A stretch of DNA of 64,000 nt from positions 47,274 to 111,273 of the forward strand of contig JAGWAU010000035.1 of the NCBI GenBank assembly GCA_021296255.1, written 5' to 3'. This stretch comes from Alphaproteobacteria bacterium (GTDB lineage Bacteria; Pseudomonadota; Alphaproteobacteria; UBA2966). This document shows positions 1 through 64,000 of the stretch, piece after piece. The translations under genes were made by a program, and so were the position numbers. The notes beneath the pieces were generated by a model, which saw nothing but the letters and a program-made list of their open reading frames with translations, did no database searches and was not told where the DNA came from. Numbering within the stretch: the stretch's first letter is position 1; each line of letters begins with the position of its first letter.

Positions 1-40
1 ATGCCGAGCGTCACGTAGCCGCCTCCTCCAGAGCACGGGT

Positions 41-1588
41 TCAGGCCAATCTCAGCAGAAACGTGTGAGCCCCGACGGTGGTCGAAACTTCGAGGTCGCC
101 GTCGACCTCGCGCCAGTCGTCGCTCCTTTCCCCATCGACGATGACCGTGCACGACTTGGGATTCACGTTGGTCACGCGGAAGGCCGTGGGCTCGCCGCGC
201 GCCGCCGGGACCCCCGGATCGGTCGCCACGACCAGCATGCGCCGGCTCCCGTCGTAGACCGCTTGGCTCAGGCAAACCTTGGGGAAGTCGACGCCGTAGA
301 CCGTCGGATCGACGAACTTCCTCAAGTTGGGCTCGTTGAAGAGCCGCCACCAGGCGCCTTCACTGATCGATTCCGCCATGGCGGCCGAAGCGTTGAACTG
401 GCCGCGCGGATGCGGCTCGTTCAACCCGAACCTCCAGGTGAATTCCAGCGTCTCGGGGTCGAGGGTGGGTTCGTGGTGCTCCTCGGCGCAGACCTTGAGC
501 TTGGCGTGGACCGCGTCGTCGCCGAATTCGCGGGCGAAGGCCAGGCCGTAAAGCGTAGCCCGCGGGTTGCCGGGCGACTCGTCGGCGGGCTCGAGCGATC
601 GCCAACCCAGGCATCCGACGGCCGAATCGAAGAACTGGCGCGCCACGTCGTGGCGTTGCGGGGTCAGCCCGAGGACCATGAGGAACTTGTCGTAGTTGCC
701 CCAGAAGAACGACCCGGTGCCGTCGGGCCGCATGCTGATCTTATGGTTGTAGTCGATTATCGGATCGTAATAGTTGGTGTACCAGTCACCGACCTTGCCG
801 TCTCGCATGGGCAGGTAGTGGTGCAGCGCGTATTCCCACCAGTTATCGAAGACCAGATGCAGGTCCGTGCGGTGATTGATGTCGTGGAGCCTCAGACCGA
901 GGCCCGCGGGAGCCAGTCATATGGGCCAGATCTTGGTGTTCTCGCAGTGACACCCTTCGGGCCGTGACGACCACTGTTTGGCGAGGTGCCCGGCAACGCC
1001 CGAATAGGTCCAGGTAAACGTGTTCTCGCCGTCTCGGATGGTCTCGAAGGGCTCGTTCCACTTGTCGTCGTTCGTGACGTACTTGTGCAGCCCGAGGACG
1101 ATGAGGAAGTTCCCCTTGAGCCAGAGCGCGCCGTCGGCCCCGATGGGGTCGATTTGACGGCCCCAGGGCTCGACCCCGTCGGCGGTCCAGCCGGGCGTGT
1201 CGTAACGGCCACGCAGGAACCGGGGAATCCAGGCCTCGTACCATTCCTCCGGATACTGGTCGCGGCGCGGGTCCTCGCCGATCTGCGTCAGCCAGTCCTC
1301 CGCAGCCCACCAGCCCGTATAGCGAAATGTGAGTTCGTCGAGGATGGTGCCGTAAACCTCGCGCCAAGCCGGCGTGGTATCGCACATGAGGCCCATGGCA
1401 TAGCTCGACTCGAACAGGTCGAAACGGTACCAGGAGCGCCGCGGCTCGCCGCTGATGTTGTCCCAGTGGGGATGGGGCCGGCCCTCCTTGTCCCAGTTGT
1501 CCGGGGTCGTCGCCTTGCGGTGGAGATAGCGAAGCCATCCTCGGCTGCGTTCGCTGAGTTCCGGGTAGCCTGCCACTGTCGACGGCAT
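41..1588 (-). CDS. Linalool dehydratase/isomerase-like enzyme with an in-frame UGA at the catalytic Cys (candidate selenoprotein)
   Basis: One continuous reading frame of 515 codons interrupted only by a TGA at 917-919 (codon 224); both halves are in the same frame and clearly one protein. It resembles the linalool dehydratase/isomerase (LinD) fold. LinD uses an Asp and a Tyr six residues apart and two Cys nine residues apart (D39/Y45, C171/C180 as I recall them). Here D57 and Y63 lie in FDLFESSY, C215 lies in CENTKIWPI, and the residue nine later is the UGA. The sequence after the UGA (LAPAGLGLRLHD, then H-x-TD) still follows LinD. ATG 1588 is preferred over the upstream ATG 1657 because family-like sequence starts there. 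Either UGA is read as Sec, or it is a one-base nonsense change or error from a Cys codon. Substrate is not known. The next gene diverges across a shared 185-bp promoter region. Confidence 0.75.
887..919 (-). promoter_or_regulatory. SECIS-like hairpin directly 3' of the in-frame UGA
   Basis: With U of the UGA (919) as 1, nucleotides 15-21 pair with 27-33 to give a 7-bp stem (one G-U) closed by the five-base loop GGUCU at 22-26. Bacterial SECIS elements lie just downstream of UGA within the coding region and present a GU-containing apical loop to SelB. In E. coli fdhF the GGUCU also falls at 22-26 by my count. The bulged U17 of fdhF has no obvious counterpart. The same bases encode conserved-looking residues, so chance pairing in GC-rich coding DNA is possible. 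Confidence 0.45.
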
Positions 1589-1652
1589 GACGCGCCCTTG
1601 CCCTCTAGTTGTCTTGGCCCGCAACAGAGAGTGTAACGGGCAATTCCCGGAT

Positions 1653-1715
1653 GACAATTGTCCCGTCCGGGAAGGATGCCCCTCCCGAAGACGGCACGAA
1701 AACTGGTACAGTTTT
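1653..1715. promoter_or_regulatory. Divergent promoter region with two dyads
   Basis: The region between the LinD-like gene and the GST gene holds a perfect 10-bp palindrome GACAATTGTC (1653-1662) and a 7-3-7 dyad AAAACTG-GTA-CAGTTTT (1699-1715). The second has the size and shape of a regulator operator, loosely like GntR/MocR-class sites, but no regulator gene is adjacent. Function is inferred only from symmetry and position. Confidence 0.4.
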
Positions 1716-1773
1716 TAAGCCCCCGGTAGAGTGGCCTTCCCGGTCGATCGTCATATTCGAGGAAATGATCCGC

Positions 1774-2406
1774 ATGAAGCTCCACGACTTCGATCCCGCT
1801 CCCAATGCCCAGCGTGTCCGCGTGTTCATGGCGGAGAAGGGACTCGAGATTCCGATCGTCGAGGTGAAAGTACGCGACGGCGTGATGTTCGAAGAACCCT
1901 ACCGCTCCATGAACCCCTTCGCGGTCGTTCCGTTCCTCGAGCTCGATGACGGGACGTGCATCGGTGAGTCGGTCTCCATCTGCCGCTACCTGGAAGATCT
2001 CCATCCGACGCCCTCCCTGATGGGACGCGACCCCAAGGAACGAGCACTCATCGACATGTGGAACCGTCGGATCGAACTGGACGGTTACTTGCCCACCATG
2101 CATGCGCTGCGCAACGCGGACCCGGCATTTCAGGGGCGGGTCGTCCCCGGCACGCGGAACGATCTCGTCCAATTCCCTGAAATCGTCGAGCGGGGCAAGG
2201 ACATGCTGCTGATCCTGCTCGAACGGCTCGAGGCGCAGCTCGCGGACAATCGCTTCATCGCCGGCGAAGCCTTCTCCATCGCCGATATCACCGGCTATTT
2301 CTTGATCCGATTGGGAGTCCGGCTCGATTTCCCAATTCCCGATGACCGGCCCAACGTGGCGCGCTGGTACGAAGACGTGGCCGCCCGTCCGAGCACCCGG
2401 GCCTAG
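1774..2406 (+). CDS. Glutathione S-transferase family protein
   Basis: A 210-residue protein with an N-terminal thioredoxin-like domain (about 1-80; MNPFAVVPFLELDDG and GESVSICRYLED are the usual glutathione-site segments) and an all-alpha C-terminal domain with the FIAGEAFSIADI helix typical of GSTs. ATG 1774 was chosen because GAGGAA at 1759-1764 is well spaced from it; ATG 1765 is too close. Soluble, likely glutathione conjugation or isomerisation. It is transcribed away from the LinD-like gene and is followed after about 100 bp by an extradiol dioxygenase. Substrate cannot be read from sequence. Confidence 0.85.
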   Translation: MKLHDFDPAPNAQRVRVFMAEKGLEIPIVEVKVRDGVMFEEPYRSMNPFAVVPFLELDDGTCIGESVSICRYLEDLHPTPSLMGRDPKERALIDMWNRRIELDGYLPTMHALRNADPAFQGRVVPGTRNDLVQFPEIVERGKDMLLILLERLEAQLADNRFIAGEAFSIADITGYFLIRLGVRLDFPIPDDRPNVARWYEDVAARPSTRA

Positions 2407-2512
2407 GAAACGGCGCGCCCGCACGGTTCCGCCCCGACACCATGCGCTTTGACGAAGCGCCCGTCTCTCCTACACTGGACGAGGGTTCTGAATCCGTATC
2501 TGGAAGGCTGCC

Positions 2513-3460
2513 ATGTCCGTCTCCCTCGTCTGCATGTCGCACAGCCCTCTCATGATGGGCGCGTTGTCTCCTTCCGATCGGTCCCAGGAGGAGACGTTCT
2601 TCGACGTTGTCGGCGAAGCCGGAAAGTGGATCGAATCTAAGGACCCGGACCTGATCGTGGTTTTCGGACCGGATCATTTCGGTGGGCTTTTCTACGATCT
2701 GATGCCGGGCTTCGTGATCGCCGCCGCAGCCCATGGCAGCCACGATTGGGGACTGGAACCGGGTCCCCTGGACGTTCCCGAGGACATCGCCATGGCGTGC
2801 TTCCGTCACCTCACGGCCGAGGGATTCGATCCGGCGTTTTCCTACGACATGCGGGTCGACCACGGCACCACCATCCCGCTGATCAAACTCACCGGAGCGC
2901 TGGCCGCCTACCCGGTTCTGCCCATCGTCATCAATTGCGCGGCCATCACCCGCCCCGGGTTCCGGCGCGTACGGGAGTTGGGCGCCGCGGCCGGTCGATT
3001 TTTGGCCGGCCTCGATAAGCGCACCGTCATCATCGGCTCCGGGGGACTTTCGCACGATCCGCCCACGCCGGTGATCGATCTCAACGACGAGAGAATCGTA
3101 GACAGAGTGGTCAAGCGGAACGTGCCTACACCCGAGGAGTTCAAGCGCCGCGAAGCCCGGGTGGTCGAGGCGGCAAAGGCGATGTGCCGGGGCGAAGGTC
3201 CGCTCCTGCCGCCGAGCGAGGAGTTCGACCGGCGATTCCTGGAGCGTTTGATGATGGGCGACCTTGAAGCGTTCGACGACTGGTCCGATGAGATGATGGA
3301 CCGGGAAGCAGGGTTCGGCGGCCATGAAGTGCGCTGCTGGGTGGCCGCCGCCGCGGCGGTGGCGGCGGCGTCGGACGGCGAGCCGGATTTCACCCTCGAC
3401 TATTACGACATCATCCCCGAGTGGATCACCGGCATGGCCGTGGTGCGTGGCACCGCGTAG
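2513..3460 (+). CDS. Class III extradiol ring-cleavage dioxygenase, MhpB-like
   Basis: A 315-residue protein, the length expected for 3-carboxyethylcatechol 2,3-dioxygenase (MhpB, LigB superfamily). N-terminal CMSHSPLM and FGPDHFGG supply the expected His ligands for the active-site Fe(II), and the internal GSGGLSHDPP block is characteristic of MhpB. The predicted reaction is meta-cleavage of a catechol. No other mhp genes are adjacent, so the exact catechol is unknown. An enoyl-CoA hydratase and a maleylacetoacetate-isomerase-like GST nearby fit aromatic degradation. Confidence 0.82.
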   Translation: MSVSLVCMSHSPLMMGALSPSDRSQEETFFDVVGEAGKWIESKDPDLIVVFGPDHFGGLFYDLMPGFVIAAAAHGSHDWGLEPGPLDVPEDIAMACFRHLTAEGFDPAFSYDMRVDHGTTIPLIKLTGALAAYPVLPIVINCAAITRPGFRRVRELGAAAGRFLAGLDKRTVIIGSGGLSHDPPTPVIDLNDERIVDRVVKRNVPTPEEFKRREARVVEAAKAMCRGEGPLLPPSEEFDRRFLERLMMGDLEAFDDWSDEMMDREAGFGGHEVRCWVAAAAAVAAASDGEPDFTLDYYDIIPEWITGMAVVRGTA

Positions 3461-3678
3461 ACCCTGCGCCGACCAAGACACGCTCGACCCCCCGCCCAAT
3501 TCTCCCTCCCTCGCCGAGGCTGCGGAGGGCAGGAGGCCATGTCCACGAAAGCACCTCCGACTTTGGAAAATCATCACATTCCTGCCTGCGACGGCAGGCA
3601 TCACCGGAGCGTTGATCCGACCGTCCCGGTTGACGGGTTCTCACGAATCTGCTGCAAGAGCCCACTCCGGGTACCGAT
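3461..3678. other. Intergenic region with a small hairpin
   Basis: There is no convincing gene. At 3583-3600 TGCCTGC and GCAGGCA form a 7-bp stem around GACG. The surrounding sequence looks like a common dispersed intergenic hairpin rather than a T-tailed terminator. No clear promoter for the downstream MFS gene was seen. Confidence 0.4.
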
Positions 3679-4902
3679 GTGACAACCGCCGCATCCGCTC
3701 CTCTCAGCCGAGACGTCAAGGTCATCGGCCTTGTCGGAAGCGCGCACGTCGTCAGCCATTTCTTTCAGCTGGCGTTGCCGCCGCTGTTTCCGATCCTCAA
3801 AGACGATCTGGGCGTCTCCTACGCCGCTCTCGGCCTGTTGAGTACGGTTTTCTTCATCGCCTCGGCCGTGACCCAACCCGCCATGGGATTCCTCGTGGAC
3901 CGCATCGGCGCGCGGCGCGTGCTGATCATCGGTATCACCCTGCTCGGCCTCTCTTATCTGATGATGGGGCTGCTGCCCACGTATCCCGCCTTCATCGTCC
4001 TGGCAGCGATCGGCGGAGTCGGCAACTCCGTGTTCCATCCTGCGGACTACTCGATCCTGACGGCATCCGTCAGCGAGAGGCGTTTGGGCCGGGCCTACAG
4101 CGCCCATACTGTGGGCGGCAACGTCGGCTGGACCCTTGCCCCAATCGTCATGATCGCATTGGCTACCGTCATCGGGTGGCAGAGCGCCCTGATCTCGATC
4201 GGCATCGCCGGATTGGCGCTCGGGGCGTTCCTGACGTGGCGAGGCTCGCTGCTGCGAGACGAAAGCGACGCTCATAGACGTTCGGAGGGGGATGGCGATG
4301 GTGGTTCGCGAACCACGGGGTTCGCGTTCCTCTTCAACGCATCCATTCTCGCATCTTTCATCTTCTTCATGTTCCTGGCCATGGGACAGTTCGGGATTCA
4401 GTCGTTCTCCGTGACCGCGCTCAACACGGTCTACGGCGTCGATCTCGCGCTGGCCGGTTCCGCGCTAACGACGTATCTGGCGGCGGGCGCCATCGGGACC
4501 ATCGTCGGCGGGATCGCAGCCGACCGCGTGCGGGATCCCGGGATGATCGTCGCGGTCACCTTCGCGATTACGGTGCTGATTTTCGTGGCCATGGGTGGCC
4601 TCGAGTTGCCGTTTTGGGCGATGTTTACGGGCTTCGCTCTGACCGGGTTCGCCATGGGAGTCGCCATGCCGTCCCGCGATCTCATCGTCAAGCGCGCAAC
4701 ACCGGCGGGCGCGACGGGCCGGGTGTTCGGCTTCGTCTACTCCGGGCTGGATATCGGCGGGACCATCACCCCGGTCTTGTTCGGCACCTTCATGGATCTC
4801 GGCCGACCCCATTGGCTCTATCACACTGTGGCGCTGCTGATCTTCGCCGCCATATGCAGTGTGCTGGTTGTCCGGCAGCGCACCGGTGGCGCCAGCGGCT
4901 GA
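3679..4902 (+). CDS. MFS transporter (Fsr-like, 12 TM)
   Basis: A 407-residue membrane protein with about twelve hydrophobic segments in two halves split by a polar loop near residues 190-215. The loop 2-3 motif GFLVDRIGARRVL is the MFS signature, and VFHPADYSIL resembles the fosmidomycin-resistance (Fsr) branch. The frame opens at GTG 3679; the ATG at 3677 is out of frame and meets TGA at once. Likely an exporter in the inner membrane; substrate unknown. Its 3' end is followed by a palindromic repeat. Confidence 0.85.
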   Translation: MTTAASAPLSRDVKVIGLVGSAHVVSHFFQLALPPLFPILKDDLGVSYAALGLLSTVFFIASAVTQPAMGFLVDRIGARRVLIIGITLLGLSYLMMGLLPTYPAFIVLAAIGGVGNSVFHPADYSILTASVSERRLGRAYSAHTVGGNVGWTLAPIVMIALATVIGWQSALISIGIAGLALGAFLTWRGSLLRDESDAHRRSEGDGDGGSRTTGFAFLFNASILASFIFFMFLAMGQFGIQSFSVTALNTVYGVDLALAGSALTTYLAAGAIGTIVGGIAADRVRDPGMIVAVTFAITVLIFVAMGGLELPFWAMFTGFALTGFAMGVAMPSRDLIVKRATPAGATGRVFGFVYSGLDIGGTITPVLFGTFMDLGRPHWLYHTVALLIFAAICSVLVVRQRTGGASG

Positions 4903-4921
4903 CGAAGGACACCATTCAGTC

Positions 4922-4957
4922 CCATGGCGGTTTCAAGCCGGGTTTGAACTGCCATGG
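4922..4957. repeat. Dispersed palindromic repeat, copy 1 (imperfect)
   Basis: Outer arms CCATGGC and GCCATGG enclose related inner arms (GGTTTCAAG and GTTTGAACT) around a CCGG centre. It is a diverged copy of the perfect palindrome at 38994-39028. It begins 20 bp after the MFS stop and overlaps the last codons and stop of the GST gene on the other strand, so the repeat supplies the C-terminal residues of that protein. Confidence 0.7.
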
Positions 4958-5610
4958 AGCCCCTTGAAATCCGACGGCGCGTCGGACTGGTTTTGCGCCA
5001 GGGCATCGCGGAACGCCGGCATGCCCTCGCACAATCCGTAGATTCGCCGCACCGTCGGGTAGAGCGTCAAATCACAGTCATAGCGGCGCGAAACCTGTAT
5101 CAGCGAGGCCAGGCATATGTCGGCGAACGTCAGGGATTCTCCATGGCAATAAGTTCCCGTGGCCGGATCACCGACGAGCGACGCCTCCAGCATTTCCAGC
5201 CCCTGGCGAACCCAGTCATGGCACCAGCGACGAACGCCAGCCTCGTCCTGGTTCAGGTTGTCGGCAAGGCGGTTGCGGATGCGGCTGGGCAGCAATGCGA
5301 AGATGTCCCCGACCAAGGCGAGCGACAGGCTGCGCACGCGTGCCCGTTCGGCCGGATCCTCGGGCAGCAGAGGGGGTTCGGGAAACTTCTCCTCCAGGTA
5401 CTCGAGGATGGCCAGGGACTGCGTGACGACCACGTCCCCATCCTTCAGCGCCGGAATCTTTCCCTGCGGGTTGAGGGCCCGGTAGCCGGGGGACGCGGTG
5501 TCGCCCTTCAGAACATCGACGATTTCGTCCTCGTAGGCGACGCCCTTGAGATTGAGCGCGACCCGCGCCCGGTAGACATTGGAGGACAGGTAATAGCCGT
5601 AAAGTTTCAT
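4933..5610 (-). CDS. Maleylacetoacetate isomerase-like glutathione S-transferase (zeta class)
   Basis: About 225 residues. The N-terminus MKLYGYYLSSNVYRARVALN matches the zeta-class pattern with the SS-x-x-x-R active site, followed by LNPQGKIPAL and TQSLAILEYLEE for glutathione binding. The helical C-terminal domain includes GESLTFADICLAS. Zeta GSTs isomerise maleylacetoacetate or maleylpyruvate in tyrosine and aromatic catabolism. ATG 5610 is preferred; a GTG at 5622 would overlap the upstream hydratase stop. The enoyl-CoA hydratase lies just upstream on the same strand, suggesting an operon. The extreme C-terminus comes from the palindromic repeat. Confidence 0.8.
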   Translation of the reverse strand: MKLYGYYLSSNVYRARVALNLKGVAYEDEIVDVLKGDTASPGYRALNPQGKIPALKDGDVVVTQSLAILEYLEEKFPEPPLLPEDPAERARVRSLSLALVGDIFALLPSRIRNRLADNLNQDEAGVRRWCHDWVRQGLEMLEASLVGDPATGTYCHGESLTFADICLASLIQVSRRYDCDLTLYPTVRRIYGLCEGMPAFRDALAQNQSDAPSDFKGLHGSSNPA

Positions 5611-5618
5611 GGGACGGA

Positions 5619-6413
5619 TCACCCCTTGTTCAGGAACGCGCTCATCCGCTCATCCCGCTCCGGCAAATTGAAGACCACCGCCGCCAGATCCTGTTGGAGC
5701 GCGAAGGCGGTTTCATTGTCGGGGGGGCCTTCACATCGAACGAGCGCTTCCTTGGCCATCGACAGCACCGTCGGGGGTTTGTCGAGCAACCGCGCGACGA
5801 TGTCCGTCACGGCCCTGTCGAGGCCGCCCTCGGGCGCGACCCGGGTCACCAGACCGAGGTCCTTGGCTTCTTCGGCGTCGATCCGCTCGGCGAGAAGAAC
5901 CATCTCGAATGCCCGGGCTCGATTGCCCAGGTGACGGGGCAGCAGCGCGGCGCCCCCGACGATGCCGACGTCGATCTCAGGCTGAGCGAATCGCGCGTGG
6001 GGCGCGGCGATCACGATGTCACCCGCCATGACGAGCGCGCAGCCGGCACCGAAGCTCAGGCCGTTGGCGGCAATCACCACAACTTGGGGCAGCGCGCGCA
6101 GACGGCGGTAGATGTCCACCGTGCACCCGGCGAATTTACGAAAGCCCGAGACGGTCAGCTTGGAGACATCGTCGATATCGGCCCCCGCGCAGAAGGCTTT
6201 CTCGCCGGCGCCGGTGAGGACGAGAACCGACACGCCGCGATCCTCCGCCAATCCATCGGCAACGTGAAACAGTTCTTCGAACATGCGCCAACCCAGCGCG
6301 TTCAGCTTGTCGGGTCGATTCAGCATCACTCGAACGACGCGATCCTCGTGCGTCCGCCCGACCGAGATTTGCTCGTAGTCCACGATGAGTTCCCCCTCTC
6401 GATCTCCAGTCAC
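5619..6413 (-). CDS. Enoyl-CoA hydratase/isomerase family protein
   Basis: A 264-residue crotonase-fold protein. AFCAGADIDD and ANGLSFGAGCALVMAGD form the oxyanion-hole and CoA-binding segments, and ARFAQPEIDVGI carries the second catalytic-type Glu. The first catalytic Glu of classical hydratases (GGGCE) is Ala here (GAGCA), so it may be an isomerase, hydrolase or other crotonase rather than a standard hydratase. It is followed closely by the MaiA-like GST. Confidence 0.82.
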   Translation of the reverse strand: MTGDREGELIVDYEQISVGRTHEDRVVRVMLNRPDKLNALGWRMFEELFHVADGLAEDRGVSVLVLTGAGEKAFCAGADIDDVSKLTVSGFRKFAGCTVDIYRRLRALPQVVVIAANGLSFGAGCALVMAGDIVIAAPHARFAQPEIDVGIVGGAALLPRHLGNRARAFEMVLLAERIDAEEAKDLGLVTRVAPEGGLDRAVTDIVARLLDKPPTVLSMAKEALVRCEGPPDNETAFALQQDLAAVVFNLPERDERMSAFLNKG

Positions 6414-6517
6414 AACCTATCCCACCGGCCCGTATCGGCCCAAGCGCCGCCTACCTTTACGCCAACGGAACGACCCTTCACACTTGCCCGCCGTTCAACC
6501 GGAAGGCTTTCAGCCGC

Positions 6518-8599
6518 ATGATCCGACTGGCATTCGACATCGGCGGAACGTTCACCGACATCGTGCTGCACGATTCCCTGTCGGGGGCACTGCACGTCGC
6601 CAAGACGTTGACCACGCCGGACGACTTGGCTCGTGCGGTCATGACCGGCCTGGATGCGGTTCTGGACGAGACGGGGTGGAAATCCTCCGACATAGACGTC
6701 CTCCTTCACGCCACGACCGTGGCGACGAACGCCATCCTTGAACGAAAGGGCGCCAAGACGGCGCTCCTGACGACCGAGGGATTCCGGGATGTCCTGATCC
6801 TGGGCCGCCAGAAACGTTACGAGACTTACGACCTCTATTTTCGCAAACCGGAGCCGTTGACACGACGCCGGCACATCTACGAGGTCTCCGAGCGCCTCGA
6901 TACCGACGGAAGCGTCATTACGCCCATCGACATAGATGGCCTCGACTCGGTGGCCGACCGGCTCCTGGCAGAGGGAATCGAGTCGGCCGCGATCGTTTTC
7001 CTGCATTCCTATGCCAACGCGGACCATGAAAGAACCGCCGCGCGGCACCTAGCGGAACGCGTGCCCGGTCTGGTCATCTCGGCGTCCTGCGACATCTCCC
7101 CTCGCATCCGCGAATACGAACGCAGCAGCACGACCCTCGCCAACGCCTTCGTCAAGCCGATAATGGCCCGGTACCTCGACAGACTGCAGGAGACATTGGG
7201 GAAGCGGGGGTTTTCGGCACCGCTCCACGTGATGCAGTCGAACGGTGGGCTCGTGACGCCAGAGATCGCCCGCGACTATCCCGTCCGCATCGTCGAGTCG
7301 GGCCCGGCGGCCGGTGTTCTGCTCGCACGGCACATCGGACGTCGGGAATCCACGGAACACGTGCTGACATTCGACATGGGCGGCACGACCGCCAAACTCG
7401 GCGTCGTGGACGACGGCGAGCCGGCCATCACGCCCGCTTTCGAAGTCGACACGATCGACTCTCGGCGGTATAGCGGCTTGCCCCTGTCGACCCCCGCGAT
7501 CGAGCTTCTGGAGATCGGCGCCGGCGGCGGCAGCATCGCGGCCACCGACGGACACACCATCCAGGTAGGTCCCCAGAGCGCCGGCGCGAACCCGGGGCCC
7601 ATCTGCTACGGCGGCGGGGGCGACCGGCCGACGGTCACCGACGCCAATCTCGTGCTCGGCTACCTCGATCCGGGATATTTCAACGGCGGTGCCATGACGT
7701 TGGATCTGGAGTCGGCGGAGGCCGGCCTGCGGCGGACGATCGCCGACCCCTTGGGCCTGTCGCTGGAAGACGCGGCATGGGGCATTCACGCGGTCGCCAA
7801 CGCCAACATGGAGCGCGCGATGCGGGTCATGTCGGTCGAAAAAGGCCGTGACCCCCGCAAGTACACGCTGGTCGCCTTCGGCGGTGCGGGACCGATCCAC
7901 GCGGCACGAATCGCGCGCTCGCTCTCGATTCCCCGCGTCATCGTCCCCGCCGCGGCAGGAGTCGGCTCGGCGGTCGGGCTGCTTACCGCCGAAACCCGCA
8001 TCGACGTGACCCTCACGCGCACCATGGCGCTGGAGGCAAGCGCGAGGAAGCAGATCGCGGCGGCGTATGCGGAACTCGAGTCTCTGGTGGCGCGAGAGGC
8101 GCCACGCCTCGGTCCGGCCGCGCCGAGGCTCTCGCGCTATGCCTATCTCCGGCAGGCAGGGCAGGGCTTCGAGATCAACGTCGATCTGCCCGCCGGCCCC
8201 ATCGACGACGGTTACGCCGACCGCGTGATCGAGGCCTTCCACGCCACGTATGAGCGGGACTACGGCTATCGCGACGAGGCATCCGGTGTCGAGGCGGTGG
8301 ATTGGTGCCTGGCGGCGACGTTTTCCGAGGATACGACCGGCCAACTCGAGACGAAAGCGGTCCCGCGCGAGGAGAGCGGACGGATCGACGGCGATCGGCA
8401 GGTGTATCTGCCCGAATACGGCACACAGGTGTCCTGCCGCATCCTGGACCGTGCAACGCTTGCCCGTTCCGACGGCCTCGAAGGCCCCGCGATCATCGAA
8501 GACCCTGAGTCGACGATACTTGCACTACCGGGCGACCGCCTTAGCATGTCGGAGCGCGGCGACGTCATCATCGCCATCAACGCAAGGGAAAACGGTTGA
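6518..8599 (+). CDS. hyuA: Hydantoinase/oxoprolinase subunit A (N-methylhydantoinase A family)
   Basis: A 693-residue protein with an N-terminal actin-like ATPase domain (LAFDIGGTFTDIVL at residues 4-17), TTVATNAILERKG and GFRDVLILGRQ segments, and the second phosphate motif TFDMGGTTAKLG. Together these define the hydantoinase A / 5-oxoprolinase family, which couples ATP hydrolysis to opening of cyclic amides with a B subunit. Its stop overlaps a possible TTG start of hyuB. It is first in a three-gene rightward operon. The natural lactam or hydantoin is unknown. Confidence 0.93.
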   Translation: MIRLAFDIGGTFTDIVLHDSLSGALHVAKTLTTPDDLARAVMTGLDAVLDETGWKSSDIDVLLHATTVATNAILERKGAKTALLTTEGFRDVLILGRQKRYETYDLYFRKPEPLTRRRHIYEVSERLDTDGSVITPIDIDGLDSVADRLLAEGIESAAIVFLHSYANADHERTAARHLAERVPGLVISASCDISPRIREYERSSTTLANAFVKPIMARYLDRLQETLGKRGFSAPLHVMQSNGGLVTPEIARDYPVRIVESGPAAGVLLARHIGRRESTEHVLTFDMGGTTAKLGVVDDGEPAITPAFEVDTIDSRRYSGLPLSTPAIELLEIGAGGGSIAATDGHTIQVGPQSAGANPGPICYGGGGDRPTVTDANLVLGYLDPGYFNGGAMTLDLESAEAGLRRTIADPLGLSLEDAAWGIHAVANANMERAMRVMSVEKGRDPRKYTLVAFGGAGPIHAARIARSLSIPRVIVPAAAGVGSAVGLLTAETRIDVTLTRTMALEASARKQIAAAYAELESLVAREAPRLGPAAPRLSRYAYLRQAGQGFEINVDLPAGPIDDGYADRVIEAFHATYERDYGYRDEASGVEAVDWCLAATFSEDTTGQLETKAVPREESGRIDGDRQVYLPEYGTQVSCRILDRATLARSDGLEGPAIIEDPESTILALPGDRLSMSERGDVIIAINARENG

Positions 8600-8619
8600 A
8601 CGACGCGAACTCACGATCG

Positions 8620-10307
8620 ATGACCGACCTCGGACGGAACGCCCGCATCGACCCCATCACCTTGTCGATCGTCTGGAGCAAGCTGATGTCCATCGTCGAG
8701 GAGATGGGCGGCACGCTGCGCCGCACGGCCTATTCGCCCGCTCCTCAGGGTTGTTCGACCGCAAGGGGCGCCTGATCGCCCAGGGACAGTTTTCCCCCGC
8801 GCATATCGGGGCCATGCCCAATGTCATCCGCAACGTCTCCAGATACATTCCCGTGGAAACTCTGGTCCCCGGCGACGTCGTCCTGTTCAACGATTCGTCG
8901 CTGGGCTCCGGCCACTTCCCCGACTTCTTCCTTATCATGCCGGTGTTCGTCGACGACCGGCTCGTCGGCTACTCGGGGGCAACGGCGCATCACATCGACA
9001 CCGGTGGCGCGACGCCCGGCTCACAGGAGATCGCGGGCGTCAGCGAGGCCTACCAGGAAGGGCTCCGGCTCCTACCCGTGCGCCTGTTCCGCGCAGGCGA
9101 ACTGGACGGGGACATCATGCGCACGATCCTCGGCAACGTCCGGGTCCCCGATCTCGTTCAGGGCGACCTCTTCGCGCAGCGGAACGCAGCCCACGTCGGC
9201 ATGACCCGCATGCTCGCAATCTTCGAGGAGTACGGCGAAGAGCTGATCGAGAACACGTTCGAGGAGATTCTCGCCGCCTCCGAAGCGCGCATGCGCGAGT
9301 TCATCCGGACCCTGCCCGATGGGTCCTGGGAATTCGAGGACTTTCTCGACGATGCCGGACCCCGATCGGACCCCGTGCGTTTCCACGTCCGCGTCACCGT
9401 CGATGACGGCGATATCGAGCTCGATTTTTCGGGAAGCAGCGATCAGGTCCCGGCGGGGATCAATTCCTACTACAACTTCACCCGAGCCTGGGGAAACTTC
9501 ACCGCGATGGCGCTGGCCAAGGCCATTATGCCTCAGAACGAGGGAACCATCCGACCGATCAAGATCACGGCCCGCGAGGGCTCGTTCTTCAATGCGGTGC
9601 ATCCGGCGCCGTCCGGCGGGCGGGCGACCAACCAGGTCCGCCTCTTCGAGGTGGTCAACGGCGCCCTGGCCGAAGCCCTACCCCACCGCGCCATGGGGGC
9701 CTTCACCCACTGGAGCAACCCCAACATCGGCGGGCTCGACGACCGCACGGGCAAGCCCTTCGTGCAATACGATCTTCTCTTCGGAGGCTATGGCGGTCAG
9801 CACGACAAGGACGGCGAGGAAGGCATGGCGCCGCTGATGAACTGCACCAACATCCCCGTCGAGGTGTACGAGCATGCGGGACCCCTTTTGGTGAAACGCC
9901 TCGAGTTGATGGCGGATTCGGGCGGCGCCGGGAAATTCCGCGGCGGACTCGGACTTCGCAAGGACGTCCAACTCAGATGCAAGGAGGCTCTGGCCACCTT
10001 GCTGACCGACCGGCGCAAATACGAGCCTTTCGGCGTCTTCGGTGGCAGTTCCGGAAAGAAGGCGGAGATCATCCTGTTCCGGAACGGAGATTCAATTTCG
10101 CTCGAGACCAAGGAGACGCGAACCCTGAAGAAGGGTGATGTGTTGAGCTTCCAACTGTCCGGGGCGGGCGGCTACGGCGACCCCGCCCAGCGTGAGCCCC
10201 GGCGGATCGAGGACGATCTGGCGGACGGTTACGTCACCGAGGAAGGCGCCCGGCGCGACTATGGAGTCGAGATCAAGGACGGCAAGGTCGTCGGCGGAAA
10301 AGCCTAA
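8620..10307 (+). pseudogene. hyuB: Hydantoinase B family subunit, frameshifted near the N-terminus
   Basis: Family sequence begins at ATG 8620 (DPITLSIVWSKLMSIVEEMGGTLRRTAYSP) but that frame ends at TGA 8773-8775. The family sequence resumes in another frame at about 8738 (SSGLFDRKGRLIAQGQF) and runs intact to 10307, ending with the usual GAGGYGDPAQREP tail. Compared with the other HyuB proteins here, about eight residues between TAYSP and GLFDRKG are absent, so a small deletion of roughly 22-25 bases explains the shift. It could be genuine decay or an assembly error; the rest of the gene shows no damage. Confidence 0.8.
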
Positions 10308-10329
10308 CGATTGCAGGCGGGGAACGAAC

Positions 10330-12351
10330 ATGGATGAAGTCGGCAAACTCGAACTTATCCGCGAAGCGCTCATCGCGGTTACCCAGGAAATGAGGGCGAA
10401 CGTGATCCACTCGTCCTATTCCTCGATCATTTACGAGGGCCACGACTTCTCCACCGCGCTCGTGGGACCCGATGGACGCTACGTGGCGCAGTGCGACGGG
10501 GATCACCCGCTCCACGTCTTCTCGGTACCGTATTCGACACGGAAGATCCTTGAGGAATTCGGAGGCGACATCCGTGAAGGCGACATATTTCTTCACAACG
10601 ACCCTTACACGGGCGGAACGCATCTGAACGATATCCTGCAGCTGCATCCCGTCGTCCATGAGGGCGACATCGTGATGTTCGCGGCCATCCGCTACCACTT
10701 CGGCGACGTGGGCGGCATGACGGCGGGCAGCCTGTCGGGCGAAGCGCGTGAGATCTTCCAGGAGGGCCTTCGCATCACGCCCACGAAAATCTGTAACGCA
10801 GGGGTGATGAACGAAGCTTACCTCAGCCTCCTCTTCAACAACATGCGCCAACCCCTGGAGCGCCGCGGTGACTTCAACGCCATGTACGGCACCGGCCGCA
10901 AAGCGGTCGAACACGTCCAGCGCTTGTGCCGACGATTCGGAAAGAAAGATCTGCTGGAAGCGATCGATGAGATCCTCGCCCGCTCCGAGACTGTCATGCG
11001 AAGCCGCATCCAGGCCCTCGAAGACGGCGATTATTACGCCGAGGGATTCATGGAGAGCACGGGCACGAGCCCCGAACCCCTGGTCCTGCGCCTCAAGCTG
11101 AGCGTAAAGGGCGACCGCCTGATCGCGGACTACACGGGAACCTCGCCACAGACCGCCGGCCCCACCAACGTCGGTCCGGCGATGACGATGACATCGCTCT
11201 GCACGATCGTGAAATCGTTCCTCGATCCCGGGACTCCCGTCAATCACGGCTCGTTCGAGCCCATCGAGATCATCTCGCCGCCCGGCACCTTCATCAACGC
11301 GACATATCCCGCCGCCTGCGGTGGCATGACGGAGGTCAAGTCCCTGCTGGACTCGGTGGGCTCGACCGTCATGGGTCAAGCGGTCCCGGAGATGATGGTC
11401 GGGGATCTCAAGGGAGGCGCCAATCACACGTATGTCTCCGGACCGGACCCGCACCGCAACGACGATATCTACTTGCTATATGAATGGATCGCCGGCGGGA
11501 CCGGGGCGTCGGAAGGCCACGACGGCAACAACGGTGTGCGAAATTACACCGAAGGCGACTTCAACTCGGTCCACGCGGTCGAGATCGTCGAGAGCCAGTA
11601 CCCGATCGCCGTCGACCGCTTCGAGATCCGCGCAGGATCCTGCGGCGACGGAAAATGGCGGGGCGGCTTCGGCGTACGCCGCGATGTCCGAGTCAAGAGT
11701 GACGTTGGCGCGTTGTCGGTTCTCACTGACAAGTGCGTCATCCCGCCCTTCGGCGTGCACGGCGCCAAGAACGGCGCGGGCAACCATTTCGTCGTCATCC
11801 GCGACGGCGAATTCCTCGAACCATCCGCCGTTCCGGGCAAGGTCTCCGGCTTCCCGCTTCGGCGGGAAGACGTGGTGCGCGAGGAGTCCGCGGGCGGCGG
11901 AGGCTACGGGGACCCCCTTGAGCGGGGTCCGGACCTGGTGGCAACGGACGTCCGCCTGGGCTACTTCACGGCCGATCAGGCGGACAGGCGATACGGCGTG
12001 GTCCTGAATGCGGATGGCAGCGTCGACGAGCCCGCGACCGGGCGCCGCCGGCAGGAGCTAGGGGACGAGCGTATCCATGTGGCCGTCCAAGCCGCCAACG
12101 CGGAGATGTATGCCGACGCGAAACGCGAATTCGTCGTACCGTCCGACGTGGCCGCGCGGCTGGGGATCGGCGAAGGCGACCTCGTCGAGCTGATCGCCGG
12201 CACCGGGCCGCTGGTGCGGGGCTGGGCGCGCATCGGCGATGCCGACGGCGGCGCCCCGGTCATGGTCGGCGCGTCGGCGTTCAATCTCTTGAAGACGACG
12301 CCGGGAGCACCAGCGGAGATCCGGCGAGTCGTCTCCACACCGCCGGAATAG
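10330..12351 (+). CDS. hyuB: Hydantoinase B/oxoprolinase family subunit with C-terminal extension
   Basis: A 673-residue protein starting at ATG 10330, 22 bp after the previous gene. HyuB hallmarks are LHNDPYTGGTHLNDI, the IFQEGLRI block and ESAGGGGYGDPLERGPDL. It also carries about 90 extra residues after the normal HyuB end (KREFVVPSDVAARLGIGEGDLVELI onward) that look like a small beta-barrel domain. It is the only intact B-type gene beside hyuA, so if the first hyuB is dead this may be the working partner. Confidence 0.9.
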   Translation: MDEVGKLELIREALIAVTQEMRANVIHSSYSSIIYEGHDFSTALVGPDGRYVAQCDGDHPLHVFSVPYSTRKILEEFGGDIREGDIFLHNDPYTGGTHLNDILQLHPVVHEGDIVMFAAIRYHFGDVGGMTAGSLSGEAREIFQEGLRITPTKICNAGVMNEAYLSLLFNNMRQPLERRGDFNAMYGTGRKAVEHVQRLCRRFGKKDLLEAIDEILARSETVMRSRIQALEDGDYYAEGFMESTGTSPEPLVLRLKLSVKGDRLIADYTGTSPQTAGPTNVGPAMTMTSLCTIVKSFLDPGTPVNHGSFEPIEIISPPGTFINATYPAACGGMTEVKSLLDSVGSTVMGQAVPEMMVGDLKGGANHTYVSGPDPHRNDDIYLLYEWIAGGTGASEGHDGNNGVRNYTEGDFNSVHAVEIVESQYPIAVDRFEIRAGSCGDGKWRGGFGVRRDVRVKSDVGALSVLTDKCVIPPFGVHGAKNGAGNHFVVIRDGEFLEPSAVPGKVSGFPLRREDVVREESAGGGGYGDPLERGPDLVATDVRLGYFTADQADRRYGVVLNADGSVDEPATGRRRQELGDERIHVAVQAANAEMYADAKREFVVPSDVAARLGIGEGDLVELIAGTGPLVRGWARIGDADGGAPVMVGASAFNLLKTTPGAPAEIRRVVSTPPE

Positions 12352-12430
12352 CTGTCATTGCCCTAGCCCTGCCTCTCTCGTCTCTCGCCTCGGCAAATCC
12401 TCCGGCGGGGTGGGACGGGGAGTCGAACAG

Positions 12431-13561
12431 CTAGTCCAACTCCCGCAACAAACGCAGCAGGAATCGGGACCGCTCGCAAAGGCGGTCGACGACAATATGC
12501 TCGTGTTCGGCATGGGCGCCGGCGCCCACCACGCCGAGGCCGTCGAGCGTCGGTACGCCGAGAGCCGCGGAGAAGTTTCCATCCGACACGCCGCCTGCCC
12601 ACGTCTCCTTCAGGTCGAGTCCCACATCGGCCGCGACCGACTTCGCTCGCTCGAAAAGAGCCATACCGGCCTCGCTGCGCTCGAACGGCGGGCGGTTGAT
12701 GCCGCCCAGAACCTCCACCTCGATATCCTCCCCTTCGGGCCGCAACCCGAGAAGGACCTGCTCCAGTTCGTCCGCCTCCGCCGGGTCGGCGAAGCGAAGA
12801 TCGACTTCGGCCTCCGCCTCTTCCGGCACCACGTTCGGCCGCGTCCCGCCGCGGGCCGTTCCTACGTTGAGCGTCACACCGCGCCCGTAGTCCGTCATGG
12901 CCTCGATCTTCACGATCATCCGCGCCAGTTCCGCAATTGCGCTTCGTCCCAACCGATGGTCGGATCCTGCGTGTGCTGCCCGCCCCCGCACGCGAATGCG
13001 GAACCGCCCCCATCCGCTCCGCATCGTCACGGCGGAACCGTGCGGCGGCCGCGCAGGCTCGTTCACGAGCACGTATTTCGCCCGCCGGGCTTCGGTTTCG
13101 ATAACCTCCCGCGAAGTCGGGCTGCCGACCTCCTCGTCCGAGACGAGAACGACCGTTATGGACAGCAGGGTCCTGTCACCGGACGCCATGATCGTTCGGA
13201 TGGCGTCGCAGACCAGGTAGGCGCCTCCCTTCATGTCGTAGATGCCGGGCCCGTACGCCTTGCCGTCCTCCACCCGGAACGGGCGTGCTTCCAGGGTGCC
13301 CATCGACCACACCGTATCGAGGTGGCCGAGCACCATGATTCCGGCCTCATTGGTCGCCCAGGGCGTTCGGCCGATCAGATGATCGCCAAAGCCGTCCCGT
13401 CCCGGAATTCGTTCAATTTCCAGACCTGCGTCGCCGAGGCTTCCCTCGACCAGGTCGACCATGCGATTGACCGCATCCGCGTCGGTGGACGGCGACTCGA
13501 TCTCCACCCAGGATCGAATGCCCGCGAGCAGCCGTCGGTTTTCCTCTTGGGTTTCGGCCAT
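12431..13561 (-). CDS. M20 family metallopeptidase (carboxypeptidase G2-like)
   Basis: A 376-residue protein with the M20 zinc-site motifs: GHLDTVW (H80, D82), GIYDMKGG (D109 bridging ligand) and SDEEVGS (E143 catalytic, E144 ligand), plus a dimerisation domain inserted near residues 185-290. Most like glutamate carboxypeptidase/acetylornithine-deacetylase-type enzymes, which hydrolyse N-acyl amino acids or C-terminal Glu amides. It is the last gene of a leftward cluster with a NodB deacetylase, acetamidase/formamidase and MFS gene. No signal peptide, so cytoplasmic. Confidence 0.87.
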   Translation of the reverse strand: MAETQEENRRLLAGIRSWVEIESPSTDADAVNRMVDLVEGSLGDAGLEIERIPGRDGFGDHLIGRTPWATNEAGIMVLGHLDTVWSMGTLEARPFRVEDGKAYGPGIYDMKGGAYLVCDAIRTIMASGDRTLLSITVVLVSDEEVGSPTSREVIETEARRAKYVLVNEPARPPHGSAVTMRSGWGRFRIRVRGRAAHAGSDHRLGRSAIAELARMIVKIEAMTDYGRGVTLNVGTARGGTRPNVVPEEAEAEVDLRFADPAEADELEQVLLGLRPEGEDIEVEVLGGINRPPFERSEAGMALFERAKSVAADVGLDLKETWAGGVSDGNFSAALGVPTLDGLGVVGAGAHAEHEHIVVDRLCERSRFLLRLLRELD

Positions 13562-13572
13562 CGTACGAGCGC

Positions 13573-14436
13573 TTAAACCTTGATAAAGGGGTTGATCGCC
13601 TCCGGCTCCGCCTCACCCTCTCGCTGATCGAGATAGGCTTGGGCGACCTGCTCGCAGGTGGCAAACCAGACGCCATCGAATTCCCGCATGAACGCGATGA
13701 ATTCCCGCAGCAGGGCGATTCGCGACGGGCGTCCGATGCCCTGCGGGTGCATGACGAGGTCGAGATAAGCGCCCCAGCGACGGATTTCGCGGAACTCCTC
13801 CTTCCAGATCGACAGGATATGCTCGTTGGTCGCCATGGGTCGCGGCACGCTGATGGTGAAGAAAAGGTAAGGCGCGTCGTCGGTCGACCAGTGCCAGGGC
13901 AGTTCCACGGGGCCGGGACGCCCGTCCTCAAGCACATGCTGGTAGGGGACGATGTCGTCCAGCAGAGAGCTGTCATAGAGAAAGCCGCGGTCAGTCAGGA
14001 GACGAAGCTGATCCATCGTGGTCTCACCGGCCGGTGACCTGTAGCCGACTGGTCGCACGCCAACGGTCTTCTTCAGGGCTTCCAGGCCCCGATCCAGCTC
14101 TTCCAGGACCTCGTCCGGCTTGTCGGGATCGGGCCATTTGTGGAGATAGCCGTGGTGGGCGATTTCGTGGCCGTGCTCCAGGATCATCTCGACCCGCTGC
14201 GTGCGGTTCTCGGCGACCCAACCGGGCACGAAGAAGGTTGCCGGCAACCCCTCGTCCTTGAGAAGCTCCAGGATTCGCGGAACACCGACCTTGGCGCCGT
14301 AAGTGCCATAGGAAAGCGTGCCGGGACGCTTGAGATTTTCGGGATCGCGGCTGATCCAGTTGGTCTCGGAGTCGAAATCGAACGATAGCGACACCGCGCA
14401 CTTGGCACCGTCCGGCCACGTGACGTTGTGTATCAT
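13573..14436 (-). CDS. Polysaccharide deacetylase family protein (NodB/PuuE-like)
   Basis: A 287-residue carbohydrate-esterase-4 fold protein. SFDFDSET near residues 18-25 supplies the metal and catalytic Asp, HEIAHHGYLHK supplies the H-x3-H metal ligands, and YRSPAGETT is the conserved third motif. No signal peptide. The cytoplasmic location and amide-hydrolase neighbours fit the PuuE/HpPgdA-like branch, which includes cyclic-imide and allantoin-type hydrolases, better than cell-wall deacetylation. Substrate is an inference. Confidence 0.85.
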   Translation of the reverse strand: MIHNVTWPDGAKCAVSLSFDFDSETNWISRDPENLKRPGTLSYGTYGAKVGVPRILELLKDEGLPATFFVPGWVAENRTQRVEMILEHGHEIAHHGYLHKWPDPDKPDEVLEELDRGLEALKKTVGVRPVGYRSPAGETTMDQLRLLTDRGFLYDSSLLDDIVPYQHVLEDGRPGPVELPWHWSTDDAPYLFFTISVPRPMATNEHILSIWKEEFREIRRWGAYLDLVMHPQGIGRPSRIALLREFIAFMREFDGVWFATCEQVAQAYLDQREGEAEPEAINPFIKV

Positions 14437-14537
14437 GTGTACTCCCCGTCCCGACCCCGGTGCTCCGAGAGCCCCCGATCGCGCAAGACTCTAGTGGGCG
14501 GAACCATGCCGAACAACAAGCCCGCCCCCGCTCGTCG

Positions 14538-15479
14538 CTAGCCGTGCAGGGCGGACTTGGCGAGCATCATGTGTACGCCCTTGTGCTGGTTGACGATTTG
14601 GCTGACATGAAGGTCGGCCGCGATGCTGCAAAGCGTGTACGCATCTTCCTTCGACAGATTGGCCCGCTCCTGGATCAGGACCAGCATATCCCCCAACGCC
14701 TTCTTGGCCGCGTCATCGAGATCGGGATCGAAAGCCATGGTGATGTAGTGGGTCGGCGTCTCCGCCCGCGGCGAGTCCAGTTCCATGTCCTTGCGCAGGT
14801 GAAGCTCGAACGTACCCGACAGGCAGGTCTCGATGGCAGTGACGCAGACTTCACCGTCCCCCTGGGCAGCATGCCCGTCGCCCGCGGAGAACAAGGCACC
14901 CGGGTTGAACACGGGAAGATAGAGAGTGGTGCCCGGCAGCAAGTCCTTGACGTCCATATTGCCGCCGTGCTGACGCGGAATGATCGAGGTGATGCGTCCC
15001 CAGGCGGGCGGTGGCGCCACCCCCATTACACCGAAGAAGGGGGTGAGCGGCAGGTCGACGCCCCAAGGCAGCTCGGCGACCATGCGCTCGCGGTCCAACG
15101 GGACATGAAGGAGCCGCTTGTCGGGGAACTCCTCGGGCAGAGCACCCGCCAAGGGGCGGATCAGGTTCCAACCCCAGTCCTGGCGCAGCTGGACGTCCAG
15201 AATGCGCACTTCGAGAACGTCCCCCGGAACGGCGCCGCGGACGGCCACCGGACCCGTCATGATGTGACCGACGGGTTCCGGGGGCACTTTCTCGTGCACC
15301 TCGAGGTGCTCGGGGAGTATCTCGAACCTGCCGTGGGGCAGAACTTCAGGCGTTCCGGAAAGGCAGTGAAGCGTGACGGCATCACCTGACTCGATCTCGA
15401 GGACCGGCGGCAGCGACGCGTCGAAGATTCCCCAGTGAACCGTCCCGGGACCGGCATGGAGCTCGTGATGTCGTCCCAT
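14538..15479 (-). CDS. Acetamidase/formamidase family protein
   Basis: A 313-residue protein from ATG 15479, preceded by AAAGGA. It has the beta-rich FmdA/AmdA family pattern: the N-terminal HWGIFDASLPPVLEIESGD, the PVGHIMTGPVAVRGAVPGDVL stretch, and AGDGHAAQGDGEVC, which carries the conserved D-H-x2-Q-G-D-G-E motif. Predicted to release ammonia from short amides. The frame is open far upstream but family similarity starts at MGRHHELHAG. Lies between an MFS transporter gene and a NodB-family gene on the same strand. Confidence 0.9.
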   Translation of the reverse strand: MGRHHELHAGPGTVHWGIFDASLPPVLEIESGDAVTLHCLSGTPEVLPHGRFEILPEHLEVHEKVPPEPVGHIMTGPVAVRGAVPGDVLEVRILDVQLRQDWGWNLIRPLAGALPEEFPDKRLLHVPLDRERMVAELPWGVDLPLTPFFGVMGVAPPPAWGRITSIIPRQHGGNMDVKDLLPGTTLYLPVFNPGALFSAGDGHAAQGDGEVCVTAIETCLSGTFELHLRKDMELDSPRAETPTHYITMAFDPDLDDAAKKALGDMLVLIQERANLSKEDAYTLCSIAADLHVSQIVNQHKGVHMMLAKSALHG

Positions 15480-15523
15480 CCGCAATCCTTTCCCGCTGAA
15501 GCCGGGATCGGTCGACCTCCGGT

Positions 15524-16708
15524 TCAGGCGGACTGACCGACCTCGGCCTCCCGTCTCCGTTTCAGCAGTAGCCACAACGTCGCGACCAACGCCGCCAACA
15601 GGAACGGTACGGCGCCGAGGTTCACCGTGTTCCAGCCGAAGACGTATAACAATCCGCCCGACGAGAGCGATGCGATGGCCACGGAGCCGAACACGAGGAA
15701 GTCGTTGAGCCCCTGCACCTTGGCCTTTTCCGACGGATCGTGGGCGTCCGTGAGCAGCGTGGTCCCGCCGATGAAGAGGAAGTTCCAGCCTACACCCAGC
15801 AGGACCAGCGCGATCCAGAAATGGTAGAGGGAGATTCCCGCCACGGCAGCCGCAACGCTCCCGAACAGGAGCAGCGCCCCTGTCACCATGATCCTGAGAA
15901 CGCCGAAGCGGCCGATGAGATGGCCCGTGAAGAAGGACGGCGCAAACATGCCGATGACGTGCCACTCGATGACGAAGATGGTTCTGCTGTAGGACAGATC
16001 GCAGGCGATCATCGCCAGAGGACTCGCGGTCATCACGAGGCTCATGACGCTGAAACCCACCATGGCCCCGAGGACGGCAACGGCAAACACCGGCTGGCGG
16101 ACGATTTCGGAAAGCGGACGCCCGGTTTCCCGCCGCTCTTCGGGAGTCAGGCTCGGGAGTCTCAGTTGCGTCAGCAGCAGGATGACGAACAGGCACAGTA
16201 GGATCACGGAGAGATAGGTGCCGAGAAACGTGTACGGCGCAAAGAAATCCTTCGTGAACTTGCTACTCTCCGGCCCCAGCACGCCGCCGACGATCCCTGC
16301 CGCCAGGACCCATGAGATGGCCCTGGCCTTGAAATCGGAAGACGCGGACTCGGCGGCGGCGAACCGGTACTGATGGGCGAAGGCATTCTGGGTTCCCAGA
16401 AAGAACGTTCCCAAGCCGAACAACCAGAAGTTTCCGATATAGATCGCGTAGCTGCACAACAGTCCGCCGACCATGCCGACGGCGGCGCCCGACATGAACC
16501 CATAGCGCCGGCCGACGATCCGCATCCACTGGGCGGCGGGAATCGTCGACAACGCGACGCCGATGACGAAGGTGCTCGCCGGCAGCGTCGCAAACGCCTT
16601 GTTCTCCGCCAGACTCTGTCCGATCAGCCCCGCCAAAGCGACGACCGTTACGCTGACGATGAGCGCGACGGCCTGGCAGCCCGCCAGGATGGCGATGTTC
16701 CGGTTCAT
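15524..16708 (-). CDS. MFS transporter, 12 TM
   Basis: A 394-residue membrane protein with about twelve hydrophobic helices and the MFS loop MRIVGRRYGFMSGAAVG. It starts at ATG 16708 and ends 45 bp before the acetamidase gene, so it is probably the first gene of the leftward amide cluster and may import its substrate or export a product. Its substrate cannot be told from sequence. Confidence 0.85.
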   Translation of the reverse strand: MNRNIAILAGCQAVALIVSVTVVALAGLIGQSLAENKAFATLPASTFVIGVALSTIPAAQWMRIVGRRYGFMSGAAVGMVGGLLCSYAIYIGNFWLFGLGTFFLGTQNAFAHQYRFAAAESASSDFKARAISWVLAAGIVGGVLGPESSKFTKDFFAPYTFLGTYLSVILLCLFVILLLTQLRLPSLTPEERRETGRPLSEIVRQPVFAVAVLGAMVGFSVMSLVMTASPLAMIACDLSYSRTIFVIEWHVIGMFAPSFFTGHLIGRFGVLRIMVTGALLLFGSVAAAVAGISLYHFWIALVLLGVGWNFLFIGGTTLLTDAHDPSEKAKVQGLNDFLVFGSVAIASLSSGGLLYVFGWNTVNLGAVPFLLAALVATLWLLLKRRREAEVGQSA

Positions 16709-16934
16709 GCGGATTTCCCTGCTTGATCGCGAAGGGGGACAGATCGTCCCTCAATGTCGCCCGTCAGGCAATATGGGAGCAAGATCGATGACCACATGCC
16801 TCCCATGTGCCTGCCGCACGCCGCCGCGCGGCGGCGCCCGCATCTCCGAGGCGATCGGGGACGGCGAATCGACAAAGGCGGGCAACTCCCCCACGATAGG
16901 CGCCGACCCTTTCCGGCAACCGTGGACGGAGCAA

Positions 16935-17804
16935 ATGAAAGGTCGGACACTTGGCGTATGGCACACCCTCAACGGGCTGCCGGCGGCGCAGCTCGGCGAC
17001 TTGGCGCGCCGGGTGGAGAATCTCGGGTACACGGCGCTCTGGTATCCCGAGGCTATCGGTTACGAGGCCTTTTCGCTCGGAGGCCACCTGCTCTCCCAGA
17101 CCACCACGATCAAGATCGGAAGCGGCATCGCCAACATCTACGCCCGCGACCCCCTGTCTGCCGCCCAGGCCCATGACACGCTCAACGCGATCTACGGCGG
17201 CCGCTTTGTCATGGGGTTGGGCGTCTCCCATGCACCCGCGGTGGAGGGTGTCCGCGGACACACCTACGGCAAACCAGTGGCCGCGATGCGGACTTATCTG
17301 GAAGCCATGGCCCGCGCCGAGCTCATTACTCCTGACGTCGAGCCGCAGATCGTGATCGCCGCACTCGGCCCGCGCATGCTGGCCTTGTCGACGGAACTCA
17401 CCCAGGGTGCCCTGCCCTACAGCGTGACGCCCGAACATACCGCTTCGGCGCGTGGAATCCTCGGCCCGGACCCCTGGCTCTGCGTACAGCAAAAGGTTTG
17501 TCTCGAGACCGATCCGGACACCGCGCGCAAAGCCGCCTCGCGTGCGCTGGGACGTCACCTTCAACTGCCCAACTATCGCAACAGCTGGCTTCGTCAGGGC
17601 TTCTCGGAGGACGACTTTGTTGATGGCGGCGGCGAGCGGTTCCTGGACGCGATCGTTTCGTGGGGCCCGGTCGACACCATAAAGGACCACGTCCAGGCGC
17701 ACTTCGATTCGGGCGCCGATCACGTGTGTATCGAACCCGTCAATCCGCGCGACGCCGTAGAACCCGACTGGGACGCGATGGAGGCCCTGGCCCCCGCCGG
17801 CTGA
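16935..17804 (+). CDS. LLM-class (luciferase-like, F420-dependent family) oxidoreductase
   Basis: A 289-residue TIM-barrel protein of the luciferase-like family. ENLGYTALWYPEAIGYEAF, IKIGSGIANIYARDP and GGRFVMGLGVSHAP are hallmark segments, and the latter resembles the F420-dependent subfamily known from actinobacteria and some proteobacteria. The open frame extends upstream, but MKGRTLGVWHTL at ATG 16935 with GGAG just before it is the likely start, despite close spacing. Cofactor (FMN or F420) and substrate are not determinable here. Confidence 0.82.
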   Translation: MKGRTLGVWHTLNGLPAAQLGDLARRVENLGYTALWYPEAIGYEAFSLGGHLLSQTTTIKIGSGIANIYARDPLSAAQAHDTLNAIYGGRFVMGLGVSHAPAVEGVRGHTYGKPVAAMRTYLEAMARAELITPDVEPQIVIAALGPRMLALSTELTQGALPYSVTPEHTASARGILGPDPWLCVQQKVCLETDPDTARKAASRALGRHLQLPNYRNSWLRQGFSEDDFVDGGGERFLDAIVSWGPVDTIKDHVQAHFDSGADHVCIEPVNPRDAVEPDWDAMEALAPAG

Positions 17805-17841
17805 AATCCCCCATGACCACCCGCGAACTCACGGCCCTGAG

Positions 17842-17991
17842 GTGGACCTGCGAATCGAGCGCGGCCGGGAGGCCGGCAAGCCCGATTCACGCGGCGCCTG
17901 TCCGCCCGGGTTCGTCTACGGCCGGGTTCAGTCCCAGCTCGACGAATTCGACCGGATCTTCGTTCGGCGCGCGCCGGATTTCTTGACGTAA
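17842..17991 (+). other. Possible 49-residue ORF in an intergenic gap
   Basis: In the 215-bp gap before the aldo/keto reductase, a GTG-started frame encodes a charged peptide ending FVYGRVQSQLDEFDRIFVRRAPDFLT. It has no recognised family and no strong ribosome-binding site. It may be the remnant of a longer gene or chance. Confidence 0.2.
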
Positions 17992-18019
17992 CCTGTTGAA
18001 ATATTGAAGGGAATCTTGA

Positions 18020-19000
18020 ATGAAGACGCGTAAACTCGGTAACAGTGATATCTCGGTGTCTGACCTGGGACTCGGCTGCATGAGCATGACCCCGTTCTAC
18101 GGAGATCCCGACGACGCGGAATCCGTAGCAACCCTGCGGCGGGCCATTGAGCTCGGTATTACCTTCCTCGACACGGCCGTCAGTTACGGAAGCGGAGGCA
18201 ACGAAGAACTTATCGGACCGGTCCTGAGTGACTTCCGCGACGATGTCGCAATCGCGACCAAGTTCGGCGTTTACCTCAAACCCGGCGGTATCGGCTACAA
18301 CGGCGATCCGGAGTACGCCTATCAATGCTGCGATGCCAGCCTCTATCGCCTCAAGACCGACGTCATCGACCTCTGGTACTTGCACCGGGTCGACCCGAAC
18401 ACGCCCGTGGAAGAGACCGTCGGCGCCATGTCGCGCATGGTCGAGAAGGGGAAGGTGCGGGCACTCGGGATCTGCGAGGTCAACCCGGCAACCCTGCGGA
18501 AGGCGCACGCCGTCCATCCCATCTCGGCCCTGCAGAGCGAGTACTCCTTGTGGACCCGCGACCCCGAAGGCGACGTTCTGGAAACCTGCCGCGAACTCGG
18601 CGTCAGCCTGGTTCCTTACAGCCCGCTCGGACGGGGCTTCTTCACCGGTACCGTGACCAGCCGGTCCGACTTGCGCGAGAACGACCGCCGCGTTCTTTTT
18701 CCACGGTTCAGCGAGGAGAACCTGGAACGCAACGTGCTGCTGCTCGACGTCGTCAAAGGCATCGCCGCGGCCAGAGGTTGCACGATGGGTCAAGTGGCGA
18801 TCGCCTGGGTGCTCGCCCAGGGAGACGACATCATCCCCATCCCCGGGACACGACGCCGTAAGTACCTTGAGGAGAATGCCGGGGCGGTCGATGTCGAGCT
18901 CGATGCGAACGATCTCGCCGAGCTCGACCACGCCTTCCCGCGGGACGCCGCTTCCGGGCGGCGCCTTCCCGACATGCAGATGCCCTACGTCAACCAATAA
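18020..19000 (+). CDS. Aldo/keto reductase
   Basis: A 326-residue (alpha/beta)8 barrel with the complete AKR tetrad: D51 and Y56 in FLDTAVSYG, K81 in ATKFG and H122 in YLHRVD. C-terminal PIPGTRRRKYLEENAGA is the NADPH-binding segment. The length and GLGCMSM start match the AKR13-like group. A good AAGGGA precedes ATG 18020. The VOC gene follows after 11 bp and is probably co-transcribed. NADPH-dependent carbonyl reduction in the cytoplasm; physiological substrate unknown. Confidence 0.92.
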   Translation: MKTRKLGNSDISVSDLGLGCMSMTPFYGDPDDAESVATLRRAIELGITFLDTAVSYGSGGNEELIGPVLSDFRDDVAIATKFGVYLKPGGIGYNGDPEYAYQCCDASLYRLKTDVIDLWYLHRVDPNTPVEETVGAMSRMVEKGKVRALGICEVNPATLRKAHAVHPISALQSEYSLWTRDPEGDVLETCRELGVSLVPYSPLGRGFFTGTVTSRSDLRENDRRVLFPRFSEENLERNVLLLDVVKGIAAARGCTMGQVAIAWVLAQGDDIIPIPGTRRRKYLEENAGAVDVELDANDLAELDHAFPRDAASGRRLPDMQMPYVNQ

Positions 19001-19011
19001 AGGCCGACGCC

Positions 19012-19539
19012 ATGAGTCACGTCTTCGGAAAGATCATTCAGACCGCCTACGTCGTCCGGGATATCCGGGCCGCGTTGGGTCACTGGACCGAGATGATGGG
19101 CGTCGGCCCCTGGTTCTACCGCGAGAGGGTGCCGTTGGAGACCTTCACCTACAAGGGAGAGCCGTCCGATCTCGAGATGTCCATCGCACTGGGGTACGAC
19201 GGGGACATGCAGTTCGAGCTGATCCAGCAACGCAACGACGCGCCCTCGGTCTACAAGGACTTCCTGGAGACCTTCGGCGAAGGGCAGCAGCACCTGGGAT
19301 TCCAGGTCGACGGTCTCGACGCCGCCATCGAGAAGGGCAAGAGCCTTGGCTACGAAATGATGCAGGAAGGCTACATCGCCAATTCGGGTCCCTTCGTTTA
19401 CATGGGACTCGGTGATCATCCCGGTACCATGGTCGAGTTCCTGACCATGCCGGAAGTCCGGCGTCGGAACTGGGAGCTCATCAAGGGTTGGGCCCAGGGA
19501 TGGGACGGGTCGGACCCCATCCGGACGGAAATCGTTTGA
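19012..19539 (+). CDS. VOC (glyoxalase/bleomycin resistance/dioxygenase) family protein
   Basis: A 175-residue protein with the paired beta-alpha-beta3 modules of the vicinal oxygen chelate fold. QTAYVVRDIRAALGHWTEMMGVGPWF opens the first module; QHLGFQVDGLDAAIEKGKSLGYEMMQEG and PGTMVEFL close the second. Potential metal ligands include H297-type positions in QQHLGF and the terminal Glu in VEFL. Follows the aldo/keto reductase gene closely. Members range from lyases to dioxygenases, so function is left open. Confidence 0.8.
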   Translation: MSHVFGKIIQTAYVVRDIRAALGHWTEMMGVGPWFYRERVPLETFTYKGEPSDLEMSIALGYDGDMQFELIQQRNDAPSVYKDFLETFGEGQQHLGFQVDGLDAAIEKGKSLGYEMMQEGYIANSGPFVYMGLGDHPGTMVEFLTMPEVRRRNWELIKGWAQGWDGSDPIRTEIV

Positions 19540-19840
19540 CTGGGGACACCTGAATTCCATATCTCGCGGCATCGGTCGGCTCGTGGCGGGTGGCAAAACC
19601 ATACGGCGCGCGGCCGCTGCATGAAGGTAAGTGCCCAGCGCCAAGCCATGAACGGCCGGAATCGGACAACCGATTCAACATCCGAGGATCGCTCGAACGT
19701 CCCCGTTTATTGGTCCTTGAAGATTGAAACTTCCGTAACGAATTTGTAACTATCGCCTTCCTCTTCGAACGGGACGATGTTGAGCGTCGCCCTGTTCATG
19801 GTCGGCTACGGGTTGGCGGTGAATTGTCAAACGACTCTGG
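19540..19840. other. Gene-free gap of about 300 bp
   Basis: I see no coding sequence, tRNA or strong repeat. The stretch 19700-19790 is AT-richer than the surroundings and includes TTGAAGATTGAAACTTCC and TTTGTAACTATCG, so it likely contains the promoter of the CYTH-CHAD gene, but no convincing -35/-10 pair can be named. Confidence 0.3.
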
Positions 19841-21427
19841 ATGCCGAGAATGGCGATGGCGGAACTCCCTGGCCCGAACGTTGAAATCGAACTGAAGCTC
19901 AGCGCGCCCGCCGAAACCATCGAAGCCCTGTCGCGGTCCGGGCCCGTCGTGCAGGCCTCCGAAGGTCTCGGCATCGTCAAGACTCTGGAGAATACCTACT
20001 ACGACACCCCCGATTTGAGGCTTTTGACTCGTGGAATCGCGCTGCGGGTGCGCAAGGACGGAGAGCGTTTCGTCCAGACCATGAAGACTGAGTCCGAGTC
20101 GGGTGGGGCTCTCGCACGCCGCGGTGAGTGGGAGACCCCGGTCGGGGGTCTTCGGCCTGATCTCGCGGCGATCGACGACGCGGACGCGCGTGAACTGCTC
20201 GGCTTGATCCTGCCGGGAGAGCTCCAGCCCGTCTTCAGCAACCGTATCCGGCGGGAAGTTCGTGTGATCGACGGCCCGGACGAATCAGGTCATGCCCGGA
20301 CGATCGAGATCGCGCTTGATATCGGCGAAACCCGGGCCGGCGATGTGACGGAACCGATCGCCGAGATCGAGTTGGAGCTGCTCAAGGGTTCGGCCGAAAA
20401 CGTTTTCGACCTGGCGCTGGCGTTGCACCGGATCGGTCACGTTCGCATTGAGCCGCGCAGCAAGGCGGAACGCGGCTACGCGCTGTCGACGGATATCGTG
20501 CCCCGGTGGCAGAAGGCTGAGCCGATCGTCTTCGATCCGCAAACGACGATCGATGAAGCGCTCGCCGACGTGTTCAACGCCTGCTTCAAACATTGGACCG
20601 CCAACGAATCTGCCGCACTTGATGGGCGCGACCCGGAGGGCATCCACCAGATGCGGGTCGGATTGCGGCGATTGCGATCTGCCCTTTCCATCTTTGGACC
20701 GCTTCTTCCCGAGGACGCGCTGGCATGGCTCAAGGAAGAGGCCAGCGGCGCACTCGGAGCGCTGGGCCGGGCGCGGGACCTCGATGTATTCCTGGGAGAG
20801 CTGCTGAGTCCCGTGGCCCAGGAGTTTCGGGGTGACGAATGCCTTGTGACCTTGCGTCGCGCCGCGGCGCGCGAGCAGGCCAAGGGGTACGAGCAGGCCA
20901 GATCGGCCATTGTTTCACCCCGATACACTGAATTCGTCCTCCGTTTTGGTGGCTGGGTAGAGGGCCGCCGCTGGCGAACCGAAGGCACATCCGACGTGTT
21001 GGACCGCCCCCTCGTCGCCTATGCGGACAAGTTGTTGGAGAAACGGCATCGCAAGGCACTCAAACTCGGCCGGCAATTCGAGATTCTGTCGGTGGATGGG
21101 CGCCATCAGGTCAGGATTGCGCTCAAGAAGCTTCGGTATACATCGGAATTCTTCGAATCGCTCCATCCGAGCCGGAAAACCAAACGCTATGTGAAATCCC
21201 TTTCACGACTGCAGGATAGTCTTGGTCATCTCAACGACGTGGCGGTTGCCGAGCGCCTCATGGAAGATCTTGCGAATCGAAGCGCACTGCCCAGCGAGCA
21301 AGCCGCACTCCAACGGGCTGCCGGCCTGCTGATCGGTTGGTACGCACGAGGGGTTGCCGATACGGAACCCGAGACGGTCGCCAACTGGGAGGCATTCTCC
21401 GTGGCCGCGCCGTTCTGGCGGCAATAG
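19841..21427 (+). CDS. CYTH and CHAD domain-containing protein (triphosphatase family)
   Basis: A 528-residue fusion. Residues about 14-220 form a CYTH triphosphate-tunnel domain with the signature E-x-E-x-K at E15-E17-K19. Residues about 235-520 form a CHAD domain, marked by HQMRVGLRRLRSAL and HQVRIALKKLRYTSEFF, its conserved His-rich helices. CYTH-CHAD proteins of the YgiF type hydrolyse inorganic triphosphate, and CHAD binds polyphosphate. Start could also be one of the next in-frame ATGs at 19850 or 19856. The ParA-like gene follows after 35 bp. Confidence 0.9.
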   Translation: MPRMAMAELPGPNVEIELKLSAPAETIEALSRSGPVVQASEGLGIVKTLENTYYDTPDLRLLTRGIALRVRKDGERFVQTMKTESESGGALARRGEWETPVGGLRPDLAAIDDADARELLGLILPGELQPVFSNRIRREVRVIDGPDESGHARTIEIALDIGETRAGDVTEPIAEIELELLKGSAENVFDLALALHRIGHVRIEPRSKAERGYALSTDIVPRWQKAEPIVFDPQTTIDEALADVFNACFKHWTANESAALDGRDPEGIHQMRVGLRRLRSALSIFGPLLPEDALAWLKEEASGALGALGRARDLDVFLGELLSPVAQEFRGDECLVTLRRAAAREQAKGYEQARSAIVSPRYTEFVLRFGGWVEGRRWRTEGTSDVLDRPLVAYADKLLEKRHRKALKLGRQFEILSVDGRHQVRIALKKLRYTSEFFESLHPSRKTKRYVKSLSRLQDSLGHLNDVAVAERLMEDLANRSALPSEQAALQRAAGLLIGWYARGVADTEPETVANWEAFSVAAPFWRQ

Positions 21428-21462
21428 ACTATTCCGGTGGCAATTCGGTCTCCCGAGGAACG

Positions 21463-22110
21463 ATGATCACGGTACTAGTCGCCAACCCGAAGGGCGGCTG
21501 CGGCAAAACCACTATCGCCACCAATCTGGCGGCAGCCTTCGCCAACGGGGGTCTGCGCACGGCGCTCGCTGATGCCGACCGCCAGCGCAGCAGCCTGTAT
21601 TGGCTAAAGCTGCGCCCGAGTACGGTCCCGCGCATTCTCGGCCTCGAGTGGATCAAAGGCGATCCCAAGCCTCCGAAGGGCATCGACCGGCTCGTCATTG
21701 ATTGCCCGGCCGGCCTTCGGCCGTGGCGGTTCCGCCGATTCGTCGCGCGCGTGGATGTCGTCGTCATCCCGGTGCTGCCGTCGCCCTTCGACGAGCGAAC
21801 GGCCGAGCGCTTCGTGAAGCGGATACTGAGGAACAAGGCAATCCGCAGACGACGCGCGGCGGTGGGGCTCGTGCGCAACCGAGTCCGCGCCCGATCGCGC
21901 GCCGCGGACCACCTGGAGATCGCGACGACCGGGATGGACGTGCCCGACGTCGGCGAAATCCGGGACCGGGCACTCTACTTGGAGGTGGCGTCGAACGGCC
22001 TGGGCATCTTCGACCTGCCGACGCCCCGTATCGAGACGGTCCAGGCCGATTGGTATCCGCTGCTTCGCTACATCGAGACCGCCGGATGGCGCGGTTCGGC
22101 AAACGAGTGA
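21463..22110 (+). CDS. Orphan ParA/MinD-family ATPase
   Basis: A 215-residue P-loop protein with the deviant Walker A NPKGGCGKTT (signature K10 and K15), the switch-like DADRQRSSLYWL and LVIDCPAGL. This matches ParA-superfamily plasmid-partition-like ATPases (ParA_2/MipZ-like size). There is no ParB gene or parS-like repeat nearby, so it is not a standard segregation pair. GAGGAA precedes ATG 21463. Its middle is unusually Arg-rich (KRILRNKAIRRRRAAVG). Confidence 0.82.
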   Translation: MITVLVANPKGGCGKTTIATNLAAAFANGGLRTALADADRQRSSLYWLKLRPSTVPRILGLEWIKGDPKPPKGIDRLVIDCPAGLRPWRFRRFVARVDVVVIPVLPSPFDERTAERFVKRILRNKAIRRRRAAVGLVRNRVRARSRAADHLEIATTGMDVPDVGEIRDRALYLEVASNGLGIFDLPTPRIETVQADWYPLLRYIETAGWRGSANE

Positions 22111-22195
22111 GCTGCGAGATGCCGAACCGCAAAAAGCGCACAATATTGCGGCTGAGTCTTCTGCAAGGCACCATGGACAAAACCCGGGAGACGCC

Positions 22196-23884
22196 ATGAA
22201 CCACGCCAACGCTCCGTTCGACCCCGTAAGCCTCAAGATCATGTGGGACCGATTGGTCTCCCTGACCGACGAATGCCTTGAGGCGATGGTCCGCGCGTCG
22301 TTCTCGACCACGGTGCGGGAGTGCTACGACCTTTCGGTCACGGTCATGGACCGGCAAGGGTATTTCATGGCTCAGGGCTCTCAGAGTATCCCTTCGTTCA
22401 CCGGCTCCACGCCGGCTTCGCTCAAACACATGCTGGACCGCTTTCCGCCGGAGACGCTGGTGCCGGGGGATGTGCTCTGCACCAACGATCCCTGGATGGG
22501 CACGGGACACGTCTTCGACCTCACGGTGATGCGTCCCGTGTTTCGTGGCGATGAGATCGTCGCTTACACCATGAGTATCTCGCATTTGCCCGATATCGGC
22601 GGTGTCGGTTACGGCACGGCTGGTTCGGAGATCTACCAGGAAGGATTGCGCCTGCCGGTTTGTAAGCTCGTCGAAGCCGGCACGGTCAACGAAACAGTGC
22701 TGGAGCTGCTGCGTTACAACACGCGGGTGCCGGAGCAGGTCATCGGCGACTTCATGGCCAACGTGAACTGCAATCAGATCGCTGGGCGCGAGCTGCTGGC
22801 GTACACGGGGGAGTACGACCTCGACCAACTAGACGATCTGTCGTGGGCGATCAGAGATCAGTCGGAGCAGGCGATGCGCACGAAAATCCGCGCGCTGCGT
22901 GACGGTGTCTACGAACACAGCATCAAGATCGAGGGATTCCCCGATCCCATCACATTGGCCTGCCGGATCGAGATCGCCGGGGACAGCATGCACATCGATT
23001 ACGCCGGTACGGATGCCAGCGTGCCGCGCGGCATCAATGCTCCCTACTGCTTCACCAACTCCTACTCGCTCTATGCGGTGAAATGTCTCGTCGGCCTGAC
23101 GACTCCCAACAACCAGGGCGTGATGGCGCCGATAAGCGTCGCGGCGCCGGAGGGTTCATGCCTGAACACCCTGCCACCGTCACCGACTGGGGCGCGGCAC
23201 CTGACGGGATATTTCTGCATGCCGCTGATCTTCGGCACCCTCGCCGACGCGGGATCTGAGCAGCTGCAGGCGGATTCCGGAATGCTCAACGTCTTCAACA
23301 TGCAGGGCCGACACAAGGACGGACGGCCCGTGACGGCGCTCTACTTCTCGTCCGGCGGCTTCGGCGCCCTCGATGGCCACGACGGTTGGCCCAACACCGC
23401 GCTGCCGGCCAATGTCGCCATCGTGCCCGCCGAGGTGTGGGAGAACGTTACCGGAATGGAGGTCGTGCGTAAGGGGTTGCGGCCCGATACGGGCGGGCCC
23501 GGCACGGCGCGCGGCGGACTCGGCGGCGAGACCGTGCTGCGCAATGCCACGGGCTATCCCATGACGGTTTTCGGGATGGAATGCCGCACCGTGTTTCCGC
23601 CGGTTGGCATGCTGGGGGGGTGCCCGGGCGAATTCCGCGAGACGCGTATCAACGGCGAGCCGGTCGTCTACCGCAGCAGCTACCGGCTCGAGCCCGGTGA
23701 TGTCATCGAGCTTTTGGAGTGCGGCGGCGGCGGCTACGGTGATCCGTACGACCGGGACCCTGCGAAGGTCCTCGAGGACGTGCGTCATGGTTTCGTTACC
23801 CGGGACGGCGCCTTGCGAGACTATGGCGTCACAGTCGATCTGGACTCCATGGCAGCCGAACGGGTCCGACCGGCGGCGGAATGA
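22196..23884 (+). CDS. hyuB: Hydantoinase B/oxoprolinase family protein without an adjacent A subunit
   Basis: A 562-residue intact HyuB: NDPWMGTGHVFDLTV, DIGGVGYGTAGSEIYQEGLRLPV, FMANVNCNQIAGRELLAYTGEYD and the C-terminal LLECGGGGYGDPYDRDP. This is the third B-type gene in the window and has no hyuA beside it, so it must work with a distant A subunit, with the HyuA at 6.5 kb, or alone. GGGAG precedes ATG 22196. Its stop lies one base from that of a converging gene. Confidence 0.92.
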   Translation: MNHANAPFDPVSLKIMWDRLVSLTDECLEAMVRASFSTTVRECYDLSVTVMDRQGYFMAQGSQSIPSFTGSTPASLKHMLDRFPPETLVPGDVLCTNDPWMGTGHVFDLTVMRPVFRGDEIVAYTMSISHLPDIGGVGYGTAGSEIYQEGLRLPVCKLVEAGTVNETVLELLRYNTRVPEQVIGDFMANVNCNQIAGRELLAYTGEYDLDQLDDLSWAIRDQSEQAMRTKIRALRDGVYEHSIKIEGFPDPITLACRIEIAGDSMHIDYAGTDASVPRGINAPYCFTNSYSLYAVKCLVGLTTPNNQGVMAPISVAAPEGSCLNTLPPSPTGARHLTGYFCMPLIFGTLADAGSEQLQADSGMLNVFNMQGRHKDGRPVTALYFSSGGFGALDGHDGWPNTALPANVAIVPAEVWENVTGMEVVRKGLRPDTGGPGTARGGLGGETVLRNATGYPMTVFGMECRTVFPPVGMLGGCPGEFRETRINGEPVVYRSSYRLEPGDVIELLECGGGGYGDPYDRDPAKVLEDVRHGFVTRDGALRDYGVTVDLDSMAAERVRPAAE

Positions 23885-23885
23885 A

Positions 23886-25232
23886 CTATTCGGCGGCCTC
23901 GAGCAGTTCGGCGCTGCAGGCCTTGACGAGCTTGGCGAGCCTTTTGGGCTTGTCGAATTCGATGCGTTTGCCGTCGAGGCAGGCCTCCGCCATTTTCAGA
24001 CGCATGGCGCGCAGGAGATCGCCGTTCTCGAAGACCTCGGGCGTATAGCCCAACTCTTCCAGGCGCTTGCCGATAACCCAGAGCGGTGCCCAGCCCGGCG
24101 TGACACGATAGCCCGCTGTCCGCCCGATCCATTCCGGTGGCAGGTCGCATGGGCGCCCCGGCATCTGCACGAAACCCGGATCCAGATAGCGGTAGGCCCG
24201 CTCGCCAATAATTGGATAGTCCGGCGTGATGCTTTCGCCCATATGGATCTTCACCATCCGGCCGGCGATCTCCGACAAGCGCTCAAACTTGTAAGTCTCG
24301 CGCACATGCTCGTTGCCGGCCCGGAGCAGGTTGGTGAGCAGCATCATCGATGAGCCGTGATAGCCCTGGGCCGCATGGGGCGTGAACCCCGACCAGACGC
24401 CGTCGGCACCGGCCAGAATGCCCTCGATCACCGCCGCATCCTCGGTGCCGTTGCCGGAATGCGGATGGAGGAGGATGACGCGCGGCGATGGGTTGTACCG
24501 GCGCATGAGCCTGACCAGTTCCGCCGTCTGGAACGGGAAATGGGTGCCGCGGACATCCTCGAACATGATGCCGCTGATGGGTAGCGCGGCGAATAGCTTC
24601 AGCATACGTACGACAAACTCGGGATCCTCGTCCCAGGCGTCGAAGACATCGGCGAGCCGCAGGTAGATGCGCCCCCGGCGGTTCGTCGCGTTCTCTTCCG
24701 GCAGGTGTTCACGCAGGAACGTCACCGCGTCCTCGATGATGCGGAGCAGTCCCTCGTGGGTGCGCCCCTCTTCCTTCAGCAGGCTCGGGCGGGTATCGAG
24801 GTACACCACCACGTTCGGGACCTTGCCCCACAGAGTCCGCTCGATACCGTAGTTCGTTCGAAACGATGCACCGGGCGCGGCGCCGCCGTCCGTCATGCCC
24901 ATGGTGGAGACGGTCGAGAACACCCCGTCCATGTTCTCCCGCTTCTCGATGAACCATTCGAGGAATTGCACGTCGACGTTCCGGAAGTCGAAAAAGCTGA
25001 ACAGCGCCAATTCCTTGAAACCGAATTCCTCCGCAAGCCGATAGAGCTTGATGCGGTCCTTGAGCGTGTGCCCGCGGGGCGCAGGCAAGCGGCCCTCCAG
25101 GACCGACAAATCGAGGATGTGAGGCATGACGTTCCTCAAACGTGACATGCTTGCGTCAAGCCGCCGGCTCATGCCGGCGATGGCGTCTTTATCTCGCTTG
25201 TTGAGTCGGGTCTTGTTGGCCGCACGGGACAT
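23886..25232 (-). CDS. Pyruvate carboxyltransferase (HMGL-like) TIM-barrel protein
   Basis: A 448-residue protein. HILDLSVLEGRLPAP near the N-terminus, MFEDVRGTHFPFQTAELVRLMRR and ILLHPHSGNGTEDAAVIEGILAGADGVW match the DRE-TIM/HMGL-like layout, with the H-x-H pair as divalent-metal ligands. The catalytic R-D-G-x-Q of standard members is replaced by L-S-V-L-E-G, so it is a divergent member and the reaction is unknown. Start ATG 25232 follows GGGGAG; the upstream open frame lacks similarity. Confidence 0.65.
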   Translation of the reverse strand: MSRAANKTRLNKRDKDAIAGMSRRLDASMSRLRNVMPHILDLSVLEGRLPAPRGHTLKDRIKLYRLAEEFGFKELALFSFFDFRNVDVQFLEWFIEKRENMDGVFSTVSTMGMTDGGAAPGASFRTNYGIERTLWGKVPNVVVYLDTRPSLLKEEGRTHEGLLRIIEDAVTFLREHLPEENATNRRGRIYLRLADVFDAWDEDPEFVVRMLKLFAALPISGIMFEDVRGTHFPFQTAELVRLMRRYNPSPRVILLHPHSGNGTEDAAVIEGILAGADGVWSGFTPHAAQGYHGSSMMLLTNLLRAGNEHVRETYKFERLSEIAGRMVKIHMGESITPDYPIIGERAYRYLDPGFVQMPGRPCDLPPEWIGRTAGYRVTPGWAPLWVIGKRLEELGYTPEVFENGDLLRAMRLKMAEACLDGKRIEFDKPKRLAKLVKACSAELLEAAE

Positions 25233-25343
25233 CGCCCACTCCCCGCAATGGATCCGGCAAGATGTCCCCATATTAGCCGAAAGGTGCACGGGAAGGACTA
25301 CGGCGTCACGACGGTTCTTTCCCTCTCGTCCGCCCTCTCCCGG

Positions 25344-25414
25344 CCTCCCCCCTGCCAGGGGGGAGGAGAGCAAGGTCGATCGACAAGGGTTCCCTCTCCC
25401 GGGCAGGGAGAGGG
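25344..25414. repeat. Two adjacent GC-rich hairpins in an intergenic region
   Basis: CCTCCCCCC and GGGGGGAGG (25344-25366) pair over nine bases around TGCCA; CCCTCTCCC and GGGAGAGGG (25392-25414) pair over nine bases around GGGCA. Both lie between two leftward genes and resemble the CCCTCTCC-type dispersed intergenic repeats of many proteobacterial chromosomes. There is no T tract, so intrinsic termination is not indicated. Confidence 0.6.
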
Positions 25415-25427
25415 ACAGGGCGAGGGC

Positions 25428-26357
25428 TCAATACTGCGCGTCCCGATCCACCAGGCATTGGAGCGTCTCGCCCCGTTGGGCGCGACGCACCTGGGCGGCC
25501 AGCATGGGCACGGCCGTCCCGGGCGCCGTCAGGCTGGAAACGTGGGGCGTGATCCGCACTTTGGGATGTGTCCACAGGGGATTGTCCGGCGGCAAGGGCT
25601 CCTCGTCGAAGACGTCGAGCGCGGCACCGGACAGCTGCCCCGAATCGAGGGCCGCCAGCAGGTCGGCCTCGACGACCAAGGGCCCCCGCGCGCAGTTGAT
25701 CAGGTAGGCTCCCCTCGGCAACTGGCCGAGCGTCTTCTCGTTCAGCACGCCCCGCGTCTCGGAAGTAAGCGGCAGCAGACAAATGAAGATTTCACTTCCT
25801 CTCAGAAAGTCGGGCAGCGCGTCCTTCCCGTGATAGGACGTCACGCCCGGCTCGTCTTTCGGCGTCCGGCTCCAACTGCTGAGCACGAAGCCGAACGGCC
25901 GCAGCCGGCGTGCCGTCGTTCTGCCCAAGGCACCCAATCCAAGGATGCCCACCCCTCGATCCTCGGCATCCTTTTGCGGCACCTGCCGCCACGACCTACG
26001 GCCCTGAAGGTCTGCGTACGCGTCGAATTCCCGATGCGACCACAGGGTCAGCGCGGCCGTGTACTCGGCCATCCGCTCCGACATGAGCGGATCGATCAGA
26101 CGCGCGATGGGCACGCTCTCCGGCAGCTTCGGGTCCTCGAACAGATGGTCCACTCCGGCACCCGGCGAGAGGATGGCCTTGAGGTTGGGAAATCCGGCGA
26201 GCCGGCCGCGGGGCAGGTTCCAGACGACCGCAAACTCGATGTCGGCCGGATCGCCCACGTCGGGCCAAATTCGGAACTCCACGTCCGGAATGAGCTTCGA
26301 CAGCCCTTCGCGAATCTGCCCGCCTTCTTCCCATTCGCAGTGAAACAACAGAGCCAT
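25428..26357 (-). CDS. D-2-hydroxyacid dehydrogenase (GhrA-like glyoxylate/hydroxypyruvate reductase)
   Basis: A 309-residue NAD(P)-dependent dehydrogenase. The catalytic domain has LSPGAGVDHLF; the Rossmann domain has GVGILGLGALGRTTARRL with the G-x-G-x2-G fingerprint; INCARGPLVVEADLLAALDSG holds the catalytic Arg, LDVFDEEPLPPDNPLW the Glu region, and ITPHVSS the catalytic His. The length and lack of an ACT domain match the GhrA branch, which reduces glyoxylate or hydroxypyruvate. The next gene diverges about 110 bp away. Confidence 0.9.
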   Translation of the reverse strand: MALLFHCEWEEGGQIREGLSKLIPDVEFRIWPDVGDPADIEFAVVWNLPRGRLAGFPNLKAILSPGAGVDHLFEDPKLPESVPIARLIDPLMSERMAEYTAALTLWSHREFDAYADLQGRRSWRQVPQKDAEDRGVGILGLGALGRTTARRLRPFGFVLSSWSRTPKDEPGVTSYHGKDALPDFLRGSEIFICLLPLTSETRGVLNEKTLGQLPRGAYLINCARGPLVVEADLLAALDSGQLSGAALDVFDEEPLPPDNPLWTHPKVRITPHVSSLTAPGTAVPMLAAQVRRAQRGETLQCLVDRDAQY

Positions 26358-26466
26358 GGCCGGATGCCTCTCGATGACGGAGTGGAAGTGCTACCATCCC
26401 CGGGAGCCGAGGCCAAGCAGCGCCGGGACTCGACGAGACCTTCCGCGAGGAACGGAGGCAGGATCG

Positions 26467-27480
26467 ATGCGCGATGTCCACGTTCCCGTCATTGACGTGG
26501 CGCCGTTCTTGGCGGGCGACGCGGCCGCGAGCCGCGCACTGGCGCGTGAGGTCGACGTCGCGTGCCGCGAGATCGGATTCCTCACCGTCGTGGGCCATGC
26601 CGTTCCCGAGACGCTGATCGAGGAAGCGCGGGACGCGGCGCTCGGCTTCTTCCGCCTGCCTCTCGGAGAGAAGTTGCGAACACCACGACCGTCCCACGAG
26701 TCAGGACGCGGCTACACGGTATTCGGCGATCAGGCGCTCGCGTACTCCCTGGGCGTCGAAACGCCCCCCGACCTGCAGGAAAGCTTCGGCATCGGACCGC
26801 TCGACGCGCCGCCGGACGACCCCTACTACGCCGCGCCCGAGGCTTGGACGTTCTTCGCCCCCAACATCTGGCCCTCGGCCCCGATCGAATTTCGACCCGC
26901 GCTCAGCCGGTACTTTGCGAAGATCGATATTCTGTCGCGCCGGCTGATGGGGCTTTTCGCCCTTGCCCTCGGACTGGACGAACGGTATTTCGACGACAAG
27001 GTCGACCGCCCGGTCAGCAGCATGAGAGCCGTTCACTATCCGCCGCTGCGGGCGACGCCGCAGCCGGGTCAACTGCGTGCCGGCGCGCACTCCGACTACG
27101 GATCGCTCACCATTCTGCAGACCGACGACGATCCCGGTTGTCTGCAAGTGAAAACGCGGCGCGGTGACTGGATCGACGTGTTCCCGCCCCCGGGAGCCTT
27201 CGTCGTCAATCTCGGCGACCTCATGAGCCGCTGGACCAATGAACGCTGGATCTCGACCCTGCACCGCGTGGCCATCCCGCCCGACGGCCGTGACGGCTCG
27301 CGGCTCTCGCTCGTGTTTTTCGGCCAGCCGAACTACGACGCCGTGATCGAATGCCTGCCGACGTGCCGGGGACCCGACAATCCGCCCCGCCATCCTCCGA
27401 TCAGCACCGTCGAGCTCTCGCGATCCAAGCACATGAAGGTGCGCTACAAGGACGTCGGTTACGAGGCTGCCCGCCCCTAG
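26467..27480 (+). CDS. 2-oxoglutarate/Fe(II) oxygenase, isopenicillin N synthase family
   Basis: A 337-residue protein with the DIOX_N start (VPVIDVAPFLAGD, EIGFLTVVGHAVP) and a 2OG-FeII domain with the Fe triad H208, D210 and H266 (GAHSDYGSLTILQ and TLHRV). The R-x-S motif is in SRLSLVFF. Likely oxidises a small molecule; plant-hormone-like and antibiotic-like roles cannot be told apart by sequence. A close paralogue lies at 27.9-28.9 kb on the other strand with a RidA gene between. Its stop codon shares a CTAG with the stop of ridA. Confidence 0.9.
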   Translation: MRDVHVPVIDVAPFLAGDAAASRALAREVDVACREIGFLTVVGHAVPETLIEEARDAALGFFRLPLGEKLRTPRPSHESGRGYTVFGDQALAYSLGVETPPDLQESFGIGPLDAPPDDPYYAAPEAWTFFAPNIWPSAPIEFRPALSRYFAKIDILSRRLMGLFALALGLDERYFDDKVDRPVSSMRAVHYPPLRATPQPGQLRAGAHSDYGSLTILQTDDDPGCLQVKTRRGDWIDVFPPPGAFVVNLGDLMSRWTNERWISTLHRVAIPPDGRDGSRLSLVFFGQPNYDAVIECLPTCRGPDNPPRHPPISTVELSRSKHMKVRYKDVGYEAARP

Positions 27481-27899
27481 TCGGCAAGATACGCGATCAC
27501 CTGGACTTCGAGCAGACAGTCCGGATCCGCGAGGCGGGAAACCTCCACGACGGTCGAAACAGGCCGTGTATTGCCAAAGAATTCCGCGGCGATCGGACTG
27601 CCGAACTCGCGGTAGCCGGCGAGATCGGTGGCGAACACCGTACAGGAAACGACGTCGGACGACCCCGCGCCGACTGCCGCCAGCGCCCGCCCGACATTCG
27701 CATACGCCGCCGCTGCTTGTGCCGCCATGTCGCCTCTCCCGATCAATGTACCGTCCACGTCCAGGGCCACCATCCCGGAAAGATGAATCTGCGTACCCAC
27801 CCTCGTTCGGATCACCTGCGGATAGGTTCTCCCGCCGGCGTCTCGAAGCTCGTACAAGTTCGTCGGATTTATCCGCTCGATCATGATGGCTGACGGCAA
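27477..27899 (-). CDS. RidA/YjgF/UK114 family protein
   Basis: About 140 residues with the RidA pattern: HLSGMVALDVDGTLIGRGDMAAQ, QAAAAYANVGRALAAVGAGSSDVVSCTVFATDL and a C-terminal LLEVQVIAYL. RidA proteins hydrolyse reactive enamine/imine intermediates; other members of the family act as deaminases in amine or ureide catabolism. The Arg of the deaminase motif is not clearly placed. ATG 27884 (MIERINP) is an alternative start. Lies in a cassette between two oxygenases. Confidence 0.85.
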   Translation of the reverse strand: MPSAIMIERINPTNLYELRDAGGRTYPQVIRTRVGTQIHLSGMVALDVDGTLIGRGDMAAQAAAAYANVGRALAAVGAGSSDVVSCTVFATDLAGYREFGSPIAAEFFGNTRPVSTVVEVSRLADPDCLLEVQVIAYLAD

Positions 27900-27915
27900 C
27901 GTCGCTGGCCTTGAA

Positions 27916-28920
27916 TCACCGGTTTGCCTCTCCGTCGATGCGTGTCGTGAGCTTTTTGTACATCTCCGGCCCTGCCATCACGGGCCGATATCGGGGCGGA
28001 TTGCCGGGTGACGTACAGGTCTCGAGACACCGCACCTCCGTGTCATAGTTGGGGTGCAGGAAGTAGCCGATCGATTGACGCCGGACACCCGCATCGTCCG
28101 GTGACGGCACGGCAACCCGATGCAGGGTTGACGTCCATCGGTCGTTGGTCCAGCGCGCCATCATGTCGCCGATATTGAGCACAAATTGGCCGGGGCCAGC
28201 CGTGACGTCCTCCCAGCTACCGTCAGGGCTCCGGATCTGCAGGCCGCCATTCCCGCCGGCGCCATCCATGGCCAGCAGCGTGACGCCGCCGAAATCCGTG
28301 TGGGCGCCGCAGCGGAGCTGTCCTGGCTCGGGCGGCACGGTCAGTCCCGGATAGTGGAAGGAGCCGAGCGGGCTGAAATGCCGGTCAATCTTGTCCGCGA
28401 AGTATGTCTCGGACAGGTCCAGCGCAACGGCAAAGATCCGCATTATGCGTTCCGCCAGGGACTCCATTTGCTCGTAGAGGCGAAGGTGGACGGCCTTGAA
28501 GGCTTGCGGCCGATCCGGCCAAAGGTTCGGCGCGTAGAGATCTTCAGCACCGGGAAGGCCGGCAAAATCGGGAGCGAACCGCTCGCCGGGCCCGATCGTG
28601 AAGATTTCTCGCAGATCGGGCGGCCGTTCCTCGCCCAACGTCGCCGCTAGGTTCCGGGTAAACGGTGCCGTGTAGCCCAGGAACTGCAGCGCGCCCGGCG
28701 ACATGAAACGCCGCTTCTCAGATTCCGGCAGGTCGAAGAAAGCCCGCCCCGCCGCGAGGGCGGCATCGATATCCGCTCGAGGGATGCCATGCCCGGTGAC
28801 GACGAGAAATCCAATGGTGCGGTACGCCGTGTCCACCGCCTCCGCGATCAACTGCTTCTCGGCGCCGGACCCTTGATCGAACGGGCTGATATCGATGATG
28901 GGGATGGAATGCTCTGGCAT
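27916..28920 (-). CDS. 2-oxoglutarate/Fe(II) oxygenase, isopenicillin N synthase family (second copy)
   Basis: A 334-residue paralogue of the 26.5-27.5 kb enzyme. It has the same DIOX_N opening (IPIIDISPFDQG, TIGFLVVTGHGIP) and the Fe triad H207, D209 and H267 in GAHTDFGGVTLL and TLHRV. The C-terminal NYDTEVRCLETCTSPGNPPRYRP parallels NYDAVIECLPTCRGPDNPPRHPP of the first copy, showing common ancestry by duplication. Located just upstream of ridA on the same strand, probably co-transcribed. Confidence 0.9.
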   Translation of the reverse strand: MPEHSIPIIDISPFDQGSGAEKQLIAEAVDTAYRTIGFLVVTGHGIPRADIDAALAAGRAFFDLPESEKRRFMSPGALQFLGYTAPFTRNLAATLGEERPPDLREIFTIGPGERFAPDFAGLPGAEDLYAPNLWPDRPQAFKAVHLRLYEQMESLAERIMRIFAVALDLSETYFADKIDRHFSPLGSFHYPGLTVPPEPGQLRCGAHTDFGGVTLLAMDGAGGNGGLQIRSPDGSWEDVTAGPGQFVLNIGDMMARWTNDRWTSTLHRVAVPSPDDAGVRRQSIGYFLHPNYDTEVRCLETCTSPGNPPRYRPVMAGPEMYKKLTTRIDGEANR

Positions 28921-29056
28921 GACTCGCGCTGATCTCGCTCAAACGTTCGCGCCGACCGACATCTTCTCATGCCTTGACCGGAGCGACCAGAAACCGGTTG
29001 TTTCAAGTGCCGTCCCTCACGGATAATGAACGAAGTTCACTACGGAAAAGGGGGAA

Positions 29057-29278
29057 ATGGGCATCATGGGCGAGATCGACGGCGACGCCATCTCTATCTG
29101 GATAAAGGAGCACCAGGACCTCGACGTCACGCCAGAGCGGGCCAAGGAAATCGCGGCGATCGCCTTTCGCCTCAACCGCGTGACGCTTGACGCCGCCATG
29201 GCGCAGGAACATCTCGACGATCCCGCCCGGTATTTCCGGACACTCGTGGAACTCGCCGACTTCAAGCGCGGCACATGA
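29057..29278 (+). CDS. AtzG-like small subunit (DUF4089-type)
   Basis: A 73-residue helical protein (TPERAKEIAAIAFRLNRVTLDAAMAQ, then DDPARYFRTLVELADF) whose stop overlaps the amidase ATG by ATGA at 29275-29278. In the cyanuric-acid pathway, AtzG is a GatC-like small subunit needed to stabilise the amidase AtzE. Size, helix pattern and strict coupling match that pair. GGGGGA lies just upstream; ATG 29066 is an alternative start. Identification rests mainly on context. Confidence 0.65.
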   Translation: MGIMGEIDGDAISIWIKEHQDLDVTPERAKEIAAIAFRLNRVTLDAAMAQEHLDDPARYFRTLVELADFKRGT

Positions 29279-30687
29279 ACCTCCCGCTCACCGATCTTAC
29301 CTTGGCGCAGGCAGCCGATTCGATTCGCCGTCGCGACGTCACCGCCGTCGCCTTCACCGAAGCGATTCTGACGCGTGCAAATGCGGTTCAGCCCAAGACC
29401 AACTGTTTTCTCCGAGTCCATCGGGAGGATGCCCTCGCGGCCGCCGAACGGGCCGACGCCGAAATTGCGGACGGCAACTGGCGTGGCCCGCTGCACGGCG
29501 TACCGCTGGCCCACAAGGACGTATTCGACCGCGAAGGACACGTCGCGACGGCAGGTGCCATCCTGTTCGACACACCGGCGACCAGCCCGGCCACCGTGAT
29601 GTCAAGGCTCGACGACGCCGGAGCCACGTACCTGGGAGCTTTGAATCTGGACGAGTTTGCCGCCGGAGGTACCGGCGCCAACGATCACTACGGACGCACG
29701 TGCAACCCCTGGAACACGAACCACATCAGCGGAGGCTCGTCCGGCGGCTCGGGAGCGTGTGTCTCCGCGCGCGCGGCCTTTGGCGCGCTCGGCGGCGACG
29801 CCGGAGGATCGGTGCGAATCCCCGCGGCCATGTGCGGTGTCGTCGGCCTCAAGCCCACGTTCGGCTGCGTCAGCCGCGCCGGTACCGCACCGCGAACGTT
29901 TTCGGTGGACTGTACCGGCCCGATGACAAGGACGGCCGAGGACTGCGCCCTGATGCTTCAGGCCATCGCGGGTCACGATCCCCGGGACCCGGCCACGCCT
30001 GACGTTCCAGTGCCCGACTATCGCGCGGCGCTGCGCACGGATCTCAGGGGTGTTCGCATCGGGGTTGCCGTGGGAAACCCCTTCGATCAGGTGGACCCGG
30101 AAATTGCCGCCCTGTTGGCGTCCGCGGCCGGCACGCTCCGCGACCTCGGCGCGGTCCTCGTGGATGTCACCGTGCCCGACGTGATGCGCCTCAACGACTT
30201 GCAGCAAATTCTCGGCAAGAGCGAGGCCGCCGTCATCTGTAGCAAGTGGATGCGCGAACGGCCGGGAGACATGACGTTTGACGCGATCAGCGTCGTCCAG
30301 GAGGGCCTGCTGATGCCGGCCACCCGATATCTCGAGGCGAAATCCCTGCGCGCGCCGCTGTTGGAGGCCCACGTGCGCGCCATCTACACGGAGGTCGACG
30401 TGTTGTTTGCGCCTGTTTTGGCTGGACCGACGCCCACCATCGCGGAGACCGATTTCGAGGACCACGACCGGGTAGAGGAGCTCTTCACCCGCTCGGCCCG
30501 ATTCACGCGCTTCGCCAACTACCTCGGCACGCCAGCCCTTTCTGTCCCGTGCGGGTTTTCCGATGGCGGCTTGCCCGTGGCTTTTCAGCTTCACGGCCCG
30601 CCCTTCGGTGAAGCGCGACTCCTGGCCGTCGCCCACGCCTACCAGGGCGCTACCGACCATCACGCCAAAGCACCCGAGCTTGCGTAG
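29275..30687 (+). CDS. Amidase-signature hydrolase (AtzE-like)
   Basis: A 470-residue amidase-signature enzyme with the full Ser-cisSer-Lys triad: K81 in PLAHKD, S155 in GGSSGGSG and S179 in GGDAGGSVRIPA. Such enzymes hydrolyse linear amides; AtzE homologues act on 1-carboxybiuret. Translationally coupled to the upstream small subunit gene. With the RidA gene nearby and the other amidases in the window it supports ureide or s-triazine-like nitrogen catabolism, but the substrate is unproven. Confidence 0.88.
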   Translation: MNLPLTDLTLAQAADSIRRRDVTAVAFTEAILTRANAVQPKTNCFLRVHREDALAAAERADAEIADGNWRGPLHGVPLAHKDVFDREGHVATAGAILFDTPATSPATVMSRLDDAGATYLGALNLDEFAAGGTGANDHYGRTCNPWNTNHISGGSSGGSGACVSARAAFGALGGDAGGSVRIPAAMCGVVGLKPTFGCVSRAGTAPRTFSVDCTGPMTRTAEDCALMLQAIAGHDPRDPATPDVPVPDYRAALRTDLRGVRIGVAVGNPFDQVDPEIAALLASAAGTLRDLGAVLVDVTVPDVMRLNDLQQILGKSEAAVICSKWMRERPGDMTFDAISVVQEGLLMPATRYLEAKSLRAPLLEAHVRAIYTEVDVLFAPVLAGPTPTIAETDFEDHDRVEELFTRSARFTRFANYLGTPALSVPCGFSDGGLPVAFQLHGPPFGEARLLAVAHAYQGATDHHAKAPELA

Positions 30688-30840
30688 GCAGGATCGGCAA
30701 GGGGCAAAGAAACGGGCACCCCCGCCGATCACAAACCTGTGGCGGTCCCACCCGACACGAGATGGAATGCTTGGCGGACGTGTCGCGTTTTTGGACGCGG
30801 CCGGTTCGCTTCATGTGGCCGGAGGACGGGGAGAAACCTA

Positions 30841-31383
30841 TGAAACCCGTCACATCGCGCGCTTTCGCCGTCGCTTGCCTCGCCGTGACGCTGCTGGTGC
30901 CGGGTGCGAGTCACGTCCAGGCCAAACGCGCCATCACCCACATTGCGGGCGATCTCTACCGCTCCCGGAACAACTTTCACCATTCCGTCTTCCTGGTGAC
31001 GTCCGATGGCGTGATCGCCAATGATCCCATCAACGCGGATGCAGCCGCGTGGCTCGAAGCCGAGATCAGCAAGCGATTCGATCGGCCGATCAGTATCTGA
31101 TCCTCAGCCACGATCACCGCGACTACAGCGCCGGCAGCGAGGTCTTTTCCGACACCGCGACGGTGATCGCCCGCGAGAAGGCCAAGGACGCGATCATCGG
31201 CGGTACCACGAGGACCTGTACGACGCCGTTGTCGCCGCCGCGCGCGGCGGCCAGAGCCTGGAACAGGTGAAGGCATCAATCACGCTCGACGAGTACAAGA
31301 ACTGGAGTTCCTACGCCGATTGGCGCGAACTCAACGCCGAAGGAGACTACGCCCGCGTTGCACTGCAACGACGCGAAAACTGA
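30841..31383 (+). pseudogene. Decayed secreted metallo-beta-lactamase-fold hydrolase
   Basis: Starts as a normal gene with a signal peptide (MKPVTSRAFAVACLAVTLL to SHVQA) and MBL N-terminal strands, but the frame is lost near 31090: a one-base deletion leads to TGA 31098-31100, while YLILSHDHRDYSAGSEVF continues in another frame. After about 31200 a third frame gives the C-terminal helix region (YHEDLYDAVVAAARGG to VALQRREN). The central part of the domain, over 100 codons, is missing. Two frame changes plus a large deletion make it non-functional. Confidence 0.85.
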
Positions 31384-31385
31384 AC

Positions 31386-31430
31386 GAATGTAAATTAGGG
31401 TCGGACCCCGGGTCGGACCCTAATTCATTC
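31386..31430. repeat. REP-like imperfect palindrome
   Basis: AATTAGGGTCGGACCC and GGGTCGGACCCTAATT face each other with one mismatch, and outer GAAT/ATTC extend the symmetry. The TAGGGTC-GACCCTA core resembles palindromes associated with RAYT (REP-associated tyrosine transposase) families. It follows the MBL pseudogene directly. No RAYT gene is in the window. A T-rich tail is absent, so it is not a standard terminator. Confidence 0.6.
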
Positions 31431-31495
31431 TAGAGCGTCCACACGCACAGGACCGGCATGGCACGCTGCGCCGCAAACGACAAAGGACGAACCCG

Positions 31496-32677
31496 ATGTA
31501 TGACGCCACCAAGGACATCATCCTGCCGACGGCCATCACCGGATCCCTGCCCCGCCCGAAGTGGTTCACGGGAAACCTGGGCGCCCGGTCGTTCCTCGAA
31601 GCGATGATGGAGTCCGCATACCGGGAACAGTACACGGACACCGTCTCGGCCTATCTCCGAGAACAGGAAACCGCCGGTCTCGACATCTGCACTGATGGCG
31701 ACGCCCACTACGACGAACAGATCGGTGGCCAGAGCTGGACGTCCTACCCTCTGTTCCACATGGACGGCTTCGACCGCCATCGCCCGGAACTCTCCCGTAT
31801 GCAGACGGGCGGCGTCGACTGGCCCAGGGGTCATATCCTGCACGACTACCTGGAAGCCCGGGTGATGCCGCGCATCATTGGTCCCGTGGGGCGCGGCGAT
31901 CTCCAGTACACGGAAATGTGGAAGACGGCCCAGGGTCTGACGCCCAAGCCCGTGAAGTTCGGCACCATCGTGCCCGATCTACTCGCCATGGCAGTGCAGG
32001 ACGACTACTACGAGGATCCCGTCGACCGCCTGATGGCGCTGAGCGCGGCGATCCGCGAAGAACTCACGGCGCTCGCCGACGCCGGCTGCCGCGTCATCCA
32101 AATCGAGGAGCCGCCGTTGCACCTGATCCCGGGTCGGGGCTCCGTGTTCGACAAGCTCGGCATGCCCGAGCTCGTGGAGGTGTTCAACGCCACCGCCAAG
32201 GGCCTGCGGGACAAGACCGAGGTCTGGTGCCACACCTGCTGGGGCAACCCATGCCAGCAGGGCGTCTTCTCGGACGTCCACAGCTACGAACCGGCTCTCG
32301 AATACATGAACCAGCTTGACGTCGATGTGATCACGTTCGAGTCGTGCAGCACGGGACATATGGATATCGAGGCCATCGGCAAGACCATCACTGACAAGAA
32401 GATCGCCATCGGCGTCATCAACCACCGCACCCTCCAGGTCGAAAGCCCCCGAGAGGTCGCCGAGGGCATCCGCACGGCGCTGAAACACGTCCCGGCCGAG
32501 CGACTGGTCATCAGCACCGACTGTGGCATGGGGCGCGAGGGCATGAGCCGACGCCATGCGCGGTACAAAGTGGTCGCCCTGGTCCAAGGCACGAACATCG
32601 TACGCCGCGAGCTCGGCCTGCCCGAAGCGGAATGCCTGGCGGCGGACGAGCGATATTCTCTGGTGACGGGGGAGTAG
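31496..32677 (+). CDS. Cobalamin-independent methionine synthase (MetE C-terminal) family protein
   Basis: A 393-residue single-domain protein like the C-terminal barrel of MetE. VIQIEEPPLH lines the barrel; CHTCWGNPC and STDCGMGR carry the His, Cys and Cys zinc ligands that activate a thiol. Stand-alone members include methyltransferases and epoxide:thiol transferases rather than true methionine synthases, and the absence of the N-terminal half argues against a folate-dependent MetE role. Genes on both sides are unrelated, so substrate is unknown. Confidence 0.85.
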   Translation: MYDATKDIILPTAITGSLPRPKWFTGNLGARSFLEAMMESAYREQYTDTVSAYLREQETAGLDICTDGDAHYDEQIGGQSWTSYPLFHMDGFDRHRPELSRMQTGGVDWPRGHILHDYLEARVMPRIIGPVGRGDLQYTEMWKTAQGLTPKPVKFGTIVPDLLAMAVQDDYYEDPVDRLMALSAAIREELTALADAGCRVIQIEEPPLHLIPGRGSVFDKLGMPELVEVFNATAKGLRDKTEVWCHTCWGNPCQQGVFSDVHSYEPALEYMNQLDVDVITFESCSTGHMDIEAIGKTITDKKIAIGVINHRTLQVESPREVAEGIRTALKHVPAERLVISTDCGMGREGMSRRHARYKVVALVQGTNIVRRELGLPEAECLAADERYSLVTGE

Positions 32678-32680
32678 GGT

Positions 32681-34279
32681 TCAGGCTGCGTCTTCGAGGA
32701 TCATCGCGGCAGCCTTCTCGCCGATCATGATGGCCGCGGCATTGGTGTTGCCGGAGACGATCGTCGGCATGATGGAGGCATCGGCGACGCGCAACCCCTC
32801 GATGCCGCGAACCCTGAGACGCGGATCGACCACCGCGCCATCATCGACGCCCATGCGGCAGGTCCCCGCGGCGTGATAGATGGTGCCGCCGATCTCCCGC
32901 GCGCACGCCAGCAGTTCGTCGTCGGTCCGATAGTCGGGACCGGGTTCGACCTCGCGCTTGACGTACCTCGCTAAGGCCGGCTTGGCGGCAATCTCTCGCG
33001 CAAGCTTCATGCCGGCGACGGTTGTCGTGCGATCGATCTCCTCGGCCAGATAGTTGGGTCGGATCCTCGGATGAATCCTGGGATCGCTCGACGTGACCAT
33101 GATGTCGCCCCGGCTTTCGGGGCGGCATTGCGAGGACACCAGCGTCACTCCTGGAAAATCGTGTAGGCCGAGGCGGGGATTGGGCGTGCTGAGGGGCATG
33201 AGGAAGAATTGGAGGTCGGGTGTCGTCAATTCGGGGCGCGAACGCGTAAAGAGAAAGGCTTGCCCGGCGGAGATGGTGAGTGGTCCCTTGCGCGTCAGCA
33301 AATACTGGGCACCCATCATCAGCTTCTTGAACGGGTCGCGGACATCGCTGTTCAGGGAATGAAGCCCGTTGAGTTCGTAGACGCTGCGCACCTGGAAGTG
33401 ATCCTGGAGATTGCGGCCAACCTCCGACAGGTCGTGCACCACCGGGATGCCCAAGTCGCGCAGATGTTCTGGATCGCCGATACCGGAAAGCTGCAGCAGC
33501 TGCGGTGAGTTGACCGAGCCGCCCGACAACACGATCTCGCGGTTCGCCCGAACCTGCCCTTCCTCGCCTCCGCGCGTATAGTTGATCGCCGTTGCGCGCC
33601 CCTCCTCGACGAGGATGCCGGTCACGAGTGCCCGCGTCACAACTCGGAAATTGGGGCGTTTCCTAGCTGGCCGCAGGAATGCCACCGAGGCGCTGGAGCG
33701 GAGTCCGTTGCGCGTCGTCGTCTGATAATACCCAATGCCGTCCTGGTAGACCCCGTTGTAGTCAGGATTGTCCTGGAATCCGGCCTCCCGACAAGCCTCG
33801 AGAAAGGCCTCGCAGGCGGGGCGCCGGTCGGAGATCTCCTGGACACCCATGTAGCCGCCCACGGCACGGTAGTCGTCCGCGCCTTCCTCGTAGTCCTCCG
33901 AGCGCTTGAAATGGGGTAGGACGTCCTCATAGCTCCATCCCGTGTTGCCGAGCTGGCGCCAATGGTCGTAGTCCGCGGCCTGGCCCCGGACATAAAGAAC
34001 ACCGTTGATCGAACTGCTGCCGCCCAGCACCCGCCCGCGTGGCCAGGCGATCTTGCGTCCGTTGAGGTTGGGATCCGGCTCCGTCTCGTAGTGCCAGGAG
34101 AGGTCGGGATGGTACATGTTCCTGTAGTAGCCGACGGGGATGTGGATCCACGGGTTCCAGTCCCGCCCGCCCGCTTCCAGCAGCAGTACCTTGTTCCTCG
34201 GGTCTTCGGATAGCCGGCTGGCCACAACGCAGCCAGCGGATCCCGCCCCGATGATGATGTAGTCGTAGGTCTCGCTCAC
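32681..34279 (-). CDS. GMC family oxidoreductase (choline dehydrogenase-like)
   Basis: A 532-residue flavoprotein. The N-terminal FAD fingerprint YIIIGAGSAGCVVASRLSE (G11, G13, G16), GRVLGGSSSING, the second signature GSVNSPQLLQLSGIG, and the C-terminal IYHAAGTCRMG with catalytic His and PTIVSGNTNAAAIMIGEKAA define the GMC family. It probably oxidises an alcohol. The start is GTG 34279; its ribosome-binding region is an 11-base G run three bases upstream (see the poly-C tract). Converges with the MetE-like gene with 3 bp between stops. Confidence 0.92.
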   Translation of the reverse strand: MSETYDYIIIGAGSAGCVVASRLSEDPRNKVLLLEAGGRDWNPWIHIPVGYYRNMYHPDLSWHYETEPDPNLNGRKIAWPRGRVLGGSSSINGVLYVRGQAADYDHWRQLGNTGWSYEDVLPHFKRSEDYEEGADDYRAVGGYMGVQEISDRRPACEAFLEACREAGFQDNPDYNGVYQDGIGYYQTTTRNGLRSSASVAFLRPARKRPNFRVVTRALVTGILVEEGRATAINYTRGGEEGQVRANREIVLSGGSVNSPQLLQLSGIGDPEHLRDLGIPVVHDLSEVGRNLQDHFQVRSVYELNGLHSLNSDVRDPFKKLMMGAQYLLTRKGPLTISAGQAFLFTRSRPELTTPDLQFFLMPLSTPNPRLGLHDFPGVTLVSSQCRPESRGDIMVTSSDPRIHPRIRPNYLAEEIDRTTTVAGMKLAREIAAKPALARYVKREVEPGPDYRTDDELLACAREIGGTIYHAAGTCRMGVDDGAVVDPRLRVRGIEGLRVADASIMPTIVSGNTNAAAIMIGEKAAAMILEDAA

Positions 34280-34282
34280 GCG

Positions 34283-34293
34283 CCCCCCCCCCC
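34283..34293. repeat. Homopolymer C11 (G11 on the coding strand) at the GMC gene ribosome-binding position
   Basis: Eleven C in a row lie three bases upstream of the GTG start of the leftward GMC gene, where the Shine-Dalgarno sequence should be. Length variation by slippage could alter translation. Homopolymers of this length are also typical sites of sequencing error. Confidence 0.5.
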
Positions 34294-34352
34294 GGAGACC
34301 GGCGGGAGTATTCGAGGATCCCAGGTGATCGAAGGCGCCAAGTCATCGAATC

Positions 34353-34428
<76 letters not shown>

Positions 34429-34490
34429 TCTGCGCGATTGAGTAGTCGAGCGTCCGAGCAAAGGCAAGAGCCCGAGGCACGCCTTGCCCA

Positions 34491-35648
34491 TTATAACTCC
34501 TCCGTCTGGGCGCGCCGGGGCAGGCGTACGTCGCGGTGGATGTAGACGCTCATGACCAGCCCGAAGCCCACCAGAATGGTCACCATGGCGGTACCCCCGT
34601 AGGAAACGAGCGGCAGCGGCACGCCGACGACGGGCACCAGGCCCGTCACCATGGCGATGTTGATGAAAAAATAGACGAAAAAGGTCGCCGCGATTCCCAT
34701 CGCCAGCAGGCGTCCGAATTGGTTGCGCGAGCGCAGCGCGATGGCGATGGCATAAATGAGCATGACGACATAGAGCGCCAGCAGACCGAGCGCTCCCACC
34801 AAACCCAACTCCTCCGCAAGCATCGTGAAGATAAAGTCGGTCTGTATCTCGGGCAGGAAGTTGAGATGGCTCTGGGTTCCCTGCAAGAAGCCCTTGCCGA
34901 ACACGCCGCCCGAACCCAACGCGATCTTCGACTGCAGAATGTGATAGCCGGCACCCAGGGGATCGCGCTCGGGGCTGAGGAATATGAGGATGCGCTCACG
35001 CTGGTAATCGTGCAAGTAGTGCCAAGCGAAGGGGACGGCCGCTACGGCGGCCATGATCGCGGCGCCGAATATCCACAGCCGCACGCCGGCGAGAAAGAAC
35101 ATTGACACGGCGCCGATCAACAGCAAAAGCGCCGTTCCGAGGTCCGGCTGGCGCAATACCAGCACCACTGGAATGATCACCATCAACGTCGGCACGACGA
35201 GCCTCCGCGACTGGGCGACATCTTCGTGGGCGATGCCGTGGAAGTAGCGGGCGAGCGCCAGGACGAGAGCGATTTTCATAACCTCCGATGGCTGCAGTTG
35301 GAAGGGGCCGAGATCGACCCACCGCTGCGCCCCCATGCCGACTGTCCCGACGACCTCCACGGCGACCAGCAGCGCCAGGGCGACGCCGTAGATGAGGAAC
35401 GCCGCCCGCAGCCAGAACCGGATGTCCACGGCGGCGACGATCAACATCAGAGTGAAACCCACGCCAAAACGGATCAGTTGTCGTGATACCCACGTTTCGG
35501 TCGAGCCGCCCGAGATCGAATACAACGTTGCGAACCCGATCAAGGCCGTGATGACGATGAGTAGCACGAGACCCCAGTTCAGCTGCCAGATACGCTGAAC
35601 AAAAGTGAGGCGGCGCTCGCTCAGGTTGTTTGAGGTTCGGACCGCCAC
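34491..35648 (-). CDS. rodA: Rod-shape determining protein RodA (SEDS glycosyltransferase)
   Basis: A 385-residue polytopic membrane protein of the SEDS family, the peptidoglycan polymerase of the elongasome partnered with PBP2. Hydrophobic helices run from NWGLVLLIVITALIGF to the C-terminal MVTILVGFGLVMSVYIHR. Hallmarks are RQPDLGTALLLLIGAVSMFF, the extracellular loop region with KIALGSGGVFGKGF, FLPEIQTDFIFTMLAEELGL and PLPLVSYGGTAMV. GTG 35648 overlaps the 35650 stop area of mrdA by spacing of one base, so translation is likely coupled. A longer upstream frame is inside mrdA. Confidence 0.95.
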   Translation of the reverse strand: MAVRTSNNLSERRLTFVQRIWQLNWGLVLLIVITALIGFATLYSISGGSTETWVSRQLIRFGVGFTLMLIVAAVDIRFWLRAAFLIYGVALALLVAVEVVGTVGMGAQRWVDLGPFQLQPSEVMKIALVLALARYFHGIAHEDVAQSRRLVVPTLMVIIPVVLVLRQPDLGTALLLLIGAVSMFFLAGVRLWIFGAAIMAAVAAVPFAWHYLHDYQRERILIFLSPERDPLGAGYHILQSKIALGSGGVFGKGFLQGTQSHLNFLPEIQTDFIFTMLAEELGLVGALGLLALYVVMLIYAIAIALRSRNQFGRLLAMGIAATFFVYFFINIAMVTGLVPVVGVPLPLVSYGGTAMVTILVGFGLVMSVYIHRDVRLPRRAQTEEL

Positions 35649-35649
35649 G

Positions 35650-37530
35650 TCAAATCTCGGTGGGCGTTTCGTCCGCGACGAGTTCGCCGACTGCCAGCAC
35701 CCGGCCCGGATCTCGCCGTTGCACTTCTGCCAGCACATCGCGTGCCACGGGAGCCGCCGAGGAAGCACCGCCGCCACCGTGTTCGATCACCACCGCCACC
35801 GCATAGCGGGGGCTGTCGAAAGGCGCGAAACCCACGAACAGCCCGTGGTCCCGGTCCCTCCACGGGCGCTCTTCGTTCTTCAGGAGGCGCGTCTGTCGCT
35901 CGGCCTTGGTGATGCGTCGGACCTGAACGGTTCCTGTCTTCCCCGCGATCTCCATGCCTGGCTTGCGGATTCGGGAGCGGTAGGCCGTGCCGCGAGGACT
36001 GTTACTGACCAGATCCATCGCCCGGTGAATGAGTGATAGGGGTCCCGCCGATAGTCCGAGCGCCTCCCGTGGCGGGGGCGCCGTCGCCTGCTGAACCGAT
36101 GCCTGCGGCTCATGCGCGATCAGCGTCGGCTTCACCCGGAACCCGCCGTTCGCGATCTGGGCGGTCATGACGGCCAGTTGCAACGGCGTGACCAGCAGAT
36201 AGCCTTGACCGATTCCTGTCACCAGCGTCTCGCCCTGGTGCCAGGGTTGGCCGAGGCGCTCTCGCTTCCATTCGCGGCTCGGCACGAGGCCGTCCTTCTC
36301 GCCCTCGACGCCGATGTCGGTGGGAACCCCAAGGCCCAACCGCTTGGCCATCTGGCCGATCCGGTCGATGCCGACGCGGCGCGCGACGTCGTAGAAATGA
36401 ACATCGCAGGACTGCTCGATGGCGTTGACCAGCGACAGCTTTCCGTGGCCACCCTTTTTCCAGCAATGAAAGAAACGGTCGCCGAATTCGATCTTGCCGG
36501 AGCAGAATACCCGATGGTCGGTCGAGATCACCCCGGCTTCCAGGCCAGCCAGCGCGACGATCATCTTGAAGGTCGACCCCGGCGCGTACTGGCCGCTGAT
36601 CGCGCGATGCACCAGCGGCGCTCGGGGATGGCGACTCAACGCACGCCATTGTTCCACGCTGAGGCCTAGATTGAAGGCATTCGGGTCGAAGCTCGGCGCC
36701 GAAACGAGAGCCAGCACGTCTCCCGTATGCACGTCCATGACCACTACCGATCCGGCTTCGTTGCCCAGGCGTTTGTGTGCGAAGCGCTGCAGTTCCATAT
36801 CGATGGACAGACGGATGTCCCGTCCGGGCTCGCCGTCTTCCCTTTCGAGCTCGCGAATGGCCCGGCCGTAGGCGTTGACCTCGACCTGGCTGTTTCCGGC
36901 CGTGCCACGAAGCACCTTCTCACGAGCCTTCTCGATACCGCTCTTGCCAATACGGAATCCGGGAAGCTCAAGCAGCGGATCGCCGGTCTGCTCTTCCGGC
37001 GATACGGGGCCAACATAGCCGACGGGATGGGCCAACGACTGGCCGTAAGGATAGAATCGCGTTTCTCCGACGTCGGGCTGTACGCCAGGCAAATCAGGCA
37101 TGTGCACATTGATCCGCGCAAACTCTTCCCAAGACAGGTCTTCGAGGACCGTGACCGGCATGAAGCTGGCGTTGCGTTGGGCATCGCGCAGCACCCGCCG
37201 CTGGTCACGGTCGTCGAGCGACACCAGACTCCGCAGCACGAAAAGGGTTCGTTCCACGCTGGGCGTCTGCTCGGGAATCAGAAGAATCCGATAGTTCCGC
37301 CGATTCCTGGCCACCTCGACTCCGAAGCGGTCGAGGATTCGACCCCGGGTCCGCGGCAACAAACGCCAGGAAATCCGGTTCTCGTCGGCGAGCACGCGGT
37401 AGCGGTGGGCGCTGATCACCTGGAGGTAATAGAGACGTCCCACGAGTACTGTAGTGAGCGCCGCCGCGCCGCCCGAAAATATCAACGCCCGACGGGTGAA
37501 TGCCTTCTGCCGTACGATATCTTGCTGCAT
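35650..37530 (-). CDS. mrdA: Penicillin-binding protein 2 (MrdA)
   Basis: A 626-residue class B PBP. A short cytoplasmic tail and TM helix (ALIFSGGAAALTTVLVGRLYYLQV, residues about 15-38) precede the dimerisation domain with TRGRILDRFG. The transpeptidase domain carries S319-T-F-K322 (nucleophile Ser and Lys), S374-C-D and K531-T-G. SCD rather than SxN is normal for this class. Cross-links peptidoglycan with RodA during elongation. ATG 37530 lies one base after the mreD stop. Fourth in the mreC-mreD-mrdA-rodA run. Confidence 0.97.
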   Translation of the reverse strand: MQQDIVRQKAFTRRALIFSGGAAALTTVLVGRLYYLQVISAHRYRVLADENRISWRLLPRTRGRILDRFGVEVARNRRNYRILLIPEQTPSVERTLFVLRSLVSLDDRDQRRVLRDAQRNASFMPVTVLEDLSWEEFARINVHMPDLPGVQPDVGETRFYPYGQSLAHPVGYVGPVSPEEQTGDPLLELPGFRIGKSGIEKAREKVLRGTAGNSQVEVNAYGRAIRELEREDGEPGRDIRLSIDMELQRFAHKRLGNEAGSVVVMDVHTGDVLALVSAPSFDPNAFNLGLSVEQWRALSRHPRAPLVHRAISGQYAPGSTFKMIVALAGLEAGVISTDHRVFCSGKIEFGDRFFHCWKKGGHGKLSLVNAIEQSCDVHFYDVARRVGIDRIGQMAKRLGLGVPTDIGVEGEKDGLVPSREWKRERLGQPWHQGETLVTGIGQGYLLVTPLQLAVMTAQIANGGFRVKPTLIAHEPQASVQQATAPPPREALGLSAGPLSLIHRAMDLVSNSPRGTAYRSRIRKPGMEIAGKTGTVQVRRITKAERQTRLLKNEERPWRDRDHGLFVGFAPFDSPRYAVAVVIEHGGGGASSAAPVARDVLAEVQRRDPGRVLAVGELVADETPTEI

Positions 37531-37531
37531 G

Positions 37532-38047
37532 TCAGACCCTTCGCAGCGCCGTCCGAGCGATGCGGGCAAAAATCCAGACGACGCAGGGATAAGTGACCAA
37601 TGTCAGGGCCCCCTGCAGCGCCACCGGGCGCGGATCTACCAGGGCGACGAAATAGATGCAGGAAATCAACCAGCCGGCCATGGTTGTGCCGAGCACGACG
37701 AGGGAGAAGCCGAACCATTCGACGGGAAAGGTCCTTCCCAGGAATGCCCGGCGCTGCGTGGAGACGAGGCCGTAGACGACGATCAGGATCAGCGCGAACA
37801 GGCCGAGCGGGCCACCCGTAAGACCATCCTGCGCCAGGCCGAGGACGAACACCACCGGCGCCGGCAGCAGTTCCGGCCGGTAGATGCTCCAGTGATAGAC
37901 CGCCATCAACGCGAAGAAGGGCGTCACCTCGGGCAGTCCGGAGAGACCCACGGGTACCACCGAAACGAATACGGCGGCGAGTGTCAGCGCACCCGGTGTC
38001 AGCAGGCGCAGGCGGATACCGAAGCGGCGCCAGGTCAGGCTGTTCAT
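37532..38047 (-). CDS. mreD: Rod-shape determining protein MreD
   Basis: A 171-residue membrane protein with five to six hydrophobic helices (TLAAVFVSVVPVGLSGL, FFALMAVYHWSIYRPELLPAPVVFVLGLAQDGLTGGPLG and others). The acidic LxxDxLxG-like element LGLAQDGLTGGPLG is typical of MreD. It overlaps mreC by ATGA at its 5' end and ends one base before mrdA. Part of the elongasome. Confidence 0.93.
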   Translation of the reverse strand: MNSLTWRRFGIRLRLLTPGALTLAAVFVSVVPVGLSGLPEVTPFFALMAVYHWSIYRPELLPAPVVFVLGLAQDGLTGGPLGLFALILIVVYGLVSTQRRAFLGRTFPVEWFGFSLVVLGTTMAGWLISCIYFVALVDPRPVALQGALTLVTYPCVVWIFARIARTALRRV

Positions 38048-38943
38048 CGCGGCGTCCGACCCCGTCCGGCAGCCACGCTGCGAGAGGGCGGATGGTCGAA
38101 GTTGTGCTTGACGATGCGCACGTAATCGAGCCGCTGAAACTGGACGAAAGGTTGGACATAGGGTGCGCCGTCCGCCACCGACGTGACCACGCCGATGGGC
38201 AGTTCCGCGGGGAACACACCACCATGACCCGACGTGACGACGCGGTCACCGGGGCTCAACTGCGCGCCTGCGGGGAGGTAGTTGAGCCGAAGGGCGTTCG
38301 AGTTGTCGCCTTCCAGCACGCCTCGATCGCGCGAAGGTTCGAGAACGGCGGGAACCCGTGAGTTGAGGTCGGTGATCAGGAGGATTCGGGAGGACCTAAA
38401 GCCGACTTCGGCCACCCGTCCCACGAGGCCATCCCCGTTGATCGCCGCTTGTCCCTTGACGACACCGTCCCGACTGCCTGCGTTGAGCAGAATGGTGCGG
38501 ACAAAGGGTCCTCCGGAATCACCGATCACCCGAGCCGAGACGAACGTCGAAGACGGGTCCACCCGCGCGTTGAGCAAAGCCGTCAGCCCCACGTGCTGCT
38601 GCTGCAGTCGAAGGGCAGTGGCCTGCCAGTGCTTGAGCCGCGCGTTCTCCTCCCGAAGCCGCGCGTTCTCGTCGTGCAGATGCACAAGGAACCTAGCTTC
38701 CTCCATGACGCGGCTGAGCGTAATCGCGGGCCGTGACAGGACTTCGAGGACGGGCGATGCGGTGTCGAGCAAGACCGTTCGAAAACGTTCGACCGCTCCC
38801 GTGTTGGATTTGTTGAGCAGCATCAGGACCACCGCCGCGGCGGCGAGCAGAACAAACGCAAAACGCTGGACCATGACCTTGCCGGACATGGGGTCCCGCT
38901 GAGCACTGCCGCCCCGTTGTCTCACCCGATCATCCCCCGCCAT
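38044..38943 (-). CDS. mreC: Rod-shape determining protein MreC
   Basis: A 299-residue protein: short basic N-tail, one TM helix (FAFVLLAAAAVVLMLL), a coiled-coil segment (HLHDENARLREENARLKHWQATALRLQQQ) and the periplasmic beta-barrel domain with SARVIGDSGGPFVRTILLNAGSRDGV and NSRVPAVLEPSRDRGVLEGD. It links MreB to PBP2/RodA. ATG 38943 was kept, with 38889 as an alternative. Separated from mreB by 441 bp, unlike the tight mreBCD of many bacteria. Confidence 0.94.
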   Translation of the reverse strand: MAGDDRVRQRGGSAQRDPMSGKVMVQRFAFVLLAAAAVVLMLLNKSNTGAVERFRTVLLDTASPVLEVLSRPAITLSRVMEEARFLVHLHDENARLREENARLKHWQATALRLQQQHVGLTALLNARVDPSSTFVSARVIGDSGGPFVRTILLNAGSRDGVVKGQAAINGDGLVGRVAEVGFRSSRILLITDLNSRVPAVLEPSRDRGVLEGDNSNALRLNYLPAGAQLSPGDRVVTSGHGGVFPAELPIGVVTSVADGAPYVQPFVQFQRLDYVRIVKHNFDHPPSRSVAAGRGRTPR

Positions 38944-39384
38944 CCGCCCCCGGCCGATATTCCAAACCTACCGGCCGGGCGGGCGACTCGTATCCATGGC
39001 GGTTCAAGTCGGGCTTGAACCGCCATGGAGGCCGCGACGCGGCCCGCCGGGAGAGAAGATCGGTGCCACACACGGACAAACGACAGATATGGAAATCTGA
39101 CGAGGTCGCCCTGAACCATGTTTCGCCAAATCGGCCACACGCTTCCCGCTCTGCTTCAATATTCTACACGAACCTTTGCAGTATGTGCGAGCACAAAATC
39201 ACCAATTAAGAAAATTTCTGGTGACTCTGGCACCGGTATCCACACTCGGACAAACGATCAACACGGGGTCCATGACCACCCCCTCCCCCGCCCTGACTCC
39301 CCCGGGCGCGGAGCGGAAATCCGCCGTCACAGGCGAAAACGAATGTCGAATGTCGGAGCGGTTCCAGTCAAACGGAAGCCGCCC
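38944..39384. other. mreB-mreC intergenic region
   Basis: The 441-bp gap has no convincing gene. It holds the perfect 35-bp palindrome at 38994-39028 and an AT-richer stretch 39080-39240 (TTCAATATTCTACACGAACC, AAAATCACCAATTAAGAAAATTTC) unlike the surrounding GC-rich DNA. A separate promoter for mreC is plausible. No clear -35/-10 pair was settled on. Confidence 0.35.
38994..39028. repeat. Dispersed palindromic repeat, copy 2 (perfect)
   Basis: CCATGGCGGTTCAAG and its exact reverse complement flank a five-base TCGGG centre, a 15-bp perfect stem. A diverged copy lies at 4922-4957, 34 kb away. Two copies with conserved arms at unrelated gene ends point to a REP-like family rather than a gene-specific terminator. 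Confidence 0.8.
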
Positions 39385-40428
<1,044 letters not shown>

Positions 40429-40499
40429 TCAGACTCCAGATCGCGGGGACGAACCGCACCTCCGTCCCCCAGTATTGACCACGGGCAGACGACCTCTCG

Positions 40500-42047
40500 T
40501 CAAGCGCTCAGCGCTACCGGTGCCGTCCTCTCCCTTTTGACCATCAGTTTGTTGAGCGCGTTTACATACGCCCGAGCCGAGGCCACGAGCGTATCGGTAT
40601 CCGCCCCCTGTCCGTTCACGGTCTTACCCGCTTCCTCAAGCCGAACCGTTACTTCGGCCTGGGCGTCGGTGCCCTCGGTTACCGCATGCACTTGATACAA
40701 CTGCAAATTCGCGTCGTGCGGTACCAATTCCTTGATCGCGTTGAAGGTTGCATCGACGGGCCCGTCCCCGGTCGACTTGGTCGACTTTATCTCGCCCTCG
40801 ACGTCGAGCTCGAGCTCGGCCGTTTGCGGACCCCTTGAACCCGCGACGACGTAAAGAGAGACGAACCTGATCCGATCGTCTGCTCTCAGTTCGTCATCGA
40901 CGAGAGCGATGATATCTTCGTCGAAGACATCCTTCTTCTTATCTGCGAGGTCCTTGAAACGGCGAAAGGCGTCGTTGAGCGCATTGTCGCCCAGCTCAAA
41001 CCCCAGCTCACGGAGCTTCTCGCGGAAAGCATGACGCCCCGAGTGCTTGCCCATCACGAGATTGGACTTGTTCAGTCCCACCGACTCCGGAGTCATGATC
41101 TCGTAGGTACCGGCGTGCTTGAGCACCCCGTCCTGATGAATGCCGGCTTCGTGGGCGAAGGCGTTGGCGCCAACGATCGCCTTGTTTGGCTGCACGGTGA
41201 AGCCGGTGATCGCTGCCACGAGGCGAGACGCCTTGGTGATATTCTCGCTCTGGACCCCGGTGACGAAGGGCATGAGATCGTTGCGCGTTCGAAGCGCCAT
41301 CACGATCTCCTCAAGAGCCGCGTTCCCGGCCCTCTCGCCCAAGCCGTTGATCGTACATTCGACCTGACGCGCGCCGTTGGCGACGCCCGCCAAGGAGTTG
41401 GCGACCGCCAGTCCCAGATCGTTGTGGCAGTGAGTCGAAATCCGCGCCTTGTCGATGTTGGGCACGCGATCGAACAGCATGCGGATCAAGGCGCCGAACT
41501 CCTCCGGAATGGCGTAGCCAACGGTGTCCGGGATGTTGATCGTCGTCGCACCGGCCTTGATGGCGGACTCGACGCAGCGGCACAGGAAATCGTGTTCCGT
41601 GCGCGTTCCGTCCTCGGGACTCCATTCAACGTCATCGGTGAAGGAGCGCGCGTAGGTCACGGAGTCGACGACCGCCTCGTGCACGGCCTCGGACTCCATC
41701 TGGAGCTTGTATTTCATGTGCAGCGGGCTGGTGGACAGAAAGGTGTGGATCCGCATCCGTTCCGCCGGCTTCAGCGCCTCGGCTGCCCGGTCGATGTCCT
41801 TCCGCCCAGCCCGCGCAAGACCGCAGACCACGGACTTCTTGACGACTTGGGCGATTTCGTGAACCGCCTCGAAATCGCCGTTGGAGGCGATGGGGAAGCC
41901 GGCCTCGATCACGTCGACACCCATCTCCTCCAGAACCTCCGCGAGACGCAGTTTCTCCTCAAGGTTCATGGAGGCGCCCGGTGATTGCTCACCGTCACGC
42001 ATGGTCGTGTCGAAAATCAGTATTTGGTTTGAATCCGTACCGGTCAT
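40500..42047 (-). CDS. leuA: 2-isopropylmalate synthase
   Basis: A 515-residue LeuA. The DRE-TIM barrel starts IFDTTMRDGEQSPGASM (acid/metal Asp and Arg), THCHNDLGLAVANS provides the H-N-D ligand cluster, GLGERAGNAALEE and HEAGIHQDGVLK are signature blocks, and residues about 385-510 form the leucine-sensing LeuA dimer domain. First committed step of leucine synthesis, acetyl-CoA plus 2-oxoisovalerate. ATG 42047 (MTGTDSN) follows an AGGA; the longer open frame upstream has no similarity. Confidence 0.97.
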   Translation of the reverse strand: MTGTDSNQILIFDTTMRDGEQSPGASMNLEEKLRLAEVLEEMGVDVIEAGFPIASNGDFEAVHEIAQVVKKSVVCGLARAGRKDIDRAAEALKPAERMRIHTFLSTSPLHMKYKLQMESEAVHEAVVDSVTYARSFTDDVEWSPEDGTRTEHDFLCRCVESAIKAGATTINIPDTVGYAIPEEFGALIRMLFDRVPNIDKARISTHCHNDLGLAVANSLAGVANGARQVECTINGLGERAGNAALEEIVMALRTRNDLMPFVTGVQSENITKASRLVAAITGFTVQPNKAIVGANAFAHEAGIHQDGVLKHAGTYEIMTPESVGLNKSNLVMGKHSGRHAFREKLRELGFELGDNALNDAFRRFKDLADKKKDVFDEDIIALVDDELRADDRIRFVSLYVVAGSRGPQTAELELDVEGEIKSTKSTGDGPVDATFNAIKELVPHDANLQLYQVHAVTEGTDAQAEVTVRLEEAGKTVNGQGADTDTLVASARAYVNALNKLMVKRERTAPVALSA

Positions 42048-42456
42048 GGCTTTCAGTCCTTCGAGCTCTATTCGGGCTTGATTTGCAAGAAACCACCTTT
42101 TCCCCTGATCACCCGCGACCTCGGCGGTGCGGCAGTTCAGGGGCAAATAAGTCGAAGGACCTCCGCCAGAAGACGGCGTCCGCCCAGCGACAGGAGCCCA
42201 TCCTGGCAACGCGATGCCATACGGCTAACAAGGACTCGTTGCGTCGAACTGGTCATCTTCACGGACACATGCCGTCGGATAGTACTGAAGCGGGAAACCG
42301 TCTTCGACCGAAGTTGACAATCGGTAAAAGAAACGGCTGCCCGAGCATTTTATACCGTGGAGTCCGAGATTTACCTCCTCCACGGAGGATTTCCTTTTAC
42401 GCTGAATTGGAGCCACGGTGCAACCGGTTTGTCGGTTTCGGACCGGCGTCAATCGC
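42048..42456. other. Intergenic region upstream of leuA
   Basis: These 409 bp lack a convincing gene. An 8-bp hairpin (CCGTGGAG at 42355-42362 with CTCCACGG at 42378-42385) lies near the etfA end. I searched the leuA sense for a Leu-rich leader peptide followed by competing hairpins and did not find one. The leuA promoter is expected here but could not be placed. Confidence 0.35.
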
Positions 42457-43440
42457 TTATCGTTTGATGCTTCGCATCTCCTCGACGAGATGAGGCAGAA
42501 TTTCTCGGCAATCCCCGACGACACCGAAACGCGCAGAGGCGAAAATGTCGGCGTCCTTGTCCGTGTTTATGGCGACGATGGTTTTGGCATTGCCGCAGCC
42601 CGCCATGTGCTGGCCCGCCCCTGAAATCCCCAGGGCGATGTAAAGATCGGGCGCCACGGTCTTTCCGGAAAGGCCGATCTGGTAGCCCGGCGGGCACCAG
42701 CCAAGATCACAGGCCACGCGGCTGGCGCCGACCGCGCCATCCAGCACGTCGGCGAGTTCCTTCGCGTCGGCGAAGCCGTCGGGACCGCCGATGCCACGTC
42801 CGCCGGCGACGATGACATTGGCATTCTCCAGGCGCACTCCCGCCGCACGTTTCGTGTCGCGTTCCACTACCCGCGTTCGAATTCTATCGGGCGTTACGGC
42901 GGCGTCACGGGCGATCACGGCGCCGCTCCGGGTATCGTCGCGTGGCAACGCATCGAAGGATTTGGCCTCGATCGTGGCGATTGCGGGGGTACTCCTGAAG
43001 GAGACCTGCTCCCGCGCGATGCCGCCGTAGCAAGGACGGGTGAAGCAGAGATCTTCGGCGTCGACGTCCACGCAGCCGGTCGCCGCGGAGCTTCCCAGGC
43101 GGAATGCCAGGCGCGGGGCGAGATCGGCACCGACGTTCGTATGCGGCATGAGAATGGCCACCGGGCCGACTTCGCTGCTCAGAGCCTCCAGGTCGGGCAG
43201 CCAAGCGTCCGCCTGGTAGGGCTCGAACAGCTCGTCGTCGACGGTGTGAACCTCGTCGGCACCTCCCGCAATGAGGTCCCTGCCGACAGCCTCGCCGACA
43301 CCGGCACCGAGACACGCGGCGATGACTTTGCCACCCTTGGCTTCTGCGATAACGCTGGCCAAGGCGATCAGCTCCAGAGTCAATTGGGTCGGCGCGCCTT
43401 CTTCGAGCTCCACGACCGCCAGAATATTACCCGTCCCCAT
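42457..43440 (-). CDS. etfA: Electron transfer flavoprotein alpha subunit
   Basis: A 327-residue EtfA: N-terminal domain with ILAVVELEEG and GADEVHTVDDELF, and the C-terminal FAD domain with VIVAGGRGIGGPDGF, GASRVACDLGWCPPGYQIGLSGKTVAPDLYIALGISGAGQHMAG. The FAD-binding SGAGQH and AINTDKDADIF are canonical. It follows etfB after 12 bp, in an operon headed by a sulfite-oxidase-family enzyme, rather than next to an acyl-CoA dehydrogenase. Confidence 0.95.
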   Translation of the reverse strand: MGTGNILAVVELEEGAPTQLTLELIALASVIAEAKGGKVIAACLGAGVGEAVGRDLIAGGADEVHTVDDELFEPYQADAWLPDLEALSSEVGPVAILMPHTNVGADLAPRLAFRLGSSAATGCVDVDAEDLCFTRPCYGGIAREQVSFRSTPAIATIEAKSFDALPRDDTRSGAVIARDAAVTPDRIRTRVVERDTKRAAGVRLENANVIVAGGRGIGGPDGFADAKELADVLDGAVGASRVACDLGWCPPGYQIGLSGKTVAPDLYIALGISGAGQHMAGCGNAKTIVAINTDKDADIFASARFGVVGDCREILPHLVEEMRSIKR

Positions 43441-43452
43441 GACTCCCCGCCC

Positions 43453-44265
43453 TCACACTATTTTCTCTTCGACGAGCCGCCGGGCGAGCGCGCTGGCGAC
43501 CGCCTGCGCCCCGTCGCCTTCGACGAACTCGCACTGAGCGTCGGAGACGGGCACGTAAAGCCGCTCCAGCGTCCGGCGCGCGGCCTTCGCGCCTACGTCC
43601 CCGGCGTCCACGCCGATATCGGCTGGTGCCCAGGCCTCGACCGGTTTTTTTGCCGCACGCATGGTTTCACGCAGACTCGCGTTGCGGACGTTGCCCATCT
43701 CGTGCGAAACGGTAACCAGGGCGGGGAGCGGTGCTTCGACGGTCTCGGAGCCGTCCCCCAGAACCCGAACCACCCGGACCGCGCCGTCAACGACGTCGAT
43801 CTTCCGGGCGAATGTGATCGCGGGGACACCGAGCAACTCGGCCAGGCCCGGCCCCACCATGCCGGCATCGAAATCGGCGGCTTGCCGTCCGGCGAGCACG
43901 AGATCGACGGCCCCGAGCTTCGCAATCGCCTTGGACAGGGCATAGGCGGTCGCATACCCGTCCGAGTCGGCGAAGGCGGGATCACTCATCATCACGGCGT
44001 CGTCCGCGCCGAGCGCCAGCACGTGCTTGAGGATCCTCCGCGCGCTCTCGTCGCCGATCGTCAGCGCCGTGACTCGGACTTCAGCCTCTTCTCCCATCGC
44101 GTCTCGGACGCGCAACGCCGCTTCGACCGCCTGTTCGTCGAACGGACTGATGACCGGCGACATGCCCGGAACCACGATGACCTGCTTGGCGTCTTCGTCG
44201 ACGCGAAACAGGCTCGGCGCGATTTCCGGGTCGGGAATTTGCTTGATGCAGACCGCGATATGCAC
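43453..44265 (-). CDS. etfB: Electron transfer flavoprotein beta subunit
   Basis: A 270-residue EtfB (MHIAVCIKQIPDPE at the start). The nucleotide-binding loop reads GRQAADFDAGMVGPGLAELLG, unlike the GKQAIDDDxNQTGQ of the housekeeping mitochondrial type. This resembles the alternative (Fix-like or bifurcating-type) EtfB loop, though lacking the exact D-G-D-T-A-Q-V-G. Genes upstream (molybdoenzyme) and downstream (etfA) are on the same strand with 18 and 12 bp gaps, so one operon. Confidence 0.93.
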   Translation of the reverse strand: MHIAVCIKQIPDPEIAPSLFRVDEDAKQVIVVPGMSPVISPFDEQAVEAALRVRDAMGEEAEVRVTALTIGDESARRILKHVLALGADDAVMMSDPAFADSDGYATAYALSKAIAKLGAVDLVLAGRQAADFDAGMVGPGLAELLGVPAITFARKIDVVDGAVRVVRVLGDGSETVEAPLPALVTVSHEMGNVRNASLRETMRAAKKPVEAWAPADIGVDAGDVGAKAARRTLERLYVPVSDAQCEFVEGDGAQAVASALARRLVEEKIV

Positions 44266-44283
44266 GGACCCGTCCCTTTCGGC

Positions 44284-45543
44284 TTACTCGATCTCGATAT
44301 CCACGGGAACGATCCCATCGAAGTGCTTACGCTGGAAATTCCATTCGGTCACCGGCTGCCTGCGGCCCTCCTCATCGGTGCCACGGGACATCAACGTATG
44401 ATACCCCGGCTTGGCGTCCCACAGATAAGACCAGCGGCGCCACAGGTAACGGTCGGCGTGCTCTTCGATGTGGGCGTCGTTCCACGTCTCGCCGTTGTCG
44501 GTAGAAACCTCGACCCGGACCATGGCGCCCTCCCCGCTCCAAGCGAGGCCCCGAATCGCGTACGTGTCGGCCGGCAACGGCGACTCCTCCTCGAGTGGCT
44601 CGGTGATCACCGTTTTCACGCCGAGGGCGGTCATCATCTCCTTGTCGGGATCGTTGGGCTCCTTGCCCGATACGAAGTAGTGGGTCTGGTGGTAACAGTC
44701 CGGCATACGGTCCATCACCTCGATCTTGTGGATCCACTTGACCCACCAATTTCCCGCCCAGCCCGGGACCACCATGCGGACGGGCGCACCATGCACGTGG
44801 GTCAGGTATTCACCATTGTGGGCCCAGGCGAGAATGGTCTCGGAATCCATCGCCTTTTCGATGGGCAGTCCCTTGTCGTAGTTGATGACGCCGGGATCAT
44901 GGACCTCAAAGTCCGTACGCCCCACCGAACGGTACTGGATGGTGGGATCCGGGCGGCCACGATCGAACCCTTCGACGCGAATGGCGACGGCGGAATCCTT
45001 GATCCCCACGCGCTCCAGCACCTCCCTGAGACGGGTACCGGTCCACTCACCTCCCGACACGATGCAGGTGGCAGGGATCAACGAACTCAGCTCCTCCAGG
45101 TCCAACGCTCCGCTCTCCGCCATGCCGTGCCAGTCAACGCCCTCCACATCCTCGCGCACGGTACGCGAAGGCTTGGGCATGTTGCCGCCCTTGGCACGAG
45201 ACTCCAGATAATCCCAGAATTCCGTGTCATCGCCCGCGCACTCCGTCACCGCGCGAACGGTATGGCCGGGCAGCTTTCGCAGGTCCCCGAGCGTGTAGGT
45301 CACGGGGTTCTCGACCTCGCCGAAGATCTCGAAGGAATAATCGTCCGGATGAACCGGCTCCGGCATTTGTAGCTGAGCGACGATGTAGTAGGCATCCGTC
45401 GGCGTGATGAGACCTTCCAGCTCGAGAAACGGAGTGCGCGCGTGGATCGTGCGGCCTTCTTGGTCCTTGCTTGGCGACAGCCGGTAGCGCTTGCGGTCCG
45501 GCCAGCCCATCACCCAATCACCCTCGATCTCCTTCCGCGGCAT
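44284..45543 (-). CDS. Sulfite oxidase-family molybdopterin enzyme
   Basis: A 419-residue protein with the oxidoreductase molybdopterin-binding domain (FEIFGEVENPVTYTLGDLRKLPGH; the Mo-ligand Cys is likely C102 in RAVTECAGD; later AHNGEYLTHVHGAPVRMVVPGWAGNWWVKWI) and the C-terminal Mo-co dimerisation domain (IRGLAWSGEGAMVRVEVSTDNGETWNDA). No heme domain and no Tat signal peptide, so it appears cytoplasmic. It is followed at 18 bp by etfB and etfA, suggesting that ETF is its electron acceptor. The substrate may be sulfite or another sulfur or nitrogen compound. Confidence 0.88.
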   Translation of the reverse strand: MPRKEIEGDWVMGWPDRKRYRLSPSKDQEGRTIHARTPFLELEGLITPTDAYYIVAQLQMPEPVHPDDYSFEIFGEVENPVTYTLGDLRKLPGHTVRAVTECAGDDTEFWDYLESRAKGGNMPKPSRTVREDVEGVDWHGMAESGALDLEELSSLIPATCIVSGGEWTGTRLREVLERVGIKDSAVAIRVEGFDRGRPDPTIQYRSVGRTDFEVHDPGVINYDKGLPIEKAMDSETILAWAHNGEYLTHVHGAPVRMVVPGWAGNWWVKWIHKIEVMDRMPDCYHQTHYFVSGKEPNDPDKEMMTALGVKTVITEPLEEESPLPADTYAIRGLAWSGEGAMVRVEVSTDNGETWNDAHIEEHADRYLWRRWSYLWDAKPGYHTLMSRGTDEEGRRQPVTEWNFQRKHFDGIVPVDIEIE

Positions 45544-45667
45544 GCTTACCTCTTCTCATTTGTGGGAGCCGGTGCCCCGAAGGGCGCCAGCGCTTTCGCC
45601 GCAGAATAGCAGGCGGCTTGTGCGATGGGGAAACGGGGAGAAGGCCGAAGACGCCAAGCAGAGGAAA

Positions 45668-46252
45668 TCAGAACGACGAGCGGGGTTCCTTCAGAAATGC
45701 CAATTCGTTTGCGGTCGACCGGCGGCCCAACGTCTCGTTGCGATGGGGGAAACGCCCGAACCGCTCGATGATCTCGCAGTGCCGATGCACCGAGAAATGC
45801 GCCTTCTCCCGGAAATTCTCGTCGAAATCCGGCAGTATCTGCGAGTAGAGCGCGACGCAGTGCCGCTGATCGGCCAGATTCTCACTGTGCTCGAAAGGTA
45901 GATAGACGAACAGGCGCTGTACGGTCATCAACTGGCGATCGACTCCGCGGTCCACTGCCCGCCGCGCGATCGAGCGTGCCTTGGCGTCCGCAGAGTAAGC
46001 CTTGGGGAGCCCTCGAAAGATGTTTCGGGGAAACTGATCGAGCGTGACGATCAGAGCCAGGGTGCCTTCCACCGTTTCCTGCCACGAATCGTAGCCACCC
46101 GCCGATGCCTTCGCGACGTGCCGTCCGAAGCGGTCGCGGATCTCCGCATCGAAGGCGGCATCCTTTTCGAACCAGGCCGCCCGGTGTGAGCCGAACTCCG
46201 TGCCGGCGGGGTCGCCGAACCAAAACTTCAACACGTCCGGGTACTCGGTCAT
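45668..46252 (-). CDS. DUF924 family protein (copy 1)
   Basis: A 194-residue helical protein: MTEYPDVLKFWFGDP at the start, ALIVTLDQFPRNIFRG and FVYLPFEHSENLADQ in the middle, and HCEIIERFGRFPHRNETLGR near the end are hallmark DUF924 segments. The fold resembles TPR-like helical proteins; molecular function is unknown. It begins four bases after the stop of a paralogous gene on the same strand, so the two form a tandem duplicate. ATG 46252 matches the paralogue start. Confidence 0.9.
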   Translation of the reverse strand: MTEYPDVLKFWFGDPAGTEFGSHRAAWFEKDAAFDAEIRDRFGRHVAKASAGGYDSWQETVEGTLALIVTLDQFPRNIFRGLPKAYSADAKARSIARRAVDRGVDRQLMTVQRLFVYLPFEHSENLADQRHCVALYSQILPDFDENFREKAHFSVHRHCEIIERFGRFPHRNETLGRRSTANELAFLKEPRSSF

Positions 46253-46256
46253 AGCC

Positions 46257-46844
46257 TCAACCAAAACTGGATCGTGGTTCCTCGAGAAATGCCGCCTCCG
46301 CGGCGCTGGTCGCCCGCCCCAACGTCTCGTTGCGGTGGGGAAACCGCCCGAATCGCTCGATGATCTCGCAATGGCGATGAATCGCGAAATGGAAGCGTTC
46401 GTAAAGAGCGCCGTCGAAGTCCCCAAGAATTGTCGTCAGGTGCGCAACTCCCCGACGCTGATCGGCGAGGTTCTCGCTGTGCTGGAACGGCAGATAGAAA
46501 AACAGCTTCTGCATGGTCGGGAATCGCCGGTCGAAACCGCGGTCCAAGGCTCGGCGCGCGACGGAGCGCGCCCTGGCGTCCGTGGCGAAGGCCGTCGGAT
46601 GCCTGCGAAAAATGTTCCGAGGAAACTGGTCGAGGACGATGGTCAGCGCGAGCGCGCCGTCCGGTGTCTCCTGCCAAGCATCGCAGTCGCCCGCCGACGC
46701 CTTCGCGACGACACCTGCGAAGCGCGAACGCACCTCTGAATCGAACGCGTCGTCCTTCCCGAACCAAGCGTCCCGGAATTCGTTGGAATCCTCGTCGCCG
46801 GGATCGCCGAACCAGAACGCCAAAACCTCTGAATACCCCGTCAT
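46257..46844 (-). CDS. DUF924 family protein (copy 2)
   Basis: A 195-residue paralogue of the adjacent gene, sharing FWFGDP, LDQFPRNIFR, YLPFQHSENLADQR, HCEIIERFGRFPHRNETLGR and the terminal EEPRSSF. The identity looks well above half over the whole length. ATG 46844 (MTGYSEVLAFWFGDPGDED) is the start; the upstream frame lacks similarity. Lies between ilvC and copy 1 on the same strand. Confidence 0.9.
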   Translation of the reverse strand: MTGYSEVLAFWFGDPGDEDSNEFRDAWFGKDDAFDSEVRSRFAGVVAKASAGDCDAWQETPDGALALTIVLDQFPRNIFRRHPTAFATDARARSVARRALDRGFDRRFPTMQKLFFYLPFQHSENLADQRRGVAHLTTILGDFDGALYERFHFAIHRHCEIIERFGRFPHRNETLGRATSAAEAAFLEEPRSSFG

Positions 46845-46905
46845 GGGCGGCACCCCACGGACACGCGGCCCAATGACGCACGGCCGCGCCGAATCCGGCA
46901 CACGA

Positions 46906-48003
<1,098 letters not shown>

Positions 48004-48510
48004 CTACATTGGATTGGTACCCCTCGAGATGGCTGCAACACCCGTTCGGGAAATGTCGACGAGCCCCAAGGGCTTCATGAGTTCGATGAACGCATCCAAT
48101 TTGTCGGTCGACCCCGTCATCTCGAAAACGAACGACTCGGCGGTGCTGTCGACAACGCGCGCCCGGAATATGTCGGCGATACGCAAGCTCTCGACCCGCT
48201 TCTCGCCGGAGCCTCGAACCTTGACCAGTGCCAGCTCTCGCTCCACGGACGGCCCGTCGACGGTCAAGTCCATCACCTTGTGGATGGGCACCAGCCTTTC
48301 AAGCTGTGCCTTGATCTGTTCGATCACCATCGGTGTCCCGGAGGTGACCAACGTGATGCGCGAGAGCTTCTCCTCCGTGTCCACCTCCGCCACGGTCAGG
48401 CTTTCGATGTTGTAGCCGCGACCCGAGAAGAGACCGATGACCCGCGCGAGGACACCCGCTTCGTTGTCTACGAGGACGGTGATGGTGTGATAATGCTGTT
48501 CGGTATCCAC
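48004..48510 (-). CDS. ilvN: Acetolactate synthase small (regulatory) subunit
   Basis: About 168 residues with an ACT domain at the start (TITVLVDNEAGVLARVIGLFSGRGYNIESLTVAEVD) that binds valine, and a C-terminal ALS_ss_C domain. It regulates and activates the catalytic subunit encoded 72 bp upstream. GTG 48510 is chosen because AGGGA lies at proper spacing and family sequence starts there; a GTG at 48546 would add 12 residues. Confidence 0.95.
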   Translation of the reverse strand: MDTEQHYHTITVLVDNEAGVLARVIGLFSGRGYNIESLTVAEVDTEEKLSRITLVTSGTPMVIEQIKAQLERLVPIHKVMDLTVDGPSVERELALVKVRGSGEKRVESLRIADIFRARVVDSTAESFVFEMTGSTDKLDAFIELMKPLGLVDISRTGVAAISRGTNPM

Positions 48511-48582
48511 GACGATTGTCCCTAGCCAAGCCGGGCGACGAGACACGCCCGGGCGCGGGCCCGGACGCGAGAGCGCTCCTGC

Positions 48583-50337
48583 TCACACCATCGCGAGTCC
48601 GTCTTCGCTGACCTCGGTATCCCCGCCAGGCCCGAGCAGCATGTCGTAGTGGGCCGAGCCCGCAGGAATCATGGGGAAGCAATTCTCGTCGGGATCGACC
48701 TGAATATCCGCGAGCACGGGTCCCGGGTCCGCCATCATCTTCTCAAGGACCCCATCCAGTTCGCCCGGTTCGCTCGCCCGCAGACCCGTAACGCCAAACG
48801 CCTCGGCCAACCGCACGAAGTCGGGCAGCGAATCCATGTAGCTTTCGGCGTAACGCCCGCCGTGGAGAATCTCCTGCCATTGGCGCACCATTCCCATGTA
48901 ACGATTGTTGAGCAGATACACCTTGACCGGCGCGCGATGCTGCACCGCGGTGGACAGCTCCTGGATACACATCATCAATGATGCCTCGCCGGAAACGCAG
49001 ATGACAGGAGCCTCGGGGTGGGCGATCTGGACACCGATGGCTGCAGGGAGACCGTATCCCATCGTCCCCAAACCACCGGACGTCATCCAGCGGTTGGGTT
49101 TCTCGAACGGCAGGAACTGCGCGGCCCACATCTGATGCTGGCCGACGTCGGTGGTGACATAGACGTCGCTGTCCCCGCACAACTCGCGCAGCCGCTCCAA
49201 CGCGTATTGCGGCTTGATCAGGCCATCACCCTGCTCGTACCGGAGACAGTTCCGGCTGCGCCACGTATCGATCTGGGCCCACCAATCCTGGATGGCCGAC
49301 GCGTCGGGGCGCCTTCCGGATGCCTTCCAGACCTTGATCATGTCTTCCAGAACGTGGGCACAGTCGCCGACGATGGGAACCTCCACCGGAACATTCTTGT
49401 TGATCGACGATGGATCGATGTCGATGTGAATCTTCTTCGATCCCTTGCTGAACTCATCCAGCCGTCCGGTGATGCGGTCGTCGAAACGGGCACCGACCGC
49501 GATCATGACGTCGCAGCCGGCCATCGCCAGGTTGGCCTCGTAGGTGCCGTGCATGCCGAGCATCCCCAACCACCGAGGATCTGAAGCCGGGAAACAACCA
49601 AGGCCCATGACGGTGCTCGTGATGGGATAACCCGTCAGACGGACGAGTTCGGTCAGCAACTGCGACGCCGCTTGGCCCGAGTTCACAACCCCACCGCCGG
49701 AATAGATGATCGGCCGCTTGGCGGAGAGCAGCATCTTCACCGCTTGTTCGATGGCTCCAAGATCACCTTTCAATTGGGGACGATAGGTCTTGTGCCGAAT
49801 CGTCTCCCGCGGAACGTATTCGCCTTCGGCGATGGAAACGTCCTTGGGAATATCGACGACCACCGGTCCCGGGCGGCCGGAGCTCGCAACGTAAAACGCT
49901 TCGTGGATGACGCGCGCCAAGTCATCGACGTCCTTCACGAGATAGTTGTGCTTGGTGCATGGCCGGGTAATGCCGATGGTGTCCGCCTCCTGAAAGGCGT
50001 CATTGCCAATGAGATGCGTGGCCACCTGACCCGTCAGGCACACGACGGGAATGCTGTCCATCATCGCGTCGGTCAGCCCGGTCACCGCGTTGGTCGCCCC
50101 CGGACCCGAGGTCACGAGGACGACACCAGGCTTGCCCGTGGAGCGGGCGTATCCCTCGGCCATGTGCGTCGCGCCTTGTTCATGCCGCACGAGCACATGG
50201 CGAATCCGGTTTTGCTGGAATATGGCGTCGTAGAGCGGAAGTACGGCACCGCCGGGATAACCGAAAATCACATCGACCCCTTGATCCTCCAGTGCCTTGA
50301 GGACGATCTGTGACCCCGACATGCGCGCGTTCGGCAT
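48583..50337 (-). CDS. ilvB: Acetolactate synthase large (catalytic) subunit
   Basis: A 584-residue ThDP-dependent enzyme. PyR domain [15 protein letters not shown] and [35 protein letters not shown] (catalytic Glu in RHEQG), central FAD domain with [16 protein letters not shown], and the PP domain with [18 protein letters not shown] and [17 protein letters not shown], where the usual GDG metal motif is GEA as in other proteobacterial AHAS proteins. Condenses pyruvate units for valine and leucine synthesis. Start at ATG 50337 or the close ATG 50322. Confidence 0.97.
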
Positions 50338-50468
50338 TGGTTCGATCCCACTATTGCGACAAAACCGCCCAGTGCCGTTCGGCGCTGGACGGTCGAAAAT
50401 CCGGGCCGTTGTGTCACGAAATCCCAGGCCCAAGCCCGAAAAATCTGCGACAACCTATCCTCTGCCGT

Positions 50469-51434
50469 TCAGGGGGTCAATATGGATTGACGAATAAATG
50501 AAAAGATTTTTGGGAAAAAACTTTCCAAATCTTGCGTCGGAAATTGCCGCCAATCGGCCATCCGGTTGCGGAACCAAGTCATTTGACGCTTGGCATAGCG
50601 GCGCGTCGAGCGCTGTCCCGCCGCAACTGCTCCATCCAGGGTGTCCTCGCCGCTCAGACAACGCGCGAGCTCGCGAACTCCGACCGCCTTCATGACGGGA
50701 TGTGAAGCCGGAACGGCCCGCGCGAGGAGGCCTCGCACCTCGTCCACGGCGCCGCTCGTCACCATCTCCTCGAAGCGACCGTCGCATCGGGCATAGAGGG
50801 TCTCCCGCGGAACCGACAATACGATCTTGGCAAAACGTCCGGGGCAACGCGTCCCCGTGTGGCGGCGTTGCCACTCCGCCAACGATATACCCGTCGCCTC
50901 GATGACTTCCCACGCCCGCGCCATCCGCCGCCGGTCGGAGGGCCGGATGCGTTCCGCCATGAGCGGATCCTTCCGGGACAACTCCTCATGGAATGGAATG
51001 TTGCCCAGCTGGTCCAGACGCTTTCTGCCTTGTTCCCTGACGGCAGGGGGAATGTCGGGAACGGGAGCAAGGCCTTCGACAAGTGCCTGAAAATACAAGC
51101 CGGTTCCGCCGACGACGATGGGCATGCGGCCGTCCGAATGTGCTTTCGATATTGCTTCGCCGGCCAGCTCGCACCAGCGAACGGCCGAACACCGCTGATT
51201 ACTCGGGAAAACCCCGTAAAGGCGGTGTGGTGCTCGATCCTCGTCGTCCTGAGACGGTCGGGCGGTCAATATCCTCAGGTCGCGATAGACCTGCATACTA
51301 TCCGAATTTATGATCGTCGCCCCGCCGAATGGCTCCAGTGCCTCCGCGAGCGCGAGCGCGAGCCGGGATTTGCCGCTGGCGGTGGGACCCGCGATCAGTA
51401 CGCCGGTGTGCGTCGACTTATCCGGCATGGGCAT
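50469..51434 (-). CDS. miaA: tRNA dimethylallyltransferase
   Basis: A 321-residue MiaA with P-loop GPTASGKS at residues 16-23, the INSDSMQVYRDLRILTARP specificity segment, VVGGTGLYFQALVEGL, and the C-terminal QRSTRRYAKRQMTWFRN. It prenylates A37 of tRNAs reading UNN codons. The serB gene diverges from it across 64 bp, and ilvB lies downstream on the same strand, an order seen in alphaproteobacteria. Confidence 0.96.
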   Translation of the reverse strand: MPMPDKSTHTGVLIAGPTASGKSRLALALAEALEPFGGATIINSDSMQVYRDLRILTARPSQDDEDRAPHRLYGVFPSNQRCSAVRWCELAGEAISKAHSDGRMPIVVGGTGLYFQALVEGLAPVPDIPPAVREQGRKRLDQLGNIPFHEELSRKDPLMAERIRPSDRRRMARAWEVIEATGISLAEWQRRHTGTRCPGRFAKIVLSVPRETLYARCDGRFEEMVTSGAVDEVRGLLARAVPASHPVMKAVGVRELARCLSGEDTLDGAVAAGQRSTRRYAKRQMTWFRNRMADWRQFPTQDLESFFPKIFSFIRQSILTP

Positions 51435-51498
51435 TCAAGGATACGGATCCTGCAATCGTGTTCCGCAAGCTGCTTTTCCGCATCATGAGGCATGGTTC

Positions 51499-52398
51499 GT
51501 GACCCATGTAATCACGCTTGTCGGCAATCCGCAGCAGTCGCCCGTGTCTCCCGGCCTGGCCGACGCAGCGCATTCGGCCTTGTCCCGCCTCGACGGCCAA
51601 GTCGGGGATATCAATTGGCTGTCTCCGGGAACGGCCTGCGATGTTCCCATTGACGGGATCGACCCGACCGTCGCCGTTGAAGCTGTTCGCGCCGTCTTGG
51701 AAGGGCAGCCGGTCGACATCGTGGCACAACGCAGGAAACATCGCCGCAAGCGCCTTCTCATCGCAGACATGGATTCGACGATGATCCGGCAGGAATGCAT
51801 CGATGAAATCGCCGAATTCGTCGGTCGCCGAGCGCAAGTCGCAGCCATAACCGAACGCGCGATGCGTGGCGACATAGACTTTCCCGAAGCTGTTCGCGAG
51901 CGTGCGAACATGTTTGCCGGACTCGGCGCGGACGTCCTCGAGCGTGTCTACGACGAGAGCATTTCGCTCACGCCGGGTGCTGAGACCCTCGTCCGGGTCA
52001 TGCGGCGAAGCGGTGCGGTTACGGCCTTGGTGTCTGGCGGTTTCACGCAATTTACGAGCCGCGTCGCGGAACGCGTTGGTTTCGACTACCATCATGGCAA
52101 CGAGCTCGAGATCGTGGCGGGCAAGCTTACCGGAAAGGCGCTCGAGCCCATCAAAGGGGGCGATGCCAAGGTAGAACTGCTCGATCGCTACCGTGACCGG
52201 CTCGGCATTTCCGCCGAGCAAACACTCGCTGTCGGAGATGGCGCCAACGATATTCCGATGATCAAGGTTGCCGGCCTTGGCGTAGCCTTTCATGGCAAGC
52301 CCAGCGTTGTCGAAGCGGCGGACGCGGAGATCAGCAACGGCGACCTGACGGCCCTCTTGTATATCCAAGGGTTTCGCGAGGCCGAGATAAACGCCTGA
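51499..52398 (+). CDS. serB: Phosphoserine phosphatase
   Basis: A 299-residue HAD phosphatase. Motif I is D90-M-D92-S-T; SGGFTQFTSRVAERVGFDYHHGN gives motif II, K-G-G-D-A-K motif III, and VGDGANDIPMIKVAGLGVAFHGKP motif IV. An N-terminal ACT-like region precedes. The last step of serine biosynthesis. GTG 51499 avoids overlapping miaA; an in-frame ATG at 51427 would run into it. It converges with degP across a G16 run. Confidence 0.94.
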   Translation: MTHVITLVGNPQQSPVSPGLADAAHSALSRLDGQVGDINWLSPGTACDVPIDGIDPTVAVEAVRAVLEGQPVDIVAQRRKHRRKRLLIADMDSTMIRQECIDEIAEFVGRRAQVAAITERAMRGDIDFPEAVRERANMFAGLGADVLERVYDESISLTPGAETLVRVMRRSGAVTALVSGGFTQFTSRVAERVGFDYHHGNELEIVAGKLTGKALEPIKGGDAKVELLDRYRDRLGISAEQTLAVGDGANDIPMIKVAGLGVAFHGKPSVVEAADAEISNGDLTALLYIQGFREAEINA

Positions 52399-52419
52399 AC
52401 ATCGACCAGGAAACGGGGC

Positions 52420-52435
52420 GGGGGGGGGGGGGGGG
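52420..52435. repeat. Homopolymer G16 between convergent genes
   Basis: Sixteen consecutive G at the 3' ends of serB and degP. No coding effect is evident. It is likely unstable or a sequencing and assembly weak point. Confidence 0.6.
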
Positions 52436-52453
52436 CCTGGGTTCGTTTCGAGT

Positions 52454-53920
52454 CTAGGTCTTTTCCAAGCGCAGGGCCACGAACCGCAGGTCATCAGACC
52501 GCTGTACCAACAGCAATACCGATTTGCGATTCGAGTCCTTGGCCTCCTTGACCTTCTCGAGGACCTGGCTGGGTGAAGAGACCTCCTCCTGGGCAACCTC
52601 CACGATGATGTCCCCAGCCTGAATCCCCTTTTCGGCTGCGGCAGATTCGTCGTCGACCTCGGTGATGACGACCCCTTTGACGTCCCCGCCAATTTCAAAC
52701 CTATCGCGAAGATCTCCGGTGATGGAGGACAGGGTCATGCCGAGCGCCTCAATGGAACTTGAGGCCCCGCCACCCGAGTCGCCAGACGTCAGAGCCGCGA
52801 CCTCATCCTCCTTCAACTCGCCGATCTTGACGCTCAGGGTGATCTTCCCGCCCTTCCGCCAAACCTCGACGTCGACAGCCTTGCCGATTTCGGTCTCCGC
52901 GACGATTCGCGGCAAGACGCGAACACGGGGCACATCCTTGCCATCGAATTTGAGAATGACGTCACCCGCTTCGAATCCCGCGACAGCGGCGGGTCCAGGA
53001 TCGAAGACGCTGGCAACCAATGCACCACGGGGCTCATCGAGAGCAAGACTCTCGGCGATCTCGTCGGTCACCGGCTGGATGCGGACACCGAGCCAACCGC
53101 GGCGGGTTTTGCCGAACTCACGAAGCTGTTGGATGACCGGTTTCGCCAAGTTGACCGCGATGGCGAATCCGATTCCCACGCTGCCGCCGGAGGGCGAGAA
53201 GATGGCTGTATTCACCCCGATCACCTCACCATCCATATTGAACAGGGGACCACCCGAGTTACCGCGATTGATCGACGCATCCGTCTGGATGAAATCGTCA
53301 TACGGTCCCGCATTGATGTTACGCGAACGGGCCGAAATGATGCCGGCAGTCACCGAGCCACCCAATCCGAACGGATTGCCAATGGCCATCACCCAGTCGC
53401 CGACCCGGGACTTGTCCGAATCGCCAAGCTTGACGAAGGGAAGATCTCCATCCCCCTCTTCCTTCTCCACCTGAAGGACAGCGAGGTCGGTCTTGGCATC
53501 CCGCCCCAACAGCTTCGCGGTGCGACGCTTCTCGTCGCTAAAGATGACGGTGATTTCGTCGGCCTCCGCGATGACATGATTGTTGGTGACGATGACACCA
53601 CTCGGATCCACCAAGAACCCGGAGCCGAGAGATGACACCCGACGCGTCGGACGGTTGTCGCCCCGACCGTCGTCCCCGGGACGCTGTCGTTCGAAGAAGT
53701 CCTTGAAAAACTCCTCGAACGGAGAGCCAGGCGGGAACTGCGGGATCGGAACCTCGCCGCGGCGACCGCTCACTTTCTGTGTCGTCGAGATGTTGACGAC
53801 CGCCTGGGTCAGTTCCTGTGCCAAATCGGCGAACGTCTCCGGCGCGGTACGGGCAAAGGCTGCGGTCGACCAGACCAGCGAGGCGGCAAGGACCGCGATC
53901 CCCAGGCGTCGCCCAAACAT
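52454..53920 (-). CDS. degP: Do/DegP-type periplasmic serine protease
   Basis: About 488 residues with a signal peptide (GIAVLAASLVWSTAAFA), trypsin-like protease domain with catalytic H115 (VTNNHVIAEADE), D145 (AKTDLAVLQ) and S222 (RGNSGGPL), and two PDZ domains (about 285-375 and 395-485). Degrades or chaperones misfolded envelope proteins. ATG 53920 fits the signal peptide; TTG 53986 with AAGGA upstream is an alternative giving 22 more residues. It lies in the hflK-hflC-DUF2065-degP order typical of alphaproteobacteria. Confidence 0.95.
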   Translation of the reverse strand: MFGRRLGIAVLAASLVWSTAAFARTAPETFADLAQELTQAVVNISTTQKVSGRRGEVPIPQFPPGSPFEEFFKDFFERQRPGDDGRGDNRPTRRVSSLGSGFLVDPSGVIVTNNHVIAEADEITVIFSDEKRRTAKLLGRDAKTDLAVLQVEKEEGDGDLPFVKLGDSDKSRVGDWVMAIGNPFGLGGSVTAGIISARSRNINAGPYDDFIQTDASINRGNSGGPLFNMDGEVIGVNTAIFSPSGGSVGIGFAIAVNLAKPVIQQLREFGKTRRGWLGVRIQPVTDEIAESLALDEPRGALVASVFDPGPAAVAGFEAGDVILKFDGKDVPRVRVLPRIVAETEIGKAVDVEVWRKGGKITLSVKIGELKEDEVAALTSGDSGGGASSSIEALGMTLSSITGDLRDRFEIGGDVKGVVITEVDDESAAAEKGIQAGDIIVEVAQEEVSSPSQVLEKVKEAKDSNRKSVLLLVQRSDDLRFVALRLEKT

Positions 53921-54202
53921 ACCGGTCTGCCGCCGGTGTTGCAGAGAATCGCGGATTTGCAACGTTGAAATCGAGTCCCTGATCAATGTTCGTGTCCTTC
54001 TCGCCGCGCCGCCGACATTCCGGCGGCATCAGATTGCTGACCAGCGCTCCAGACGTATGGGTTACGGAGCTCCGAATCAAGTGCCTCGGCAGCCCGGGAC
54101 GAAGCGCTCACCGGCCTGATAGAAAGGACCAAATATGGATTCAACTTGGCCGAAATCGGACCCTCAGTCGGTCAATTCAAGGCCATTTTGCGGCACATTC
54201 TG

Positions 54203-54388
54203 CTAGCTCTTGAGCAGCCAGACAACTCCAAACCCAGCGACGGCCAAGCATAGCCCCGCGCCTCGGAGAAGGCCGTTCGACTGCTCGAGAGCCGCAGCCA
54301 TCATCCGCTTCATGCCGTCCGGAAACAACGCATAAAGCGCCCCTTCGATGACCATTACCAATCCCAGGGCCAGTCCGAGCTCGTACAT
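54203..54388 (-). CDS. DUF2065 (YjeT-like) small membrane protein
   Basis: 61 residues with two hydrophobic helices (LGLALGLVMVIEGALYALF and GAGLCLAVAGFGVVWLL) around PDGMKRMMAA, the DUF2065 pattern. It is regularly found next to hflC; function is unknown but likely connected to the HflKC membrane complex. ATG 54388 is preceded by hflC 68 bp upstream on the same strand. Confidence 0.88.
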   Translation of the reverse strand: MYELGLALGLVMVIEGALYALFPDGMKRMMAAALEQSNGLLRGAGLCLAVAGFGVVWLLKS

Positions 54389-54456
54389 GATTTCGTGACC
54401 AACCGGCCGTTTCTTTCCGCCAGGCGTCGGCCCCTCAAATCCACGGATACGCCGGA

Positions 54457-55347
54457 CTACCGCGTGCCGGACTGACCGCCTTCGCCCAGCATGCTGCCGA
54501 AGTACCGAAAAAAGTCGGAGTCGGGCGAGAGCACCATGGTCGTGTCATCGCCACCCAATGACTCGCGATAGGCCTGCATGGACCGGTAGAAAGTGAAAAA
54601 GTCGATGTCGGTGCCGAAGGCCTCGGCGAATATCCGAACGGCGTTGGCGTCGCCTTCGCCCCGCAAGATCTGCGCCTGCTTCTGCGCTTCGGCCACCAGG
54701 ACCGTCTTTTCACGATCCGCCCGTGAGCGGATACGCTGGGAGATCTCGGCGCCCTGAGCCCGGAACTCCCGCGCCTCCCGCTCTCGCTCCGTCTTCATCC
54801 GCGCGTAGATCGCCTGGTTGTTCGCCTCGGGCAGGTCGGCGCGCTGGATACGCACATCGGCGACGCTGATCCCCAGGTCCTTGGCTTCGGCATTCACCCG
54901 CTGAGCGATCAGCGCCATCAGTTGCGCGCGCTCTCCCGTCAAAACCGATTGCAACGGCACCGTACCGATAACCTGACGCAGGCTCGACGTCAGAAGGGCG
55001 TTCAGGCGTTGGCGGGCGACGAGCTCATTGCCCACTGTTTGATAGAACCGCAACGGATCGTCGATGCGGTAGCGGAGGAAGGAGTCGACCACCAGGCGCT
55101 TGCGGTCCGAGGCGATGACTTCCTCGCCCCCGCCGTCGTAGCCAAGCATCCGCCTGTCCAGGAACACGACGTTCTGGATGAACGGCAATTTGGCGTGCAG
55201 GCCGGCCTTCTTGACCACGCGCTTGGGCTCGCCGAACTGCAGGACGAGGGCCTGCTGTGTCTGATGGACCGTGAACAACGCGCTGAACGCGATGACTCCC
55301 GCGACCAGCACGATGATGCCCAGAATGGCGAGCGTCCGACGGTTCAT
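54457..55347 (-). CDS. hflC: HflC, SPFH-domain subunit of the HflKC complex
   Basis: A 296-residue membrane-anchored SPFH protein: an N-terminal TM (LAILGIIVLVAGVIAFSAL), the band-7 domain, and a helical region rich in Arg/Glu (MKTEREREAREFRAQGAEISQRIRSRADREKTVLVAEAQ). With HflK it forms a cage around FtsH and modulates its proteolysis. Its ATG overlaps the hflK stop by ATGA at 55344-55347. Confidence 0.96.
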   Translation of the reverse strand: MNRRTLAILGIIVLVAGVIAFSALFTVHQTQQALVLQFGEPKRVVKKAGLHAKLPFIQNVVFLDRRMLGYDGGGEEVIASDRKRLVVDSFLRYRIDDPLRFYQTVGNELVARQRLNALLTSSLRQVIGTVPLQSVLTGERAQLMALIAQRVNAEAKDLGISVADVRIQRADLPEANNQAIYARMKTEREREAREFRAQGAEISQRIRSRADREKTVLVAEAQKQAQILRGEGDANAVRIFAEAFGTDIDFFTFYRSMQAYRESLGGDDTTMVLSPDSDFFRYFGSMLGEGGQSGTR

Positions 55348-56450
55348 TGGGTTTCTCCCGTGCGCTTCTGAAGTTCGGGCAGCGGCAGGTACGGAACCAC
55401 TCCACTGCCCGAGTTCTTGTCGATGACGACCTTGTTGATGCCGCGCAGCACCTCTTCCATGGTCTCGAGATAGATCCGCCGCGTCGTGACATCCTTGGCC
55501 TGGGCGAATTCCGTGTAGACGGCCAAGAACCGGCTGGCGTCGCCTTCCGCGCGCGCCACGACCTCTTGCCGGTAGCCCTCCGCTTGCTGAAGCAGTTGCT
55601 CCGCCTCGCCGCGCGCGCGCGGAAGAATGTCGTTGGCGTAGGCTTCGGCCTCGTTCCTCTGCCGCTCGAGATCGGCCCGTGCCCGCTGGACGTCGCGGAA
55701 AGCGTCGATCACGGCCGAAGGTGGATCGACCTTCTGCAGCCTCGCCTGCTGGATCAGGATGCCGGCTTCGTAGGAATCGAGAATCTCCTGGGTAAGCTCG
55801 CGGACGGAGTTCTCGATCGCTTCCTTGTTTTGCGCCAGGGCGTCGCCGATCGGCTTGTTGCCGATGACCTCGCGCATGGCGCTTTCCGCCGCCGCCTTCG
55901 CCGTCTCCTCGGGGTTCTGCACGTTGAACAGGAACTGCCCGGCATCCTTGATGACCCAGAACATCGCGAAGTCGATGTCGACGATGTTCTCGTCACCGGT
56001 CAGCATCAGGCTTTCTTCCGGCACGTCGCGCGTGGTCTCCGCCCGTCCGAATTCCCCGGCGCTGCGGTACCCCACTTGGATCTGGTTGACCCTTGTGACC
56101 TTCGGTGTATCCACCGATTCGATCGGTGTCGGAAGATGGTAGTTGAGACCCGGCTGCGTGGTTGCAACCCACTCTCCGAACCGCAGAACGACACCTTGCT
56201 CATCCGGTTGTACGCGATAAAACCCACTGGCCGCCCACACCGCGACCACGATCAGCACGATCAGGGCCAACCCGCGGCCGCCTCCGCGGCCGCCCGGCAG
56301 TATACCCCGAAATCGATCCTGACCCTTACGCAGAAGGTCTTCGAGATTGGGAGGCTGAGGTCCACGGGGACCTTGTCCCCACGGTCCACCGCCGCCACCA
56401 CCGCCGCCACCGCCACCCTGCCAGCCGCCGCCTTGGTTCTTCCATGGCAT
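55344..56450 (-). CDS. hflK: HflK, SPFH-domain subunit of the HflKC complex
   Basis: A 368-residue protein with the Gly-rich cytoplasmic tail typical of HflK (MPWKNQGGGWQGGGGG, ending GPRGPQPPNLEDLLRKGQDRF), a TM helix (LALIVLIVVAVWAASGFY), the SPFH domain, and a coiled helical tail. ATG 56450 chosen by similarity and length. Translationally coupled to hflC. Confidence 0.96.
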   Translation of the reverse strand: MPWKNQGGGWQGGGGGGGGGGGPWGQGPRGPQPPNLEDLLRKGQDRFRGILPGGRGGGRGLALIVLIVVAVWAASGFYRVQPDEQGVVLRFGEWVATTQPGLNYHLPTPIESVDTPKVTRVNQIQVGYRSAGEFGRAETTRDVPEESLMLTGDENIVDIDFAMFWVIKDAGQFLFNVQNPEETAKAAAESAMREVIGNKPIGDALAQNKEAIENSVRELTQEILDSYEAGILIQQARLQKVDPPSAVIDAFRDVQRARADLERQRNEAEAYANDILPRARGEAEQLLQQAEGYRQEVVARAEGDASRFLAVYTEFAQAKDVTTRRIYLETMEEVLRGINKVVIDKNSGSGVVPYLPLPELQKRTGETQ

Positions 56451-56630
56451 GCCGTCAACTCCAGTTTCGGATTCGAATGAAACCCAATTGCAGGAAATTT
56501 TGCATTCAGCGCCGCTCGCGGTTATATGACAGCTTGCCCGTACGCGCAATGAACCGTACGCCCCGCAGTCACCACAAGCGAGCGTACTCCTTTATGCGCC
56601 GCGCCGAACACGGAAGGCAAGCTCTCCGCC

Positions 56631-57752
56631 ATGGCAACGGTCACCGAACAGGACGTCTTGGAGGCGCTCGCGGAAGTCACCGATCCGGACCGGCGGCTGG
56701 ATGTCGTCAGTCTCGGGATGATCGAAGGCGTTCAGGTCAAGGACGGGCACGTCGCCTTCGCCATCCAGGTCCCGCCCGAGGAAGGCCCGGCCAAGGAACC
56801 GGTTCGCAAGGCCTGCGAGGAGGCCGTCTATGGCGTGCCCGGTGTGCTTTCGGTAACCGCCGTCCTGACCGCACACCATCCCGCCGCACAGCCCGTCCCG
56901 GCTGCCGCCCCGCCCCGGGACACTTCGAACACCGTTGCCAAGCCGGGAATTCCCGGCGTCAAATCCATCGTCGCCGTGGCATCGGGAAAGGGTGGGGTGG
57001 GCAAATCTACCGTGGCGGTCAATCTGGCCCTCGGCCTGGCGACCGAGGGCATGCGCGTGGGTATCCTCGACTGCGATATCTACGGCCCTTCGATCCCCCG
57101 CATGATGGGAATCGGCGGACGACCGGTATCTCCCGACGGCAAACGACTGATGCCCATGGCAAATCATGGGCTCGTATGCATGTCGATGGGCTTCCTGGTC
57201 GAAGAGGACACCCCCATGATCTGGCGGGGCCCCATGGTCATGAGCGCTCTTGAACAGCTCATGCGTGACGTGGAATGGGGTACGCTCGACGTCATGGTCT
57301 GTGACCTTCCACCGGGAACGGGAGATGCGCAGTTGACGATGGCGCAACGCGTGCCGTTGACCGGTGCGGTGATCGTTTCGACGCCTCAGGACGTGGCATT
57401 GGCTGACGCCCGAAAGGCCTACGCCATGTTCGAAAAAGTGGACGTCCCGGTCTTCGGGTTCATCGAGAATATGAGCTACTTCCAGTGCCCCCACTGCGGC
57501 GACAGGACGGAGATCTTCGGACACGGCGGCGCCAGACGGGAGGCCGAACGACTCGGCGTCGATTTCCTTGGCGAAATTCCACTGGTACCCCAAATCAGGG
57601 AAACGTCCGACTCGGGGACGCCCGTAATCGCGGTCGACCCTTCCGGAACGGAGGCAACCATCTTCGAAGACATCGCCGGACGCGTTGCCGTCAGAATCGA
57701 GCAAGCTCTCGCCACAGCCGAGGCATCCGCCCCGAGGATCGTGATCCAGTGA
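56631..57752 (+). CDS. apbC: Mrp/ApbC family iron-sulfur cluster carrier ATPase
   Basis: A 373-residue protein: N-terminal MIP18-like (DUF59) domain, a Pro/Ala linker near residues 85-105, then the P-loop GKGGVGKST at 119-127, LDCDIYGPSIPRMMG and VCDLPPGTGDAQLT. The C-P-H-C pair (ENMSYFQCPHCGDRTEIFG) is the cluster-binding site of Mrp proteins. Delivers Fe-S clusters to apoproteins. Faces thyX at its 3' end and hflK at its 5' end. Confidence 0.96.
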   Translation: MATVTEQDVLEALAEVTDPDRRLDVVSLGMIEGVQVKDGHVAFAIQVPPEEGPAKEPVRKACEEAVYGVPGVLSVTAVLTAHHPAAQPVPAAAPPRDTSNTVAKPGIPGVKSIVAVASGKGGVGKSTVAVNLALGLATEGMRVGILDCDIYGPSIPRMMGIGGRPVSPDGKRLMPMANHGLVCMSMGFLVEEDTPMIWRGPMVMSALEQLMRDVEWGTLDVMVCDLPPGTGDAQLTMAQRVPLTGAVIVSTPQDVALADARKAYAMFEKVDVPVFGFIENMSYFQCPHCGDRTEIFGHGGARREAERLGVDFLGEIPLVPQIRETSDSGTPVIAVDPSGTEATIFEDIAGRVAVRIEQALATAEASAPRIVIQ

Positions 57753-57808
57753 GCCGACGACGGTCGTGCCGACGGTTGCGCGCTCTCCATAAGGATGCCC
57801 CTTGCGCG

Positions 57809-58747
57809 TCAGGCTTCGCGGCCGAGCGTCTCCATGAGCTCGCGCCATTCGCGGCCCGACAATCCGCTTTCCTCCTGCGTGACGGTCTCCCCGTCGATCA
57901 TGCGCTTCACCACCTCCAGGCTCTGCGATGAGAGGTTGACGCCCCCCATCTCGTACTTGGAAAATGCCTCGAATGTCAGAGGTACCCAACGCTCCAGCGT
58001 GTCGAGCATCACTTCGGCGTAAGCACGTATCTCGTATTGGGCGTGCTCGTCCGCACGCAGGCTCAGGAAGTGCATGAAATTGTGAAGATCGATCTTCCAA
58101 TACCACTGCGTGTAGAAGTTGAGTGAGAGGTTCATGCGCGCTAGTTCCCGCGCGAGACCGTCACGTCCCTCGTCGATAACATTCCCCTCTTCGTTCTCGT
58201 TCAGCATTTCGGTGTAGTCCGCGTAGACCTGCGCTGCGTCGCGCATGAGCAGCTCGTGCACCCGGTCCGCCTCCGCGCCGATGATGAGGTTGCCCCGGCC
58301 CTGGCGATTGGAAGCCGACTGCGCCGCGAGGTGTTCCCGCGCCGGCAGATAAAATTCATTGTCGAGAATCGAATAGCGGGCGGAGTACTCGTTGACGTTT
58401 GCGGTCCGGTGACGGATCCACTGCCGCGCCACGAAAATCGGGAGCTTCACGTGGTACTTGATCTCGCACATTTCGAACGGCGTGGTATGCCGGTGGCGCA
58501 GGAGGTAATTGATGAGACCCGCGTCGGAACGAAGCGTTCTCGTGCCTTTGCCATAGGAGACGCGCGCCGCCTGGACGATGGCGGAATCACTGCCCATGTA
58601 GTCGACGACCCGCACGAACCCGTGATCGAGAACCGGGAGAGCCTCGTAGAGGATTTCCTCGAGACGGGGGGCCACGACGCGCCGCGTCTCGTAGGCCTCG
58701 GCCCGTTGCGCCGCGATCTCCTCTCGCTGTTCGGGACTGAGCGGCAT
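57809..58747 (-). CDS. thyX: Flavin-dependent thymidylate synthase ThyX
   Basis: A 312-residue ThyX. The signature R-H-R-x7-S is R112[10 protein letters not shown]122, followed by [28 protein letters not shown] and [36 protein letters not shown] are conserved FAD and dUMP-binding stretches. Makes dTMP using methylene-THF and FAD; present instead of ThyA in many alphaproteobacteria. Confidence 0.97.
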
Positions 58748-59020
58748 GACGTCTCTTTATTCCTGGCTTGCCGGCCGCCGCACTTTAATGTCCGCCCGTG
58801 TCCGTGACCACACCCGGCGCCACGCATCGCCGATGCCTTTCCGGTCAGTGGAAGCCAGTCAGGTATGGAACGAAAATCACCGATATCCGATTCATTCGCA
58901 CATTCAAGATCACAATGGACGAGTTGGAACATCTGGTTGGCGAAACCGAAGCACAACTTCAGCGAGGCTTCGTTCAGCGGGTTTGACCGCAGGATGACCA
59001 GCGGAATCCTGGAACCCACG

Positions 59021-59956
59021 TCATCCTCGACTTTTCTGGAGCGATGCCTGAGCCTCCATGAACTCGTGGCCGAACTCGTGAGCGATGTCGATGAACCCCG
59101 CCGTCAAGGCCGAGTCGTCGTCCGACCGGCAAGAAACGCCGCATTCGATATTCAGCTCTGACGCCGGATCCTTGAGCGGGACATAGACCGCACCGGGAGG
59201 CGAGAACCGTCCCACGGAAGCGGGACATAGAGTTACGCCCAGGCCCGCGGAGACCTGACTCACGGCGTTGTGGATGCGATCTACCTGCCGTACGTCCTTG
59301 GGAATGAACCCGGCCTGCTGACAGGCGTAAAGGATACGTGCCCGATTGCCGGTCTCCTGGCGTGAGGGAAGCAGCAGGAACGTCTCGTCTCTCAAGTCCC
59401 GAAGGTCAATTTCCGTCTGCCCGGCCAGCGGGTGGTCGTCGGGCAGAACGGCGATCAAGTGCTCCCGCAGGATCACTTCCCGGCGGATACCCGGCCTCGC
59501 AATCGTCGGCACGTGAAACAGGGCCACGTCGATACGCCTCTGCAACAATGCGCCTTCGCGCTCCGACGTGCTCAACTCCTCGAGCCCGACGCTCACGCCC
59601 GGAAAGCCGTCTCGAAACCGGCGCACGATCTGAGGAAGAATCTCGTAGCTCGCCGCCGGATTGAAACCGATGGAGATGTGGCCATGCATACCGCGGGCGA
59701 TCCCTTGCGTGACATCCATCGCTTCGGAAAGTTGAGACAGGACCAGACGCGCACGGTCGAGAAAAACCACACCCGCTTTGGTCAATTCGACGGATCGCCG
59801 TGACCGTCTTAGCAGCTGCGTGCCAAGCTCATCCTCCAGCTGGCGAACCGAATCGCTCAGCGGCGGCTGCGACATGTTCAGCCGGGCGGCGGCTTTCCGG
59901 AAATTGAGCTCTTCCGCGACGGCAATGAACCGTTCGAGGTGTGGGATATTCGGCAT
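59021..59956 (-). CDS. LysR-family transcriptional regulator
   Basis: A 311-residue LTTR: the HTH is at about residues 1-60 (LERFIAVAEELNFRKAAARLNMSQPPLSDSVRQLEDELG), then the periplasmic-binding-like effector domain from about 92. GGGGAGG sits just before ATG 59956; the frame opens earlier at GTG 59977. It diverges from the binding-protein and Rieske genes across a 250-bp region with a large dyad, so it probably controls them in response to their substrate or a metabolite. Confidence 0.94.
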   Translation of the reverse strand: MPNIPHLERFIAVAEELNFRKAAARLNMSQPPLSDSVRQLEDELGTQLLRRSRRSVELTKAGVVFLDRARLVLSQLSEAMDVTQGIARGMHGHISIGFNPAASYEILPQIVRRFRDGFPGVSVGLEELSTSEREGALLQRRIDVALFHVPTIARPGIRREVILREHLIAVLPDDHPLAGQTEIDLRDLRDETFLLLPSRQETGNRARILYACQQAGFIPKDVRQVDRIHNAVSQVSAGLGVTLCPASVGRFSPPGAVYVPLKDPASELNIECGVSCRSDDDSALTAGFIDIAHEFGHEFMEAQASLQKSRG

Positions 59957-60006
59957 GATCCTCCCCATCACCGGCACCGTGGTGAAGACCGAGAGCGTAC
60001 CATCCT

Positions 60007-60057
60007 GTGATAGTTAATTCCGATCAGTGATTTCTGATAATCGGAATATCCTATCAC
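60007..60057. promoter_or_regulatory. Nested dyad in the lysR / binding-protein divergent promoter
   Basis: Two inverted repeats share one centre (60032): outer GTGATAG (60007-60013) / CTATCAC (60051-60057), and inner ATTCCGAT (60017-60024) / ATCGGAAT (60040-60047). This 51-bp two-tier symmetry, 50 bp upstream of the lysR start, is the architecture expected of a LysR tetramer operator (recognition plus activation sites). A DNA hairpin or terminator role is less likely given the divergent context. Confidence 0.6.
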
Positions 60058-60206
60058 TCTTCTTTGCGATAGTGTCCGCAGCAAAGAGCTTATGACTGCG
60101 CAACTTCCGCATCGTGCAAGTGGAGCCAATCGTGTCGCGGCGGGAGAGTCGGACTAATTCCAGTGTCCACGACGACATTTCCTGAAAATCTTCAAGGGAG
60201 GCGAAT

Positions 60207-61226
60207 ATGAAACTCTTAGCGAGGAGAAACTTGCTCGCGGCCAGCGCGGCAAGCGTCATGCTGGCAGCCGTCTCGGCAGCACCCGCCAAGGCGGAGGTCG
60301 ACGTGGTCAATCTCAGCCAGCAGTTCGGACTGCTCTACGTGCCGCTGCACGTCGTGCTCGAGCACAAACTCATCGAAAAGAACGCCAAGGCACTCGGCCT
60401 GACACCGCCCGAAATCAAGCTGTTCAAGATCAGCGGTGCGGCCAACAACACCAAAGCGCTCCTCTCCAAAACGGTCGATTTTGCCTCGATCGGCATCGGC
60501 GGGGTGATCAAGCTCTGGGCCAAATCGGACGGCGCGTTCAAAGTGGCGCGCGGCATCGCCGACATGCCTTTGAAGCTCATCACCAACGATCCCAAGATCC
60601 AGAAGATCGAAGACTATCTGACGATCGAGGATCACAAGATCGCGACGCCGGCCGCTAAGGTATCGGTCCAGGCCGTGGTTTTGCAGATCTACACCGAGAA
60701 GCTGTGGGGCGATCCCGTCAAGCTCGACCATCTCGTCGTGTCGATGAAGCATCCCACCGCGTATGCCGCGATCGTCTCGGGCGGGCAGTCGGTGAAGAGC
60801 CACTTCGCCACGCTGCCTTATTCGTACCAGGAACTGCAGAGCGGCAAGGCGCGCACGATCGTCACGTCCTACGACATCATGGGTGGCCAGCACTCGGTGC
60901 TGCTGATGATGGCGGGCCAGGAATTCAAGGACAAGAATCCGAAGACGTACAGGGCGGTCACCGCGGCGTTTGACGAAGCATTGACCTGGGTGAACGCCAA
61001 TCCGCTGGAGGCAGCCGAGCTCTACATCAAGTACACCAAGACCAAGCTCGACCCGGAATTGGTGAAGGCGATGTTGACGGACAGGAATGAGGTCGCGTTT
61101 GACGCCACACCGAAGCACACGATGGTTTTCGCGAACTTCCTGCACAAGATCGGCGATCTTCCCAAAAAGCCGAATAGCTGGAAGGACTTCTACTTCGAGG
61201 ACAACCACGACCTGAACGGCAGCTGA
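60207..61226 (+). CDS. ABC transporter substrate-binding protein, NMT1/THI5 or SsuA-like
   Basis: A 339-residue secreted protein with a signal peptide that has a twin-Arg (LLARRNLLAASAASVMLAAVSAAPAKA), so it could use Tat. The mature part is an NMT1/SsuA-type type II binding protein (VDFASIGIGGVIKLW, HPTAYAAIVSGGQSVKSHFATLPYSYQ). A strong AAGGGAGG precedes ATG 60207. No permease or ATPase gene is adjacent. The Rieske oxygenase is downstream, pointing to an aromatic, sulfonate or similar ligand that it oxidises. Confidence 0.85.
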   Translation: MKLLARRNLLAASAASVMLAAVSAAPAKAEVDVVNLSQQFGLLYVPLHVVLEHKLIEKNAKALGLTPPEIKLFKISGAANNTKALLSKTVDFASIGIGGVIKLWAKSDGAFKVARGIADMPLKLITNDPKIQKIEDYLTIEDHKIATPAAKVSVQAVVLQIYTEKLWGDPVKLDHLVVSMKHPTAYAAIVSGGQSVKSHFATLPYSYQELQSGKARTIVTSYDIMGGQHSVLLMMAGQEFKDKNPKTYRAVTAAFDEALTWVNANPLEAAELYIKYTKTKLDPELVKAMLTDRNEVAFDATPKHTMVFANFLHKIGDLPKKPNSWKDFYFEDNHDLNGS

Positions 61227-61418
61227 CGGTATCGGCTGACAACGGTTTGACGCCGGGAACGGCGGGACATTTCTCGCCGTTCCTTGCTCTTCGGCTTTCA
61301 CGTCGGTGGAAGCGAAAGTGTAACCGCCCACGAACGCCGACAGAGCGCTATATCGAGGAGTTCGTTGGCGTCCCACGAAAGAACGATTCGGTCGAAGAAG
61401 TGGAATGAGGAGCCGCCG

Positions 61419-62618
61419 ATGAACGAGAGGACAGGCTACGGTCGGATCGCGCGCCGTCCCCAAGAGAACGCCGAATTGACGCACGTTGAATTCGGCACCC
61501 CCATGGGTGAGTTGTTGCGACGCTACTGGCAGCCGTTCTGCCTGTCCGAGGAATTGCAAGACCTGCCCAGGAACATTCGTATCCTCGGCGAGAACCTTGT
61601 GGGATTCCGCGACGGCAACGGCCGCACGGGCCTGATCGACAGGCATTGCGCCCATCGCGGCACGTCGATGGAGTACGCCAAGATTGAACCCGAAGGAATT
61701 CGCTGCTGCTATCACGGCTGGCTCTTCGACGTCGAAGGCCGCTGCCTCGAGCAACCTGCCGAACCGCCGGAAAGCAAGAGCAAGGAAAACGTGCGGCAGG
61801 CCTGGTATCCAACACACGAATACGGTGGCTTGGTCTTCGCCTACATGGGACCGCCCGAACTGCAGCCCCAGTTTCCCGAGTACGACAACCTCGTCGGCGA
61901 CGACGTGGTGTTGACCGCGTACCGGAACATAAGCCGCGGCACCGTCGCCGAATGCAACTGGCTGCAGATCCAGGAGAACGCCATGGATCCGATCCATACC
62001 GCGTTCCTCCACCAGACCATCAGCGGGACGCAGTTCACCCACCTGTTCGGGGACCACGGCTCGCGGAAACTGGACTTCGAGGAGACGCCCACGGGCATGA
62101 TCTATATCCGCAAGTCGACGCTTTCCAACGGTGCCGAATACACCCGCATCGCGGAAAACTTCGTGCCCAACGCGCGTTCGATTCCGGACCCCTACTATTC
62201 CGAAGAAAGCCCCGACAGCGAACAATCCCGTCTCATCGGCTGGTGGGTGCCCGTGGACAATACCCGCACCATGGGATTCCACATCGAACGTCTACGCGTG
62301 ATCGACGGCAAGCCCGTACCGTCCGTGCTGGCCCAGGCTCAGGAGGGGCGCGCCAGCGGCACCCAGGCCGCGCGCCGGACCTATGAAGAGACCCAGCGCC
62401 AACCGGACGATCGTGAGGCACAGGTCAGCCAGGGGCCCATTGCCATACATGCCATGGAAAACCTGGTGTCGTCGGACAAGGGCGTCGCCATGTTCCGGCG
62501 GCGGCTGAAGGAGGGCCTCGAGTCCCTTCAAAAGGGCGAGGACCCCATGGGTATCGGCCGGGACCCGTCGAACCGCACGATCCATGTGGCCGCCGGCAAC
62601 TCGATGGTGAGGAATTAG
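61419..62618 (+). CDS. Rieske non-heme iron oxygenase, phthalate-dioxygenase-like alpha subunit
   Basis: A 399-residue oxygenase. The Rieske [2Fe-2S] ligands are C77-x-H79 and C96-x2-H99, and the mononuclear Fe site is in ENAMDPIHTAFLH (D-x3-H-x4-H). The length and opening GELLRRYWQPFCLSEEL match the phthalate/vanillate-type group. ATG 61419 follows GAGGAG. No reductase gene is seen nearby, so electron partner is external. Probably co-regulated with the upstream binding protein by the LysR product. Confidence 0.9.
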   Translation: MNERTGYGRIARRPQENAELTHVEFGTPMGELLRRYWQPFCLSEELQDLPRNIRILGENLVGFRDGNGRTGLIDRHCAHRGTSMEYAKIEPEGIRCCYHGWLFDVEGRCLEQPAEPPESKSKENVRQAWYPTHEYGGLVFAYMGPPELQPQFPEYDNLVGDDVVLTAYRNISRGTVAECNWLQIQENAMDPIHTAFLHQTISGTQFTHLFGDHGSRKLDFEETPTGMIYIRKSTLSNGAEYTRIAENFVPNARSIPDPYYSEESPDSEQSRLIGWWVPVDNTRTMGFHIERLRVIDGKPVPSVLAQAQEGRASGTQAARRTYEETQRQPDDREAQVSQGPIAIHAMENLVSSDKGVAMFRRRLKEGLESLQKGEDPMGIGRDPSNRTIHVAAGNSMVRN

Positions 62619-62687
62619 CGGTCGCCGGCATTCCGCGGAAGCCCGCGAAATTCGGTAGTGGGTCAGTTTGAAATCCCATGACCTTGC

Positions 62688-62915
62688 AATGCGTTCTCCA
62701 AGAAGATCGAGAACCACATGTACAGCGTGGCGCTCCATTTCATGCACTACAACCTCTGTCGCCAGCACAAGAGCCTAGACGGGATCAGCCCCGCGACGGC
62801 CGCTGGCGTCACGGATCGGCTGTGGGACATCGAGGACATCGTGCGGCTGGTGGACGAAGCGGCCCCGAAGCCGAACCGATCCAACATCTACCACAAGCAC
62901 CAAATCTCGAATTGA
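62688..62915 (+). pseudogene. IS1-family transposase, C-terminal remnant
   Basis: The frame encodes AFSKKIENHMYSVALHF then MHYNLCRQHKSLDGISPATAAGVTDRLWDIEDIVRLVDEAAPKP, the C-terminal end of the proteobacterial transposases usually annotated as IS1 family. The catalytic N-terminal and DDE parts are gone: family sequence begins about 12 bp after the left inverted repeat. This indicates an internal deletion within the element. Confidence 0.8.
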
Positions 62916-63072
62916 GACTATCAGGGGTGAGACTGTCAGGGGTTGACATCGTTGATGAGACCCCTGACATTTAGCTCACTTATCCCCCTCGGGACTTGCC
63001 TGCTCGGGGTCTCCGTGCTCAAGCTGAGAGTATCTCGGAAGGCCCCCGAGGGGTTATTCGTATGAGGCCCCC

Positions 63073-63705
63073 ATGGCCGATGAGCCCGCCGTCAAGCGCG
63101 CCATCGCGTTCTTTGATGGGCAGAACCTATACCGACATGCCAAGGACGCCTTCGGACACCATCACCCTAACTATGATCCGAAGAAGCTGTTCGATGCAGT
63201 CTGTGCAGACAAGCGCTGGGTGAATTACGGCGTTCGATTCTACACGGGCACGCCCGCGCACGCGCACAGCCCAATGTGGCACGACTATTGGGCGAACCGG
63301 CTCCTCTCGATGCGCCGTGCAGGGATCATCGTCGAGAGCAGGCCAATCCGCTATCGAGCGCATGAAGTCGAACTCGCTGATGGAACCATTGAAACCAAGT
63401 ACATTCCACAGGAAAAGGGAATCGATCTGCGTTTAGGACTGGACGTGGTCCGGCTGGCGCGCGTTCGTCAGTTGGATGTTGCGGTTATCTTCAGTCAGGA
63501 TCAGGACTTGGCTGAAGTCGTCAATGAAGTCAAAGAGATCGCGCGCGACACCAACAGATGGATCAAGGTCGTCTCTGCATTCCCCACAGGTCCTGCGGCC
63601 ACGGCCCAACGCGGGGTCAACGGTGCGGAATGGTACCCAATGGATCAGGCATTCTATGACGCTTGCCTAGACTTGCGGGACTACCGACCCAAGATTTCAA
63701 ACTGA
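63073..63705 (+). CDS. NYN domain (LabA/DUF88-like, PIN-fold) protein
   Basis: A 210-residue NYN protein. Acidic residues of the PIN-like nuclease site are D15 in FFDGQNLY, D118 and D124 in KGIDLRLGLDVV, and D143/D145 in FSQDQDLAEVV, all present. NYN proteins are RNases or nucleic-acid-processing enzymes; LabA-like members have unclear roles and some sit in defence loci. Intact and enclosed within the inverted repeats of the IS1-like element, with its last codons and stop supplied by the right repeat. It may be cargo rather than part of transposition. Confidence 0.88.
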   Translation: MADEPAVKRAIAFFDGQNLYRHAKDAFGHHHPNYDPKKLFDAVCADKRWVNYGVRFYTGTPAHAHSPMWHDYWANRLLSMRRAGIIVESRPIRYRAHEVELADGTIETKYIPQEKGIDLRLGLDVVRLARVRQLDVAVIFSQDQDLAEVVNEVKEIARDTNRWIKVVSAFPTGPAATAQRGVNGAEWYPMDQAFYDACLDLRDYRPKISN

Positions 63706-63724
63706 CCCACTACCCGAAATTCCC

Positions 63725-63753
63725 TTCACATGAAGCCTCGAAACGCCTATATA
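63725..63753 (+). promoter_or_regulatory. Sigma-70-type promoter of ssrA
   Basis: TTCACA at 63725-63730 and TATATA at 63748-63753 have a 17-bp spacer, ideal for a housekeeping promoter, placing the start at about 63760, just before the acceptor half of the tmRNA. The 8-bp target duplication of the upstream mobile element ends at 63722, two bases before the -35 box. Confidence 0.7.
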
Positions 63754-63759
63754 CCCTCT

Positions 63760-64000
63760 GTCGGGTAACCGACTATGGCGATAAACGCCGTTCGGAATAG
63801 GCGTTGCGGACCCGGGGGCAGTACCCGGCGCCTCCACCACGAACACATCCGGCTCAGCGCTTACTGCAGCGAGGGCATCGAAATGGCGGGTGTGGTCTTG
63901 ATGGGGGCGAACCAGGATCGACGTGCGTGATAAAGGTGCGGTTTTCGCCCGGCATGATACCGCCGTTACCGGGTCACACTTACAAATGCCAACGATAACG
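63760..64000 (+). ncRNA. ssrA: Circularly permuted tmRNA gene (5' part; runs off the window)
   Basis: Order is as in alphaproteobacterial two-piece tmRNA: the acceptor half comes first, ending at CCA 63837-63839, with T stem CCGGG/CCCGG (63812-63816 / 63824-63828). A 63-nt segment (63840-63902) to be removed follows, then the coding half from 63903. GGGGGCG (63903-63909) pairs with CGCCTCC (63829-63835) to form a 7-bp acceptor stem with G3-U70, the AlaRS identity pair. The tag ORF starts with GCC 63988 and reads A-N-D-N before the window edge, matching the alphaproteobacterial tag start. The rest of the tag and the pseudoknots are outside. Confidence 0.95.

Follow-up and report, generated by a model that had tools for sequence, protein, structure and literature searches.

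A predicted selenocysteine at a catalytic cysteine position in a LinD-like protein family of uncultured Alphaproteobacteria

Many structures of the linalool dehydratase/isomerase LinD (Ldi) have been solved, including those of the C171A, C171S and C180A mutants. Ldi requires both of its active-site cysteines (170 and 179 in the numbering of this source) and requires them reduced; their Ala and Ser variants are inactive, and the enzyme is oxygen-sensitive and DTT-dependent (PMC6600392). Its mechanism is debated, both acid-base and covalent routes having been proposed (PMC6013536), and linalool isomerase needs a reductant too (PMC4791888). Here we describe a LinD-like gene with an in-frame UGA at the position of the second active-site cysteine, found in a 64,000-nucleotide stretch of alphaproteobacterial DNA (the window; genome G000). 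The organism belongs to GTDB order UBA2966, which takes its name from the genome G002 used below and has been reported from marine water and sponges (PMC8879329, PMC9789639, PMC8941161).

The gene occupies a minus-strand frame of 515 codons, from 1588 to 41, whose sole internal stop is a TGA at 919-917 (codon 224). A preliminary description had proposed that family-like sequence continues on both sides of this TGA, and this was confirmed by a Pfam match of the read-through protein to PF18566 (Ldi, linalool dehydratase/isomerase), which scored 40.9 bits against a gathering score of 26.1 bits and spanned the UGA (residues 145-377); other members of the family scored 32-53 bits. NCBIfam contained no family matching the protein, and no signal peptide was evident in it. 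The features discussed below are as follows.

41-1588, minus strand: predicted LinD-like (PF18566) selenoprotein gene, group a of a genus-specific family (from its 515 codons, Ldi Pfam match and orthologues)
944-946, minus strand: codon of invariant Cys215, equivalent to LinD Cys171, in the HCENTK motif (from invariance and LinD alignment)
917-919, minus strand: in-frame UGA, codon 224, predicted selenocysteine (Sec), equivalent to LinD Cys180 (from 11 of 11 copies in the genus and LinD alignment)
887-905, minus strand: putative bacterial SECIS hairpin GGGCCUC-GGUCU-GAGGCUC, loop at 898-894 (from position, loop and conservation)
41-43, minus strand: terminal UGA, an ordinary stop (from the frame end and TGA usage in the window)
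1609-2406, plus strand: divergent glutathione S-transferase (GST) gene (from GST_N and GST_C Pfam matches)

Comparison with LinD depended on profiles and on structure. A PDB sequence search with the single protein gave no match; profiles built from its relatives gave LinD as the best match (E about 3e-9 and 7e-10), and their alignment placed LinD GIVCEPDNYFVQC (C171...C180) on GCHCENTKIWPIU (C215...U224). The nine-residue spacing between C215 and the UGA, which had been proposed to fit LinD C171/C180, therefore held, and these two columns were the only invariant Cys positions in the family alignment. For a further match proposed earlier, of D57/Y63 to LinD D39/Y45, D57 is invariant and residue 63 is Q, H, M or F in paralogues; the LinD sequence alignments stop short of its N-terminal half, where D39/Y45 lie. 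When an AlphaFold2 model of the read-through protein (pLDDT 78.9, pTM 0.85) was compared with the PDB by Foldseek, the top 27 hits were all LinD structures (E about 1e-9, TM 0.62-0.68 by target length); the likeness is remote, at about 15% in this comparison.

The TGA could in principle have arisen by faulty sequencing or by a recent nonsense mutation in a gene undergoing decay, leaving a 223-residue fragment as the product. When 96 related genomes were searched, each of the three genomes of the genus yielded homologues with a single in-frame TGA, whereas those from more distant genomes were stop-free. Codon reading placed the TGA at the identical column in 11 of 11 copies from three species, within the motif HCENTK(I/V)WPx-UGA. 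These copies comprise the group-a orthologues (87-90% identical; the window gene is 90% identical to that of G001 and 87% to that of G002) and paralogues of groups b, c and d (58-63% identical). One of the genomes, G001 (OY282368.1), is near-complete, with 3 contigs and 100% completeness, and G002 is the MAG UBA2966. A one-base Cys-to-stop change or error, raised earlier as the alternative, cannot account for 11 copies from three genomes that were assembled independently. Close relatives thus carry UGA, not Cys, at this column, and their downstream sequence shows no decay: dN/dS 3' of the UGA was 0.07-0.28 in eight orthologous or closest pairs, versus 0.03-0.19 on the 5' side, indicating that the downstream half is translated and functional. 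Some members of the family do show decay or misassembly, with two frameshifted copies near contig ends and small remnants elsewhere, yet the conserved copies, the purifying selection and the hairpin described below leave the error or pseudogene reading with almost no probability, and we rejected it.

The two frameshifted copies belong to the window genome (copy d, L066 12208-13606 at the end of G000:C115; copy c, L072 1-1497 at the start of G000:C47), and both keep the UGA and the hairpin; their frameshifts are probably misassembly of near-identical repeats and possibly decay. Short LinD-like remnants were also seen at G000:C94:14004-14135 (L032) and G000:C116:26201-26296 (L033), one of them with an in-frame TAG, which suggests turnover of the family.

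Outside the genus, all four homologues covering the site (three from Alphaproteobacteria and one from a Streptomyces plasmid) have Cys at the UGA column, encoded by TGT in L020 and TGC in L021; L038 and the Streptomyces protein P0002 likewise have Cys. With the UGA column masked, a tree placed the UGA copies in a single clade with support of 100/100, and one Cys/UGA change suffices to explain it. Considering this tree and the presence of Cys in LinD itself, Cys was probably the ancestral state, and Sec would have been gained once, before the paralogues split. All UGA forms found belong to one genus: in a sample of 385 Alphaproteobacteria and 398 Pseudomonadota genomes none was detected outside it, a search of genome contigs confirmed UGA forms only in the two other genomes of the genus, and none was found in viral contigs. 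The orders of the Cys-bearing genomes G041 and G021 were each represented by one genome among those searched, and searching them yielded nothing further.

A search of the window genome for sel genes recovered the whole Sec pathway. On contig C64, selA (574 bits) lies just upstream of selB (436 bits), which directly precedes tRNA-Sec (selC; 71.7 bits, with ARAGORN in agreement), and selD (309 bits) is located elsewhere, on C65. Besides G001 and G002, selA was found in the Cys-bearing G021 and G041 and in four further genomes from the family without a LinD-like gene, indicating that the pathway predates its LinD-like use and that the Cys form can coexist with it. No Sec-type formate dehydrogenase client was found in the window genome, whose alpha-subunit homologues show no internal stop. 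The selD reading frame (L046 1-2529, G000:C65) sits behind an apparent FAD/NAD-dependent oxidoreductase domain to which it is fused, and SelD has Cys (GGCGAK) at the usual Sec/Cys position, so it is not itself a selenoprotein in this genome.

Immediately 3' of the UGA, the RNA can form a putative SECIS with a 7-bp stem and a GGUCU loop, 18 nt separating the UGA from the loop, which begins at nt 19. The hairpin, previously described as lying at an fdhF-like offset, was located at 905-887 of the minus strand; it is intact in 11 of 11 UGA genes, and the stem is absent at this site in both Cys genes examined. All 70 cells of the stem alignment were paired, versus 14-77% in slid controls. Five stem pairs are invariant, one is U-A or U-G, and one is C-G in groups a and b versus G-C in groups c and d. 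In this compensatory swap, one side is silent (GGC/GGG, Gly) and the other changes the amino acid (AGG Arg to GGC Gly or AGC Ser); the covariation of the hairpin amounts to one pair and a single evolutionary event. The loop with a stem of 7 bp or more at the same offset arose in only 0.2-0.5% of synonymous randomisations. Total folding energy at the hairpin was not unusual relative to synonymous shuffles, and the argument for the hairpin is therefore based on where it lies, its loop, its conservation and its absence from the two Cys genes; codon conservation at codons -10 to -6 upstream of the UGA equals that within the hairpin. Rfam gave no match for the hairpin. A SECIS-like match in L069 at 11574 was judged to be due to chance.

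These data also bear on whether the UGA might be decoded without selenium, whether by general reassignment to Trp or Cys, by near-cognate read-through, or as Cys via the Sec machinery. Since outside homologues have Cys at the column, a Cys there would be functional. However, TGA ends more of the window's long ORFs than any other stop (23 of 39), an ordinary usage by which general reassignment was ruled out; the Sec machinery is complete, selD included, and accompanied by the fdhF-like hairpin; and UGA has been kept in every copy even though a one-base change would give Cys. We consider selenium-free decoding very improbable. The earlier proposal that Sec replaces a catalytic Cys is instead supported by the sel genes, the conserved UGA column, the purifying selection and the conserved hairpin, and, judged from sequence, insertion of Sec at UGA 224 is almost certain.

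We then considered the genomic surroundings of the family. In 3 of 3 species the group-a gene and the GST gene stand side by side in divergent orientation, the true start of the latter in the window probably being the ATG near 1774, and an extradiol (LigB) dioxygenase gene lies near the group-a gene both in G002 and in the genome of the window. Window positions 2513-3460 encode a LigB-type aromatic ring-opening dioxygenase and 4933-5622, judged by eye, a second GST-like protein, which suggests an aromatic or xenobiotic catabolic neighbourhood. Group b is accompanied by a conserved series of metallophosphoesterase, 4HBT thioesterase and SDR genes, with an amidohydrolase in two species; SDR genes also occur near copies c and d, and an amidohydrolase near the Cys form in G041. 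Taken together, the contexts of LinD-like genes look like those of catabolism of small organic molecules.

The divergent GST could be taken to indicate a selenoprotein of another kind, in which Sec is redox-active (as a Cys215-Sec224 selenenylsulfide) and the LinD-type reaction has been lost, for example a glutathione-linked enzyme working with this GST. Most known selenoproteins are redox enzymes (PMC13188914), the pairing holds in every species of the genus examined, and the two LinD cysteines must stay reduced (PMC6600392), all of which would fit. Against this, Sec and Cys occupy the LinD catalytic positions, a CxxU/UxxC motif is absent, and no GST lies beside the b, c and d paralogues, whose neighbours are SDR, amidohydrolase, thioesterase or hydroxylase genes. 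We regard such a redox role as unlikely. Because Sec224 aligns with a LinD active-site Cys, and the active-site Cys of LinD, an oxygen-sensitive enzyme, are essential and must be reduced, we infer that it would be catalytic, either acting as a proton donor or nucleophile or standing in for Cys with greater tolerance of oxidation.

In the mechanism that we propose, SelA and tRNA-Sec would make selenocysteyl-tRNA using selenophosphate from SelD, and SelB, bound to the hairpin just 3' of the UGA, would insert Sec at position 224. Cys215 and Sec224 would then occupy the sites of the LinD catalytic Cys171 and Cys180, Sec most likely serving as catalytic acid or nucleophile on an alcohol or alkene substrate in a catabolic pathway, and the low pKa and easy re-reduction of Sec may offset the oxygen sensitivity known for LinD. 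The account as a whole, a Sec224 selenoprotein related to LinD in which Sec is most likely the acid or nucleophile of a reaction that needs no cofactor, be it hydration, dehydration or allylic isomerisation, is very probably correct. We are evenly divided on the narrower version, in which Sec would be a non-redox acid-base or covalent catalyst of a cofactor-free hydratase/dehydratase-isomerase and the family would have expanded to several copies in each genome after Sec was gained.

The 2026 inventory of 119 prokaryotic selenoprotein families (PMC13188914) has no LinD-like entry, and a literature search limited to open-access journal papers found nothing containing both 'selenoprotein' and 'linalool dehydratase'. 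The LinD-like UGA proteins would thus be a new selenoprotein family, carried in several copies by uncultured marine-type Alphaproteobacteria, and would add a LinD-like fold and a hydro-lyase/isomerase class to a selenoproteome in which redox proteins make up most families. Standard gene callers, like the plain ORF lists for the window, split these genes at the UGA, so the enzyme is easily overlooked in this lineage. The predicted natural Sec/Cys swap falls at exactly one of the two LinD thiols, and since LinD structures and mutants exist and the debate sets a covalent thio-intermediate against acid-base catalysis, the role of this residue can be tested directly.

Among described systems, E. 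coli FdhF, whose sequence used for the comparison was found under fdhF in 5368 E. coli genomes, resembles the UGA gene in its decoding signal, a UGA followed by 18 nt and then a GGUCU loop on a stem, and would share with it the SelA/SelB/SelD/tRNA-Sec route; unlike the LinD-like protein, FdhF is a molybdopterin redox enzyme. The linalool isomerase Lis of Thauera linaloolentis (PMC4791888), compared by description only, is a remote LinD relative that acts on an allylic alcohol in its reductant-dependent reaction; it is membrane-anchored, with four predicted helices, and is not known to contain Sec. LinD/Ldi of Castellaniella defragrans (PF18566; PDB 5G1U, 5HLR and 5I3T) has the same alpha-barrel fold as the predicted model of the UGA protein, and both have two invariant thiol or selenol positions nine residues apart. 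LinD, however, has Cys180 where Sec is predicted here, and is 397 residues long, whereas the UGA protein has about 515 residues with a predicted C-terminal beta region; in addition, the capping disulfide of LinD (C48-C101, PMC6600392 numbering) has no conserved equivalent in the UGA family, as this family has no other invariant Cys.
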